From Pseudomonadota bacterium (GTDB lineage: Bacteria; Pseudomonadota; Alphaproteobacteria; GCA-2731375): a stretch of 45,959 nt of DNA. The notes beneath the pieces are model-generated. The model searched no databases, was not told the origin of the DNA, and saw only the letters and a list, made by a program, of their open reading frames with translations. The stretch spans positions 1 through 45,959 of the forward strand of contig JAQBYC010000030.1 of the NCBI GenBank assembly GCA_027623205.1. Reading direction: 5' to 3'. Shown here in pieces: positions 1 to 45,959 of this stretch. Made by a program: the position numbers and the translations under genes. How positions within the stretch are numbered: the first letter of the stretch is position 1; the number at the start of each line of letters is the position of its first letter.

Positions 1-27
1 CGTCCCAGCCGGCCCGATGACGTTTGA

Positions 28-1626
28 TTATTTGTCCATCCAGACGTCTTCCATGCGCCAGTTGTTGTAAATGCTGTTCACATGGGTGACGAAGCCGTGG
101 ACATACGGCTGCCAGCACTGCGCCGCCTTGCCGTGATAAATTATCGGCCGGGCCGCGTCTTCCTGCAGCTTCTTGTCGATTTCCCAAACCAGCTTCTGAC
201 GCGCGACCTGATCGGTCATCATGGACTGCTGTTCGAACAGCTTCTCCATTTCCGGTTTGCAATAGCCCGTGTAATTGCGCTGCGAGCCGCAGGAATAGTT
301 CTCATAGAAATTAGTATCCGGATCATCAACGCCAACACCGGTCAGGTTCAGGCCGACCGTGTAGTCCTTGCGGGCCACCTTGGCATGCCAGTTGGAGGTC
401 TCGACCGTTTCCAATTCGGCATCTATATAGATCTCTTTCAGATGATCGATCAATATCACGGCCGGATCCCGGTAGACCGCGATGTTGCGGGTCGAGACCT
501 TGATCTTGAGCCGGTTGTTCGGGCCATAGCCCTGGCCTTCCATGATCTTGCGGGCCTTGGCGCGGTTGCCCGCGACGTCCGGGTCGTAGCCGGCAACGGT
601 TTTCAAGAATTCCGGCGGCATGCCCCAGACCCCGTTTGGCGGCGGCATCATGGCGCCGCCCTGGACGTCTTGGCCCTCGCTTATGATGTCGACGAAGGCT
701 TGGCGATCAATCGACAGCACCATGGCCTTGCGGACCTCGGCATTGTCGAACGGCGGCTTGAACTGATTGACGATCAGGTTGGTGCTGACATTGGTCGTCA
801 CCAATTCACAAACCGCGTTTGGCGCCTGGGACTTCACATCCTTCAACAGGGGAATGGTCACATCGACATTGAAGGTAAAGTCGAACTCGCCCGCGATGAA
901 GGCCAGAATCCGGGTCGCCCGGCTTTTTATGATGGTCCATTCGATGCCATCAAGATAAGGCCGGTCCTTTTTCCAGTAGTTTTCGTTCCTGGTGAACTTC
1001 ACATGCTCGTTCTGTTTCAGGCTGACGAATTTGAACGGGCCGGTGCCGATGGGATTTGTGCGCATCGTCTTGGGCGATACGTGGCAGGGATAAACTGGCG
1101 AGTAGCCCGAAGCCAGCAGGGCAAGAAAGGCGGGCTGCGGGCGTTTCAGATTGAAGGTCGCCTCGAAATCGCCGTTGGTGGTGACGTTGTCCAGATTCTT
1201 GTACCAGGACTTGCGTGGATTCTTGCGCAGCGCGTCCTTGCTTGTGCCCAGTATCAACTCCCAGGTGCACTGCACGTCTTTCGAAGTGAAGGGCTTGCCG
1301 TCATGCCACGTCACGCCCGTGCGAAGCTTGAAGGTCAGTTTGGTCAGGTCGTCGCTCCAGCTCCAACTCTCGGCCAGATCCGGAATGATGGACTCCAGGC
1401 TTTCCTTCGCCACATCCTGGCGATACATGACCAGGTTGTTGAAGACGCCCATGTAGGGCGCCACCGTGGAGTTCGTCGCTTCCTCGTGGATTGATCCACT
1501 GGGCGGCGTGCCCCGGTGATAGGCCTTCATGACACCGCCGCTTTTCGCCGCCAGCGCCGCTTCGGCGCAGAACATGAGCCCAACGAGCGAAGCTGCTGAA
1601 GCAATCGTCAAAATTCTACGTTTCAT
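28..1626 (-). CDS. ABC transporter substrate-binding protein (SBP_bac_5, peptide/nickel type)
   Basis: Periplasmic solute-binding protein of 532 residues, of the class that feeds oligopeptides, nickel or related solutes to an ABC importer. Residues 1-27 form a Sec signal peptide (KRR, hydrophobic core, A-L-A-A cleavage region). The mature part has the family layout: an N-terminal lobe with P-D-L-A-E-S-W and W-H-D-G-K-P-F-T-S-K-D-V around residues 80-120, then G-T-G-P-F-K-F and the long C-terminal lobe. Length fits the family. The ATG at 1626 is preceded by GGGAGGG at good spacing. No permease or ATPase gene is visible; if present they lie beyond the left edge, downstream of this gene. A tandem repeat sits 39-84 nt upstream of the start. 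The ligand cannot be read from sequence. Confidence 0.93.
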   Translation of the reverse strand: MKRRILTIASAASLVGLMFCAEAALAAKSGGVMKAYHRGTPPSGSIHEEATNSTVAPYMGVFNNLVMYRQDVAKESLESIIPDLAESWSWSDDLTKLTFKLRTGVTWHDGKPFTSKDVQCTWELILGTSKDALRKNPRKSWYKNLDNVTTNGDFEATFNLKRPQPAFLALLASGYSPVYPCHVSPKTMRTNPIGTGPFKFVSLKQNEHVKFTRNENYWKKDRPYLDGIEWTIIKSRATRILAFIAGEFDFTFNVDVTIPLLKDVKSQAPNAVCELVTTNVSTNLIVNQFKPPFDNAEVRKAMVLSIDRQAFVDIISEGQDVQGGAMMPPPNGVWGMPPEFLKTVAGYDPDVAGNRAKARKIMEGQGYGPNNRLKIKVSTRNIAVYRDPAVILIDHLKEIYIDAELETVETSNWHAKVARKDYTVGLNLTGVGVDDPDTNFYENYSCGSQRNYTGYCKPEMEKLFEQQSMMTDQVARQKLVWEIDKKLQEDAARPIIYHGKAAQCWQPYVHGFVTHVNSIYNNWRMEDVWMDK

Positions 1627-1664
1627 TATACCCTCCCTGGATTAATTTTTATCAGTGTGAAGAT

Positions 1665-1710
1665 GATTATGCGCAAACGCAAGGATTATGCGCAAACGCA
1701 AGGATTATGC
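1665..1710. repeat. 19-nt tandem repeat, 2.4 copies, upstream of the binding-protein gene
   Basis: GATTATGCGCAAACGCAAG occurs at 1665-1683 and identically at 1684-1702, with a third partial copy (GATTATGC) at 1703-1710. Each unit contains the inverted repeat TGCG-CAAA-CGCA, so the array looks like repeated operator half-sites. It lies 39-84 nt upstream of the ATG at 1626, where a promoter or operator is expected. The binding function is inferred. Confidence 0.7.
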
Positions 1711-2007
1711 CAAGCAATCCTTCGCCGGGGAAATAGGATGTCGCCGCAATATCGCTATTAATGTCCCGCGGCGCTCCCGGGATCGCGTCGGCATCCCGGG
1801 TCTGCCGATGCGGGCCTTGGCGCGGGAAAGCCGGATGCGCCGGGGCGGTTTTGCGGATTCCCATTGCGCGAATTACCATTGCGCGGAAATGCCGCCTTGC
1901 TAAATTGCCCCTGATCGCATTGATCCATTGGTAAAAGCCGTCCGGGCTTGCCCGTTCAGGCAGGCAGGAGGGTTCTGTCGGCGTAAATTTCTTGTGAGGT
2001 TGTTGGT
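1711..2007. other. Intergenic region between divergent genes
   Basis: With the tandem repeat this completes a 381-bp gap between the divergent binding-protein and nitroreductase genes. I see no gene here. A second short direct repeat, CCATTGCGCG at 1861-1870 and 1876-1885 (15-bp period), lies about 125-150 nt upstream of the nitroreductase start and may be a regulatory site. No sure -35/-10 pair was recognised. Confidence 0.4.
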
Positions 2008-2688
2008 ATGGATTTCGAGATCCTGGTTCGCGAACGAAGAAGTATCCGTGGCTACAAACCCGACCCGGTGCCGAAAGAGGTCATCCAGGAAATTATCGAA
2101 ATCGCCAAGGGCGCGCCGTCTTCGATGAATACGCAGCCCTGGTTTTTCCATGTCATTACCGGCGAACCGCTGGAACGTATCCGCCGGGGCAACACCGAAC
2201 GGATGCTGGCCGGGGCCGAGGTGCAGCGCGAGATTCCGGTACGGGGTGGCTATGAAGGCATCCACCGCCAGCGTCAGATCGAAGTGGCTGTCCAGCTTTT
2301 TGAAGCGATGGGCATTGCGCGTGACGACAAGGAAAGGCGCCAGGACTGGGTGATGCGCGGATTTCGACAGTTCGATGCACCGGTGTCTATTGTCATGACC
2401 TACGACAAAAGTCTGGAGCCCGCGACCATCAGCCATTTCGATCTGGGCGCGGTGACCTATGGCCTGGTGCTGGCCGCCTGGACCCGTGGCCTGGGCACGG
2501 TGATCAACGGCCAGGGCATCATGCAATCCGCCGTGGTGCGGGAACACGCCAAAATTCCCGACTGGCAGGTCATCATGACCTGCATCGCCATGGGCTATCC
2601 GAAGGATGAATTCTCCGCCAACGAGGTAAAATCCAGGCGCACCCCGAATGAGGAGATCGTCACCTTCACAGGTTTTGACGAGGACTGA
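2008..2688 (+). CDS. Nitroreductase family protein (FMN-dependent)
   Basis: 226-residue NAD(P)H-dependent FMN oxidoreductase of the nitroreductase fold. The N-terminus has the FMN-phosphate binding pattern E-R-R-S-I-R-G-Y (about residues 8-15) followed by A-P-S-S-M-N-T-Q-P-W (about 36-46), both hallmarks of the family. The C-terminal part carries G-L-G-T-V-I-N-G and I-A-M-G-Y-P, typical of the second FMN contact and the dimer region. The ATG at 2008 is preceded by GAGG. It is a stand-alone gene, divergent from the binding protein and convergent with the amidase. Physiological substrate is unknown; nitroaromatics, quinones or dehalogenation-type reactions are all possible for this superfamily. 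Confidence 0.92.
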   Translation: MDFEILVRERRSIRGYKPDPVPKEVIQEIIEIAKGAPSSMNTQPWFFHVITGEPLERIRRGNTERMLAGAEVQREIPVRGGYEGIHRQRQIEVAVQLFEAMGIARDDKERRQDWVMRGFRQFDAPVSIVMTYDKSLEPATISHFDLGAVTYGLVLAAWTRGLGTVINGQGIMQSAVVREHAKIPDWQVIMTCIAMGYPKDEFSANEVKSRRTPNEEIVTFTGFDED

Positions 2689-2724
2689 TACACAGGTCGT
2701 GGGTAAGTCAACCTCGAAAATGGT

Positions 2725-4029
2725 CTAGACGATTCGCCTTTCCATCCAGCGGCAATGGCTCAACAACACTTCGTCCTGGCCCAGGGCGCCGACGGCCTGC
2801 ACGCCGACCGGCAATCCGTTGCGCCCCTTGTGACCCGGTAGATTGACACAGGGGTTGCCCAACAGGGTCCACATCCGGTTGAACACGGGATCGCCGGTGG
2901 CGGCCAGTCCCCTCGGCGCCTCTCCCGGCGCACTGGGACAGAGCAGGACATCCACCTCTGCAAAAACATCGTCCAACAGACGTCGGCCTTCCGCCGCCGC
3001 CGCCAGCGCGTCCTGGTAGGCGGTGAAATCCACCGCCCGGCCCTGTTCGATCAAGGCGATGATATGGGAACTCATGCGATCGCGGTGCTGCGCGTATTCA
3101 AAGGCCAGGTCGCGGGCGGCGTTTTGCGCCATGACCAGCTTTTGCCTTTCGACAAGGTCAGCGAAAGGCGGCGCCAATTCTATTTCCACCACTTCCGCCC
3201 CGGCGGCTTCCAGGCTTTTTGCCGTGGCCAGAACGGCGGCCTGGCTGTCTTGATCGGCCTGCTTCCATTCAGGGGTCCGGCACAAACCAACTTTCGGTGC
3301 GTGGTCGGGGGCGACAGCATCGAATGGGCCATTGGCCGGGGCGCCGACCAGGGCGGCGCGCATCAGGTGAATGTCGGCCACTTCGCGGCAAAAAAGGCCC
3401 AGAGTATCCAGGTCATGGGACAGCGCCTTTACGCCGTACAGGGGCAGGGCGCCATACGACGCCTTGTAGCCGACGACGCCGCAAAAGGCGGCCGGGCGGA
3501 CAACCGACCCTCCCGTTTGCGTGCCGAATGCAAACGGCACCATGCAATCGGCCACTGCCGCGGCCGAGCCCGAAGAGGAACCTCCGGGACTGTGGGCCGG
3601 ATTATGGGGATTGGCGGTCTTGCCCGGCTGGAAATAGGCAAATTCCGTGCTGACGGTCTTGCCGAGCACAAGACCGCCCGCCGCGCGCACCAGGGCGACG
3701 CAGGCGGCGTCGCCTGTGGGGCGGTGGCCGGCATAGGCGGCGCTGCCATAGGTCGTGGGCATGTCGGCGGTATCGATGATATCCTTGACGCCCACCGGCA
3801 GGCCGGAAAGCGGCAGACCGGACGAGGCTCCGCCCGTCCCGCCGCGCTCATCCTGGCGTTTGGCCACGGCCAGGGCGAGATCGTCGGCTAAATGGCACCA
3901 GGCGCCGACGATCGTCTCCCGTGCCGAGATGCGGGCCAGACAGGCGGCGAGCAGTTCCCGCGCACTGATCTGACCCTGGTCCAGCGCCTTGCGGGCCTGG
4001 CTGGCGGTTAGCTCATTGGCTGATGTCAT
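2725..4029 (-). CDS. Amidase signature family protein
   Basis: 434-residue hydrolase of the amidase signature family. The Ser-cisSer-Lys catalytic triad is visible: Lys in G-V-K-D-I-I-D (about residue 82), the Gly/Ser-rich loop P-G-G-S-S-S-G-S (about 147-154) and the nucleophile Ser in G-T-Q-T-G-G-S-V-V-R-P-A (about 170-181). It is slightly shorter than many family members (450-500) but ends naturally. It could act on aliphatic or aromatic amides. A GatA role is unlikely because gatB and gatC are not adjacent. It is monocistronic here, with stop-to-stop convergence with the nitroreductase gene. Confidence 0.92.
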   Translation of the reverse strand: MTSANELTASQARKALDQGQISARELLAACLARISARETIVGAWCHLADDLALAVAKRQDERGGTGGASSGLPLSGLPVGVKDIIDTADMPTTYGSAAYAGHRPTGDAACVALVRAAGGLVLGKTVSTEFAYFQPGKTANPHNPAHSPGGSSSGSAAAVADCMVPFAFGTQTGGSVVRPAAFCGVVGYKASYGALPLYGVKALSHDLDTLGLFCREVADIHLMRAALVGAPANGPFDAVAPDHAPKVGLCRTPEWKQADQDSQAAVLATAKSLEAAGAEVVEIELAPPFADLVERQKLVMAQNAARDLAFEYAQHRDRMSSHIIALIEQGRAVDFTAYQDALAAAAEGRRLLDDVFAEVDVLLCPSAPGEAPRGLAATGDPVFNRMWTLLGNPCVNLPGHKGRNGLPVGVQAVGALGQDEVLLSHCRWMERRIV

Positions 4030-4157
4030 CTATCTGTCTCCCTTTTCCGGACCCGCATCGCCGTTATTGCAGCATGAATGGTGCGGTTCGTCAGCCCCGA
4101 AAGGGAAGAATTCTGCCCGCCACGAAGTTTGCCGCACCTTGCGGCAATTTGCAGACG

Positions 4158-4964
4158 TCATGGTGCGGGCCACAAGGTCCTGGTGCGGCCACTCAGCCAA
4201 TAGGCCAGCAAACCGAGGTATTCGTGCGCGGGTCTGCCAATTTCGCGGATGCCGCGGCCCAGGTCAAAGCGCAGGCGGAAGGCGCTTTTCCCATTCAGGT
4301 CCAGCCTGGGCGGTGCGGCCACGACCGGCCAATCCAAGGCGCGGAAGACCGCCATGGCGCGGGGCATATGCCAGGCCGAGGTGACCAGAAGCCACTGTTC
4401 CGCCGCTTTTGGTTTGGCCAGACTCCGTCCCTGCACGGCGTTCTCATAGGTATCGCGTGAGTGAGCTTCGATCAGCAGGCGTTTCCGGGGGATGCCCTGG
4501 CTGACCAGATATTCGGCGATCAATAGCGCCTCCCGGTCCCAGCGCTCATCCTGGACGCCGCCTGCACTGCCACTACCGCCGCAAATTAGCAGCCGTGCTT
4601 CGGGGTAGCCTCGGGCCAGGCGGATAAATTCCACCAGCCGGTCTGCCGACTTGCCGGGCACCGCGTAGCCGACCTGGCGGGAAACGGCCAGGTTCACGGT
4701 GCCGCCGCTCAACAGGACGATACCCGCCACCGTGCGGTCCGTGGCATTGAACGGCGTGAACTGTCTTTCCAGAGGTGTCAGCAGCCAGTTGCCGACGGGC
4801 AGGACCGCCAAGGCCAGCAGCGCGGCGGTAAGCGCGCTGGTCAGCCAGATGCCTTGACGCCGCCAGCGCGACCATGACAACAAGGTCGACAGCGACAACA
4901 GGATCAGCAACAAATTCACGGGTTGGGCGATAACCCAAAAAATCTTGGCGGCCGAAAAAAACAT
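4158..4964 (-). CDS. YdcF/ElyC family membrane protein (DUF218)
   Basis: 268-residue inner-membrane protein. Two hydrophobic segments (about residues 12-30 and 40-60) precede a periplasmic DUF218 domain with G-I-V-L-L-S-G-G (about 80-88), R-L-L-I-C-G-G-S-G-S and S-A-W-H-M-P-R-A-M, which are the conserved blocks of ElyC/SanA/YdcF proteins. ElyC of Escherichia coli influences lipid-carrier and peptidoglycan metabolism; the exact reaction is not established. The ATG at 4964 follows a GAGGATAGG ribosome-binding region. A long inverted repeat lies just upstream. Confidence 0.87.
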   Translation of the reverse strand: MFFSAAKIFWVIAQPVNLLLILLSLSTLLSWSRWRRQGIWLTSALTAALLALAVLPVGNWLLTPLERQFTPFNATDRTVAGIVLLSGGTVNLAVSRQVGYAVPGKSADRLVEFIRLARGYPEARLLICGGSGSAGGVQDERWDREALLIAEYLVSQGIPRKRLLIEAHSRDTYENAVQGRSLAKPKAAEQWLLVTSAWHMPRAMAVFRALDWPVVAAPPRLDLNGKSAFRLRFDLGRGIREIGRPAHEYLGLLAYWLSGRTRTLWPAP

Positions 4965-4984
4965 CGCATCCTATCCTCTGTTTG

Positions 4985-5033
4985 TTCGTTGTCAGAATAT
5001 TGACTTCGGCATCCCGATTCTGACAGTGACGAA
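4985..5033. promoter_or_regulatory. Inverted repeat upstream of the DUF218 gene
   Basis: TGTCAGAAT (4990-4998) is perfectly repeated in inverted form as ATTCTGACA (5017-5025), and an outer TTCGT/ACGAA pair (4985-4989, 5029-5033) extends it with a small bulge. The structure is centred about 43 nt upstream of the ATG at 4964. It could be an operator or a leader hairpin; nothing shows which. Confidence 0.45.
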
Positions 5034-5163
5034 GCAAAATCACGGCGACGCCGAAATTGTTGCTGCGCCCGTATCGGCGAAATGACTATGATTGTCTATC
5101 GGAAAACCCGCGCGGTACGCCGCGACCAGGCAACCTCCAGACAGGCAGAAGGTGTGATCCAGC

Positions 5164-6378
5164 ATGGCCGTTGACGCCACCAGGGCGGCGCGCGAACCGC
5201 CCTATGCCTATCTCCGCCTGGCAGCATCCCTGACCTTGATGACCATGGGCACCGTCGGCATGTATGCCATCGTTGTAGCCTTAAAGCCGATCGCCGTGGA
5301 ATTCGGCGCCACCCGCTCGGCCGCCGCGATTGCCTATGCCGCCACCATGGTCGGTTTTGGCCTTGGCGGCATCATGATGGGCCGCTGGTCCGACCGGGTC
5401 GGCGTGATGTGGCCCTGCCTGGCCGGCACGGTGTTTCTGGCCCTGGGCTTTCTACTGGCCGCCCAGGCCACCGCGCTGTGGCAATTGTATCTGGCCCAGG
5501 GCCTGCTCATCGGCCTGCTGGGCAACGCGGCTCTGTTCGCGCCGCTGGTGGCCGATACCACCCTGTGGTTCCATCGGCGCCGGGGTATCGCGGTGGCCAT
5601 CGTGGCCAGCGGCAACTATCTGGCCGGGGTGGTCTGGCCGCCCGTCGTGCAATTTTACATCGATGCCTCGGATTGGCGCGCCACCTATACCGGCATCGGG
5701 GTTTTCTGTCTACTTTTCATGCCGCCCCTTTGCCTGATATTGCGCCGCCGCCCGACGGCGGCATTGGCGCTGGAGGCGGGGGCAACGGCCGCCGCCGCAA
5801 GGCCCCTAAATCTGTCACCGAACAGCCTGCATGGCCTGCTGTGCGTTGCGGGCGTGGCCTGTTGTATCGCCATGGCCATGCCCCAGGTTCATATTGTCGC
5901 CTATGCCTCGGACCTTGGCTATGCCGCCCAACGCGGGGCCCAGATGTTGGCGCTGATGCTGGCGACGGGGATCATCAGCCGTCTGGTTTTCGGTTGGTTG
6001 TCCGACAGCATCGGCGGTCTGGCGACATTGCTGGTGGGCAGCAGCCTGCAGGCCCTGATGCTGTTTCTGTTCATGTTCGCAGAGTCCCTGGCCGGCCTCT
6101 ATCTGATGTCGGCCCTGTTCGGTTTGAGCCAGGGCGGCATCGTGCCGGCCTACGCCATAATCGTGCGGCGCTACTTCGTGCCGGGCCAGATCGGCTGGCG
6201 CGTTGCCATGGTGCTGTCCATGACCCTGCTGGGCATGGCCCTGGGCGGCTGGCTGGCGGGATTGCTCTATGACTTGACCGGTTCCTACCGGATGGCCTTC
6301 ATCAATGCCGTTGCCTTCAATGTGGTCAACATGATGATTGCCGGTATTCTGTTGCGGCGGTCACGGCAGAAGCTATGA
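5164..6378 (+). CDS. MFS transporter
   Basis: 404-residue major facilitator superfamily permease with about 12 hydrophobic helices in two six-helix halves. The loop 2-3 signature appears as G-R-W-S-D-R-V-G around residues 77-84, and a related G-W-L-S-D-S-I-G occurs in the second half around 279-286. The overall pattern resembles monocarboxylate or oxalate/formate-type antiporters. The cupin gene starts 31 nt downstream on the same strand, so the two are probably cotranscribed. The substrate is unknown. Confidence 0.9.
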   Translation: MAVDATRAAREPPYAYLRLAASLTLMTMGTVGMYAIVVALKPIAVEFGATRSAAAIAYAATMVGFGLGGIMMGRWSDRVGVMWPCLAGTVFLALGFLLAAQATALWQLYLAQGLLIGLLGNAALFAPLVADTTLWFHRRRGIAVAIVASGNYLAGVVWPPVVQFYIDASDWRATYTGIGVFCLLFMPPLCLILRRRPTAALALEAGATAAAARPLNLSPNSLHGLLCVAGVACCIAMAMPQVHIVAYASDLGYAAQRGAQMLALMLATGIISRLVFGWLSDSIGGLATLLVGSSLQALMLFLFMFAESLAGLYLMSALFGLSQGGIVPAYAIIVRRYFVPGQIGWRVAMVLSMTLLGMALGGWLAGLLYDLTGSYRMAFINAVAFNVVNMMIAGILLRRSRQKL

Positions 6379-6409
6379 TATTGACTCTGTCCATGAGGGA
6401 GGGTCCGCC

Positions 6410-6811
6410 ATGACCACGGCAACGGCTGTGCAAAAACTTGTTTTGGACGAAGTGACCATGGAACAGGTCGGCGCGGGGATGCGCCGGCAGCTTATCTGTG
6501 GTCAGCAGATGATGCTGGCGCGCATCAGCCTGGCGGCGGGCGTTTCGGTACCGCAACACCAACATGCAAACGAACAGATCACCTATCTGTTGGCCGGCGA
6601 AATGGAATTTCGCTTCGGTGACGACGGTGCCGATTTACGCCATATCGGGGCCGGCGAGATATTGGTGATCCCCGGTGATATGCCCCATTCGGCGAACGTG
6701 CTGGCGGATGCGGAAGTCATCGAATTGTTCGCGCCGCCGCGCCAGGATTGGATTGATGGCACCGATCGCTATTTGCGGGCCGCATCGGACTCTAGAGCAA
6801 TTGTCAATTAA
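6410..6811 (+). CDS. Cupin domain protein
   Basis: 133-residue single cupin barrel. Motif 1 is seen as H-Q-H-A-N-E-Q followed by Y-L-L-A-G-E-M-E-F, giving two His and one Glu metal ligands; motif 2 is P-G-D-M-P-H-S-A-N. The ATG at 6410 is preferred because GAGGGAGGG lies just before it; an upstream in-frame extension overlaps the MFS gene. Small cupins of this type bind a metal and may act as isomerases, dioxygenases or sensors, so function is open. The last residues (S-R-A-I-V-N) and the TAA stop are encoded by the dispersed repeat beginning at 6794, so the original C-terminus may have been altered by its insertion. Confidence 0.85.
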   Translation: MTTATAVQKLVLDEVTMEQVGAGMRRQLICGQQMMLARISLAAGVSVPQHQHANEQITYLLAGEMEFRFGDDGADLRHIGAGEILVIPGDMPHSANVLADAEVIELFAPPRQDWIDGTDRYLRAASDSRAIVN

Positions 6812-6896
6812 TCGGACTCGCGATCGCGACTTAAGTAATTGGTTCAATTACTCTATTCTTAAGAGTCCGGGCATGTTTCGAAGAAACATGTTTTAG
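6794..6896 (+). repeat. Dispersed structured repeat, copy A
   Basis: About 100 bp starting AGAGCAATT and containing TTAAGTAATTGGTTCAATT, CTATTCTTAAGAGTC and a terminal perfect hairpin CATGTTTC-GAA-GAAACATG (stem 6872-6879 with 6883-6890). The central part TCGCG-AT-CGCGA forms another stem. It follows the cupin gene, whose TAA at 6809-6811 is inside the element. The terminal hairpin could act as a terminator or mRNA-stability element. Confidence 0.85.
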
Positions 6897-6952
6897 GGTA
6901 TTTCAAGATTGGTCCGGGCCGCCCGCGCTCGCGATTTTTGGTGGAGGGGAAT

Positions 6953-7489
6953 ATGATCAAGCCACAGCTAACTCACGTCGGCATCTATGTGCGCGATATG
7001 GCCAAGATGCGGCGGTTCTATACCGAGGTTTTCGGGCTGACCGTTACGGACGCCGGCGCGCCGCCGGATTTCCACCTGGATATGGCCTTTATGTCGGCTG
7101 ATCCAGGCGAACATCATCAGATGGTTCTGGTTGGCGGCCGTCCGGATGCGGCTACGGCCAATGTCGCCCAACAGATTTCGTTTCTGGTGAGATCCCTGGA
7201 CGAGTTGCGGGCCATGCGGGACAGGGTGGTCGACGCCGGACTGAAAGTCCGCCGCACGATTACCCACGGCAACGCCTGGTCGGTCTATTTCAGCGATCCC
7301 GAAGATAATATCGTCGAGGTGTACGTACATACGCCCTGGCACATTCCGCAGCCCGCGGGGGAGCCCTTTGATCTGGATCTTTCGAACCACCAGATCATGG
7401 CCGAGACGGAGGCGCTGTGCCGCGGCAGGAAAGGTTTTGCGACCGGCGAGGAACGCCAGGCAACCATGCGGCAAATGATGGCCGGGTGA
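6953..7489 (+). CDS. Glyoxalase/bleomycin-resistance (VOC) family protein
   Basis: 178-residue vicinal-oxygen-chelate protein. H-V-G-I-Y-V-R-D-M near the N-terminus and F-Y-T-E-V-F-G-L form the first beta-alpha-beta-beta-beta module. The second contains V-Y-F-S-D-P-E-D-N-I-V-E-V-Y, with the usual Glu metal ligand. The ATG at 6953 follows GGAGGGG. A C-terminal extension (about residues 130-178) goes beyond a minimal VOC domain, as in dioxygenase-like members. It could be an extradiol dioxygenase or a glyoxalase-like enzyme; the substrate cannot be deduced. Confidence 0.87.
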   Translation: MIKPQLTHVGIYVRDMAKMRRFYTEVFGLTVTDAGAPPDFHLDMAFMSADPGEHHQMVLVGGRPDAATANVAQQISFLVRSLDELRAMRDRVVDAGLKVRRTITHGNAWSVYFSDPEDNIVEVYVHTPWHIPQPAGEPFDLDLSNHQIMAETEALCRGRKGFATGEERQATMRQMMAG

Positions 7490-7554
7490 GGCTCGATTGA
7501 TGCTATGCTGAAGTGGTCTAGAAAAAAGGCGCTGGTGGATGGGGGAATGGAATA

Positions 7555-8676
7555 ATGGTGACGACGGCTACAATAATTTCCGATTTGGGTGAATTTGACG
7601 TGCGCGCCGGACCGGGGACGGGCCAAGGGGACGGCCTGTGGCTGGACCGGGACGAGGCGGCGGCGGCGACAGGGTGGGCATTGCGCCCCGAAGGCCTCTG
7701 CCGGGGCGATGTGTGCGTGCCGGTACCGCGGGACCGGGACGCGGCCTTCGCGGCCGATGACAAGGTCAATATTGCCGCCTTCTGGGATCTTCTCGGGATG
7801 CCGGCGGCCCATAGCCGAAATGGCGATGTCTGGGCCTTGGGCGAAACCGCCGATAACCGGACGGCCAGCCTGCGGTCCTTGGACGCCCCGGATTTCACGC
7901 TGCCGGATTTGCACGGTGTGGCCCATAGCCTGTCGGACTATCGCGGCAAGAAGGTTCTGCTCGCCACCTGGGCTTCGTGGTGAGGCTGTCGTAACGATTT
8001 GTCCGTGTGGCAAAAACTCTACGACGAACTGCAAGACCGGAACTTCATCATCATCATCGCCGTCGCCATGGACAGCCGGGCGGACGCGGCCCGTCCCTGG
8101 ATCGAAGCGGCGGGTCCACGCTATCCGGCCCTGATCGACCGGGATCATCGCGTGGCCGAATTGTATAACATGGTCAATGTGCCGCAGGCGGTCTGGATCG
8201 ACGAAGACGGCCGTATTGTCCGGCCGGCGGAAAACGCCGGCGCCTACGAGGCCTTCCGTTCCCTGGACCGGCAAACCATGACCGTGCCGGAGGACAAAAT
8301 GGCCACGGCGGCGGCCGCCAAGGCCACTTATGTCAACGCGGTTCGCGACTGGGTGCTGTTGGGCCCGGCCTGCGGCCATCTTTTCGCTGCCGACCAGGCC
8401 CGCGCCCGGACGGCGGCGCCCAATGCCGATATCGTCCAGGCGCATTGCCATTTCCGCCTGGGGCAGTATTTGTTGCGCCAGGATCGGGCGGCCGAGGGCC
8501 GGGAGCATCTGGCGGAAGCCGCGCGCCTGCATCCGGCCTCGTGGAACATCTGGCGCCAGGCGGCGGAACCCAACGAAACCGGTCTGGCGGCCGGGCCTGA
8601 GTTTTGGGCCCGCGTGGATGCCTTGGGCGATGGCTACTATTACCCGCCGGTGGCCATGGCGGGCATGCCGCAATAG
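7555..8676 (+). CDS. Thioredoxin-fold redoxin, probable selenoprotein (TGA 7981-7983 read as Sec)
   Basis: One 373-residue protein if the in-frame TGA is decoded as selenocysteine 143; otherwise two abutting fragments in the same frame. Residues about 42-57 hold a conserved-looking P-E-G-L-C-R-G-D-V-C module (Cys49, Cys54). Residues about 108-225 form a TlpA/AhpC-like thioredoxin fold: F-T-L-P-D-L, Y-R-G-K-K-V-L-L-A-T, then W-A-S-W-U143-G-C145-R at the redox centre, then N-V-P-Q-A-V-W-I-D with a cis-Pro at 210. The C-terminal 100 residues contain a TPR-like helical segment (H-F-R-L-G-Q-Y-L-L-R). Sec sits where homologues have Cys, giving a U-x-C pair. selD, itself with Sec, is 13 kb away. Presumed role is thiol or peroxide reduction. 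A nonsense mutation is the alternative, but uninterrupted homology on both sides and the hairpin after TGA favour Sec. Confidence 0.85.
7981..8025 (+). promoter_or_regulatory. Candidate bacterial SECIS element of the redoxin gene
   Basis: TGA at 7981-7983 is followed by an outer stem GTCGTA (7988-7993) with TACGAC (8020-8025) and an inner stem TTGTC (7999-8003) with GGCAA (8009-8013). The apical loop is CGTGT (8004-8008), starting 21 nt after the TGA, with G at the second loop position. This fits the general shape of bacterial selenocysteine insertion elements recognised by SelB. The fold was made by eye and no energy was calculated. Confidence 0.6.
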
Positions 8677-8695
8677 CGGTTCACCTTACGCTGAA

Positions 8696-8723
8696 GCATC
8701 ACCGGCCCGCGGGCCGGTGATGC
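8696..8723. terminator. Perfect 28-bp palindrome, probable bidirectional terminator
   Basis: Bases 8696-8709 (GCATCACCGGCCCG) are the exact reverse complement of 8710-8723. The resulting GC-rich hairpin lies 20 bp after the redoxin stop, between convergent genes, as expected for a terminator serving one or both. There is no strong T-run, so it may act as a transcript-end stabiliser rather than a classical intrinsic terminator. Confidence 0.6.
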
Positions 8724-8738
8724 GAACGGGGAATTTTC

Positions 8739-8802
8739 CTAAAGCACATTTGCTCCAAAGGTGCGTGGAATTTTCAGAATAGGGTAATTGCAAATTGCTC
8801 TA
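8739..8802 (-). repeat. Dispersed structured repeat, copy H (internally deleted)
   Basis: On the minus strand it reads TAGAGCAATTTGCAATTA, then CCCTATTCTGAA, and ends with a hairpin GCACCTTTG-GAG-CAAATGTGC (one mismatch) and TTTAG. The middle TTAAGTAATTGGTTCAATGG block is missing. The TAG stop (8800-8802) of the 707-residue gene is the first triplet of the element. Confidence 0.65.
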
Positions 8803-10923
8803 CCGGCCCTCGCGCTGCCAAGCCAGCATGGTCAGGCCCAGGAACAGGATCAATACCAATACGGCGGGCAGAAGGGGCGTCTGTTCCACGCCGCTGACGG
8901 CGTATTCGCCACTGGCGCGCAGACCCAGCCAGTCGCGCCCGCGGCTGATGCGGCCCGGCTTCACCCGGCGGATCTCGGGCATGCCATCGACCAGCCAAAA
9001 GGCGCCGCCGCCGCTTTGCTGTAACAGCGGCTGCAAGGGGGCGGACGAGGTGCGCATATCGACATACTCCAGCGGGTTGATGTCCCCAGCCGCCGCGATC
9101 GCCCGATGGGCGCCGTCATGCAAGCGGTACAGGCCCGGCTCGTCCACCGCCAAGGCGCCGGTCTCCACGCCCCGTCCATTGTCCTTCAGGGTAATGCTGC
9201 GGACCTCGCCCGACGGGGTGGTAATCTCCACGGCGCCGCTGGCCGGTGTCAGGCTGCGCCGTTCGATCAACAATTGATTGCCATTGGCGCGGGCGCGCAG
9301 GTCTTCTTCCTCCAGGTCCGGTTCCTGCATCAGCCAATGGGCGATACGGCGCAACAGTTCCGCCTGTGGTCCGCCGCCTTCAAATCCGCGGGTCCATAGC
9401 CAGGCGTGATCCGACAGCAATTGCGCCACCCGGCCCTTATCAACCCGCGCGGTAATGAGCAGGGGCCCTTCGGCGGCGCCGTGCAACAGAATGTCGCCCT
9501 TGGCCTCGGCGACATCGATCTGGCGGAACCAGCGGCCCCAGGTCGGCTGGGTCCCCGGCGCGCCGATCCCGGTCAGCGAGGCCGTAACCGGATGGCGGCG
9601 GCCCTTGGCGGTGGGCAGGGGGCGGAAGCCGGTCTCGCGCACCGTACCCGTGGGCCGGCTGGGCAGGATCGCCCCCAGGGGCGTGCGCGCCAGGCTGACG
9701 GGGGTGGCGAAATCAGGTCCCACGGCGGTCAATACCGCCCCGCCCCGACGAACATATTGAGCGATGTTCTGCAGATAGATGTCCGGCAGCACGCCACGCC
9801 GGCGATAGCGGTCAAAGATGATCAGGTCAAAATCATCCAGCTTGTCCTGAAACAATTCGCGGGTAGGAAAGGCAATCAGCGATAGCTCGTTGATTGGCGT
9901 GCCGTCCTGTTTATGGGGTGGCCTGAGAATTGTGAAATGCACCAGATCGACCGATGGATCGGATTTCAGTATGTTGCGCCAGGTCCGCTCGCCGGCATGG
10001 GGTTCACCTGAAACCAGCAACACCCGCAGGCGTTCCCGGACCCCGTTGATGATCAATACGCTGCGGTTGTTCTTCAGGGTCAGTTCATCGGGCCCAGGGT
10101 CAATCTCCAACTCCAGCACCGTGACTCCGCCATGGCTAAGGCGGAAGGGAAAACTGCGGGTGACGCCAATGGGCATGCTACGGGTTTCGGTCGCGCCGCC
10201 GTCCCGCCGCAGCCGCAGCCGGGTGCGGCCATGGCCGTTCGCGGCATCTTTGGTACGCGTGCCGCTGACGCTATCCGCACTGTCTTCCACCCGCAGGCTC
10301 AGGTGCAGGGTTTCCCCCACGATGCCATAGCTGGGCGCTGTCTCCACCACCAGGCGTCGGTCGCGCTCGCCCCGCTGGCCGCTCAACAACAGATGGACCG
10401 GACCGCCCAGTTCGTCGCCGGACGCCGGTTTGGGCAGGTCGTGCACCTGGCCGTCGCTGATGATGATGATACCGGCGACCCGGCGATTGGGCACATCGCG
10501 CAGCGCGCGGCGGATGGCGCCGAACAGATGGGTGCCGTCGGGTAGCAGATGATCGCCGCCAAAGCCGGCGCCGGCCCGCACCACCCGCATTTCGAGATCG
10601 GGCCGGCCGCGCAGTTTTTCTTCAATCCGTTCCAGGGCGGCCTCCGTCCGATTCGCCCGCCCGGCAATGCGTTGGGAGACGGATTGATCCACCACGACCA
10701 GGGCGACATCGGGGATGGGATTGCGCTTTTCCCGCACCAGAGATGGATTGGCCAGGGCCAGCAGGGCCGCCGTCACGGCCAACAGGCGCCAGGTGCTGCC
10801 GCCCGCGCGGCGCCAGAACGCGGCGCCCAGCAAAATGGCGGCAGCCAGGGCCACGGCGCCCAACAACCACCAGGGCAGTGTCGGGTCGAAACTGATGCGG
10901 GAAAACGTGGTCAGGGCCGGCAT
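8800..10923 (-). CDS. Membrane protein of MoxR/BatA operon (VWA-like plus GATase1-like regions)
   Basis: 707-residue protein. Two N-terminal membrane segments (about residues 18-36 and 45-60) are followed by a VWA-like region with D-V-A-L-V-V-V-D-Q-S-V-S-Q (about 72-84) and I-I-I-I-S-D-G-Q-V-H. A second region has R-L-R-V-L-L-V-S-G-E-P-H and D-L-I-I-F-D-R-Y-R-R, resembling a glutamine amidotransferase-like fold without an obvious catalytic Cys. A C-terminal helix precedes W-Q-R-E-G-R. It starts 6 bp after the DUF4159 gene stop and is last in the operon. Such proteins are co-conserved with MoxR ATPases; the molecular function is unknown. The stop codon lies at the edge of repeat copy H. Confidence 0.83.
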   Translation of the reverse strand: MPALTTFSRISFDPTLPWWLLGAVALAAAILLGAAFWRRAGGSTWRLLAVTAALLALANPSLVREKRNPIPDVALVVVDQSVSQRIAGRANRTEAALERIEEKLRGRPDLEMRVVRAGAGFGGDHLLPDGTHLFGAIRRALRDVPNRRVAGIIIISDGQVHDLPKPASGDELGGPVHLLLSGQRGERDRRLVVETAPSYGIVGETLHLSLRVEDSADSVSGTRTKDAANGHGRTRLRLRRDGGATETRSMPIGVTRSFPFRLSHGGVTVLELEIDPGPDELTLKNNRSVLIINGVRERLRVLLVSGEPHAGERTWRNILKSDPSVDLVHFTILRPPHKQDGTPINELSLIAFPTRELFQDKLDDFDLIIFDRYRRRGVLPDIYLQNIAQYVRRGGAVLTAVGPDFATPVSLARTPLGAILPSRPTGTVRETGFRPLPTAKGRRHPVTASLTGIGAPGTQPTWGRWFRQIDVAEAKGDILLHGAAEGPLLITARVDKGRVAQLLSDHAWLWTRGFEGGGPQAELLRRIAHWLMQEPDLEEEDLRARANGNQLLIERRSLTPASGAVEITTPSGEVRSITLKDNGRGVETGALAVDEPGLYRLHDGAHRAIAAAGDINPLEYVDMRTSSAPLQPLLQQSGGGAFWLVDGMPEIRRVKPGRISRGRDWLGLRASGEYAVSGVEQTPLLPAVLVLILFLGLTMLAWQREGR

Positions 10924-10929
10924 GATGAA

Positions 10930-13743
10930 TTACTGCCCCAACCGTTCCAGGATGGCGGGAATATGCACCTGATCGGATTTGTAATTGCCGGTCAGGGCAT
11001 ACATCACCAGATTGACGCCAAAACGGTAGGCCATCTCCCGTTGCTGGGCGCCGCCGGGGGTGGGCAGGACCAGAGGCTTTTGATGCTCGTCCGTGGCCCA
11101 GGCGGCGGCCCAGTCGTTGCCGCCGACGATCAACGAGGAAACGCCGTCATTGAGGCCGCCGGACTGTCCCTCGACCCAGACCTGACCACCCACATAGCGA
11201 CCCGGAAAGCCGTGCAGCAGGTAAAACGACTTGGTCAATACATGGCCCTGGGGCACGGGCTCCAGAGGTGGAATATCCAGCCGTGATAACAGGCGCCGCA
11301 GACGCCCGCTGTTGCTGCCGCCATCGCTCAGGCCAAGGCGTTGCCGTAGGGCCGGCAGGTTATTGCCGCCGTCACCGGTATCGAACAGGATGGTGCCGCC
11401 GGTACGCATGAACTGCGATACCCGGGCGATGGCCTGGTCGCTCAAGGCCGGTTGCGAGGCGATGACGGGCCAATACAGAATTGGGAACAACACCAGAGGG
11501 TCGCGCTCCACATTCACCGCCATGGGCGCTTCGGGCTCGATCGAAGTGCGCAGACGCAGGATCTGGCTCAACCCGGCCAAACCGGCCCGGCTCATTTCAT
11601 CAACCCGGCTGTTATCGGTCAGCACATAGGCCAGGCGGGTGTCCAGCGCCGCCGCCATGGCGAAACGATCGGCGCCGCTCACTTCCTGCGCCCGGGCCGG
11701 CAGGTGCGGCATCAGCATCAGGGCCCCCAACAAGTATGCCGCCAGCCGGGACCCCCGCCGGCTCCGCAGCCGGCTGGCGGGCTGCAGCAAGCCGCGCAAG
11801 GCCAGGACCGCCAACAGATCCACCAGGGCCAGCAGCACCGCCGCCAACAACAGCCATGGTTTCAGATCCACCTCCCTGGCCAGCCGGTAATCGGCCCTGT
11901 ACGCTGGCACCGACAGACCGGTAATGGCCCGCAGGGCTTGCCAGTTCTGGCTCAAATTCAAGGCGCGGCGGTCGTCCTCCCGGCCATAATAGCCCGGCGG
12001 GCTTTTCGGGCCGGCGCGGGCTTGATCGATGGCGTCGGCGGCAATGGGCTCGGCGCCCGGCGCGGGCGGTCCCAAAAGGCCAAAGCCATCCAGACTGGCC
12101 ACCGGCGGCAGTTCGCGCCGGGCCCCTGTGTCCGCTTCCGCCGTCACGCCGCGGGACATGGCCGTTAGCCGGCGCATCATGTTCACGAACAGGCCGGATA
12201 GGGGCAGGTTGGACCAGGATGCATTGGCGGTGATGTGAAACAGTACCAGCCAGCCCTGACCCTGTGGCGCCGCCGTTACCAGGGGTGTGCCGTCAGCCAG
12301 ACTGGCCCAGGTGCGTTGCGCCAGATCCTGTGACGGTTCCGCCAGGACCTGGCGTTTGACCAGAACGTCACCGGGTACTTCCAGGCCCTGGAAGGGACTG
12401 TGCGGCGGAAAAGCGGCCAGGCTGGCCGGCTTCGACCAGGATAGGGAACCACCCAAGGCCCGGCCGCCCAGGCGCAGACGGGTTGGGATCAAGGTGTCCG
12501 CGCCTTGCGCCAGATGTGGTCCGGCAAAGCGGATCAGCATGCCGCCATCCTTCAGCCATTGCGTCAGGCGCCGCTGCTGCGCCTCGGACAGGCGGCCAAT
12601 GTCGGCCAGGACCAGCACCGCCAAGGGCCGCTGCAACAGGTCCGCGATCTCGCCCCGGCGCAGTTCCGCATAGGGCTGCAAGGCCCGTTCCAGATAGTAC
12701 AGGTTGGACAATAAGGGTTGGGCGCGTTCTTCCGCCCCGCCGCCCGATACCAGGCCCACGGGCCGCCGCCGCCAGCGTTCGTCCAGCAGAACGTTTGCCG
12801 CGGCCGAGCCGGCGCCGGCCAATTCCAGCCGCAAGGCGCGGTTGCGCAGGTCGCCGGGCAGTGCGATTTCCGCCACCGCACGATCCTCATTGCCGGTAAA
12901 CCGCGCCGTTGCCTGGCCCAGAACCCGGCCCCGTTCGCCGATCGCCCGTATCGTTAGGCCGCCCGCGCCCTGTGTGTCCGTCTCCAGTGCGCCGGATCCT
13001 TCGCCGCGCGGACGCAGGACGGTGGCGGCAAAGCCCTGGCGGGTCAGAACCGGGGGCAATAGGGCCAGGGCCCGTTGGCCAACAGGTTGCTGCAACAGCT
13101 GAAGCGGGCCAAGGGCGGCCAGGGCCGCATCTAGTGCGCGGCGTTCCGGGCCGTCGATGCCGTCGCTCAGCCAATAAACCGTCGGCTGTACCGCAAAGGA
13201 CAGTTTCCGTGCGGCGGCGGCGGCGGCGGCGCGGTCGGTAGACCAGGGCTTGGGCTGCAGGGCGCGGATGATCGGTTCGGCTTCCGCCGCCTGCAACAGG
13301 CCGCTGGACTGGATCGGGCCGCCGGCGGCGGGTGGGGCCGTGCTCAACACCAGCACCGGGCGCTGCCGCCGTTTGGCCCGCTCCACCAGGCCCAGGGCGG
13401 TTTGCTGGCGCAGGGACCAATTGGGTGCCGCGGCCCAGCCATCATCGATCACCAGCATCACCGGTCCGTCGCCGGACGGGTCGGCGACTGGATGCAGCAG
13501 GGGGTGGGCGAGGGCCAACACGGCCAGGGCGCCAAGCAGCAAACGCAACAGCGCCAGCCACAGCGGCGTTGCCGCCGGGGTTTCTTCATCGCCGCGCAGG
13601 CCCAGCAAAATGCGCACGGGGGGAAAGCGCACGCGCCGGGGCGCGGGCGGCGTGATCCGCAGCAGCCACCAAATCAGGGGCAGGGCGGCCAGGCCCAGCA
13701 ACATCCAGGGCGCGGTCAGGGCAATGGCTCCCAAAGACAGCAT
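10930..13743 (-). CDS. BatA N-terminal / DUF4159 domain membrane protein
   Basis: 937-residue protein. Residues 1-85 match the BatA N-terminal module: two hydrophobic helices around P-R-R-V-R-F-P-P-V-R-I-L. A VWA-like region (V-M-L-V-I-D-D-G-W) follows, another membrane helix lies near 630-650, and a further hydrophobic segment near 675 precedes the C-terminal DUF4159 domain with D-R-F-A-M-A-A-A-L-D-T-R, F-M-R-T-G-G-T-I-L-F-D-T-G-D and F-Y-L-L-H-G-F-P-G-R-Y. The start lies 3 bp beyond the DUF58 gene stop. Members of this operon type are linked to envelope stress tolerance in other bacteria; that role is inference here. Confidence 0.88.
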   Translation of the reverse strand: MLSLGAIALTAPWMLLGLAALPLIWWLLRITPPAPRRVRFPPVRILLGLRGDEETPAATPLWLALLRLLLGALAVLALAHPLLHPVADPSGDGPVMLVIDDGWAAAPNWSLRQQTALGLVERAKRRQRPVLVLSTAPPAAGGPIQSSGLLQAAEAEPIIRALQPKPWSTDRAAAAAAARKLSFAVQPTVYWLSDGIDGPERRALDAALAALGPLQLLQQPVGQRALALLPPVLTRQGFAATVLRPRGEGSGALETDTQGAGGLTIRAIGERGRVLGQATARFTGNEDRAVAEIALPGDLRNRALRLELAGAGSAAANVLLDERWRRRPVGLVSGGGAEERAQPLLSNLYYLERALQPYAELRRGEIADLLQRPLAVLVLADIGRLSEAQQRRLTQWLKDGGMLIRFAGPHLAQGADTLIPTRLRLGGRALGGSLSWSKPASLAAFPPHSPFQGLEVPGDVLVKRQVLAEPSQDLAQRTWASLADGTPLVTAAPQGQGWLVLFHITANASWSNLPLSGLFVNMMRRLTAMSRGVTAEADTGARRELPPVASLDGFGLLGPPAPGAEPIAADAIDQARAGPKSPPGYYGREDDRRALNLSQNWQALRAITGLSVPAYRADYRLAREVDLKPWLLLAAVLLALVDLLAVLALRGLLQPASRLRSRRGSRLAAYLLGALMLMPHLPARAQEVSGADRFAMAAALDTRLAYVLTDNSRVDEMSRAGLAGLSQILRLRTSIEPEAPMAVNVERDPLVLFPILYWPVIASQPALSDQAIARVSQFMRTGGTILFDTGDGGNNLPALRQRLGLSDGGSNSGRLRRLLSRLDIPPLEPVPQGHVLTKSFYLLHGFPGRYVGGQVWVEGQSGGLNDGVSSLIVGGNDWAAAWATDEHQKPLVLPTPGGAQQREMAYRFGVNLVMYALTGNYKSDQVHIPAILERLGQ

Positions 13744-13746
13744 GAT

Positions 13747-14682
13747 CTAGGTTTTCGCTTTGCCGTCCGGCGCGTTGCCCAACTCATTGCCCAGGGCGTT
13801 GTACAAAGCCAGCAGAGCGGTTTGCGGTGGCCGGTCGGTACGGTGCTGGGCAAAGCCCCAGCCAACCCGGCGGCAGATGTCAATCAGGCCAAGGCGCCGG
13901 GCCGCCATACGGCGCAGATAATCGTCGCGCAGACTTTCCACCCGGCCGATCAGCAGCGTACCCTCGCCTTCCAGGCCCTCGAACTCCGTACGGCCCTGAA
14001 ACGGCAGGTCTTCTTCCGCCGGATCCAGGATCTGCAGCAAATGGCCCCGCGCGCCCTGATCGGCGAAACGTTTGACCATGGTCGCGATCTGTTCCAGCGG
14101 CGCCAGGAAATCGCCGAACAACACCAGCTGGGCAAAGCGCGGCAAGCGTCCCGGCTCGGGTAATCCAGTTTGGCTGCTGGCGGCAGGTTGCGCGGTCCGG
14201 CCGTCCCGTTCATTCTGCAACCGCGCGCCCAGCCGGGTCAGGGTGGCGCGGCCGCCCGTGGCATAGCTATCCTGGCCGTAAAGCCCGACATGCTCGCCCC
14301 CGCGCAGCAACAGTGAAGCCAGGGCCAGCAGCAATAGCTCGGCCCGGTCCCGTTTGCCTTCCTGCGCCGCGCCGGATTTATAATCCATCGAGGCCGTGCC
14401 GTCCCGCCACAACCAGACGCTTTGCGCCGCTTCCCATTCATTTTCCCGAACGAAGATCTTTTGGCTCTTGGCCGATTGCCGCCAGTCGATGGCCACGGCA
14501 CTGTCGCCGCCCTGATAGCGGCGGTACTGCCAGAAGGTCTCGCCGCTACCAACCCGGCGGCGGCCGTGCACGCCCTGCACCACGGTAGAGGCGACCCGTT
14601 CGGCAGCGACCAGCAGCGGTGGCAATGTGGCGGCCAGCTGCTCCGCCGCATGGCCGGCTTCGTGTGGCGCGGGCGCGGCCAT
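13747..14682 (-). CDS. DUF58 domain protein
   Basis: 311-residue cytosolic protein of the DUF58 family, the regular partner of MoxR ATPases. The conserved block G-S-G-E-T-F-W-Q-Y-R-R-Y-Q-G-G-D-S-A-V-A-I-D-W is present at about residues 45-68 with small variations, followed by S-A-K-S-Q-K-I-F-V-R-E-N-E-W-E. DUF58 proteins have a VWA-like fold and are thought to be MoxR-dependent chaperone clients or adaptors. The gene lies between moxR (6-bp gap) and the BatA/DUF4159 gene, clearly in the same transcript. Confidence 0.9.
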   Translation of the reverse strand: MAAPAPHEAGHAAEQLAATLPPLLVAAERVASTVVQGVHGRRRVGSGETFWQYRRYQGGDSAVAIDWRQSAKSQKIFVRENEWEAAQSVWLWRDGTASMDYKSGAAQEGKRDRAELLLLALASLLLRGGEHVGLYGQDSYATGGRATLTRLGARLQNERDGRTAQPAASSQTGLPEPGRLPRFAQLVLFGDFLAPLEQIATMVKRFADQGARGHLLQILDPAEEDLPFQGRTEFEGLEGEGTLLIGRVESLRDDYLRRMAARRLGLIDICRRVGWGFAQHRTDRPPQTALLALYNALGNELGNAPDGKAKT

Positions 14683-14688
14683 ACCGGA

Positions 14689-15687
14689 TCAGGCCAGAGG
14701 TTCGGACAGGCGGTCGATGACCTCGGCCAGGGTGATGCCGTCGGCCCGCGCGGCAAAGGTTAAGGCCATGCGGTGACGCAGCACGGGGCGGGCCAGGGCC
14801 AGCACGTCATCGATGGAAGGCGCCAGCCGGCCATCCAGCAGGGCCCGTGCCTTGGCAGCCAGCACCAATGCCTGGCTGGCCCGGGGACCGGGCCCCCAGG
14901 CCACCTGTTCCCGGATACCCGGCAGAGGGCTGTCTTCCGGGCGGCCATTGCGCACCAGGGTCAAAATCGCCTCGACCACGCTTTCGCCCACGGGGATGTG
15001 CCGGATCAACTGCTGCGTCGCCAGTAATTGCACGCCGTCCATGACCGCCTCGATGGATGCTTCAGCGGCGCCCGTGGTGGCGATCAGCATGCGCCGTTCC
15101 GCCTCGCGATCCGGGTAATCCACGTCGATCTGCAACAGGAAACGATCCAGCTGGGCCTCGGGCAAGGGATAGGTGCCCTCCTGCTCCAATGGGTTCTGGG
15201 TCGCCAGCACGTGAAACGGCCGCGGCAGGGGGTGATGCTGCCCGGCAATGGTCACCGATTTTTCCTGCATCGCCTGCAACAGGGCGGATTGGGTGCGCGG
15301 ACTGGCCCGGTTGATTTCGTCCGCCATCAACAGCTGGCAGAACACCGGACCGGAGATGAAGCGGAATGAACGCCGGCCGCTCTCCGCCTCCTCCAACACC
15401 TCGGAGCCCAGAATATCGGCGGGCATCAGATCCGGCGTGAACTGCACCCGCTTGTCGGCCAGCCCCAGGACCGTGCCCAGGGTTTGCACCAGACGGGTCT
15501 TGGCCAGACCGGGCACCCCGATCAGCAAGGCATGGCCACCGGCCAACAGGGTGACCAGGGTTTCATCGATCACCGCTTCCTGACCAAAGATCACCCGTCC
15601 CATCATTTGCCGTACCTTGGCGATACGTTCGACGGCGACCTCGACCTCGGCGAGCAATTGTTTGTCTGTTTCGCTGACGGCTGTCAT
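14689..15687 (-). CDS. MoxR family AAA+ ATPase
   Basis: 332-residue AAA+ ATPase. Walker A is G-V-P-G-L-A-K-T (about residues 55-62), Walker B is L-M-A-D-E-I-N-R (about 119-126), and sensor 1 is L-A-T-Q-N-P, followed by Q-E-G-T-Y-P-L-P-E-A-Q-L-D-R-F, all standard MoxR motifs. MoxR ATPases act as chaperones for the VWA-domain proteins encoded alongside them. The ATG at 15687 is chosen; a GTG three codons upstream (15696) is an alternative and neither has a strong ribosome-binding site. It is the first gene of the four-gene minus-strand operon ending at 8800. Confidence 0.93.
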   Translation of the reverse strand: MTAVSETDKQLLAEVEVAVERIAKVRQMMGRVIFGQEAVIDETLVTLLAGGHALLIGVPGLAKTRLVQTLGTVLGLADKRVQFTPDLMPADILGSEVLEEAESGRRSFRFISGPVFCQLLMADEINRASPRTQSALLQAMQEKSVTIAGQHHPLPRPFHVLATQNPLEQEGTYPLPEAQLDRFLLQIDVDYPDREAERRMLIATTGAAEASIEAVMDGVQLLATQQLIRHIPVGESVVEAILTLVRNGRPEDSPLPGIREQVAWGPGPRASQALVLAAKARALLDGRLAPSIDDVLALARPVLRHRMALTFAARADGITLAEVIDRLSEPLA

Positions 15688-15783
15688 GTTGTCCACTATA
15701 TTGCTAAGTTCCCTACTTTGCGTCAGCTCACAAGGTAACGATTACGCGAGCATAGGGCCAGCGCGTTCGAACGGGGGGCCGTT

Positions 15784-15886
15784 AGAGCAGTTTTCAATTA
15801 GTTGGAGTTGCAAACGTAACTTAAGTAATTGGTTCAATGGCTCTATTCAGAAGATTCTGAGTGTATTGGAGCTAAATATGCTCTAG
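15784..15886 (+). repeat. Dispersed structured repeat, copy B
   Basis: Starts AGAGCAGTTTTCAATTAG, has a central stem GAGTTGC/GTAACTT, then TTAAGTAATTGGTTCAATGG-CTCTATTC, and ends ATGCTCTAG. It is nearly identical over the first 65 bp to copy C in opposite orientation, the two flanking the DUF1285 gene. It lies between the divergent moxR and DUF1285 starts, so it may also influence their promoters. Confidence 0.87.
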
Positions 15887-15909
15887 TTCAGACGCGGATC
15901 TGTTCCGGG

Positions 15910-16515
15910 ATGAGAAAACAAATGCCTGATGTAATGGAGATTGCGGAGATTGCGGAGTTTGCAGCGATCGCGGCCCAATTGCCGAAAGGCAAGCTGCCGC
16001 CGGTGGAGACGTGGCAGCCCGATTTTTCCGGCAATATGGATATGCGCATTGCCCGCGACGGCACCTGGTTCTATCTGGGTTCGTCGATCAAGCGTCCGAA
16101 GATGGTGCAATTGTTCGCCTCGATCCTGCGCCATGATCCGGATGGGACCTATTATCTGGTAACCCCGGTGGAGAAGTTTGCCATCACCGTCGACGACGCG
16201 CCCTTTCAGGCGGTCGCCATGGATGTGCATGGCCAGGGGCGGGCGCAGGTCCTGACCTTTCGCACCAACGTGGATGACCAGGTCATGGCGGGCCCGGAAC
16301 ATCCCCTTCGGGTGGCGATCGACCCGCTCACCGACGAGCCGTCCCCTTATGTGCATGTGCGCGCGCGCTTGGAAGCGTTGATCAGCCGTGCCATCTTCTA
16401 TGATCTGGTTGAACTGGCGGTGGAGGAAGACCGCCAGGGTGAAACCCAGTTTGGCATCTGGAGCGCCGGCGTCTTTTTCCCCATTGGTTCACCCGGGTCG
16501 CAGGAGCGCATTTGA
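15910..16515 (+). CDS. DUF1285 domain protein
   Basis: 201-residue protein of the DUF1285 family. Recognisable blocks are D-M-R-I-A-R-D-G-T-W-F-Y-L-G-S-S-I-K-R (about residues 47-65), Y-Y-L-V-T-P-V-E-K and Y-V-H-V-R-A-R-L-E-A-L-I-S-R. The family is small, cytosolic and of unknown function, and typically sits beside a NUDIX gene and CCA-adding enzyme in alphaproteobacteria, as here. The start at 15910 is uncertain; ATG at 15922 also fits and an upstream in-frame ATG (15829) lies within repeat copy B and is unlikely. The TGA stop (16513-16515) lies in the terminal hairpin of repeat copy C. Confidence 0.82.
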   Translation: MRKQMPDVMEIAEIAEFAAIAAQLPKGKLPPVETWQPDFSGNMDMRIARDGTWFYLGSSIKRPKMVQLFASILRHDPDGTYYLVTPVEKFAITVDDAPFQAVAMDVHGQGRAQVLTFRTNVDDQVMAGPEHPLRVAIDPLTDEPSPYVHVRARLEALISRAIFYDLVELAVEEDRQGETQFGIWSAGVFFPIGSPGSQERI

Positions 16516-16603
16516 TCCAAATGCTCTCAGAGTCTTCAGAATAGAGCCATTGAACCAATTACTTAAGTTACGTTTGCAACTCCAACTAATTGAAAACCGC
16601 TCT
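16507..16603 (-). repeat. Dispersed structured repeat, copy C
   Basis: Minus-strand copy: AGAGCGGTTTTCAATTAG to the terminal hairpin GCATTTG-GAT-CAAATGC (stem 16508-16514 with 16518-16524). It matches copy B with one mismatch over about 65 bp and then diverges. The stop codon of the DUF1285 gene falls inside its hairpin. Confidence 0.87.
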
Positions 16604-16630
16604 GGCATGAAACTTAGATAGGAGCCGCAG

Positions 16631-17257
16631 TTGCGAGACCGCATCGTTTCCAAACTTCGCCCCATGGCCAATTCCCGCGCCCACGACGACCTGCGTCCCA
16701 GCACGGGCGACCACGAACTGAACCCCTTCATGAAGGAATGGGTGGATGCCGAGGACCGCCTGAAACCGGCCGCGGTGCTGGTGCCCTTGATCGAACATAA
16801 CACCGGTCTGACCGTGTTGTTGACCAAACGGACAGACCATCTGCACCATCATGCCGGACAGGTCAGCTTTCCCGGCGGCCGGGTCGAGGAAGCGGACCTG
16901 GACGTCGTCGACACCGCCCTGCGCGAAACCGAGGAAGAGATTGGCCTGGACCGGAGCTATGTGGAAGTGGCCGGTTATCTGGATGATTACGAAACCGGAA
17001 CAGGTTTTCATGTGACCCCGGTCGTGGGCTTCGTGCGTCTGGGCTTTGATTTGAATGTGGATGATTTCGAAGTGGCCGACGTGTTCGAGGTGCCTTTGGA
17101 GTTCCTGTTCGATCCGAACAACCATCAACGCCACAGCCGCGAGTACAACGGCCGCAAACGGCAATACTACGCCATGCCCTACGGCGAATATTACATCTGG
17201 GGCGCCACGGCGGGCATGTTGATGAATCTGTATCGCCGCGTCCACGATTTGCTCTAA
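16631..17257 (+). CDS. NUDIX hydrolase, probable CoA pyrophosphatase
   Basis: 208-residue NUDIX enzyme. The NUDIX box G-x5-E-x7-R-E-x2-E-E-x-G reads G-G-R-V-E-E-A-D...R-E-T-E-E-E-I-G-L (about residues 80-102). Just before it L-L-T-K-R-T-D-H-L-H-H-H and G-Q-V-S-F-P-G-G match the CoA-pyrophosphatase subfamily (NudL/YeaB type), which splits CoA to 3',5'-ADP and 4'-phosphopantetheine. A TTG start at 16631 is chosen because AGGAG lies 6 nt upstream; ATG at 16664 is the alternative. The final Leu codon region and TAA stop are provided by repeat copy D. Confidence 0.9.
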   Translation: MRDRIVSKLRPMANSRAHDDLRPSTGDHELNPFMKEWVDAEDRLKPAAVLVPLIEHNTGLTVLLTKRTDHLHHHAGQVSFPGGRVEEADLDVVDTALRETEEEIGLDRSYVEVAGYLDDYETGTGFHVTPVVGFVRLGFDLNVDDFEVADVFEVPLEFLFDPNNHQRHSREYNGRKRQYYAMPYGEYYIWGATAGMLMNLYRRVHDLL

Positions 17258-17356
17258 AGTATGTTTCCTTTAAACATGCTCAGACTCTTTAAGGAACAGC
17301 CATTGAACCAATTATGTAAGTCGCGTCCGCGGCTCCAGTATATCGGATATTGCTCT
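17251..17356 (-). repeat. Dispersed structured repeat, copy D
   Basis: Minus-strand copy from AGAGCAATATCCGATATA through a central stem CCGCG-GA-CGCGA-type, TAATTGGTTCAATGG, and a terminal hairpin built from ATGTTT and AAACAT (17261-17266 with 17272-17277, extended by a G-U pair). Its right end GCTCTAAAG supplies the TAA of the NUDIX gene. It fills the gap to the DUF6111 gene. Confidence 0.82.
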
Positions 17357-17372
17357 CGCCTGGATCGCAGGC

Positions 17373-17642
17373 ATGCTTAGCAAGATACTTTTTCACCTTG
17401 TCCCCTTTCTGCTGCCGTTCATCGCCTATGGTCTGTACCTGTTCGCGACCCGCCGGGCCCGGGAAACGGGCCAGGCTTTTGATGAAGCGCCCTGGTATTG
17501 GCTGTTTTGCAGCGGCTTGGTGTTGATGGTGGTCTCGTTGGTCGCCGTCTGGGCCTCTACGGGCGAACCGGCGGGCGATGACTACGTGGCGCCGCATCTG
17601 CAGGATGGCGAAATGGTGCCCGGCCGGTCCACCAAAAACTAG
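17373..17642 (+). CDS. DUF6111 family small membrane protein
   Basis: 89-residue protein with two membrane helices (about residues 6-26 and 44-62) separated by a short basic loop (A-T-R-R-A-R-E-T-G). The C-terminal tail contains D-D-Y-V-A-P-H-L-Q-D-G, the conserved piece of this alphaproteobacterial family. Function is unknown. It lies between the CoA pyrophosphatase and CCA-adding enzyme genes, a stable order in related genomes, and is probably cotranscribed with the latter (23-bp gap). Confidence 0.82.
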   Translation: MLSKILFHLVPFLLPFIAYGLYLFATRRARETGQAFDEAPWYWLFCSGLVLMVVSLVAVWASTGEPAGDDYVAPHLQDGEMVPGRSTKN

Positions 17643-17665
17643 CGCCAGTGGTATAAGATGGCCAG

Positions 17666-18847
17666 ATGCAGCCCTTATCTCAGCAAATCTGGTTGATGGC
17701 GGCAGGCAGCCGCGCGGTGCTGGCGGCCCTGGGGTCGGCGGGGGCGACGCCGCGCTTTGTCGGCGGCTGCGTGCGCGACGGGCTGTTGGGCCGGAACAGC
17801 AGCGATTTGGATATCGCCATCGATCAAATGCCCGAAGACAGCATGCGCCTGCTTGAAAATTGCGGCATCAAGGTTATCCCCACGGGCCTGAAACACGGCA
17901 CCATTACCGCTGTTGCCGATGGCCAGCACTTCGAAGTCACGGCCCTGCGCGTGGACGTGGAGAATTTTGGCCGCCACGCCAAGGTCGCCTTTACGGACGA
18001 TTGGCGCCTGGATGCGGCGCGCCGCGATTTCACCATCAACGCCATCTATGCTGATGGCGACGGGCGGCTTTATGATCCGGTCGGCGGCCGGGCCGACCTG
18101 GCGGCCGGGCGGGTGCGGTTCGTCGGCGACCCCGCGCAGCGGATCGACGAGGACAAATTACGCATTCTGCGGTTCTTCCGCTTTCAGGCGCTGTTCGGAC
18201 AAGGCGCGCCGGATGCACAGGCCGTGGCGGCCTGCACCGCCGCCGCGCCGGGCATTGACGGCCTCAGCGGCGAACGGGTGCGCGACGAAATTTTCAAGCT
18301 ACTGGCCGCGCCGGAGCCGCTGCCCAGCCTGGAACTGATGGCGCGGGCCGGCGTGCTGCAACATGTGCTGCCGGCGGGCTTTCGCTTCGGCGGCCTGGCG
18401 CAATCGGATGGCGACCCCCTGCGCCGCCTGTCCGCTATTGCCAAGGGCGGGGCCCCGGCGGCCCGGGCCATTGGCCAGCGCCTTCGCCTTTCGGCCCGGC
18501 AAGGGCAACGTCTGGGCTTCCTGATGGCGCCGCCGGCGCAATTGACCCCCAGCATGGCGCGTACCGCCTTGCGGCAATTGCTTTATGACCATGGCGCCGA
18601 ACGGATCGATGATCTGGCCCGGCAGCAAGGGGCAGCGGGGCTGCTCCCCCGCCTCCAGGACGCCGCGCCGCCGGCCTTCCCCCTGTCGGGCCGGGATGCC
18701 GTGGCTGCGGGGATGCGCCCCGGCCCGGCCGTGGGCCAGGCACTGCGGGCCCTGGAGGCGTCCTGGCGGGCCAACGATTTCGCCGCCACGCGGCAGCAGC
18801 TGCTGGCCGAACTGGCCGAACGCCACGCTGCGGATCATTCGGAATAG
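17666..18847 (+). CDS. CCA tRNA nucleotidyltransferase / poly(A) polymerase family
   Basis: 393-residue class II nucleotidyltransferase that adds or repairs the 3' CCA of tRNAs. The active-site block R-F-V-G-G-C-V-R-D-G-L-L-G (about residues 30-42) is followed by S-D-L-D-I-A-I, giving the two metal-binding Asp. R-R-D-F-T-I-N-A-I-Y (about 113-122) and R-I-D-E-D-K-L-R-I-L-R-F-F-R (about 155-168) are the conserved neck motifs. Poly(A) polymerase I is the close relative, but length and context (DUF1285, NUDIX, DUF6111) favour the CCA enzyme. Confidence 0.92.
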   Translation: MQPLSQQIWLMAAGSRAVLAALGSAGATPRFVGGCVRDGLLGRNSSDLDIAIDQMPEDSMRLLENCGIKVIPTGLKHGTITAVADGQHFEVTALRVDVENFGRHAKVAFTDDWRLDAARRDFTINAIYADGDGRLYDPVGGRADLAAGRVRFVGDPAQRIDEDKLRILRFFRFQALFGQGAPDAQAVAACTAAAPGIDGLSGERVRDEIFKLLAAPEPLPSLELMARAGVLQHVLPAGFRFGGLAQSDGDPLRRLSAIAKGGAPAARAIGQRLRLSARQGQRLGFLMAPPAQLTPSMARTALRQLLYDHGAERIDDLARQQGAAGLLPRLQDAAPPAFPLSGRDAVAAGMRPGPAVGQALRALEASWRANDFAATRQQLLAELAERHAADHSE

Positions 18848-19076
18848 GGCCGCGAAGAGCGGTATGTCAGCTCGGTTTCAGGCGCGGCACCGCGCTGGAT
18901 GTCGGCTCACCGATGGTTATATATTCGACACGTGCACAATGACGGACCATATGCGAAGGATCCAAATCCCCGCACCATATTCCTGCAAGGGCAGCGGAAA
19001 CTTTGTCGGGTTCCTGTGTGGGCGCGGTCAATTCAAAAATGCGCGACAACCCGGCCACAACGATATCAGCGTCCCA

Positions 19077-19415
19077 ATGGTAAAAGCGATTCAGGATCAT
19101 AATTTGCGCCTGATACGCTCAGATCACGAGAGGGAAGCAATTCAGGCTAAGATTACAAAGGCCAAACGCGCCATGGTGATCGGCGTTCTCGGCATAGTGG
19201 TTGCCACGCTGATCCTGGCAATTGATAATTATCTGTATGGCTATGTGGTCGGCGGTAGGAGTGGAACAGCCGGTGTGATCATAACCATCGCATTATCCGC
19301 GGCGCTGCTGGGCGTATTTGCCGTGGTATTGAATATTTTCATTCTTTTGAAAAACTGGCGTATCAAGGCCGAGCACCGCCAATTTCTGGCGAAATATGAT
19401 CGGCCTGAAACCTAA
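19077..19415 (+). CDS. Small two-helix membrane protein of unknown function
   Basis: I do not recognise the family. 112 residues if started at ATG 19077: a charged amphipathic N-terminus (residues 1-32, rich in Lys/Arg/Glu, possibly coiled coil), a membrane segment A-M-V-I-G-V-L-G-I-V-V-A at about 32-52, and a second at about 65-90 (I-I-T-I-A-L-S-A-A-L-L-G-V-F-A), then a basic tail. No clear ribosome-binding site; ATG at 18939 in the same frame would add 46 residues. Base composition of this stretch is less GC-rich than its neighbours, which hints at a recent or poorly conserved gene. Confidence 0.5.
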   Translation: MVKAIQDHNLRLIRSDHEREAIQAKITKAKRAMVIGVLGIVVATLILAIDNYLYGYVVGGRSGTAGVIITIALSAALLGVFAVVLNIFILLKNWRIKAEHRQFLAKYDRPET

Positions 19416-19599
19416 CCGGGATTCTCTGCTACGCTCCAGCAGGACAAGCGGCTGCCTCGTCCCTTCTGAATACCCGAGCGATATGATTGCTATCGCCAGC
19501 GGGCGGCTCGGCGACCCGATGAATATCGCAATTGGGATAGACGGGGCGGATATCAAGAATGCCTTGCGGTATTTTGCCGAGGCTGGACCATCAATTCCC

Positions 19600-19632
19600 A
19601 AAAAAAAGAAACCGCAGAAAACTGCGGCTTCT
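19600..19632 (-). terminator. Rho-independent terminator of the tRNA-Pro gene
   Basis: On the minus strand CCGCAG (19622-19627) - TTTT - CTGCGG (19612-19617) forms a hairpin extended by GAAG/TTTC, followed by an uninterrupted T-run (A-run 19600-19607 on plus). It starts 4 nt after the CCA end of tRNA-Pro. Confidence 0.9.
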
Positions 19633-19635
19633 TTC

Positions 19636-19712
19636 TGGTCGGAGTGAGAGGATTCGAACCTCCGACCCCCGCCTCCCGAAGACGGTGCTCTACCAGGCTG
19701 AGCTACACTCCG
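19636..19712 (-). tRNA. tRNA-Pro (CGG)
   Basis: 77-nt tRNA with encoded CCA (19636-19638). The acceptor stem pairs CGGAGTG (5', 19712-19706) with CACTCCG (19646-19640). The D arm contains AGCTCAGCCTGGTAGAGC, the anticodon stem CCGTC/GGCGG encloses loop TTCGGGA with anticodon CGG at 19678-19676, and the T arm contains GGTTCGAATCC. It decodes CCG proline codons. Confidence 0.97.
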
Positions 19713-19792
19713 GCAAATGCCGCCTGCCATTCAGCATGGCGGACCGCGTGCTTATAGCGCCCGGGACGGGCGTCGGCAATCTCGAAAACGCG

Positions 19793-20809
19793 CTAATAGG
19801 CCCGCTCGATACAGAAATCGACCACATCGATCAGCGCCCGCTTGGCCTCGCCATCGGGAAAGATGCCCAGGCCATCCCGGGCCATGGCGCCATAGTGGCG
19901 GGCCCGGTCAATGGAATCGTGCAGGGCGTCATGGCGCTGCAGTATCTCTATGGCCGCGTCCAGGTCGCCATCGCGCTGCGCGCCGTCGGCAATACAGCGG
20001 CGCCAGAAGGTGCGTTCGGCTTCATCGCCCCGGCGATAGGCCAGCAGGACCGGAAGCGTGACCTTGCCTTCGCGGAAGTCATCGCCCACGGTCTTGCCCA
20101 AGGTGATCTGCTGGGCGGAGTAGTCCAGGGTATCGTCGACCAATTGAAAGGCGATGCCCAGGTTGCGGCCGAAATTCTCCAGGGCGTCCTCCACCACCGT
20201 GCCGCGGCCGGCAATCACCGCGCCGATCCGGCAGGCGGCCGCAAACAGGGCCGCGGTTTTGGCGGTGACGACCTCAAGATATTTTTCTTCCGGTATCTCC
20301 ACGTTATTCAGGGTTTCCAGTTGCATCACCTCGCCTTCCGAGATGACGGCTGAGGCATTGGCCAGAACCCGCAGCACTTCCAGACTGCCATCCTGGACCA
20401 TGATCTGAAAGGCCCGGGAAAACAGAAAGTCACCGACCAGGACACTGGGTTGATTGCCCCACAGCACATTCGCCGTGGCATCGCCCCGGCGCAGGTCGCT
20501 TGCATCGACCACATCGTCATGCAGCAGCGAGGCGGTATGGATGAATTCCACCGCCGCGGCCAGACCGATCTGGCGCTCCCCCACATAGCCGCACAGGCGC
20601 GTGGCCGCCAGGGTCAACATGGGCCGCAGCCGCTTGCCGCCCGAGGCGATGATGTGTCCGGCCAACTGCGGGATCAGCGGCGCCCGGCTGTGCATGCGGT
20701 CCAGTATGGTGTGGTTGACCTTGATCAGATCGTCGCCCACCAGTTGCATCAGCGGCTCCATCGAGGCCCGCCGGGGCGCCGCCCCATCCAAATGTATAAC
20801 GTCAGCCAA
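19793..20809 (-). CDS. ispB: Polyprenyl diphosphate synthase (octaprenyl/decaprenyl type)
   Basis: Trans-prenyltransferase that builds the quinone side chain from IPP and FPP. The first Asp-rich motif appears as L-L-H-D-D-V-V-D-A-S-D-L-R-R-G and the second as F-Q-L-V-D-D-T-L-D-Y; G-G-K-R-L-R-P-M-L near the N-terminus binds IPP. Start choice: TTG at 20809 is preceded by GAGGGA at about 6 nt and gives the usual 338 residues; ATG at 20863 (356 aa) or ATG at 20761 (322 aa) are alternatives. The side-chain length (C40, C45 or C50) cannot be read with certainty. It diverges from the DUF2007 gene. Confidence 0.9.
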   Translation of the reverse strand: MADVIHLDGAAPRRASMEPLMQLVGDDLIKVNHTILDRMHSRAPLIPQLAGHIIASGGKRLRPMLTLAATRLCGYVGERQIGLAAAVEFIHTASLLHDDVVDASDLRRGDATANVLWGNQPSVLVGDFLFSRAFQIMVQDGSLEVLRVLANASAVISEGEVMQLETLNNVEIPEEKYLEVVTAKTAALFAAACRIGAVIAGRGTVVEDALENFGRNLGIAFQLVDDTLDYSAQQITLGKTVGDDFREGKVTLPVLLAYRRGDEAERTFWRRCIADGAQRDGDLDAAIEILQRHDALHDSIDRARHYGAMARDGLGIFPDGEAKRALIDVVDFCIERAY

Positions 20810-20858
20810 GGCGCGTCCCTCTGGTTCACCGCGACTCGCTGCCGCTGGGCCTATAGAC

Positions 20859-20880
20859 TGCATTACGCGGTCATAATGCA
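20859..20880. promoter_or_regulatory. Palindrome between divergent ispB and DUF2007 genes
   Basis: TGCATTA (20859-20865) and TAATGCA (20874-20880) are perfect inverted repeats separated by 8 bp, lying 38-59 nt upstream of the DUF2007 start and just upstream of the preferred ispB start. Position and symmetry suggest an operator for a dimeric regulator; this is inference. Confidence 0.4.
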
Positions 20881-20917
20881 AGGCTGCAATGGCGGAAATG
20901 GGCAATAGGAACGGGCG

Positions 20918-21133
20918 ATGATTGAACTGCTACGCAGCAATGACGTGGTTCTGCTGTCATGGGTCGGGGTCTATTTGCGCGACGCCGGCATAGAAAGCAT
21001 GCTGCTGGATCGTCATATCGCGGTCACCGAGGGCTCCATCGGCGCCTTCAAGCAGCGCGTGATGGTGCTGGACGAGGATTTGGACGCGGCCCGCGCCTTA
21101 CTGACGGACGCCGGAATTGACGCGGAGACCTAG
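20918..21133 (+). CDS. DUF2007 domain protein
   Basis: 71-residue protein of the DUF2007 group, sometimes labelled putative signal-transducing protein. The pattern M-I-E-L-L-R-S-N-D-V-V-L-L-S-W-V followed by L-R-D-A-G-I-E-S-M-L-L-D and R-V-M-V-L-D-E-D-L-D-A-A-R-A-L-L matches the single alpha-beta domain resembling a P-II-like fold. Function unknown. It ends 4 bp before the methyltransferase start, so both are cotranscribed. Confidence 0.85.
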   Translation: MIELLRSNDVVLLSWVGVYLRDAGIESMLLDRHIAVTEGSIGAFKQRVMVLDEDLDAARALLTDAGIDAET

Positions 21134-21137
21134 GCCA

Positions 21138-21896
21138 ATGGAAGCGCACCAGATGCACGATGTTACCCAGGACGGCCTGTTGGACCAGCGCGTTCGGCTG
21201 ACCCAGCCGCGGCGCGGTTACCGGGCCGGCTCGGACGCCATCCTGTTGGCGGCGGCGGTGACGGCGCGGCCCGGGCAGACGGTTCTGGATGCGGGCGCCG
21301 GCGTCGGGGCGGTATCCCTGTGTCTGGCCTGGCGCTGCCCGGATCTGCTCATTCGCGGTCTGGAAATACAGACCGGACTGGTCGCGCTGGCGGCCCACAA
21401 CATCGCCGCCAACGGGATGTCGGCGCGGGTCCGCATCGTGGCGGGGGATATTGGACGGCCGCCAGCTGAAATTGGCCGGACACTATTCGATCACACGGTC
21501 TGCAACCCGCCATTTTATGTGCACGGCGATGCCTCCGCCTCGTCGAATCAGGGCAAGGCCCTGGCCCATGGCGAAGGTGAAACCCCCCTGACCGATTGGC
21601 TGGCCTTTTGTTTGCGGCGCACCGCGCCGGGTGGCACCGTCACCGTCATCCATCGCAGCGACCGCCTGGCAGGATTGCTGGCCGGCCTGAACCAGGGGGC
21701 CGGCGATATAGTGGTTTTTCCCCTATGGTCGCGACCGGACAGACCAGCCAAGCGGGTCATCGTGCAGGCCAGGGTGCAGGGCAAAGGCCCCACCATTCTG
21801 CATCCCGGACTGTGCCTGCACCATGCGGACGGCGGCGATACCGCGCAGGCCCAGGCGGTACTGCGCCAGGGCGCGCCTCTAGATTTGTCTAGCTGA
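21138..21896 (+). CDS. TrmN6-like tRNA (adenine-N6) methyltransferase
   Basis: 252-residue class I SAM-dependent methyltransferase. Motif I is V-L-D-A-G-A-G-V-G-A-V-S-L-C-L-A (about residues 52-67) and the catalytic motif IV is D-H-T-V-C-N-P-P-F-Y (about 117-126), where N-P-P-F/Y marks N6-adenine methylation. The N-terminal G-Y-R-A-G-S-D-A-I-L-L-A-A-A is typical of the TrmN6/YfiC family that modifies A37 of tRNA1(Val). ATG at 21138 is preferred to an earlier TTG-type start overlapping the DUF2007 stop. Its 3' end overlaps the convergent selD gene by 8 bp. Confidence 0.87.
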   Translation: MEAHQMHDVTQDGLLDQRVRLTQPRRGYRAGSDAILLAAAVTARPGQTVLDAGAGVGAVSLCLAWRCPDLLIRGLEIQTGLVALAAHNIAANGMSARVRIVAGDIGRPPAEIGRTLFDHTVCNPPFYVHGDASASSNQGKALAHGEGETPLTDWLAFCLRRTAPGGTVTVIHRSDRLAGLLAGLNQGAGDIVVFPLWSRPDRPAKRVIVQARVQGKGPTILHPGLCLHHADGGDTAQAQAVLRQGAPLDLSS

Positions 21897-22959
21897 CCAC
21901 AATGTCGGGGTCGCCGGCACCGTGCGCGGCGCAGTGGCCGATGATGGCGGCGGCGTCAAAGCCGCGGGCGTGGAACAGGGCCAGCACCTCTTGGGCCGCG
22001 TCCGGGCTGCAGGCAACCAGCAGGGGCCCTGCCGTCTGGGGGTCGTACAGCATATTGTGCTGCCATTCGGGCAATTCGGCGGGCAGCCGCACGCCTTGGG
22101 AAAACCCCAGGCGGTTGCGCCCGGTCGCGCCGGTGGTTACGCCCGCCTGGGCCAGTTCCCGCGCCGCCGCCAACAGGGGCACGGCGGCAAGGTCCAGCTG
22201 TGCGGTGACGCGGGAGCCCTGGCAAACCTCGCTCAGATGCCCCAACAGGCCAAAGCCGGTGACATCGGTCATGGCATGGACAGCCGCCCGCTCGCCCAAC
22301 GCGGCGCCGATGTCGTTCAGGCGCGTCGTGCAATCGATCAGTTCCCGGTAGCCGTCCGGCGACAGGGTTCCGGCCTTCATGGCGGCGGCAAGAAAGCCCG
22401 TGCCGATCGCCTTGCCCAGAATAAGCGTGTCGCCCGGCCGGGCGCCGATGTTGCGTTTGATCTTGTCGATATCCACCAGGCCGATCGCCGCCAGACCGTA
22501 GATCGGCTCCAGTGTATCGATGGAATGACCCCCCGCAATGGGGACGCCCGCGGCCTTGCAGACCGCGGCGCCGCCGGCCAAAACCCGCCGAATGGTCGCG
22601 GTGGAAACCTTGTCCATGGGCATGCCGACAATGGCCAGGGCCAAAACCGGACGGCCGCCCACCGCATAGACGTCCGACAGGGCATTGGTGGCGGAAATGC
22701 GGCCATAGTCGAACGGATCGTCCACCACGGGCATGAAAAAATCCGTCGTCGCCACCATCGCCCGGGTTTCGTCGATGCGATAGACGGCGGCATCGTCACC
22801 GGTATCATTGCCGACCAGCAGATCGGCATTCGGTTCGGGCCTCGGCAGGTTCGCAAGCAGCTCCCGCAGCACGGCGGGGGCAATCTTACTGCCTCAGCCG
22901 CCGCCGTGGGCCAGGGCGGTCAAGCGAACCGGTTCACCGCCCTTGTCTTCCTTGCTCAT
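21889..22959 (-). CDS. selD: Selenide, water dikinase, itself a probable selenoprotein (TGA 22894-22896 read as Sec)
   Basis: SelD makes selenophosphate from selenide and ATP, the selenium donor for selenocysteine and selenouridine. The true start is ATG 22959, 5 nt after GGAGG (22965-22969); residues 1-21 read through A-H-G-G-G to TGA at residue 22, then G-S-K-I-A-P and the rest of the enzyme. Sec22 takes the place of the catalytic Cys17 of E. coli SelD, and Lys25 matches the essential Lys20. Ser24 occupies the position of E. coli Cys19. Other motifs: G-D-D-A-A-V-Y, T-D-F-F-M-P-V-V-D and A-G-G-H-S-I-D. 356 residues in total. A conventional call beginning at GTG 22872 would lose the catalytic N-terminus. 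No selA, selB or selC lies in the window. Confidence 0.93.
22863..22896 (-). promoter_or_regulatory. Candidate bacterial SECIS element of selD
   Basis: Reading the minus strand, TGA (22896-22894) is followed by a hairpin CCCGC (22878-22874) with GCGGG (22867-22863) around an apical loop CGTGCT (22873-22868). An outer GCAG/CTGC pairing can extend it. The loop begins 21 nt after the TGA, the same spacing as in the redoxin gene, and again has G as second loop base. Confidence 0.58.
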
Positions 22960-22985
22960 CGCAACCTCCGGATAAAATCTGCTCA

Positions 22986-23088
22986 AGAGCAATTTTCAAT
23001 CAATTGGATTCGCTTTAGCGATCCAAGCGATTGGTTTAATGGCTCTTTTCTTAAAAGTCCGGGCATGTTTAGAAGAAACATGCTCTAG
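22986..23088 (+). repeat. Dispersed structured repeat, copy E
   Basis: Full copy: AGAGCAATTTTCAATCAATT, central stem GGAT-CGCT/AGCG-ATCC, GATTGGTTTAATGGCTCT, TTCTTAAAAGTCC, and a perfect terminal hairpin GCATGTTT (23063-23070) with AAACATGC (23076-23083), then TCTAG. It lies between selD upstream and the oxidoreductase gene, whose TAG stop is its last triplet. The terminal hairpin is at the 3' end of that gene. Confidence 0.88.
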
Positions 23089-24080
23089 GCGTTGACATCG
23101 ATCACCGTGCGGCCGCGCACCTGGCCGTTCAGAATATCGGCGGTGATGCCGGGCACGTCCGCCATGGGCCTGACGCTGGTCATGGCATCCAGTTTGTCCA
23201 GGGGCAGATCCGTGGCCAGACGGGCCCAGGTCTGCGCCCGCCGCGCGGCGGGGCAGTAGACCGAATCGATGCCCCAGATCCGCACTCCCCGCAGGATGAA
23301 CGGCAATACGGTGCCCGGCAGATCGGGGCCCGCGGCCAAACCGCAGACCGCCACCGTGCCCCGTGACTTGATGCCGGCCAGGACGTTGACCAGAATATGG
23401 CTGCCCACCGTATCGATGCCCCCGGCCCAGGTTTCCCGGCCCAGGGGGCGGCCCGGTCCGCTCAATTCCGATCGCGGCACGATGGAGGAAGCGCCCAGGT
23501 CCCGCAGATAGTCATGTTCGCTCTCGCGGCCGGTCGAGGCGGCCACGCTGTAACCCAGATTGGCCAACACGGCGACGGCGACAGAGCCGACGCCGCCCGC
23601 CGCGCCCGTCACGATGACGTCGCCATCCCCGGGCTTTACGCCGGCATCTTCCAAGGCCAGGACACTCATCATGGCGGTGAAACCGGCGGTGCCGATGGCC
23701 ATGCTCTGTTGCAGGGTCAGGCCATCCGGCTTTTTCACCAGCCAATCGGCCTTGGCCCGCGCCCGTTGGGACAAGCCGCCCGAGACAGCCTCGCCCACGC
23801 CCCAGCCGGTCAATACCACTTCATCACCAATGCGATAGTCCGGGCTATCGGACGCCGCCACCACGCCGGCATAGTCGATGCCCGGCGCCATGGGCAGGGA
23901 CCGCATGATCTTGCTCTTGTTGCCCTGAACGGCCATGCCGTCCTTGTAATTGATGGTGGAATATTTCACCGCCACCGTGACCTCGTTCGCCGGCAGCTCG
24001 GCGTCCGCCACATCGCATAGTTCCACATTCACCTTGCCATCGACGTCCGTGGCCCACCAGGCCTTGAAGGTTCCGCTCAT
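23085..24080 (-). CDS. AcuI/YhdH-type NADPH quinone oxidoreductase (acrylyl-CoA reductase-like)
   Basis: 331-residue zinc-free medium-chain dehydrogenase. Y-S-T-I-N-Y-K-D-G-M-A (about residues 40-50) and P-G-I-D-Y-A-G-V-V at about 66-74 are typical of the AcuI/YhdH subgroup; V-T-G-A-A-G-G-V-G-S-V-A-V-A-V-L forms the NADPH-binding Rossmann loop. The subgroup reduces acrylyl-CoA to propionyl-CoA, as in DMSP or 3-hydroxypropionate metabolism. No DMSP-pathway partner is adjacent, so the substrate is only a suggestion. ATG at 24080 is chosen; an in-frame TTG lies four codons upstream. The stop codon is shared with repeat copy E. Confidence 0.88.
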   Translation of the reverse strand: MSGTFKAWWATDVDGKVNVELCDVADAELPANEVTVAVKYSTINYKDGMAVQGNKSKIMRSLPMAPGIDYAGVVAASDSPDYRIGDEVVLTGWGVGEAVSGGLSQRARAKADWLVKKPDGLTLQQSMAIGTAGFTAMMSVLALEDAGVKPGDGDVIVTGAAGGVGSVAVAVLANLGYSVAASTGRESEHDYLRDLGASSIVPRSELSGPGRPLGRETWAGGIDTVGSHILVNVLAGIKSRGTVAVCGLAAGPDLPGTVLPFILRGVRIWGIDSVYCPAARRAQTWARLATDLPLDKLDAMTSVRPMADVPGITADILNGQVRGRTVIDVNA

Positions 24081-24135
24081 CACTGTGTCCAATCACATTG
24101 CCGCACTCAAAATTCCAGCCGGATCATAGCGCCTC

Positions 24136-25476
24136 TTATGCGCCCGGCAAGGTCTCGCCAAACCGCAGCGGCCGGCCGTCGGCTTTGCCGGCCAGCTCGC
24201 CCTCGCGCATGACGATCCGGCCCCGGATGATGGTGGCCATGGGCCAACCGGTCACCTCGCGGCCATGGAACGGCGTCCAGCCGGACCGATTGGCCATGTC
24301 CTGATCCAGTATGCGCCGTTTCGCCTGTAAATCCACCAGGGTGAAATCACCATCATAACCGACGGCGATGCGGCCCTTGCCCGCGATGCCGAACAGCCGC
24401 GCCGGCCCGGCCGATGTCAGGTCCATCAGGCGCAACAGGCTTAACCGCCCGGCGGCGGCATGATCCAGCATGATGGGCAGCAGGGTCTGTACCCCCGGCA
24501 TGCCGGACGGGCTGGCCGGATAGGTCTCCGCCTTTTCCGCCAGGGTGTGCGGGGCATGGTCCGAGCCGATGACGTCCACCACGCCCTGATCCAGGCCCCA
24601 CCACAGGCCGTCCCGGTGCTGGCGATCGCGGATCGGCGGGTTCATCTGCGCCCGGCTGCCCAAATCGGCATAACATTCGGGCGCTGCCAGGGTCAGATGC
24701 TGGGGCGTTACCTCGACCGAGGCAATATCCTTGTGTTGCGCCAGAAAGCGGATTTCCTCGGCCGTGGTGATATGCAGCACATGCACCCGGGCGCCGGTTT
24801 CCCGGGCAATGGCGATCAGGCGTTTACTGGCCCGCAGGGCGGTTTCGGGGTCCCGCCAGACCGGGTGCGCGGCGGGGTCCGCGGCCTCGACCGCCAGGTG
24901 CCGGCGCTCTTTCAGGCGGGGCTCGTCTTCGGCATGCACGGCGCAGCGGCGCCGGACGGCGCCCAGGATCCGGCGCAAGGTGGCATCATCCTCGGTCAGT
25001 AGATTGCCGGTGGACGAGCCCATGAATATCTTTACCCCACAACAGCCCGGCAGCCGCTCCAGTTCCGCCAACTGCGCGGCGTTCTCGCCGGTGCCACCCA
25101 TATAGAAGGCATGCTCGCACCACATCCGGCCCCCGGCCCGCGTCAGTTTATCCGCGAGCGCCTCTGGATTGGTGGTCAGGGGCGCCGTGTTGGGCATCTC
25201 GAACACCGCCGTGACCCCGCCGAGGACAGCGCCGCGGGAGCCGGCCTCCAGGTCTTCCTTATGCTCGCTGCCCGGTTCGCGGAAGTGGACCTGGGTGTCG
25301 ATCACCCCGGGCAGGATATGCAACCCCTGGGCATCCACCACTTCGGCGGCCGAGGCCGTGGCCAGATCCCCGACCGCCGCGGTGCGTCCGTCGCGCACGC
25401 CAATATCCCCAATGCCGATGCCGTTGTGGCTAACCAGGGTGCCGCCCCGCAGCAACAGATCAAAGGTTTCGGGCAT
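24136..25476 (-). CDS. Dihydroorotase-like amidohydrolase
   Basis: 446-residue cyclic amidohydrolase, class I dihydroorotase group. Motifs: P-G-V-I-D-T-Q-V-H-F-R-E-P-G (about residues 56-69), N-T-A-P-L-T, G-V-K-I-F-M-G-S-S-T-G with the Lys expected to be carboxylated, V-H-V-L-H-I-T-T, and G-S-D-H-A-P-H-T near the C-terminus with the metal Asp. The first metal motif reads Q-V-H rather than the usual H-V-H, so metal binding may differ from canonical PyrC. It could be the pyrimidine-pathway enzyme or a paralogue acting on hydantoin-like rings. Preceded upstream by asnB and repeat copy F. Confidence 0.86.
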   Translation of the reverse strand: MPETFDLLLRGGTLVSHNGIGIGDIGVRDGRTAAVGDLATASAAEVVDAQGLHILPGVIDTQVHFREPGSEHKEDLEAGSRGAVLGGVTAVFEMPNTAPLTTNPEALADKLTRAGGRMWCEHAFYMGGTGENAAQLAELERLPGCCGVKIFMGSSTGNLLTEDDATLRRILGAVRRRCAVHAEDEPRLKERRHLAVEAADPAAHPVWRDPETALRASKRLIAIARETGARVHVLHITTAEEIRFLAQHKDIASVEVTPQHLTLAAPECYADLGSRAQMNPPIRDRQHRDGLWWGLDQGVVDVIGSDHAPHTLAEKAETYPASPSGMPGVQTLLPIMLDHAAAGRLSLLRLMDLTSAGPARLFGIAGKGRIAVGYDGDFTLVDLQAKRRILDQDMANRSGWTPFHGREVTGWPMATIIRGRIVMREGELAGKADGRPLRFGETLPGA

Positions 25477-25505
25477 GGCGATCTCCTTTATATCGGGACG
25501 TTGAG

Positions 25506-25560
25506 TTCAATGGCTCTATTCTTACAGAGTCCGAGCCTAGTTCAAAGAAACAGGCTCTAG
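25506..25560 (+). repeat. Dispersed structured repeat, copy F (5'-truncated)
   Basis: Retains the right half only: TTCAATGGCTCTATTCTTAC, AGAGTCCGAGC and a terminal hairpin from GAGCCT/AGGCTC arms, ending GCTCTAG. The TAG stop of the asparagine synthase gene is its last triplet. It separates that gene from the dihydroorotase-like gene. Confidence 0.78.
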
Positions 25561-27326
25561 GCGGCGGTGGCCAGGGTTTCAAAGACATCGCCCTGGGGCG
25601 CCGCACCCATAACATGACAGCGGTGCCATAGAGCATAGAACAACAGGGTCCAGGCGGCAAAACCCTCGCGCTTGCCGCCTTTTTGAAACAAAGCAGCGAC
25701 CCGGTTGGGTCTGGCAATGACCTCGATCCCCGGTTGCGCCGCGACCAGGGGACCCAATTCGTTGCCCCGGCCGCGAATCCATTCCGCGACCGGTACCGTG
25801 AAGCCATGTTTGCGGGCAAAAGGCTCGGCCGCCGGGTTCGCGTTGGCCAGCCAGCGGCGTAACAGATACTTGCCGCGGCCGTCCCGCAGTTTCAGTTCGT
25901 CGGGCAGGCGATAGGCGAAATCGGCGACGATCGGGTCCAGAAACGGCGTTCGCCCCTCCACGCCATGGGCCATTAGGCAACGGTCCAGTTTGATCAACAG
26001 ATCGTTCGGCAGCCAGGCCGCGCAGTCAATGGCCTGGGCCAGTTGCAGGCGGCTCAGATCGGCGGCGCCCAAGGTGCTTTCGGCGGCACGGATACCGTCC
26101 CGCCACCGATCCGAGGACTCGCGCAGGACTCCCAGACGGTCAAATCGGCCGGTTCGGCGCATGGTGCGCGGCCCACCCACCCACCAGGGCCGCTGGGCAT
26201 CGCGGTACCGGCCATAGCCGGCGAACAATTCATCCCCGCCTTCACCGGACAGCACCACTTTCAAGCCCGCTTCCCGCGCCGCCGCGGCCAATTTGTAGGT
26301 CGGCAATACCGCGTAATCCGCTGCCGGATCATCGATCGCGGCGGCGACCTTGGGCAGCAAGGACCAGAAATCGTTCTCATCAAAGCTGACTTCATGATGC
26401 GCGGCGCCCAAATGGCTGGCCAGGGCGCGGGCCTGAGCCCGCTCGTCATGGGCCTTCGTGCCTTCGAAGCCGGCGGTGAAGGCGCGCACGGGCTGATCAT
26501 TCAGACGGGCCATCAGGGTCAACAGCGCGGCACTGTCGATGCCGCCCGACAGGAACATGCCATAGGGTACATCGGATCGCTGATGAACCTCGACACTGTC
26601 CAGCAGAACCTGCTCCAATTGCGCCAGGGCGGCGGATTCATCAAGGTGGCGGGGGCGCGCCAGGGGCAGGGCGGCGCGGCGCCGGCGGTCAATAATCCGG
26701 CCCTGTGCGACCACCAGGGTCTCGCCAGGAAGGACCCGGTAGATGTTTGCATGGATGCTGGCCCGGCCGGTGGTGAACTGCATTTGCAGCATTTCATGCA
26801 ACGGCTGCTCAACCAGCCCAGGCGGCACCAATCCGGCCTTTATCAGGGCGGTGGGTTCCGACGCGAAAGCAAAACCAAAAGCGCCTTCGACATAATAAAT
26901 CGGCTTTATACCAAAGGGATCGCGGGCCAGCAGCAACTGCCCCTCGCCGGGATCGTAAATGGCGATGGCGTACATACCGCGAAGCTGATTGGCAAAATCG
27001 ATGCCGTCCCGGTTGTACAAATGCAACGCAGGTTCGCAGTCGGACCGGGTTTTCAGCAGGGGCTTGTGTAGAGTTTCGCGTAATTCGAGATAGTTGTAAA
27101 TTTCGGCATTGGCGATCAGGGCGGTGCCATCAGGGGTAATGATGGGTTGGTCGCCGGTTTCCAGATCGATAATGGCCAGCCGGGTATGCACCATGGCGAC
27201 TCCGGCACCGCTATATCGTCCAACACCGTCGGGACCGCGATGGCGTAAGGCGGCTTGCATGGCATCCAGGGCGGACGGTTCCGGGGCGGTGCCGTCCGCC
27301 GTCATGATCCCCGCAATGCCGCACAT
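25557..27326 (-). CDS. asnB: Asparagine synthase (glutamine-hydrolysing)
   Basis: 589-residue class II amidotransferase. Met-Cys-Gly-Ile at the N-terminus gives the glutaminase Cys2; R-L-A-I-I-D-L and N-A-E-I-Y-N complete the glutaminase domain (residues 1-200). The synthetase domain has the PP-loop F-L-S-G-G-I-D-S-A-A (about 260-270) and L-S-G-E-G-G-D-E-L-F-A-G-Y-G-R-Y. It is the last gene of a cluster with three glycosyltransferases and overlaps the GT4 gene stop by one base (TAATG). In such clusters AsnB homologues often amidate sugars or peptides of the surface polysaccharide, so its role may be LPS decoration rather than asparagine supply. Confidence 0.93.
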   Translation of the reverse strand: MCGIAGIMTADGTAPEPSALDAMQAALRHRGPDGVGRYSGAGVAMVHTRLAIIDLETGDQPIITPDGTALIANAEIYNYLELRETLHKPLLKTRSDCEPALHLYNRDGIDFANQLRGMYAIAIYDPGEGQLLLARDPFGIKPIYYVEGAFGFAFASEPTALIKAGLVPPGLVEQPLHEMLQMQFTTGRASIHANIYRVLPGETLVVAQGRIIDRRRRAALPLARPRHLDESAALAQLEQVLLDSVEVHQRSDVPYGMFLSGGIDSAALLTLMARLNDQPVRAFTAGFEGTKAHDERAQARALASHLGAAHHEVSFDENDFWSLLPKVAAAIDDPAADYAVLPTYKLAAAAREAGLKVVLSGEGGDELFAGYGRYRDAQRPWWVGGPRTMRRTGRFDRLGVLRESSDRWRDGIRAAESTLGAADLSRLQLAQAIDCAAWLPNDLLIKLDRCLMAHGVEGRTPFLDPIVADFAYRLPDELKLRDGRGKYLLRRWLANANPAAEPFARKHGFTVPVAEWIRGRGNELGPLVAAQPGIEVIARPNRVAALFQKGGKREGFAAWTLLFYALWHRCHVMGAAPQGDVFETLATAA

Positions 27327-28375
27327 TAGGTCGGCGCGCCTTGATTTTGATCGGCGACCTTATGGAAAAAATCCAGATACCGTTGCACCACCACCGTCTC
27401 GCTGTACTCGGCCATATAGTCAGCAAATGCCGCTTCCGCCATGGTCTGGGCCGCTTCCCGGTTGGCGAGAACTTGATTGATCCCCGCGGCCAATGCTTCC
27501 ACGTCATCGACGGGTACCAACAAGCCATTTTCGCCGTCGCGGATCAAGGTGCTGGGTCCGTCGGCGGCGGCGGCGACGATGGGTTTACGCCGCGCCCAGG
27601 CCTCTAGCACCACGTTGCCCAAAGGCTCAATACGCGAGGGGCAAACAACCAGATCGGCGCCGGCATAAAGCGCGCCCGGGTCTTCCCGCCAGCCTAGAAA
27701 GCGGATGCGCGGCGCCACCCCGAAATGTACCGCCTGCTGGCGCAATACAGCCTCCAATGGCCCGTCGCCAGCCAGCCACAAATAGACATCGGGCAAACGG
27801 CGCATGGCCTGGATCAATATATCGAAGGCTTTGTTCGGATGCAGCCGTCCCAGCGCCAGAACCACGGCTGCGTCGTCCGGGGTCGACAGCGCCTGCCGCG
27901 GCATCGGTTCCTCCGTGGCCGGGGCGACAAAATTGGGCAGGTAATGGGCCCGGTTTGCGGGCCAGCCCTGTTCGATCAGATAGTTGACGATACCTTCGGT
28001 ATTGCCGATCAAATGATCACAGGTACGATAATATTTCAGATCATAGTAGCCGCCCAGGCGGCCGCAATGAATGAACCGGCCCGCGGGTTTGGGGCAGAAA
28101 GTGGCGGCGCGGCTCATCCAGCTTAATACCACATCCGGCTTGAAACGGGCCAGTTCCCGGCGCAAGCCAAGGCGGGTGGACAAATCGAGCTTGCCGCCGA
28201 AGGCCAGGGGGAAAGCCGCGATACCGCCATCGGCCAGCAGTTTTTCGCGCACCGGTTCAGGCCGCAGGACGACCCTTTGGTCCAGGCCGGCGCGATGCAA
28301 GGCCAACACCATGCGGGTAAAAAAGGCCTCCGCCCCGCCGTGCTTGGCGCCTGCCATGCATTGCATTACCCGCAT
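27326..28375 (-). CDS. Glycosyltransferase, GT4 family (GT-B fold)
   Basis: 349-residue glycosyltransferase. The C-terminal domain has V-L-A-L-G-R-L-H-P-N-K-A-F-D (about residues 189-202), L-A-G-D-G-P-L, and the nucleotide-sugar pattern C-P-S-R-I-E-P-L-G-N-V-V-L-E-A-W-A, with the E-x7-E pair characteristic of GT4. The N-terminus M-Q-C-M-A-G-A-K-H-G-G-A-E-A-F-F is the acceptor-side Gly-rich loop. Third gene of the GT9-GT2-GT4-AsnB operon; cytoplasmic, probably acting on lipid A-core or O-antigen. Confidence 0.92.
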   Translation of the reverse strand: MRVMQCMAGAKHGGAEAFFTRMVLALHRAGLDQRVVLRPEPVREKLLADGGIAAFPLAFGGKLDLSTRLGLRRELARFKPDVVLSWMSRAATFCPKPAGRFIHCGRLGGYYDLKYYRTCDHLIGNTEGIVNYLIEQGWPANRAHYLPNFVAPATEEPMPRQALSTPDDAAVVLALGRLHPNKAFDILIQAMRRLPDVYLWLAGDGPLEAVLRQQAVHFGVAPRIRFLGWREDPGALYAGADLVVCPSRIEPLGNVVLEAWARRKPIVAAAADGPSTLIRDGENGLLVPVDDVEALAAGINQVLANREAAQTMAEAAFADYMAEYSETVVVQRYLDFFHKVADQNQGAPT

Positions 28376-28378
28376 GGC

Positions 28379-29158
28379 CTAGTCCTTTTCCAGCCGGGCT
28401 TTTAGGTGTGAGAGAATTGGGTATAGCCCGGCCATCAGAGCGATCAGGAAGCCATAGGCCCCCTCGCGATAGCCCTTGCGTGAGATGTAGCATTTGCCAA
28501 ATCGGGTAAACATTCGCCGGATATTGCTGGCCAGATTGCCAATATTGCCGGCGGCGCGCAGATCTGCCGCCCTGGCCGTAGTATAGCGGTCCAGGCGCAG
28601 TAACATATCGGAAATATCATTGTCCACATTGTGACGGATCGGCGTGGACAGCCAGCGCCGCGGCCCGCGCAGGCTTAGGGAGGGATGAATGCGCTGATCG
28701 CCCCAGCGCTTGGCGTCCCTGGCGAACAGACGGGGTGCCGCCGAGACCCCCCATGAACCGCCCCAGCCATGGCGGACCAGACGCCCCCCGATATAATTAT
28801 CGAAAGGCAGCAGGAAATAGCCGTCATTCAGCTGCTCGTTCCGGCCTCCCGTCAGGTCGCTGATCGCCGCGCGGATCTCCTGGCCGAGCGCCGCGTCGGC
28901 CCGCTCGTCCGCGTCCACTTCCAATATCCAACGGCCGCGGCAGGCGTCGATCCCGGCGTTGCGCCGGTGTCCCTCGATCTCCCAGGCGCCTTCCACCAGC
29001 CGGTCGGCGAAGTGTTCGGCGATCGCCTTGCTGCCATCCGTGCATCTATCCAGCACCACCACCAGTTCGTCGGCGAAATCCAGGGTTTCCAGGCAATCAG
29101 TCAATTGCGCCGCCTCGTTATGGGCGACCACCAGCACCGAGAGAAGCGGCGCGCTCAT
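28379..29158 (-). CDS. Glycosyltransferase, GT2 family (WaaE/KdtX-like)
   Basis: 259-residue GT-A glycosyltransferase. The N-terminus L-S-V-L-V-V-A-H-N-E-A-A-Q-L (about residues 7-20) and L-V-V-V-L-D-R-C-T-D-G-S are typical of the WaaE/LgtF-like subgroup; L-E-V-D-A-D-E-R is the Asp-x-Asp metal site. These enzymes add glucose or a related residue to LPS inner core. Start chosen at ATG 29158, which overlaps the heptosyltransferase stop as ATGA. It ends 3 bp before the next gene. Confidence 0.92.
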   Translation of the reverse strand: MSAPLLSVLVVAHNEAAQLTDCLETLDFADELVVVLDRCTDGSKAIAEHFADRLVEGAWEIEGHRRNAGIDACRGRWILEVDADERADAALGQEIRAAISDLTGGRNEQLNDGYFLLPFDNYIGGRLVRHGWGGSWGVSAAPRLFARDAKRWGDQRIHPSLSLRGPRRWLSTPIRHNVDNDISDMLLRLDRYTTARAADLRAAGNIGNLASNIRRMFTRFGKCYISRKGYREGAYGFLIALMAGLYPILSHLKARLEKD

Positions 29159-30117
29159 CCCGCCGTCTCCGCAACTTTGGCCCACAGGGACCGCGCCGCC
29201 GCTTCCGCCTTATCAACCGACAATGTCAGCATCCAACTATCCTGTTTACGGTAATCGTATGCCGGATCGTTGCAGATGTCGTCAAAGTCGCGGTCGGTGC
29301 GCACCGACGCTGTCTTGTCGCCCCAAGGGCCGTACAATTCATCGCGGCTGGGACCGAACAGGCCCAGTGTGGGGATCGCGGCGGCGGCGGCCATGTGCAT
29401 CAAGCCCGAATCATTGCCGATAAAGAAGTCGCTGCGCTGCAGACAGGCCAGCACCTCTGGCAGGTTGATGCGGCCGATCAGATCGACAAGCTGTCCGGCA
29501 GGCAATCCATCCAGCAGGGGCTGGGCGGCTGGCCGTTCGTTGGCGGCGCCAAAGACGGCGACCCGGGCGCCGGGAAACAGGCCGTCGGGCGCGATCAAAC
29601 GGTGCGCCAACGCGCTGAAACGTTCGATCGGCCATTGTTTGCCACCCCAATTGGCGGTCGGCCCCAGGGCCAGGATAGGCGTGCCGGTTGGCAAATGGGC
29701 CACTGCCGCCCCGGTATGTTCCGGGCGCAGCCATAGTTCCGGGGCCGGTGGCTCGGGCAAATGCAGAACTGCCGCCGCATGGCGCACCCGATGCAGATCA
29801 TTGCCATTGGGCCGCAGCACCCGGCGTTGTTCCGCCCACAGTAACCAGGCCAGCAACGAGGCGCGTAAATCCACCACCAGATCCCAGCGCCGCGCGACCG
29901 TCTGCCGCCACAAATGCAGCCAATGTCCGGCCAGGCGGGCTTTTTCCATGACCAGCACACGTTCCACGTTGGGGGCAAGGGCTAAAAGAGGCGCCGGAAC
30001 CGGGCCACAGGCAATGGTCAACCGGGCGTCCGGGTAACGGCGCACCAGATGTTGCAACAGCCCGGTTGAAAGGACGGCATCGCCCAGGCGGTTATGACTG
30101 ATAAACAGGATTTTCAT
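29155..30117 (-). CDS. Glycosyltransferase family 9 (heptosyltransferase-like)
   Basis: 320-residue GT9 enzyme. M-K-I-L-F-I-S-H-N-R-L-G-D-A-V-L-S-T-G-L at the N-terminus is the donor-binding start; G-P-T-A-N-W-G-G-K-Q-W-P (about residues 152-163) and F-I-G-N-D-S-G-L-M-H-M-A-A-A (about 230-243) are the conserved C-domain motifs, followed by L-G-L-F-G-P-S. It transfers a heptose or related sugar onto LPS core. First gene of the four-gene glycosyltransferase operon. Confidence 0.93.
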   Translation of the reverse strand: MKILFISHNRLGDAVLSTGLLQHLVRRYPDARLTIACGPVPAPLLALAPNVERVLVMEKARLAGHWLHLWRQTVARRWDLVVDLRASLLAWLLWAEQRRVLRPNGNDLHRVRHAAAVLHLPEPPAPELWLRPEHTGAAVAHLPTGTPILALGPTANWGGKQWPIERFSALAHRLIAPDGLFPGARVAVFGAANERPAAQPLLDGLPAGQLVDLIGRINLPEVLACLQRSDFFIGNDSGLMHMAAAAAIPTLGLFGPSRDELYGPWGDKTASVRTDRDFDDICNDPAYDYRKQDSWMLTLSVDKAEAAARSLWAKVAETAG

Positions 30118-30227
30118 CGCCGGTCCGGCGGGTCCCTGTTGGGCGGTGGTTGGCCTGGGTTACGGGGCAATCATGGAGACTTGCCATGGTCGTATGACTA
30201 GGTGCATGTATAACCAGTGGGGAGTGA

Positions 30228-31148
30228 ATGATGGAAGCAAATTATTGTTTATTGCCGGGGCGCGGCGTTTTGCGTTTGTCGGGGGCCGATGTATTGCCCT
30301 TTCTGCAAGCATTGATTACCCGCGACCTTGATAGCCTGGCGCCCGAGCGGGCGGTTTATGGTGCGCTGCTGAGCCCCCAGGGGAAATATCTGTTTGATTT
30401 TTTCCTGGCGCGGCAAGGTGACGAGCTTTTCTTGGAAGGCGAGGCCGCACGCCTGGAGGCGTTGGCCAAACGGTTAAACATGTACCGGCTGCGCGCCGCC
30501 GTGAAGATAGAGGATGTGCGTGCTGAATGGGAGGTTTGCGCTGCCTTTGGTCCGGGCACGGAAGCCGCCCTTGGCCTGCCGGGCGGGGCGGGCTCCGCAA
30601 AGGCGTTCGGCGATGGCGTCGCGTTCCTGGATCCGCGCCTGGAAGGCGCTGGGGCACGGATCATCGCGCCGATCGGCCAAGGGAGCGTGATGTTGGCGGC
30701 GACGGGCCTCAAGCAGGGCACGGCGATGGATTACGACTATTTTCGCTTAGGTCGGGCCCTGCCGGATAGCAGCAGGGATCTGGTGGTTGAAAAATCCCTG
30801 ATGCTGGAATGCAATATGGATGCCCTGCATGGGGTTGACTTCGACAAAGGCTGTTTTGTCGGCCAGGAATTGACGGCCCGCACAAAGTACCGTGCCCTGG
30901 TACGAAAACGCTTGCTGCCGGTCCGGATCGATGGCCCGCTGCCTGATCCGGGTTCGCCGTTGCTGGCAGGGGAACGGGAGATTGCGGTGATGCGTTCCGG
31001 CCAAGGGGATCGCGGCCTGGCGCTGGTGCGGATCGACCGTCTGGCCGAGGCCGGCGGATTGGGGCGAAGCCTGACCGCGGGCACGGCAACAGTGACACCG
31101 CACATGCCTGATTGGGCCGATTTCGAATTGCCGGCGCCCGAAGCATGA
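30228..31148 (+). CDS. ygfZ: YgfZ/GcvT-like folate-binding protein (Fe-S maturation)
   Basis: 306-residue protein. The signature K-G-C-F-V-G-Q-E-L-T-A-R-T (about residues 207-219) contains the essential Cys of YgfZ/IBA57, which uses tetrahydrofolate in building or repairing certain 4Fe-4S clusters. The N-terminal L-S-G-A-D-V-L-P-F-L-Q-A-L-I-T is the GcvT-like domain start. Two adjacent ATGs (30228, 30231) are possible; GGGGAG lies just upstream. First gene of a four-gene overlapping operon. Confidence 0.9.
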   Translation: MMEANYCLLPGRGVLRLSGADVLPFLQALITRDLDSLAPERAVYGALLSPQGKYLFDFFLARQGDELFLEGEAARLEALAKRLNMYRLRAAVKIEDVRAEWEVCAAFGPGTEAALGLPGGAGSAKAFGDGVAFLDPRLEGAGARIIAPIGQGSVMLAATGLKQGTAMDYDYFRLGRALPDSSRDLVVEKSLMLECNMDALHGVDFDKGCFVGQELTARTKYRALVRKRLLPVRIDGPLPDPGSPLLAGEREIAVMRSGQGDRGLALVRIDRLAEAGGLGRSLTAGTATVTPHMPDWADFELPAPEA

Positions 31149-31729
31149 GCATCCGGCATGACGATGGTCTGATCCGCTGCGCCTGGTGTGGCAACGATCC
31201 GGTTTACGTGGCCTATCATGACCAGGAATGGGGGGTGCCCGAATGGGATGACCGGGCGCTATTTGAAAAGCTGATCCTGGATGGGTTTCAGGCCGGCCTG
31301 TCCTGGATCACTATTCTGCGCAAGCGGGACAATTTTCGCGCCGCTTTTGACGGCTTCGATCCCGCGGTCATCGCCGGCTATGATGATCGTAAGGTCGAAG
31401 CCTTGATGGCGGACGCCGGCATCGTGCGCAACCGGGCAAAAATCATCGCCACGATTGGCAATGCCAAGGCCTGGCAGGATATCATGGCTGCCGGACAGGG
31501 CTCCTTTGCGGATTATCTGTGGTCGTTCGTCGACGGTCAGGTGGTGGTTGGCGCGGCGCGCCGCACCGGCGATATAGCGACCGAGAGCGCCGCCAGCCGG
31601 GCCATGGCGACGGACTTGAGAAAGCGCGGTTTTCGATTTTGCGGGCCGACCATCTGTTACGCCTTCATGGAGGCGGTGGGCATGATCAACGACCATGTGG
31701 CCGATTGCCACCGGCAGGGCCAGGTTTGA
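31145..31729 (+). CDS. tag: DNA-3-methyladenine glycosylase I
   Basis: 194-residue base-excision repair enzyme removing 3-methyladenine. R-C-A-W-C-G-N-D-P-V-Y-V-A-Y-H-D-Q-E-W-G (about residues 11-30) and E-K-L-I-L-D-G-F-Q-A-G-L-S-W are family hallmarks; Cys12, His25 and the C-terminal H-V-A-D-C form the zinc site seen in E. coli Tag. ATG at 31145 overlaps the ygfZ stop as ATGA. Confidence 0.94.
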   Translation: MSIRHDDGLIRCAWCGNDPVYVAYHDQEWGVPEWDDRALFEKLILDGFQAGLSWITILRKRDNFRAAFDGFDPAVIAGYDDRKVEALMADAGIVRNRAKIIATIGNAKAWQDIMAAGQGSFADYLWSFVDGQVVVGAARRTGDIATESAASRAMATDLRKRGFRFCGPTICYAFMEAVGMINDHVADCHRQGQV

Positions 31730-32079
31730 TACAACCGCGCGTCACGTCGGAACTGTGGGTCATGGCCCACGTCCGCAAATGCAACATCCATTCAATCCCG
31801 GCCATGGTGGTCCGGCGCGGCGACAGCACCGCTGGCGCCATTTTGGTCAAGGTCAATCATCTGGGTCCGGGCTGCCTGGTTCTGGCGTCGGCCAATAGCC
31901 TGGAGGGCAATACCTTTGCCGGCGGACGGCAATGGCGGCGGGCCACCGGCGATGCCCTGGTGCCGGAAACGGAAGCGGATGCCTACATCGCGCGGCAGTT
32001 GAACAGGGATCCCGACCTTTGGGTGCTGGAGATCGAGGATCGTGAAGGGCGCCACCTGATGGAGGATATACTGGCATGA
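31726..32079 (+). CDS. DUF1491 family protein
   Basis: 117-residue alphaproteobacterial protein of unknown function. Q-P-R-V-T-S-E-L-W-V-M-A-H-V-R-K-C (residues 3-19) and V-V-R-R-G-D-S-T-A-G-A-I-L-V-K-V-N (about 30-46) are the conserved DUF1491 blocks, and I-A-R-Q-L-N-R-D-P-D-L-W-V-L-E-I-E-D-R the C-terminal one. TTG at 31726 is preferred because the conserved block begins immediately after it and it overlaps the tag stop by 4 nt (TTGA); an ATG at 31762 would cut into the domain. Joined to the next gene by ATGA. Confidence 0.85.
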   Translation: MIQPRVTSELWVMAHVRKCNIHSIPAMVVRRGDSTAGAILVKVNHLGPGCLVLASANSLEGNTFAGGRQWRRATGDALVPETEADAYIARQLNRDPDLWVLEIEDREGRHLMEDILA

Positions 32080-32978
32080 CGGCGGCTTTCCCCATCGTCG
32101 ATTGCCATCAGCATTTTTGGCGATTGGGCTTGGGCAATTATCCCTGGCTGGAGCAAACTGATGCCGGTCCCCATCGTTATGGTCCCGTCGGCCCGCTGCA
32201 GAATAGTTACCTGCCGGCGGACTATCGTCGTGACACGGCCGGTTTTGCGATCACGGCAACGGTGCATGTAGAGGCGGAATGGAACGCCGCCGACCCGGTC
32301 GCCGAGACCCGATGGCTGCATGAGTTGGCGGAAGCCGAGGGCCGGCCCAATGCCATCGTCGCCCAGGCCTGGTTTGCCCGCGACGATATCGCGGCGGTAT
32401 TGCGCGGCCATGCAGCCTTTCCCCTGGTGCGCGGGGTGCGGCAAAAACCCGCGGCCTTGCCTGGTCCGGGGCAGATGCAGACGAGTTTGCCCGGTTCCAT
32501 GTCTGATCCAGAATGGCGGCGCGGCTATGCCCTGTTGGGCAAGTACGGTCTGCACTATGAACTGCAAACCCGCTATTGGCACCTGGAGGAGGCCGCGGCC
32601 CTGGCGCGGGATTTCCCCCATACGGCAATGATTTTGAATCATGCCGGCGTACCCGAAGACCGCAGCGAGACAGGCCTGGCCCTCTGGCGCAAAGGCATGG
32701 AAAGATTGGCCGAACAGCCGAATGTCAAGGTCAAGATTTCCGGCATCGGCGAGCCGAGCCACGCCTGGAGCCAGGAACGCAACGCAGGCGTGGTGCGCGA
32801 GGTTATTGGTATTTTTGGCGTTGACCGTTGTATGTTCGCCTCGAATTATCCAGTCGACCGTCTGGTCGGCTCCTTCGCTGTCATATTCAACGGCTTCCTG
32901 GCCATAACCGAAGGTCTGCCGGACCGCGACCGCCGTAAATTGTTTCATGACAACGCCGTCGCGGCGTATCGACTATAG
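32076..32978 (+). CDS. Amidohydrolase family 2 protein (lactonase-like)
   Basis: 300-residue TIM-barrel hydrolase. I-V-D-C-H-Q-H-F-W-R (about residues 7-16) is the first His-x-His metal motif; L-N-H-A-G-V-P (about 186-192) supplies a later His and F-A-S-N-Y-P-V-D the C-terminal region. This matches the COG3618 group containing L-fuconolactonase and related sugar or aromatic lactonases. Last gene of the ygfZ operon; the link to its neighbours is not obvious. Confidence 0.88.
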   Translation: MTAAFPIVDCHQHFWRLGLGNYPWLEQTDAGPHRYGPVGPLQNSYLPADYRRDTAGFAITATVHVEAEWNAADPVAETRWLHELAEAEGRPNAIVAQAWFARDDIAAVLRGHAAFPLVRGVRQKPAALPGPGQMQTSLPGSMSDPEWRRGYALLGKYGLHYELQTRYWHLEEAAALARDFPHTAMILNHAGVPEDRSETGLALWRKGMERLAEQPNVKVKISGIGEPSHAWSQERNAGVVREVIGIFGVDRCMFASNYPVDRLVGSFAVIFNGFLAITEGLPDRDRRKLFHDNAVAAYRL

Positions 32979-33038
32979 ACGCGGAACCTGGCGCGCGGCC
33001 GTGGGCACCAAATTTTCTTCAAGGCGCAACCAAAGAGT

Positions 33039-34166
33039 CTAAAACGCCAGCAGGGTGCCGATGATGAATTCCGTTGATTTGTTCTCGATCGTCGGCGAAT
33101 TCAGATTGTCACCCACAACCCAATAGGTAATGCCGCCCGTTAAGACGATACCAGGCCCCAAATTGTAGCCCACGCCGGCCTGATAACCATCGGTTTCGTC
33201 CTGACCCAGTCCGGCGCCTTCCTCAACCTCTCCATGCGCATAGGCAACGCCAGTAGTCCAGGGGCCTGTGCGATAACTCAGGCCCAGGGAATAGTCGGTG
33301 CGGTCCGTATTCGGGGCAAAGGTGCCTTGGTTGTCTTTGCGGTAATCAGCACCGAAGGTAAAGCCGCCATAACCAAGCTCCATGCCAAGGCCCCATTGGT
33401 CCTGATCCTCGGCTCCAGCGGCTGTGACGGCCGCGGCGGTACCTTCCACGGTACCCTGGGAGATAGCAGCGTACAGCGCCAAATTCAGGCCGCCGAACTC
33501 CCGTACATAGTTCACGGCTGCTTCGATGGTTTCCGACTGCTGGCCGGTGTCGCGCTTACTTTGCAATCCGGTGCCGGCGCTGGTGCATGCCACGGCCGGC
33601 GGTGCACAATTGTCCGGGGTGTAGGACAGGCCCAATTGAAGGCCGCCCATGCGTGGCGTGAAATATGTGATCCTTTCAGCCTTGCCGCCAACGTTGACGA
33701 TCACGGCAGGCGCGCCCACCGAGTTACCCAATTGGGAAAACGTAAGGTCGGGCGAGGCGAGGCCCACGCCGTCGATCGCCCAGGGTGAGCCGTAATACAT
33801 AAGCTCCGATGCCGGGTTTTCCTGGCCAAAGTTCACCCGGCCAAAGGTACCCTCGACGAAAATGAACGATTCGTCGATCAGAGGGGCTTTGGTCTCGCCC
33901 TCCAGCTGAATACTGACGCCGAAGGAAATGCCGTTATCAAGGGTTGTTTCGCCCCTGAAGTGGATCTCTGAATCCTGGGCAATCCCATGATCGCGGAAGG
34001 CCGCGCCGGGTTTGCCCGGACCGTCCGACTGATCACCGTAAACCGCAAAGGCATGCCAGAAACCGCCCAGGCCAAGTTGGATTTTTTCCGCCCCCTGCGC
34101 CACGCCCATGGCAAGCAGCATGCCGCCTGCGACCATCGCCGTGGTCCCCCAAAATCTAGTTGTCAC
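33039..34166 (-). CDS. Outer-membrane porin
   Basis: Beta-barrel porin of the general alphaproteobacterial/Gram-negative type. Starting at GTG 34166 the N-terminus M-T-T-R-F-W-G-T-T-A-M-V-A is a signal peptide with cleavage after A-Q-G-A; an ATG at 34217 would add 17 unusual residues. G-G-F-W-H-A-F-A-V-Y-G-D-Q begins the barrel, F-G-R-V-N-F-G-Q-E-N (about 112-121) is typical of porins, and the protein ends in L-L-A-F with the C-terminal Phe needed for BAM-mediated assembly. About 375 residues. Solute selectivity unknown. Confidence 0.9.
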   Translation of the reverse strand: MTTRFWGTTAMVAGGMLLAMGVAQGAEKIQLGLGGFWHAFAVYGDQSDGPGKPGAAFRDHGIAQDSEIHFRGETTLDNGISFGVSIQLEGETKAPLIDESFIFVEGTFGRVNFGQENPASELMYYGSPWAIDGVGLASPDLTFSQLGNSVGAPAVIVNVGGKAERITYFTPRMGGLQLGLSYTPDNCAPPAVACTSAGTGLQSKRDTGQQSETIEAAVNYVREFGGLNLALYAAISQGTVEGTAAAVTAAGAEDQDQWGLGMELGYGGFTFGADYRKDNQGTFAPNTDRTDYSLGLSYRTGPWTTGVAYAHGEVEEGAGLGQDETDGYQAGVGYNLGPGIVLTGGITYWVVGDNLNSPTIENKSTEFIIGTLLAF

Positions 34167-34599
34167 GAAAGCCCAATTTCCGCGGTTGCGACGCCGATGC
34201 CATCCGGTGCGAGTCATCTATTCGTTGATAGAGGTTAATGGTTAAATATCTGCAAATGGCCCCGCACCGGCGCTTAGGAATGCCCTTATATTTGGGCATT
34301 GCCATGTTTGATTGTGAAATCTAGAAAACCCGACTGAAAATTATAATAACAACCCGACATCTGTATAATTTCAGTCCCCGGCGCAGGCAAAATAGTTAAG
34401 TATTGGGAACGCTGACCGCAATTTCTTGCTCCATTTCTTTGGGTTGACCGGCTGGTACGACGGTATGCCGCCGCCGTGGAATGGCGCTCTTGGTCAGCCG
34501 GCAGGCGCCACGGTATCCATGCGCCATTGTCTCCCATCCTGCCGAGACGTTATGGTGCTGCAGGGTCGCGGCGAATTAGCAAGTTGAAGGCGGAATTGC
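34167..34599. other. AT-richer intergenic region between porin and CoA-transferase genes
   Basis: No convincing gene in about 430 bp. AATGCCC (34279-34285) and GGGCATT (34294-34300) form a perfect inverted repeat around an 8-nt AT-rich loop, about 115-135 nt upstream of the porin start, and could be an operator or the terminator of a small transcript. The stretch 34305-34400 is unusually AT-rich for this window, as expected around a strong porin promoter. No further element recognised. Confidence 0.4.
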
Positions 34600-35751
34600 A
34601 TGCATGATCAAACAGGTGAGTTGGCGCCGGGACCATTGGATGGGATTCGGGTGCTGGATTTTTCCATGTTCCTTGCTGGACCGTATTGCACCCGCCTGAT
34701 GGCCGATATGGGCGCGGAAATTATCAAGGTCGAGCCGCCGGGGGGGGATTTCTTGCGGCACGCGCCACCATTTCGCGACGGGAAAAGCGCGTATTTTGGG
34801 CAAATCAACTGCGGTAAGAAAAGCCTGGAACTGGATATGAAAAGCGAACAGGGCCGCGAATTGGTGCGCCGCCTGAGCGCAAGGGTCGACGTGGTGCTGG
34901 AAAATTTTCGACCCGGCGTGATGGCGCGTCTGGGCCTGGATTATCAGACCTTGTCGGCATTGCGGCCGGATCTGGTCTATTGCTCGGTCTCGGGCTATGG
35001 GCAAAACGGACCGGGCGCCCAACGAGCCGCCTTCGCGCCGATCATCCACGCTGCCTCCGGTTACGATCTGATCATGATGGATTATCAGGGTATTGGCGAT
35101 CGCCCGCCAGCCACGCGTTCCACGGTGGCGGATATCCTGGGCGCAACCCATGCCTTTGGCGCCATCAACGCCGCCCTGGTGCAGCGTCTGCTGACGGGCC
35201 GGGGGCAATATATCGATGTGGCCATGATGGATGCCATGCATAACTTGCTTGCCTATGAATATCAGGCCGCCCAGATGGAAAATCCGGATCGGCCTATCGT
35301 TTTTTCCCCAATCCGCACGGCCGATGGTTTTGTCATGGTGGCGCCGGTCAGCCCGGCGAATTTCGCCGCCCTGGCGCACGCCGCCGGGCGCCCCGAACTG
35401 GTCGATGATCCCCGTTTCGCCGCCGTAACGGTCCGCGTGCGGAACTGGGATTTGTTATTGGCGGAGATCGAACTATGGTCCCTGACGCAGACCACGGATG
35501 CCTGTGAAGGCGCGATCCAGACGGCCGGTTGCCCGTGCACCCGTTATCTGCGAATTGGCCAGTCCATGGTCGAGCCGCAAATTACTGCCCGTGGCGCGGC
35601 CGTGCAGATCGGCGGCGTCGACGACCCTTACAAGGTCGCCAATTGCCCGGCGCAATTCGCAGGCACAAACGTTGGCGCGCGGCCCTGGGTGCCCAGCCTG
35701 GGCCAGCATAACAAAGAGATTTTCGCGGAAGTCGGCCTATCCACGGATTGA
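34600..35751 (+). CDS. CaiB/BaiF family (class III) CoA-transferase
   Basis: 383-residue family III CoA-transferase. G-I-R-V-L-D-F-S-M-F-L-A-G-P-Y-C (about residues 11-26), G-A-E-I-I-K-V-E-P-P-G-G-D (about 38-50), and Y-I-D-V-A-M-M-D-A-M-H-N-L-L with the catalytic Asp are the family signatures. Such enzymes move CoA between carboxylic acids such as formyl-, carnitine-, succinyl- or citramalyl-CoA; the substrates here cannot be assigned. Single gene, ending about 70 bp before coaBC. Confidence 0.92.
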   Translation: MHDQTGELAPGPLDGIRVLDFSMFLAGPYCTRLMADMGAEIIKVEPPGGDFLRHAPPFRDGKSAYFGQINCGKKSLELDMKSEQGRELVRRLSARVDVVLENFRPGVMARLGLDYQTLSALRPDLVYCSVSGYGQNGPGAQRAAFAPIIHAASGYDLIMMDYQGIGDRPPATRSTVADILGATHAFGAINAALVQRLLTGRGQYIDVAMMDAMHNLLAYEYQAAQMENPDRPIVFSPIRTADGFVMVAPVSPANFAALAHAAGRPELVDDPRFAAVTVRVRNWDLLLAEIELWSLTQTTDACEGAIQTAGCPCTRYLRIGQSMVEPQITARGAAVQIGGVDDPYKVANCPAQFAGTNVGARPWVPSLGQHNKEIFAEVGLSTD

Positions 35752-35819
35752 TAATCCAGCCGTCGTCCATCTATTGCTGAAACTGTGGTCTTGGGGTTTC
35801 CACACAATGAAAACGTGAT

Positions 35820-37046
35820 ATGGTGAATGGCATGCTGACCGGCAAACAAATTCTTTTGATCATTAGTGGCGGCATCGCCGCCTATAAGGCCTTGGATCTG
35901 ATTCGCCGTCTGAAGGAACGGGGTGCCGGGGTGCGTTGCGTTCTGACCGCCGGCGGGGCGCAATTCGTTACGCCATTGTCCGTGGCGGCGCTGTCCGAAA
36001 ACGCGGTCTTTCAGGATCTGTTTTCATTGAAGGATGAAAGTGAAATGGGCCATATCCGCCTCTCCCGCGAGGCGGATATGCTGGTCGTGGCGCCGGCCAG
36101 CGCCGATTTGATGGCAAAAATGGCCGCCGGCCTGGCCGATGATCTCGCTTCGACCATACTGCTGGCAACGGACAAGCCGGTGCTTTTCGCCCCGGCCATG
36201 AACACGCGGATGTGGGAGCATCCGGCGACCCAGCGAAATTTGGCCACTCTGTTGGACGATGGTCTGCGGGCCATTGGGCCGGGTCAGGGTGATCTGGCCT
36301 GTGGCGAAGTTGGTGCCGGGCGCATGTCGGAACCAATGGAGATTGTCGCCGCCATTGAAGACATGCTCATTGCCGCGGCGCCGGCGGCGCCGTTAAAGGG
36401 CCGCCGGGCTATTGTCACCTCCGGTCCCACATACGAAGCCATCGATCCAGTGCGCTTTCTGGCCAATCGTTCATCGGGCAAGCAAGGCCATGCCATTGCC
36501 GCGGCCTTGGCCAGACTGGGCGCCGATGTGGTGCTGGTTGCGGGTCCCAACAATCAGCCTGATCCCACCGGGGTTACCGTACAGGGCATAGAATCGGCAA
36601 CCCAGATGCTGGCCGCTTGCGAGACCGCCCTGCCCGCCGATATCGCCGTTTGCGCGGCGGCGGTGGCCGATTGGCGGGTCGCCGGCGAGACGGAACAAAA
36701 ACTGAAAAAAGATGGCAGCGGCCGCCCCCCCGTCCTGGCCCTGGTGGAAAATCCGGATATTTTGGCGACCCTTGGCCACCTGAACGCTGGCCGGCCCCGT
36801 CTGGTTGTCGGCTTCGCCGCTGAAACAGAAAAGGTCGTGGCACATGCGCAAGACAAGCGTGTGCGCAAGGGCTGTGACTGGATCGTGGCCAATGACGTGG
36901 GTGCGGGCACCGGGGTCATGGGTGGTGATGAAAATACCGTACACCTGATTACTGCCCAGGGCGTGGAAGATTGGCCGACCATGAGCAAAGACGCGGTGGC
37001 GGATGCCTTGGCCGGGCGGATCGCCGATCATTTTGCCGCCGGATAG
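35820..37046 (+). CDS. coaBC: Bifunctional phosphopantothenoylcysteine decarboxylase / phosphopantothenate-cysteine ligase
   Basis: 408-residue fusion catalysing two steps of CoA synthesis. The N-terminal CoaC flavoprotein has [10 protein letters not shown] (about residues 15-24), the catalytic His in [18 protein letters not shown] and P-A-M-N-T-R-M-W. The CoaB half begins near 190 with [17 protein letters not shown] and contains F-A-A-E-T-E and N-D-V. Start could be ATG 35820 or ATG 35832, the latter with a closer GGTGA. Followed 4 bp later by dut. Confidence 0.95.
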
Positions 37047-37050
37047 AACG

Positions 37051-37500
37051 ATGATTGCAATCCCGGTGCAACGATTGGCGCATGGTTCAGGGCTGGCCTT
37101 GCCGGAACGGGCGACCGTGGATAGTGCCGGCCTGGATCTGTTGGCGGCGGTAGCGGGGGATGTAATCCTGGCCCCCGGCGGCCGGGCGTTGATCCCAACG
37201 GGCATCGCGCTGGCCTTGCCCGCAGGCCATGAAGGGCAGGTGCGGCCGCGCTCCGGGTTGGCGCTGAAACATGGGGTGACCGTACTGAACAGTCCCGGCA
37301 CCATTGATGCGGATTATCGAGGCGAGATTGGGGTCATTCTGATCAATCTCGGCGAAATACCCTTCACGGTACGGCGCGGTGAACGTATCGCCCAATTGAT
37401 TATCGCCGTCGTCGCCGATGCCACGCTAACCGAAGTTGCAAGCTTGCCGGCCAGCGAACGCGGTAAAGGCGGTTTCGGATCCACCGGGCCGGGAGGTTAG
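37051..37500 (+). CDS. dut: Deoxyuridine 5'-triphosphate nucleotidohydrolase
   Basis: 149-residue trimeric dUTPase. All five motifs are visible: D-S-A-G-L-D-L (1), R-P-R-S-G-L-A (2), [13 protein letters not shown] (3), R-G-E-R-I-A-Q-L (4) and G-K-G-G-F-G-S-T-G (5, P-loop-like tail). ATG at 37051 lies 4 bp after coaBC, the classical coaBC-dut pairing of bacteria. Keeps dUTP low and makes dUMP. Confidence 0.96.
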
Positions 37501-37502
37501 CT

Positions 37503-37967
37503 GTGCTGCGGTTGTCGAAAAAAACCCTGTATGTGCTGGAAGCGGTGCTGGATATTGCCTGCAATGCCCGTCCCGATCCGGTGCAGTCGAAGGATATCGC
37601 CCAACGTCAGGGTATCCCCCAGCGCTATCTGGAAGGTGCCATGCAGCATCTGGTACGGGCCGGCATCTTGCGTGGCGTGCGTGGCCCTAGGGGCGGCTAT
37701 CGCCTGGCCCGGGAACGCCGGCGCATTGCCGTGGCCGAAATCGTCCGTTTGATGGAAGCACTCGACGGCCATGACGAGGATATGGCGGCATTGGCCGGTT
37801 CCCCCCTGGGACGGGCCGTGGTACAGCCTCTGTGGCAGGAATTGCATGACGATATGATGCGCCGCCTGGAAGCGGTCAGCGTGGAGGATCTGTTCCGTCA
37901 AGCGCGCCAATCAGGCGCCGCCGCCGCGGTCCTCGCGGGGGAGCAAGGCGCTAATTTTGATATCTAG
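37503..37967 (+). CDS. Rrf2 family transcriptional regulator lacking the Fe-S cysteines
   Basis: 154-residue winged-helix regulator. [16 protein letters not shown] (residues 4-19), [16 protein letters not shown] (helix-turn-helix, about 29-44) and [12 protein letters not shown] (wing, about 58-69) are Rrf2 signatures. Only one Cys (about residue 20) is present, so the three-Cys cluster site of IscR/NsrR is absent, as in CymR. GTG start at 37503 follows GGGAGG. It sits directly upstream of cysK, suggesting cysteine-responsive control. Confidence 0.9.
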
Positions 37968-37981
37968 GCTTTTGCACAACG

Positions 37982-38962
37982 ATGACAGAACCGGCTAGCA
38001 TGACAGAACGGCGCACCGAAGGGCGGGGCCGGGTCTACGACTCGATTATCGATACCATCGGCGATACGCCGCTGGTTCGCCTCTCGCGGCTACAACGAGA
38101 CGCCGGGGTAGAGGCTGAGATCCTGGCCAAGCTGGAATTCTTCAACCCCCTGTCATCGGTCAAGGACCGCATCGGGGTGGCGATGATCGAGGCAATGGAA
38201 CGAGCCGGTGTCATTGACCCCGAAACGGTGCTCGTCGAACCGACTTCGGGCAACACCGGCATCGCGCTGGCCTTCGTCGCCGCCGCCAAGGGCTATCGCA
38301 TCATTCTGACGATGCCGGAATCCATGTCGATTGAACGCCGCCGCATGCTGTCACTGCTGGGCGCGGAATTGATCCTGACGCCGGCAGAAGAAGGTATTAC
38401 CGGCGCCATCAGGCGGGCCGAGGAACTGGTTGCCACGTTGCCCAATGCGGCCATGCCGCAACAGTTTGAAAATCCCGCCAATCCCGATATTCACCGTCAT
38501 ACAACGGCCCGGGAAATCTGGAATGATACCGGCGGTGCGGTGGATATCGTCGTCGCGGGGGTCGGGACGGGAGGCACGATCACAGGCATCGGCGAAACCC
38601 TGAAACGCCGCAAGCCAGGCCTTAGAATGGTGGCGGTAGAGCCCGAGGACAGCCCGGTTCTGTCGGGCGGCGCGCCGGGCCCCCATAAAATCCAGGGTAT
38701 CGGCGCCGGCATCATTCCCGCCGTCTTGAACCGCGATATTGTCGATGAAGTTTTGACCATTGGCAATGAAACCGCCTTTGAAACGGCCCGGCGCGTCGCC
38801 GTATTGGAGGGGTTGCCTGTGGGAATTTCCTCCGGCGCGGCGCTGGCGGCGGCGCTGGAAGTAGCCGAGCGTCCGGATAGCGTTGGCAAGACCATCGTGG
38901 TCATCGTGCCCTCCTTCGCCGAACGCTATTTGTCCACGGCGCTGTTCGAGGGAATGGCATGA
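37982..38962 (+). CDS. cysK: Cysteine synthase A (O-acetylserine sulfhydrylase)
   Basis: 326-residue PLP enzyme converting O-acetylserine and sulfide to cysteine. The PLP Lys lies in [11 protein letters not shown] (about residues 49-59), the substrate loop is [11 protein letters not shown], and the phosphate loop [11 protein letters not shown] short extra N-terminus ([10 protein letters not shown]) makes ATG at 38000 an alternative to 37982; neither has a strong ribosome-binding site. The rrf2 gene ends 14 bp upstream and the moeB-like gene overlaps the stop as ATGA. Confidence 0.95.
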
Positions 38963-39750
38963 CTGATTTGCAGGACGCGCAGATCGAACGCTACGCCCGC
39001 CATATCGTAATGCAGGAAGTGGGCGGCGTTGGCCAGGCCAAGCTGTTGGCGGCGAAGGTCCTGGTGGTCGGCGCCGGCGGTCTTGGTTCGCCCCTGCTAA
39101 TGTATCTTGCCGCCGCCGGTGTCGGCACGATCGGCGTGGTGGATGACGATGTGGTATCGCTCTCCAACCTGCAACGGCAGATCGCCCATGGCATGTCCGA
39201 TATTGGCCGGGCCAAGGTGGACAGCGCCAAGGATTGCGCCTTTGCGCTGAACCCGGATGTCACGCTGGTTCCCCATCGCATGCGCCTGAACCGTGACAAT
39301 GTCATGGAACTGTTGGCTGACTACGACATCATCGCCGATGGCTCGGACAATTTTGATACCCGGTTTCTGCTCAATGATGCCTGCTTTTTGGCCAGAAAGA
39401 CCCTGGTTTCCGCGGCGGTGCTGCGCTTTGACGGCCAGCTTTCCACCTACAAGGCCTATCTGGGCGGGCCCCATCCCTGCTATCGCTGTATCTTTCCTGA
39501 ACCGCCGCCCCCCGGCGCCATCCCGTCCTGCGCGCAAGGTGGCGTATTGGGCGCCATGGCGGGGATCATGGGTACCATGCAAGCGACGGAAGTCCTGAAA
39601 GAGATATTGGATATTGGTCGGGGTTTTTCAGGCCGGTTATTGATCCACGACGGCCTGGCCGGCGAATTCCGCACCGTCCGGGTCAAGCCCGACCCCGCCT
39701 GTCCCCTCTGCGGCGAGACGCGGCGCATCAGGGATTTGAGCCGCCACTGA
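38959..39750 (+). CDS. moeB: HesA/MoeB/ThiF family adenylyltransferase
   Basis: 263-residue E1-like enzyme that adenylates the C-terminus of a sulfur-carrier protein (MoaD or ThiS). [19 protein letters not shown] (residues 8-26), [12 protein letters not shown] (about 34-45) for ATP, and [10 protein letters not shown] are the signatures. Zinc is bound by C-Y-R-C (about 174-177) and C-P-L-C-G near the C-terminus. No rhodanese domain follows. Placement after cysK suggests cysteine-derived sulfur transfer; MoeB versus ThiF cannot be decided. Confidence 0.9.
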
Positions 39751-39757
39751 CCGGATG

Positions 39758-39842
39758 AGAGCAATCTTCAATCATTTGGAGTCACACTCGCGACCCAAGT
39801 AATTGGTTCAATTGCTCAATTCTTAAAGAGTCCGAGCATGTA
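39758..39842 (+). repeat. Dispersed structured repeat, copy G (3'-truncated)
   Basis: Begins AGAGCAATCTTCAATCATTT, has the central GGAGTC/GACCC stem, AAGTAATTGGTTCAATTG, CTCAATTCTTAAAGAGTCCG and stops at GAGCATGTAC where the terminal hairpin should be. Starts 8 bp after the moeB stop, between convergent genes. Confidence 0.82.
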
Positions 39843-39873
39843 CCCATCATCACCATCCGCCGGGCCGCGCGAT

Positions 39874-40869
39874 CTAGGCGGGCAGCAGGGATTCGTCGAT
39901 GATGCGGTCGGGGGGCTTGTGGCCATCGGCAAAGGTGCGAATGTTGATCAACACCTTTTCCCCCATGTTGATGCGGCCCTCTATGGTGGCCGAGCCCATG
40001 TGCGGCAGCAGCACCACATTTGGCATTTCCAGCAGTTTCTTGTTAACCGCGGGTTCATGCTCGAAAACATCCAGTCCGGCGCCGGCAATCCGCCCCTCCT
40101 GTAACAGGCGCACCATGGCATCTTCGTCGATGACCTCGCCCCGGGCCGTATTGACGATATAGCATTGCGGGGGCAGCAATTGCAGGCGTCGGGCCGACAG
40201 CAGATGATAGGTGGCCGGCGTATGCGGACAATTGATCGAAATGATGTCCATGCGGGACAGCATCTGATCCAGGCTTTCCCAGTAGGTCGCCTCCAATTCC
40301 GTTTCGATCTCGGGGGCCACCCGGTGACGGTTGTGATAGTGGATCGATAGGCCGAATGCACGTGCGCGCCGGGCCACGGCGGTGCCAATTCGGCCCATGC
40401 CGACAATGCCAAGACGTTTGCCTCCGATGCGATGGCCCAGCATCCAGGTGGGACCCCAGCCCTGCCATTCGCCGGCCCGCAGGACCCGCTCGCCCTCGGT
40501 CAGACGCCGCGGCACGGCCAGAATAAGGGCCATGGTCATGTCAGCCGTATCCTCGGTCAGGACGCCGGGGGTGTTGGTAACGATGATGCCGCGCTCGCGC
40601 GCCGCGTTATGGTCGATATGATCCCAGCCGGTACCGAACGAGGCGATCAGACGTAGACGTTCCCCGGCATTGGAAATGATATCCGCATCAATCCTGTCGG
40701 TCACCGTAGGCACCAGCACATCCGCGATTTTCGCCGCCCCAATCAGATCTGCATGGCTCATGGGGTGGTCGGTCACGTTTAAGCGTGTGTCGAACAACTC
40801 CATCATCCGCGTTTCAATGACGTCCGGCAACTTGCGGGTAACGATGACCAGGGGTTTGTTTTGGGTCAT
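39874..40869 (-). CDS. D-isomer specific 2-hydroxyacid dehydrogenase
   Basis: 331-residue NAD(P)-dependent dehydrogenase of the GRHPR/formate-dehydrogenase-like family. The cofactor loop reads G-I-V-G-M-G-R-I-G-T-A-V-A-R-R (about residues 152-166), N-T-A-R-G-E-V-I-D-E-D-A holds the catalytic Arg region, G-A-G-L-D-V-F-E-H-E-P the Glu, and L-P-H-M-G-S-A-T the catalytic His. It most likely reduces glyoxylate or hydroxypyruvate, although other 2-oxoacids are possible. Divergent from the SH3 protein gene. Confidence 0.92.
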   Translation of the reverse strand: MTQNKPLVIVTRKLPDVIETRMMELFDTRLNVTDHPMSHADLIGAAKIADVLVPTVTDRIDADIISNAGERLRLIASFGTGWDHIDHNAARERGIIVTNTPGVLTEDTADMTMALILAVPRRLTEGERVLRAGEWQGWGPTWMLGHRIGGKRLGIVGMGRIGTAVARRARAFGLSIHYHNRHRVAPEIETELEATYWESLDQMLSRMDIISINCPHTPATYHLLSARRLQLLPPQCYIVNTARGEVIDEDAMVRLLQEGRIAGAGLDVFEHEPAVNKKLLEMPNVVLLPHMGSATIEGRINMGEKVLINIRTFADGHKPPDRIIDESLLPA

Positions 40870-41019
40870 GAATAACTCTCGCGCAGGCAGGGTTAGGGCC
40901 GGAAACGACCGGGGCGGCTCTTACCGGCAAGTCTCTAGCAGACTGGACGCGTCCCGACAAATACGCTTGTACCGAATGTCTGCTTGACCTGCCGCCGTAA
41001 GGGTTGGCATAAAGTTGAA

Positions 41020-41583
41020 GTGAAGCTGATTTCTCGCATTTTCTTAGTCCTGGCATTGACCGCGTCGACGGCCAGTTTAGCCGTCTCGCCGTCGTCCGCC
41101 GGCGAAGCAGCGATGGTGCAACAGTCGAACGCCGGGGCAAATGAGGCTGCCGCGCCAATCCATCCTGGCGCATCCGGGCTGCCAATACCACGCTTTGTCT
41201 CGCTGTCGTCCGAGACGGTCAATATGCGGGCTGGACCTGGGGTGCGCTATCCCATCACATGGGTATACCGGCGCAAAGGCACGCCGTTGATGATCATGGC
41301 TGAGTTCGAATATTGGCGCAAGGTGCGCGATGCCGATGGGACGGAAGGTTGGATGCACCGCAGTCTGTTGAGCGGCCGGCGCATGGCCATGGTGCGGGGC
41401 GGGATCAATGACTTACGCCGGTCGCCGCAGACCGAAGCGCCCGTTGCCATGCGGGCGGAAGCCGGCGCGATCGGCCATTTGCTCGCCTGCCGTGGCCCTT
41501 GGTGCCAAATGGCACTGAACGACATGCGTGTCTGGCTGCCCCGATCGAACATATTTGGCGCCCTGCCCAACGAGGAATTCTAA
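41020..41583 (+). CDS. Secreted SH3-domain protein
   Basis: 187 residues from GTG 41020. Residues 1-27 (K-L-I-S-R-I-F-L-V-L-A-L-T-A) form a signal peptide with A-G-E-A cleavage region. A bacterial SH3 domain (SH3_4 type) starts near residue 58: S-S-E-T-V-N-M-R-A-G-P-G-V-R-Y-P-I-T-W-V-Y-R-R-K-G-T-P-L, and a second SH3-like repeat ends with W-C-Q-M-A-L. The N-R-A-G-P-like motif is typical of periplasmic cell-wall-binding SH3b proteins. An earlier TTG (40984) would add a charged, unlikely leader. Exact ligand unknown. Confidence 0.87.
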   Translation: MKLISRIFLVLALTASTASLAVSPSSAGEAAMVQQSNAGANEAAAPIHPGASGLPIPRFVSLSSETVNMRAGPGVRYPITWVYRRKGTPLMIMAEFEYWRKVRDADGTEGWMHRSLLSGRRMAMVRGGINDLRRSPQTEAPVAMRAEAGAIGHLLACRGPWCQMALNDMRVWLPRSNIFGALPNEEF

Positions 41584-41702
41584 ACCATTTGCTATTTTAC
41601 CAGCGTCAACCGGCCGCCCGGTCAATGCGTCGATAATGGCATGCGCTGTGCCTCATCCAAATTCCGTAATTGTGTGTCGTGCAAAGCTCATGGGGCGAAT
41701 AC

Positions 41703-43118
41703 TCATGCGGTTCTCCATTCGGGCACATCGCCGTCTCCCAGATCCCAGAACAACCCGGTCATGATCTGTAAGCCTTCACGCAAGACCGGCTCCAGGGCGT
41801 GTTCGTCGGGGGCATGTTGCGAACAAGCGGCGTAGGAATGGGGCACCCAGATGGTGGGCAGCCCCAGGATCTCCGCAAAGACATCGTTAGGCAGTGAGCC
41901 ACCCAGGTTTGGCAGGATTGTCGGCTCTACCCCGGTGGTCTTGCGCAGAGAGCGCCGGGCCCATTGCACCCAGGGGTGGTCGGGCAACAGACGCGATGCC
42001 CGCATCATAAAGCCATTGTGCTTCTGCCCGACCACGACATCATGAAAGCCCTTGGCATCCAGATATGCACGGATGGCGGGCAGGAATCCGTCGGGGTCGC
42101 GGTCAACGGTAAAGCGAATCTGGCACCAGGCGATGGCCCTGGGGGGAATGGCGTTGGCCACTTGGTCGGGATTGCCGGCCTTGATCGCCAACACTTCGAA
42201 AGTATTCCAGGCGAACACCCGCTCCGCCGGCGTAAGGCCCGGTTGGCCCCAATCCTCTTCCACCGCCGGGCCGCTTTCGCCGCCCCGTACCTGCACGTCC
42301 GCCAGCACCTTGCGCACGGATGGCGGGATTGCCTCCGGGCGCAATTCCGGCACCAGAATTTCCCCTTTTGGCCCGACCAGTACGGCCAGCGCATTGGCCA
42401 GGCGTGTGCCGGCATTGGATATCAGACCGCCCCAGTTGCCCGAATGGTGGGCCCCGTCGCGTAAATCAACGCTCAGTTCAAAGTTCAAGGCGCCCCGACT
42501 ACCCATGAAAAGCGTCGCCTTGTCGGGCGCCAGACGCGGCCCATCCGAGGCCAGAAGCAGATCCGCCCGCAAGGCGTGGCGATGGTCTGTCGCGAAGGCC
42601 GCCAGACCGACCGAGCCGACCTCTTCCGACATCTCCAATAAAATTTTGCAATTGAAGCCCAAGCGCCCGCGCACCGCCAGCACCGACGCCAAGGCGGCCA
42701 GGTTGACCGAATGCTGGCCCTTGTTATCGGCTGTACCGCGACCGTACCAACGCTCGCCTTCCTTGACCATGGTCCAGGGATCGCGATCTTCGCGCCATTC
42801 CCCTTCAAAGCCGCGCACCACGTCGCCATGACCATAACTGAACAGGGTCGGCAGATTAGGGTTTTCCAGGCGTTCGGCCAACAGGAAGGGACCGCCGCGG
42901 GAATCAGGGTTGGGATGTAGCGCCACCGCAAAGCCGAGTCCTTCCAGCGTCGGGGTCATTTCCTCCACCAGGTAGCGCTCCAACTCCGGGCGTAATTCGG
43001 GCACCTGGGCAGTCGAACGAAAGCCCACCCGGCGCGCCAGATCCTGAAAAAAAGCGCCGCTATCAAAATGCGCCGTCGCCTGGTCAATGGCTGCGTTGCG
43101 AGTCATTCCATGCCCCAT
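41703..43118 (-). CDS. M20 family metallopeptidase
   Basis: 471-residue zinc-dependent peptidase or amidohydrolase. Y-G-H-G-D-V-V (about residues 94-100), W-Y-G-R-G-T-A-D-N-K-G-Q-H (about 123-135) and E-M-S-E-E-V-G-S (about 162-169) supply His, Asp and the catalytic Glu of the M20 dimetal centre; the dimerisation domain follows near 230-350. The size and pattern suit ArgE/DapE/ACY1/CPG2 relatives acting on dipeptides or N-acyl amino acids. ATG at 43118 and 43106 are both possible starts. Confidence 0.9.
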   Translation of the reverse strand: MGHGMTRNAAIDQATAHFDSGAFFQDLARRVGFRSTAQVPELRPELERYLVEEMTPTLEGLGFAVALHPNPDSRGGPFLLAERLENPNLPTLFSYGHGDVVRGFEGEWREDRDPWTMVKEGERWYGRGTADNKGQHSVNLAALASVLAVRGRLGFNCKILLEMSEEVGSVGLAAFATDHRHALRADLLLASDGPRLAPDKATLFMGSRGALNFELSVDLRDGAHHSGNWGGLISNAGTRLANALAVLVGPKGEILVPELRPEAIPPSVRKVLADVQVRGGESGPAVEEDWGQPGLTPAERVFAWNTFEVLAIKAGNPDQVANAIPPRAIAWCQIRFTVDRDPDGFLPAIRAYLDAKGFHDVVVGQKHNGFMMRASRLLPDHPWVQWARRSLRKTTGVEPTILPNLGGSLPNDVFAEILGLPTIWVPHSYAACSQHAPDEHALEPVLREGLQIMTGLFWDLGDGDVPEWRTA

Positions 43119-43185
43119 TTTCTTCCGATCATGGATGGCCTGCCATGATAGAACAATCCTTCATGTGGGTCATCCATGGCGCGGC

Positions 43186-43701
43186 CTAGAGGACGCGGGC
43201 AATGGCGCTTGCGGGCACCTTTACCCTGACCTCCCGTCCCAGCAGGTTCAACAGGATGACCACCCGTTCGCCATCGCCCCGGCGTTCGAACAGACCGATG
43301 TGATCGGCCATGGCGCCGCTTTGCAGGCGCACCTGCTCGCCGGGCACCAGACTGTCCCGATCCACCAATCGGACATGCCCGGCCGCGTCCTCCCGCGCCC
43401 GGATCGCCTGGATCACGCGATCGGATATGACGCCAGGCCGCTCGCCAAAGGCCACCAGGCCAACCACGCCGGGCGCGGTATTGATGGCGCGCGATTGGCG
43501 GGGCTGCGGATCGGCGGCGACAAACAGATAACGGGGAAACAGCGGCGCGCTGACCCAGTCGGTCTTGCGGGCATGGCGCCGTTGCTTGCGGTAGAGGGGC
43601 AAATAAACCTCGAAGCCGCGCTCCCACAGATTACTCCGCGCCCAGCTTTCCATCCGGGCCTGCGTATAGACCGCGTACCACGGCGCGGGGGGCGGGGTCA
43701 T
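43186..43701 (-). CDS. NusG-family specialised transcription antiterminator (RfaH/LoaP-like)
   Basis: 171-residue NusG paralogue. The NGN domain has W-Y-A-V-Y-T-Q-A-R-M-E (about residues 8-18), W-E-R-G-F-E-V-Y-L-P-L-Y and L-F-P-R-Y-L-F-V (about 54-61); the KOW region G-E-Q-V-R-L-Q-S-G-A-M-A-D-H-I-G begins near 121. Housekeeping NusG is normally encoded beside secE and ribosomal genes, so this is probably a locus-specific elongation factor for long surface-polysaccharide or secondary-metabolite operons. Overlaps the winged-helix gene stop by ATGA. Confidence 0.88.
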   Translation of the reverse strand: MTPPPAPWYAVYTQARMESWARSNLWERGFEVYLPLYRKQRRHARKTDWVSAPLFPRYLFVAADPQPRQSRAINTAPGVVGLVAFGERPGVISDRVIQAIRAREDAAGHVRLVDRDSLVPGEQVRLQSGAMADHIGLFERRGDGERVVILLNLLGREVRVKVPASAIARVL

Positions 43702-44402
43702 GATGGGGTCTCCGGATGGGTGCCACGCGCCGCTGCGCCGGATGGCTGACGGGCAAGCAGAGGCGAGGAAATCTTCAACAGCGAAGGCGCTCTTATCCTG
43801 TCCACGCCAAATTGGCCAGCCAGTTTTTCAAAGCTGCCCTGGGGGTTCTTCAGATCGCAAATCAGGATCACGTCAAACTGTGGCAAGGAGCCCAGATCGC
43901 GGACCAGATCCACATGCCGGAACCGGTTCGCGCCAGCCCCCTCATCGGCGATGCCGACCACCTCGACATCATGCTGCAAGGCGCATAAAAGCGCGATCTC
44001 CGCCAGTTCTCCCACCCCCACCACGGCGACCCGGCGGTGCCCCGCATCCGCCGCCTCGCCCAGCAACTGGTCGCATTGATTGCGGGCCCGGCGATAGAAA
44101 TCAAACGAGCGAAACAGGTAGTTCGCCGTCAACCGCGATTTCTCGCTAAAGCCCTTCGGCGTCAGGTAATAGGCATAGCGGCCCGGCGGGATCTTGCGCA
44201 CCTTGACCAGGCCCAGGCGCACACAGCGTTTCAGGTAGGCGTTGGTCAGACCCAGGGCGATGTTCAGACGCGCCGCCAGACCCCGTTGCGAAAGGCTCTC
44301 CGCGCCATGCACCGCGTGCAGCATTTCCATGGTAATGCGCGCTTCGCCCGGCTTGCCATCGGAAGCCGTATCCTGCCCGGCCAAGGTCTGTTCGCTGCTC
44401 AT
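43698..44402 (-). CDS. MarR-like winged-helix regulator with Rossmann-like C-terminal domain
   Basis: 234 residues from ATG 44402. Residues about 45-110 form a winged helix: S-L-S-Q-R-G-L-A-A-R-L-N-I-A-L-G-L-T-N-A-Y-L-K-R and G-R-Y-A-Y-Y-L-T-P-K-G-F (wing). The C-terminal half has R-V-A-V-V-G-V-G-E-L-A-E-I (about 125-137) and V-V-G-I-A-D-E, resembling a nucleotide-binding fold as in CoA-binding or Rex-type regulators, then I-L-I-C-D-L-K. Often found beside NusG-like genes in polysaccharide loci. Two palindromes upstream suggest self-regulation. A TTG at 44426 is an alternative start. Confidence 0.85.
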   Translation of the reverse strand: MSSEQTLAGQDTASDGKPGEARITMEMLHAVHGAESLSQRGLAARLNIALGLTNAYLKRCVRLGLVKVRKIPPGRYAYYLTPKGFSEKSRLTANYLFRSFDFYRRARNQCDQLLGEAADAGHRRVAVVGVGELAEIALLCALQHDVEVVGIADEGAGANRFRHVDLVRDLGSLPQFDVILICDLKNPQGSFEKLAGQFGVDRIRAPSLLKISSPLLARQPSGAAARGTHPETPS

Positions 44403-44444
44403 TTCCAGCCCATCCGCGGCCGCCAAACCGGCAAAATCGAATCA

Positions 44445-44485
44445 GTGTTCATGATATGAACACTAGCGCGTTCATCACGTGAACG
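44445..44485. promoter_or_regulatory. Tandem palindromic operator upstream of the winged-helix regulator
   Basis: GTGTTCATGATATGAACAC (44445-44463) is a perfect 8-bp inverted repeat with a 3-nt spacer, and CGTTCATCACGTGAACG (44469-44485) is a second one. Both share GTTCAT-N3-RTGAAC with centres 23 bp apart, about two helical turns, placed 43-83 nt upstream of the ATG at 44402 and facing the divergent M20 amidohydrolase gene. A dimeric regulator, probably the one encoded next to it, is the likely binder. Confidence 0.72.
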
Positions 44486-44594
44486 TCAATGCCTTGCGAG
44501 GACTTCAAACGGGACACAGCTTACTACAGACAAAACCCCCTGTTTTCGGGCAAGATGCACAGGGCGCAGGTAATTGATAGCGGCGGGTCGGGTC

Positions 44595-45827
44595 ATGGTT
44601 GAAATAAACGGCGAACGATTGTTGGGAGATTTGCGCACGTTGCGGTCTATGGGGGCCACGGGCACGGGCGTGGTGCGTCCGGCGCTCTCCGAGATTGACA
44701 TGACGGCGCGGCGCTGGTTGGTGGAGCGCTATCATGCGGCCGGACTGGAGGCGCGCATCGATGGTGTCGGCAATGTTTTGGGCCGTTCCGCCAATCCCGG
44801 TCCGGCACTTTTGCTGGGCTCCCATTCCGATACCCAGCCGACCGGTGGCTGGCTGGATGGTGCCCTTGGCGTAATCTATGCCTTGGAAGTTGTGCGCGCT
44901 CTGGCCGAGGATCCCGCGACCAAGCACCTGGCGGTGGATGCCATATCCTGGCAGGACGAGGAATCCCGCTTTTATGGTTGTCTGGGCAGCCGCTCGTTCT
45001 GCGGCGACTTTTCAGCCGAGGCCGAGGCCGGCCTGGCGGACAAGGATGGTGTCGCCTTTTCGGATGCCCTGGAACAAGCCGGATTAGCAGGCGTTCCGCG
45101 ACTGCGGGCGGCAGATTACAACTACCTGGGCTTTTTGGAAGCGCACATTGAACAGGGGCCGCATCTGGAGTCCCACGGCCTGCGCATTGGCATCGTCGAA
45201 ACCATTGTCGGTCTGGGCGGCATGGTCTTTACCTTCACCGGGCAGCAAAACCATGCTGGCACCACCATGATGGCGGGGCGCAAGGATGCGGCCACCGCGC
45301 TTTATGCCCTGGCCCATGCTATCAACGAGGAATTTCCCAAAGTGGCCGGCGCGCGATCGGTCTGGACCATGGGCCGGGCCGTACTTACACCGGGCGCGCC
45401 ATCAATCGTGCCGGGCCATGCCGAACTGGAATTGCAATACCGGGACGCGGACATGGCCGTCCTGGATCAATTCGAGACGGCGGCCCATCGCCTGGTGGAC
45501 GAGATCAACCGCCGCGGTGGCGCAACGGTGGAAGCGAAACCCTCACGGGTACGCATCGCGCCGGCGCACATGGATTGGGGTTTTCAAAAACATCTCGCGG
45601 CGGCGGCGGAACAGCACGCGCCAGGCAATTGGGTCGCCATGCCATCGGGCGCCTTTCACGATGCCGGCGTGGTTTGCGCGGCAATGCCTTGCGCCATGTT
45701 GTTTATTCCCTCCATCGGCGGCGTCAGCCACGATTTTGCGGAGGACAGCCACGACGAGGACATCATTCTGGGCTGTCAGGTTTTGGCAACGGGCGCCGCG
45801 TCCATATTAACGGCTGCGCCCACTTAG
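44595..45827 (+). CDS. M20 family amidohydrolase (N-carbamoyl-amino-acid hydrolase / allantoate amidohydrolase-like)
   Basis: 410 residues from ATG 44595. L-L-L-G-S-H-S-D-T-Q-P-T-G-G-W-L-D-G-A-L-G-V (about residues 73-94) supplies the first metal His and Asp, W-Q-D-E-E-S-R-F-Y-G (about 119-128) the Glu pair, and E-A-H-I-E-Q-G-P-H-L-E (about 185-195) the next His. These are the signatures of the hydantoinase/carbamoylase (HyuC/AllC/UAAH) branch that hydrolyses carbamoyl amino acids, allantoate or ureidoglycine. The substrate is not fixed by sequence. Divergent from the winged-helix gene. Confidence 0.92.
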   Translation: MVEINGERLLGDLRTLRSMGATGTGVVRPALSEIDMTARRWLVERYHAAGLEARIDGVGNVLGRSANPGPALLLGSHSDTQPTGGWLDGALGVIYALEVVRALAEDPATKHLAVDAISWQDEESRFYGCLGSRSFCGDFSAEAEAGLADKDGVAFSDALEQAGLAGVPRLRAADYNYLGFLEAHIEQGPHLESHGLRIGIVETIVGLGGMVFTFTGQQNHAGTTMMAGRKDAATALYALAHAINEEFPKVAGARSVWTMGRAVLTPGAPSIVPGHAELELQYRDADMAVLDQFETAAHRLVDEINRRGGATVEAKPSRVRIAPAHMDWGFQKHLAAAAEQHAPGNWVAMPSGAFHDAGVVCAAMPCAMLFIPSIGGVSHDFAEDSHDEDIILGCQVLATGAASILTAAPT

Positions 45828-45841
45828 GAATGCAGGCTAGA

Positions 45842-45901
45842 ATGACCGCCATGACTGAACCGGCGTTGATATCTCGAGCCAGCGGTGTGCGATGTCAATG
45901 A
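45842..45901 (+). other. Possible 5' stub of an interrupted gene
   Basis: ATG 45842 (or ATG 45851) opens a short frame M-T-A-M-T-E-P-A-L-I-S-R-A-S-G that stops at TGA 45899-45901, just where insertion-sequence-like DNA seems to begin. It starts 14 bp after the M20 amidohydrolase, the spacing of an operon partner. Too short to recognise; may be a chance frame. Confidence 0.25.
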
Positions 45902-45959
45902 CACATACAGATGTCCGGTTTTTGTAGCACATTAAATGTCCGCTTTTATTTGCTAGGCC
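45893..45959. mobile_element. Possible terminal end of an insertion sequence
   Basis: TGTCAATGACA (45893-45903) is palindromic and is followed by two imperfect direct repeats, ATGTCCGGTTTTTG (45911-45924) and ATGTCCGCTTTT (45936-45947), spaced 25 bp apart. Repeated motifs near an end are known for IS21- and some IS481-type elements. No transposase is in view because the window ends here, so the call is tentative. Confidence 0.3.

Follow-up and report, generated by a model that had tools for sequence, protein, structure and literature searches.

A predicted autoregulatory operator built into the promoter of a MarR_EPS-like regulator and its NusG partner recurs beside sialic-acid-like surface-glycan genes

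The locus described here resembles several known systems in part. In the Rex redox repressors, a winged helix is followed by a Rossmann domain (Pfam families Rex DNA-binding and CoA_binding), and the Rex operator differs in sequence from the one considered below. The glycan enzymes WbaP and UDP-QuiNAc 4-dehydrogenase contain Rossmann domains that are presumably of the CoA_binding_3 type. Some of the specialised NusG paralogues (RfaH, UpxY and LoaP) are encoded inside the operons that they regulate, according to a paper on the origins of RfaH (PMC7593976), which gives their recruitment as unknown. A literature search, with most subscription journals outside its reach, found no description of the operator or of the regulator–NusG pair reported here.

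The window is the whole stretch of 45,959 nucleotides that was analysed. The features around the operator are as follows:

41703–43118, minus strand: M20 peptidase gene, downstream and in the same direction, followed in genus relatives by NeuB/NeuC
43186–43701, minus strand: specialised NusG paralogue of 171 aa, second gene of the operon (PF02357, 6e-18; TIGR01955 RfaH, 117 bits)
43698–44402, minus strand: regulator of 234 aa with a MarR_EPS-like winged helix and a C-terminal Rossmann-like domain (PF13412, 6e-6; TIGR04176, 1.9e-14; structure model)
44447–44461, no strand: candidate operator site 2, GTTCATGATATGAAC, a perfect palindrome overlapping the −10 end and the inferred transcription start
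44460–44465, minus strand: −10 element TAGTGT, separated from the −35 by 18 b (precisely this distance for TAnnnT in 64/74 aligned promoters)
44470–44484, no strand: candidate operator site 1, GTTCATCACGTGAAC on the plus strand, abutting or overlapping the −35 of the regulator promoter
44484–44489, minus strand: −35 element TTGACG, its first five bases (TTGAC) invariant in 74 aligned promoters
44574–45827, plus strand: divergent hydantoinase/carbamoylase-type amidohydrolase (TIGR01879, over cut-off), its position not kept in relatives

The original prediction, of two GTTCAT-N3-RTGAAC copies with centres 23 bp apart between divergent genes, is exact. Both 44447–44461 and 44470–44484 match with 0 mismatches; they are centred on 44454 and 44477, with the regulator to one side (minus strand, starting at ATG 44402) and the amidohydrolase to the other (plus strand, starting at TTG 44574 or ATG 44598). 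The perfect symmetry claimed for both holds for 44447–44461, which is a perfect 6+6 palindrome, but not for 44470–44484, which has five perfect pairs and one inner mismatch (T/G). Random occurrence across the genome had been named as an outcome that would speak against the prediction, and the motif is not random: without mismatch, the ATG-type palindrome occurs at two places in the genome of origin (5.0 Mb, 228 contigs), at 44447 and at the end of contig C214.

On the aligned sequences, the palindromes are built into the −35 and −10 of the regulator promoter, and this is a family-wide feature. Read on the minus strand, the region runs CATTGACG-TTCACGTGATGAACGCGC-TAGTGT-TCATATCATGAAC, with site 1 beginning on the final base of the −35 and site 2 on the final two bases of the −10. 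The −10 matches TATAAT at 3/6 positions, and the promoter as a whole matches the sigma-70 consensus at 8/12 (counted by hand). A generic sigma-70 scan of 44380–44620 called no promoter and found one terminator-like hairpin, formed by site 2 on the minus strand. Taken by itself, the scan speaks against a promoter here; the family alignment outweighs it, the promoter reading rests on comparative evidence, and the overlap of the operator with the regulator's own −35 and −10 is likewise judged from sequence conservation only.

The comparison used the best 80 of the 442 loci found for the regulator family. A double palindrome departing from the 20 fixed positions at no more than 2 of them stands within 350 b upstream of the regulator in 73 of these 80; 400 control stretches taken from the same loci yielded no such pair, even at up to 3 mismatches. 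The −35-linked form, TTGACGTTCA-N5-TGAAC with at most one mismatch, lies upstream of the regulator in 74/80, and 64 of these 74 have TAnnnT 18 b past the −35. It is absent from the other six, one of which (L133) has almost no upstream sequence. Upstream regions of relatives have the same promoter build. Best-pair spacing in the 80 loci is 23 in 45 of them and otherwise 19 to 27, the pairs at 25 and 27, and most of those at 21 or 24, including an extra palindrome upstream of the −35. The suggestion that helical-turn spacing points to cooperative dimers is therefore weak, as 23 bp is 2.2 turns rather than a whole number and the spacing varies, and we discarded helical phase as evidence. Some relatives carry a third palindrome beside the promoter (L112, L130, L083, L085 and L105).

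In members of the genus, RTGAAC closes the second palindrome (one member has CTGAAC instead), and in most of them GATTCG comes next. This RTGAAC offers a potential start codon close to where transcription is thus placed (44402–44455 in the window), and a relic start or a leaderless frame at site 2 is possible. A conserved upstream reading frame was considered and rejected: the RTG frame ends over the regulator ATG in the window and some relatives, with other frames elsewhere (by eye).

The winged helix of the regulator is homologous to TIGR04176 over most of the profile (positions 5–101 of 105; 53.6 bits, E 1.9e-14, below the curated cut-off of 88). No Pfam match was found for the C-terminal domain of ~110 aa, and PF13727 in particular did not match the regulator at E 0.1. 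The structure model has a mean pLDDT of 77, with ten-residue means of 93–98 from residue 101 to 210 and low confidence in the HTH part; it places a Rossmann-like domain behind the HTH, in keeping with the winged helix and nucleotide-binding-like domain that had been predicted. Structural neighbours of this domain (Z 8–10) include Rex repressors, succinyl-CoA ligase, WbaP and UDP-QuiNAc 4-dehydrogenase; the Rossmann fold is common and does not name the ligand. When the family profile was searched against the sequences of solved structures, no match fell below E 0.037, and Foldseek gave none below E 0.001.

The palindrome extends to distant TIGR04176-type homologues drawn from a phylum sample (loci L201–L226). 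GTTCA-N5-TGAAC occurs near the gene's own start in 12 of 14 single-HTH, non-fusion homologues (L201–L213 and L221, with L206 and L212 lacking it). It is usually single and stands just before or over the start, covering the predicted start codon in L203–L205 and L213. All seven fusions carry a 14-b form, GTTCA-N4-TGAAC. These (L215–L220 and L222) come from one alphaproteobacterial family and join a MarR_EPS-type helix to a protein of ~600 aa, with a 4-base operator centre; the fusion partner in L216, the one scanned, is an ATP sulfurylase/APS kinase. Three of the two-domain members (L223–L226) have a double site, and L225 has a single one, 218 b upstream. All 19 N5 and 10 N4 copies in the 82,588 bases of these 26 loci lie upstream of the regulator gene. 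L214 is unreadable, as this locus lacks the start of the gene. L228, which matches weakly and does not belong to the set, has no palindrome.

With a probability of roughly 0.8, the palindromes form an autoregulatory operator that would be bound by the adjacent MarR_EPS-like regulator and serve a narrow surface-glycan regulon. Site 1 occupies the spacer and reaches into the −35, and site 2 covers the −10 end and the inferred start of a sigma-70-type promoter; bound regulator dimers would exclude RNA polymerase and so limit their own operon. It is this occupation of the −35, spacer, −10 and inferred start that favours autorepression. The regulator would be released by a ligand of its Rossmann-like domain, for which a nucleotide sugar or a precursor of that kind is the most plausible candidate, and the NusG paralogue translated from the shared mRNA would then help polymerase to traverse long surface-glycan operons.

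That the same protein activates from these sites, or alternates between activation and repression depending on its ligand, we regard as unlikely. Activator-dependent promoters are often weak or uncalled by scans, and some winged-helix regulators recruit polymerase; the conserved promoter here has a weak −10 (TAnnnT), uncalled by the generic scan, and the extra sites in other genomes also carry a −35. However, a protein bound over the −35/−10 spacer (site 1) and over the −10 end and start (site 2) would be expected to block polymerase rather than recruit it, the −35 is near consensus (TTGACG), and distant relatives place one palindrome over the start codon.

Motif and regulator occur together. 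The exact −35/palindrome motif was found in 19 of 61 relatives, all among the 24 with the regulator and in none of the 37 without it. In 385 class genomes, with the regulator called at a profile E of 1e-10 or below, it was found in 38, all among the 88 with the regulator and in 0/297 without (Fisher 2e-28, a value overstated by the relatedness of the genomes). Of the 88, 50 have no exact copy, mismatched copies being left uncounted. One genome of the same genus (G010) lacks the regulator, the operator and NeuB; NeuB is present in all 10 genus members that have the regulator. Taken with the conserved promoter sites and the NusG partner, this co-occurrence supports the original prediction that the regulator governs its own operon through the operator. 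Recognition of the sites by another DNA-binding protein is conceivable in that binding by this regulator is deduced from sequence comparison, but we consider it very improbable: neither the 297 regulator-free class genomes nor G010 has the exact motif, and in other classes the palindrome is retained at the start of the single-HTH homologues themselves.

The palindromes stand between two divergent genes in the window, and they could in principle serve the amidohydrolase, or both genes. Against this, the promoter points to the regulator, and the operator keeps company with the regulator whatever gene lies opposite. Within the genus that gene may be an amidohydrolase, a different M20 gene or something unrelated, and elsewhere it is often a glycan gene. 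The operator follows the regulator and not the amidohydrolase, which is an inconstant neighbour and an unsupported target; that the sites serve it is highly improbable. Genus relatives have NeuB, NeuC and an M20 gene after the counterpart of the 41703–43118 gene, but the operon in the window lacks them; the genome's own NeuB lies on contig C153.

The second gene of the operon encodes a protein with a PF02357 NGN domain (65.5 against a gathering score of 22.2 bits). It scores 117.1 bits with the RfaH model TIGR01955, under the curated cut-off of 144.5, and is also under the cut-offs of NF033644 and NF033641. All 77 loci with room for it (among the best 80 of 442) have a homologue of this gene no more than 1.3 kb downstream of the regulator, on the regulator's strand. 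No leader word for the NusG paralogue was shared beyond chance: in 45 leaders from outside the genus, 6- to 8-base words were no commoner than in 200 shuffles, with maxima of 9, 6 and 4 against shuffled maxima of up to 10, 6 and 5. These shuffles kept base content only, and a structured or degenerate element would escape such a word count. That the palindromes act as RNA hairpins, whether as an attenuator or terminator or as a recruitment site for the NusG paralogue, is the least probable account, for although site 2 and its tail score as terminator-like on the minus strand, site 1 lies in the −35/−10 region, where this promoter would leave it untranscribed, the tail that follows site 2 is peculiar to the genus, and the leader words shared outside the genus do not exceed those in shuffles.

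Sites away from the regulator indicate the probable regulon. Of 44 exact sites in the class sample, 37 lie within ~125 b upstream of a same-strand regulator match. The other seven comprise C214 of the genome of origin, whose downstream side is unassembled, and six readable sites, all of which precede nonulosonic-acid (sialic/pseudaminic-acid-type) operons by profile matches, some of these matches falling under the NCBIfam curated cut-offs:

G009: precedes an ABC flippase gene and a cytidylyltransferase gene
G022: precedes an ABC flippase gene and NeuB
G506: precedes a NeuB-NeuC-cytidylyltransferase operon
G509: precedes genes of PseB-PseC-PseG-PseI/NeuB types
G437: precedes PseB, then PseC
G494: precedes an ABC flippase gene, PseB and PseC

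We read the regulon as narrow because the same operator stands before only these few distant sialic/pseudaminic-acid-type operons. In 12 further genomes, all nine exact sites are upstream of the regulator by coordinates. The extra operator in G009 (L197, 10397–13156) lies between the flippase–cytidylyltransferase operon and a divergent pair comprising a sulfotransferase gene and an asparagine-synthase-like gene.

Association with surface polysaccharides is seen in relatives, from Pfam counts of neighbours; glycan genes are not adjacent in the window itself. Downstream neighbours include GDP-mannose dehydratase/epimerase (15/81), UDP-GlcNAc 2-epimerase (8), ABC transporter (7) and NeuB (5), and upstream neighbours include UDP-glucose/GDP-mannose dehydrogenase (18/64) and heparinase (15). 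Homologues of NeuB/PseI, NeuC or PseC occur in the flanks of only 31 of the best 80 of 442 loci, and the nonulosonic link is thus a tendency across related loci, not a rule.

The regulatory unit appears to be present twice in the genome of origin:

43177–44492, minus strand: cassette of promoter-operators, regulator and NusG paralogue, both ends of which recur at contig ends (C214, 70 b; C153, 51 b)

It starts 3 b ahead of the −35 and ends 9 b beyond the NusG stop codon. Positions 44423–44492 recur exactly over 70 b at the end of C214 (L005, 17069–17138), and 43177–43227 recur exactly over 51 b at the start of C153 (L277, 1–51), the contig on which the single NeuB of the genome is found. In this assembly, contigs break off ~65–80 b inside repeats, as seen for IS-like sequence at ~40 contig places. 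The simplest reading of these sequences is that a second, near-identical copy of 43177–44492 joins the two glycan gene contigs C214 and C153 and would thus sit within a glycan cluster; its junction is unassembled. On C153, an APS kinase gene lies close to where the cassette ends. At its right end (45893–45959), the window itself finishes in ~67 b of the IS-like repeat found at ~40 contig places of the genome.

Another genome, G002, offers a parallel. The ends of two of its contigs, C56 and C84, are identical over exactly 141 b, a stretch that falls within the regulator. C84 has an intact promoter beside a glycan cluster. On C56 (L048, 7622–7867) the copy lies beside an amidohydrolase, has altered −35 and −10 elements and has lost the HTH in frame, with only the Rossmann part left. 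A strain mixture was dropped as the sole cause of C214, since the overlaps at both cassette ends, with C214 and C153, together with the two-copy case in G002, fit two genomic copies better.

Together, the operator, the regulator and their recurrence beside surface-sugar genes across many Proteobacteria suggest that sialic-acid-like surface sugars have a switch of their own, one that limits itself. A DNA operator can thereby be assigned, on comparative grounds, to TIGR04176, a large family of regulators of which little more than the name is familiar, and a regulator of this type is tied to a constant NusG paralogue, with sialic/pseudaminic-acid-type surface sugars as the predicted regulon. More tentatively, and with less confidence than an even chance, we propose that a mobile, precisely bounded cassette (operator-bearing promoter, precursor-sensing repressor and dedicated antiterminator) governs alphaproteobacterial nonulosonic-acid glycans at both initiation and elongation. 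In this view the entire cassette is copied together, between glycan clusters and an ancestral chromosomal site, and conversion or recent transfer keeps the copies alike. Its 15-bp operator code would be conserved throughout the MarR_EPS superfamily, whose range takes in both the single-domain proteins of other classes and the alphaproteobacterial ATP sulfurylase fusions. With a defined promoter, repressor and partner, the question of how operon-encoded NusG paralogues are recruited, as posed in PMC7593976, should become testable in culturable Alphaproteobacteria.

The locus can be set against the systems introduced at the outset. Rex chains are among the better structural matches of the regulator's C-terminal domain (Z 8.2–9.7 over ~105–110 residues, rmsd 4.3–5.5), which also fits many other Rossmann folds; unlike Rex, the regulator has no Rex DNA-binding or CoA_binding Pfam match at E 0.1, and its predicted regulon is one of glycans. 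WbaP and UDP-QuiNAc 4-dehydrogenase match at Z 9.3 (3nkl, 97 residues, rmsd 3.6; 8t53, 87 residues, rmsd 2.5) and share the glycan connection, but they are enzymes or enzyme modules without a DNA-binding domain, and a shared fold shows no ligand. As with RfaH, UpxY and LoaP, the second gene encodes a NusG paralogue beside glycan genes; in contrast to them, the paralogue here is always preceded by a winged-helix regulator, and no ops-like leader word was found. The MarR_EPS family (TIGR04176) shares the homologous winged helix, the glycan context and the 15-bp palindrome, which is common to above-cut-off members in other classes. The regulator differs from these in scoring under the cut-off and in its extra C-terminal Rossmann-like domain of ~110 aa, and the locus differs in having two operators inside the −35/−10 region, where they have one near the start codon, and in its constant NusG partner.
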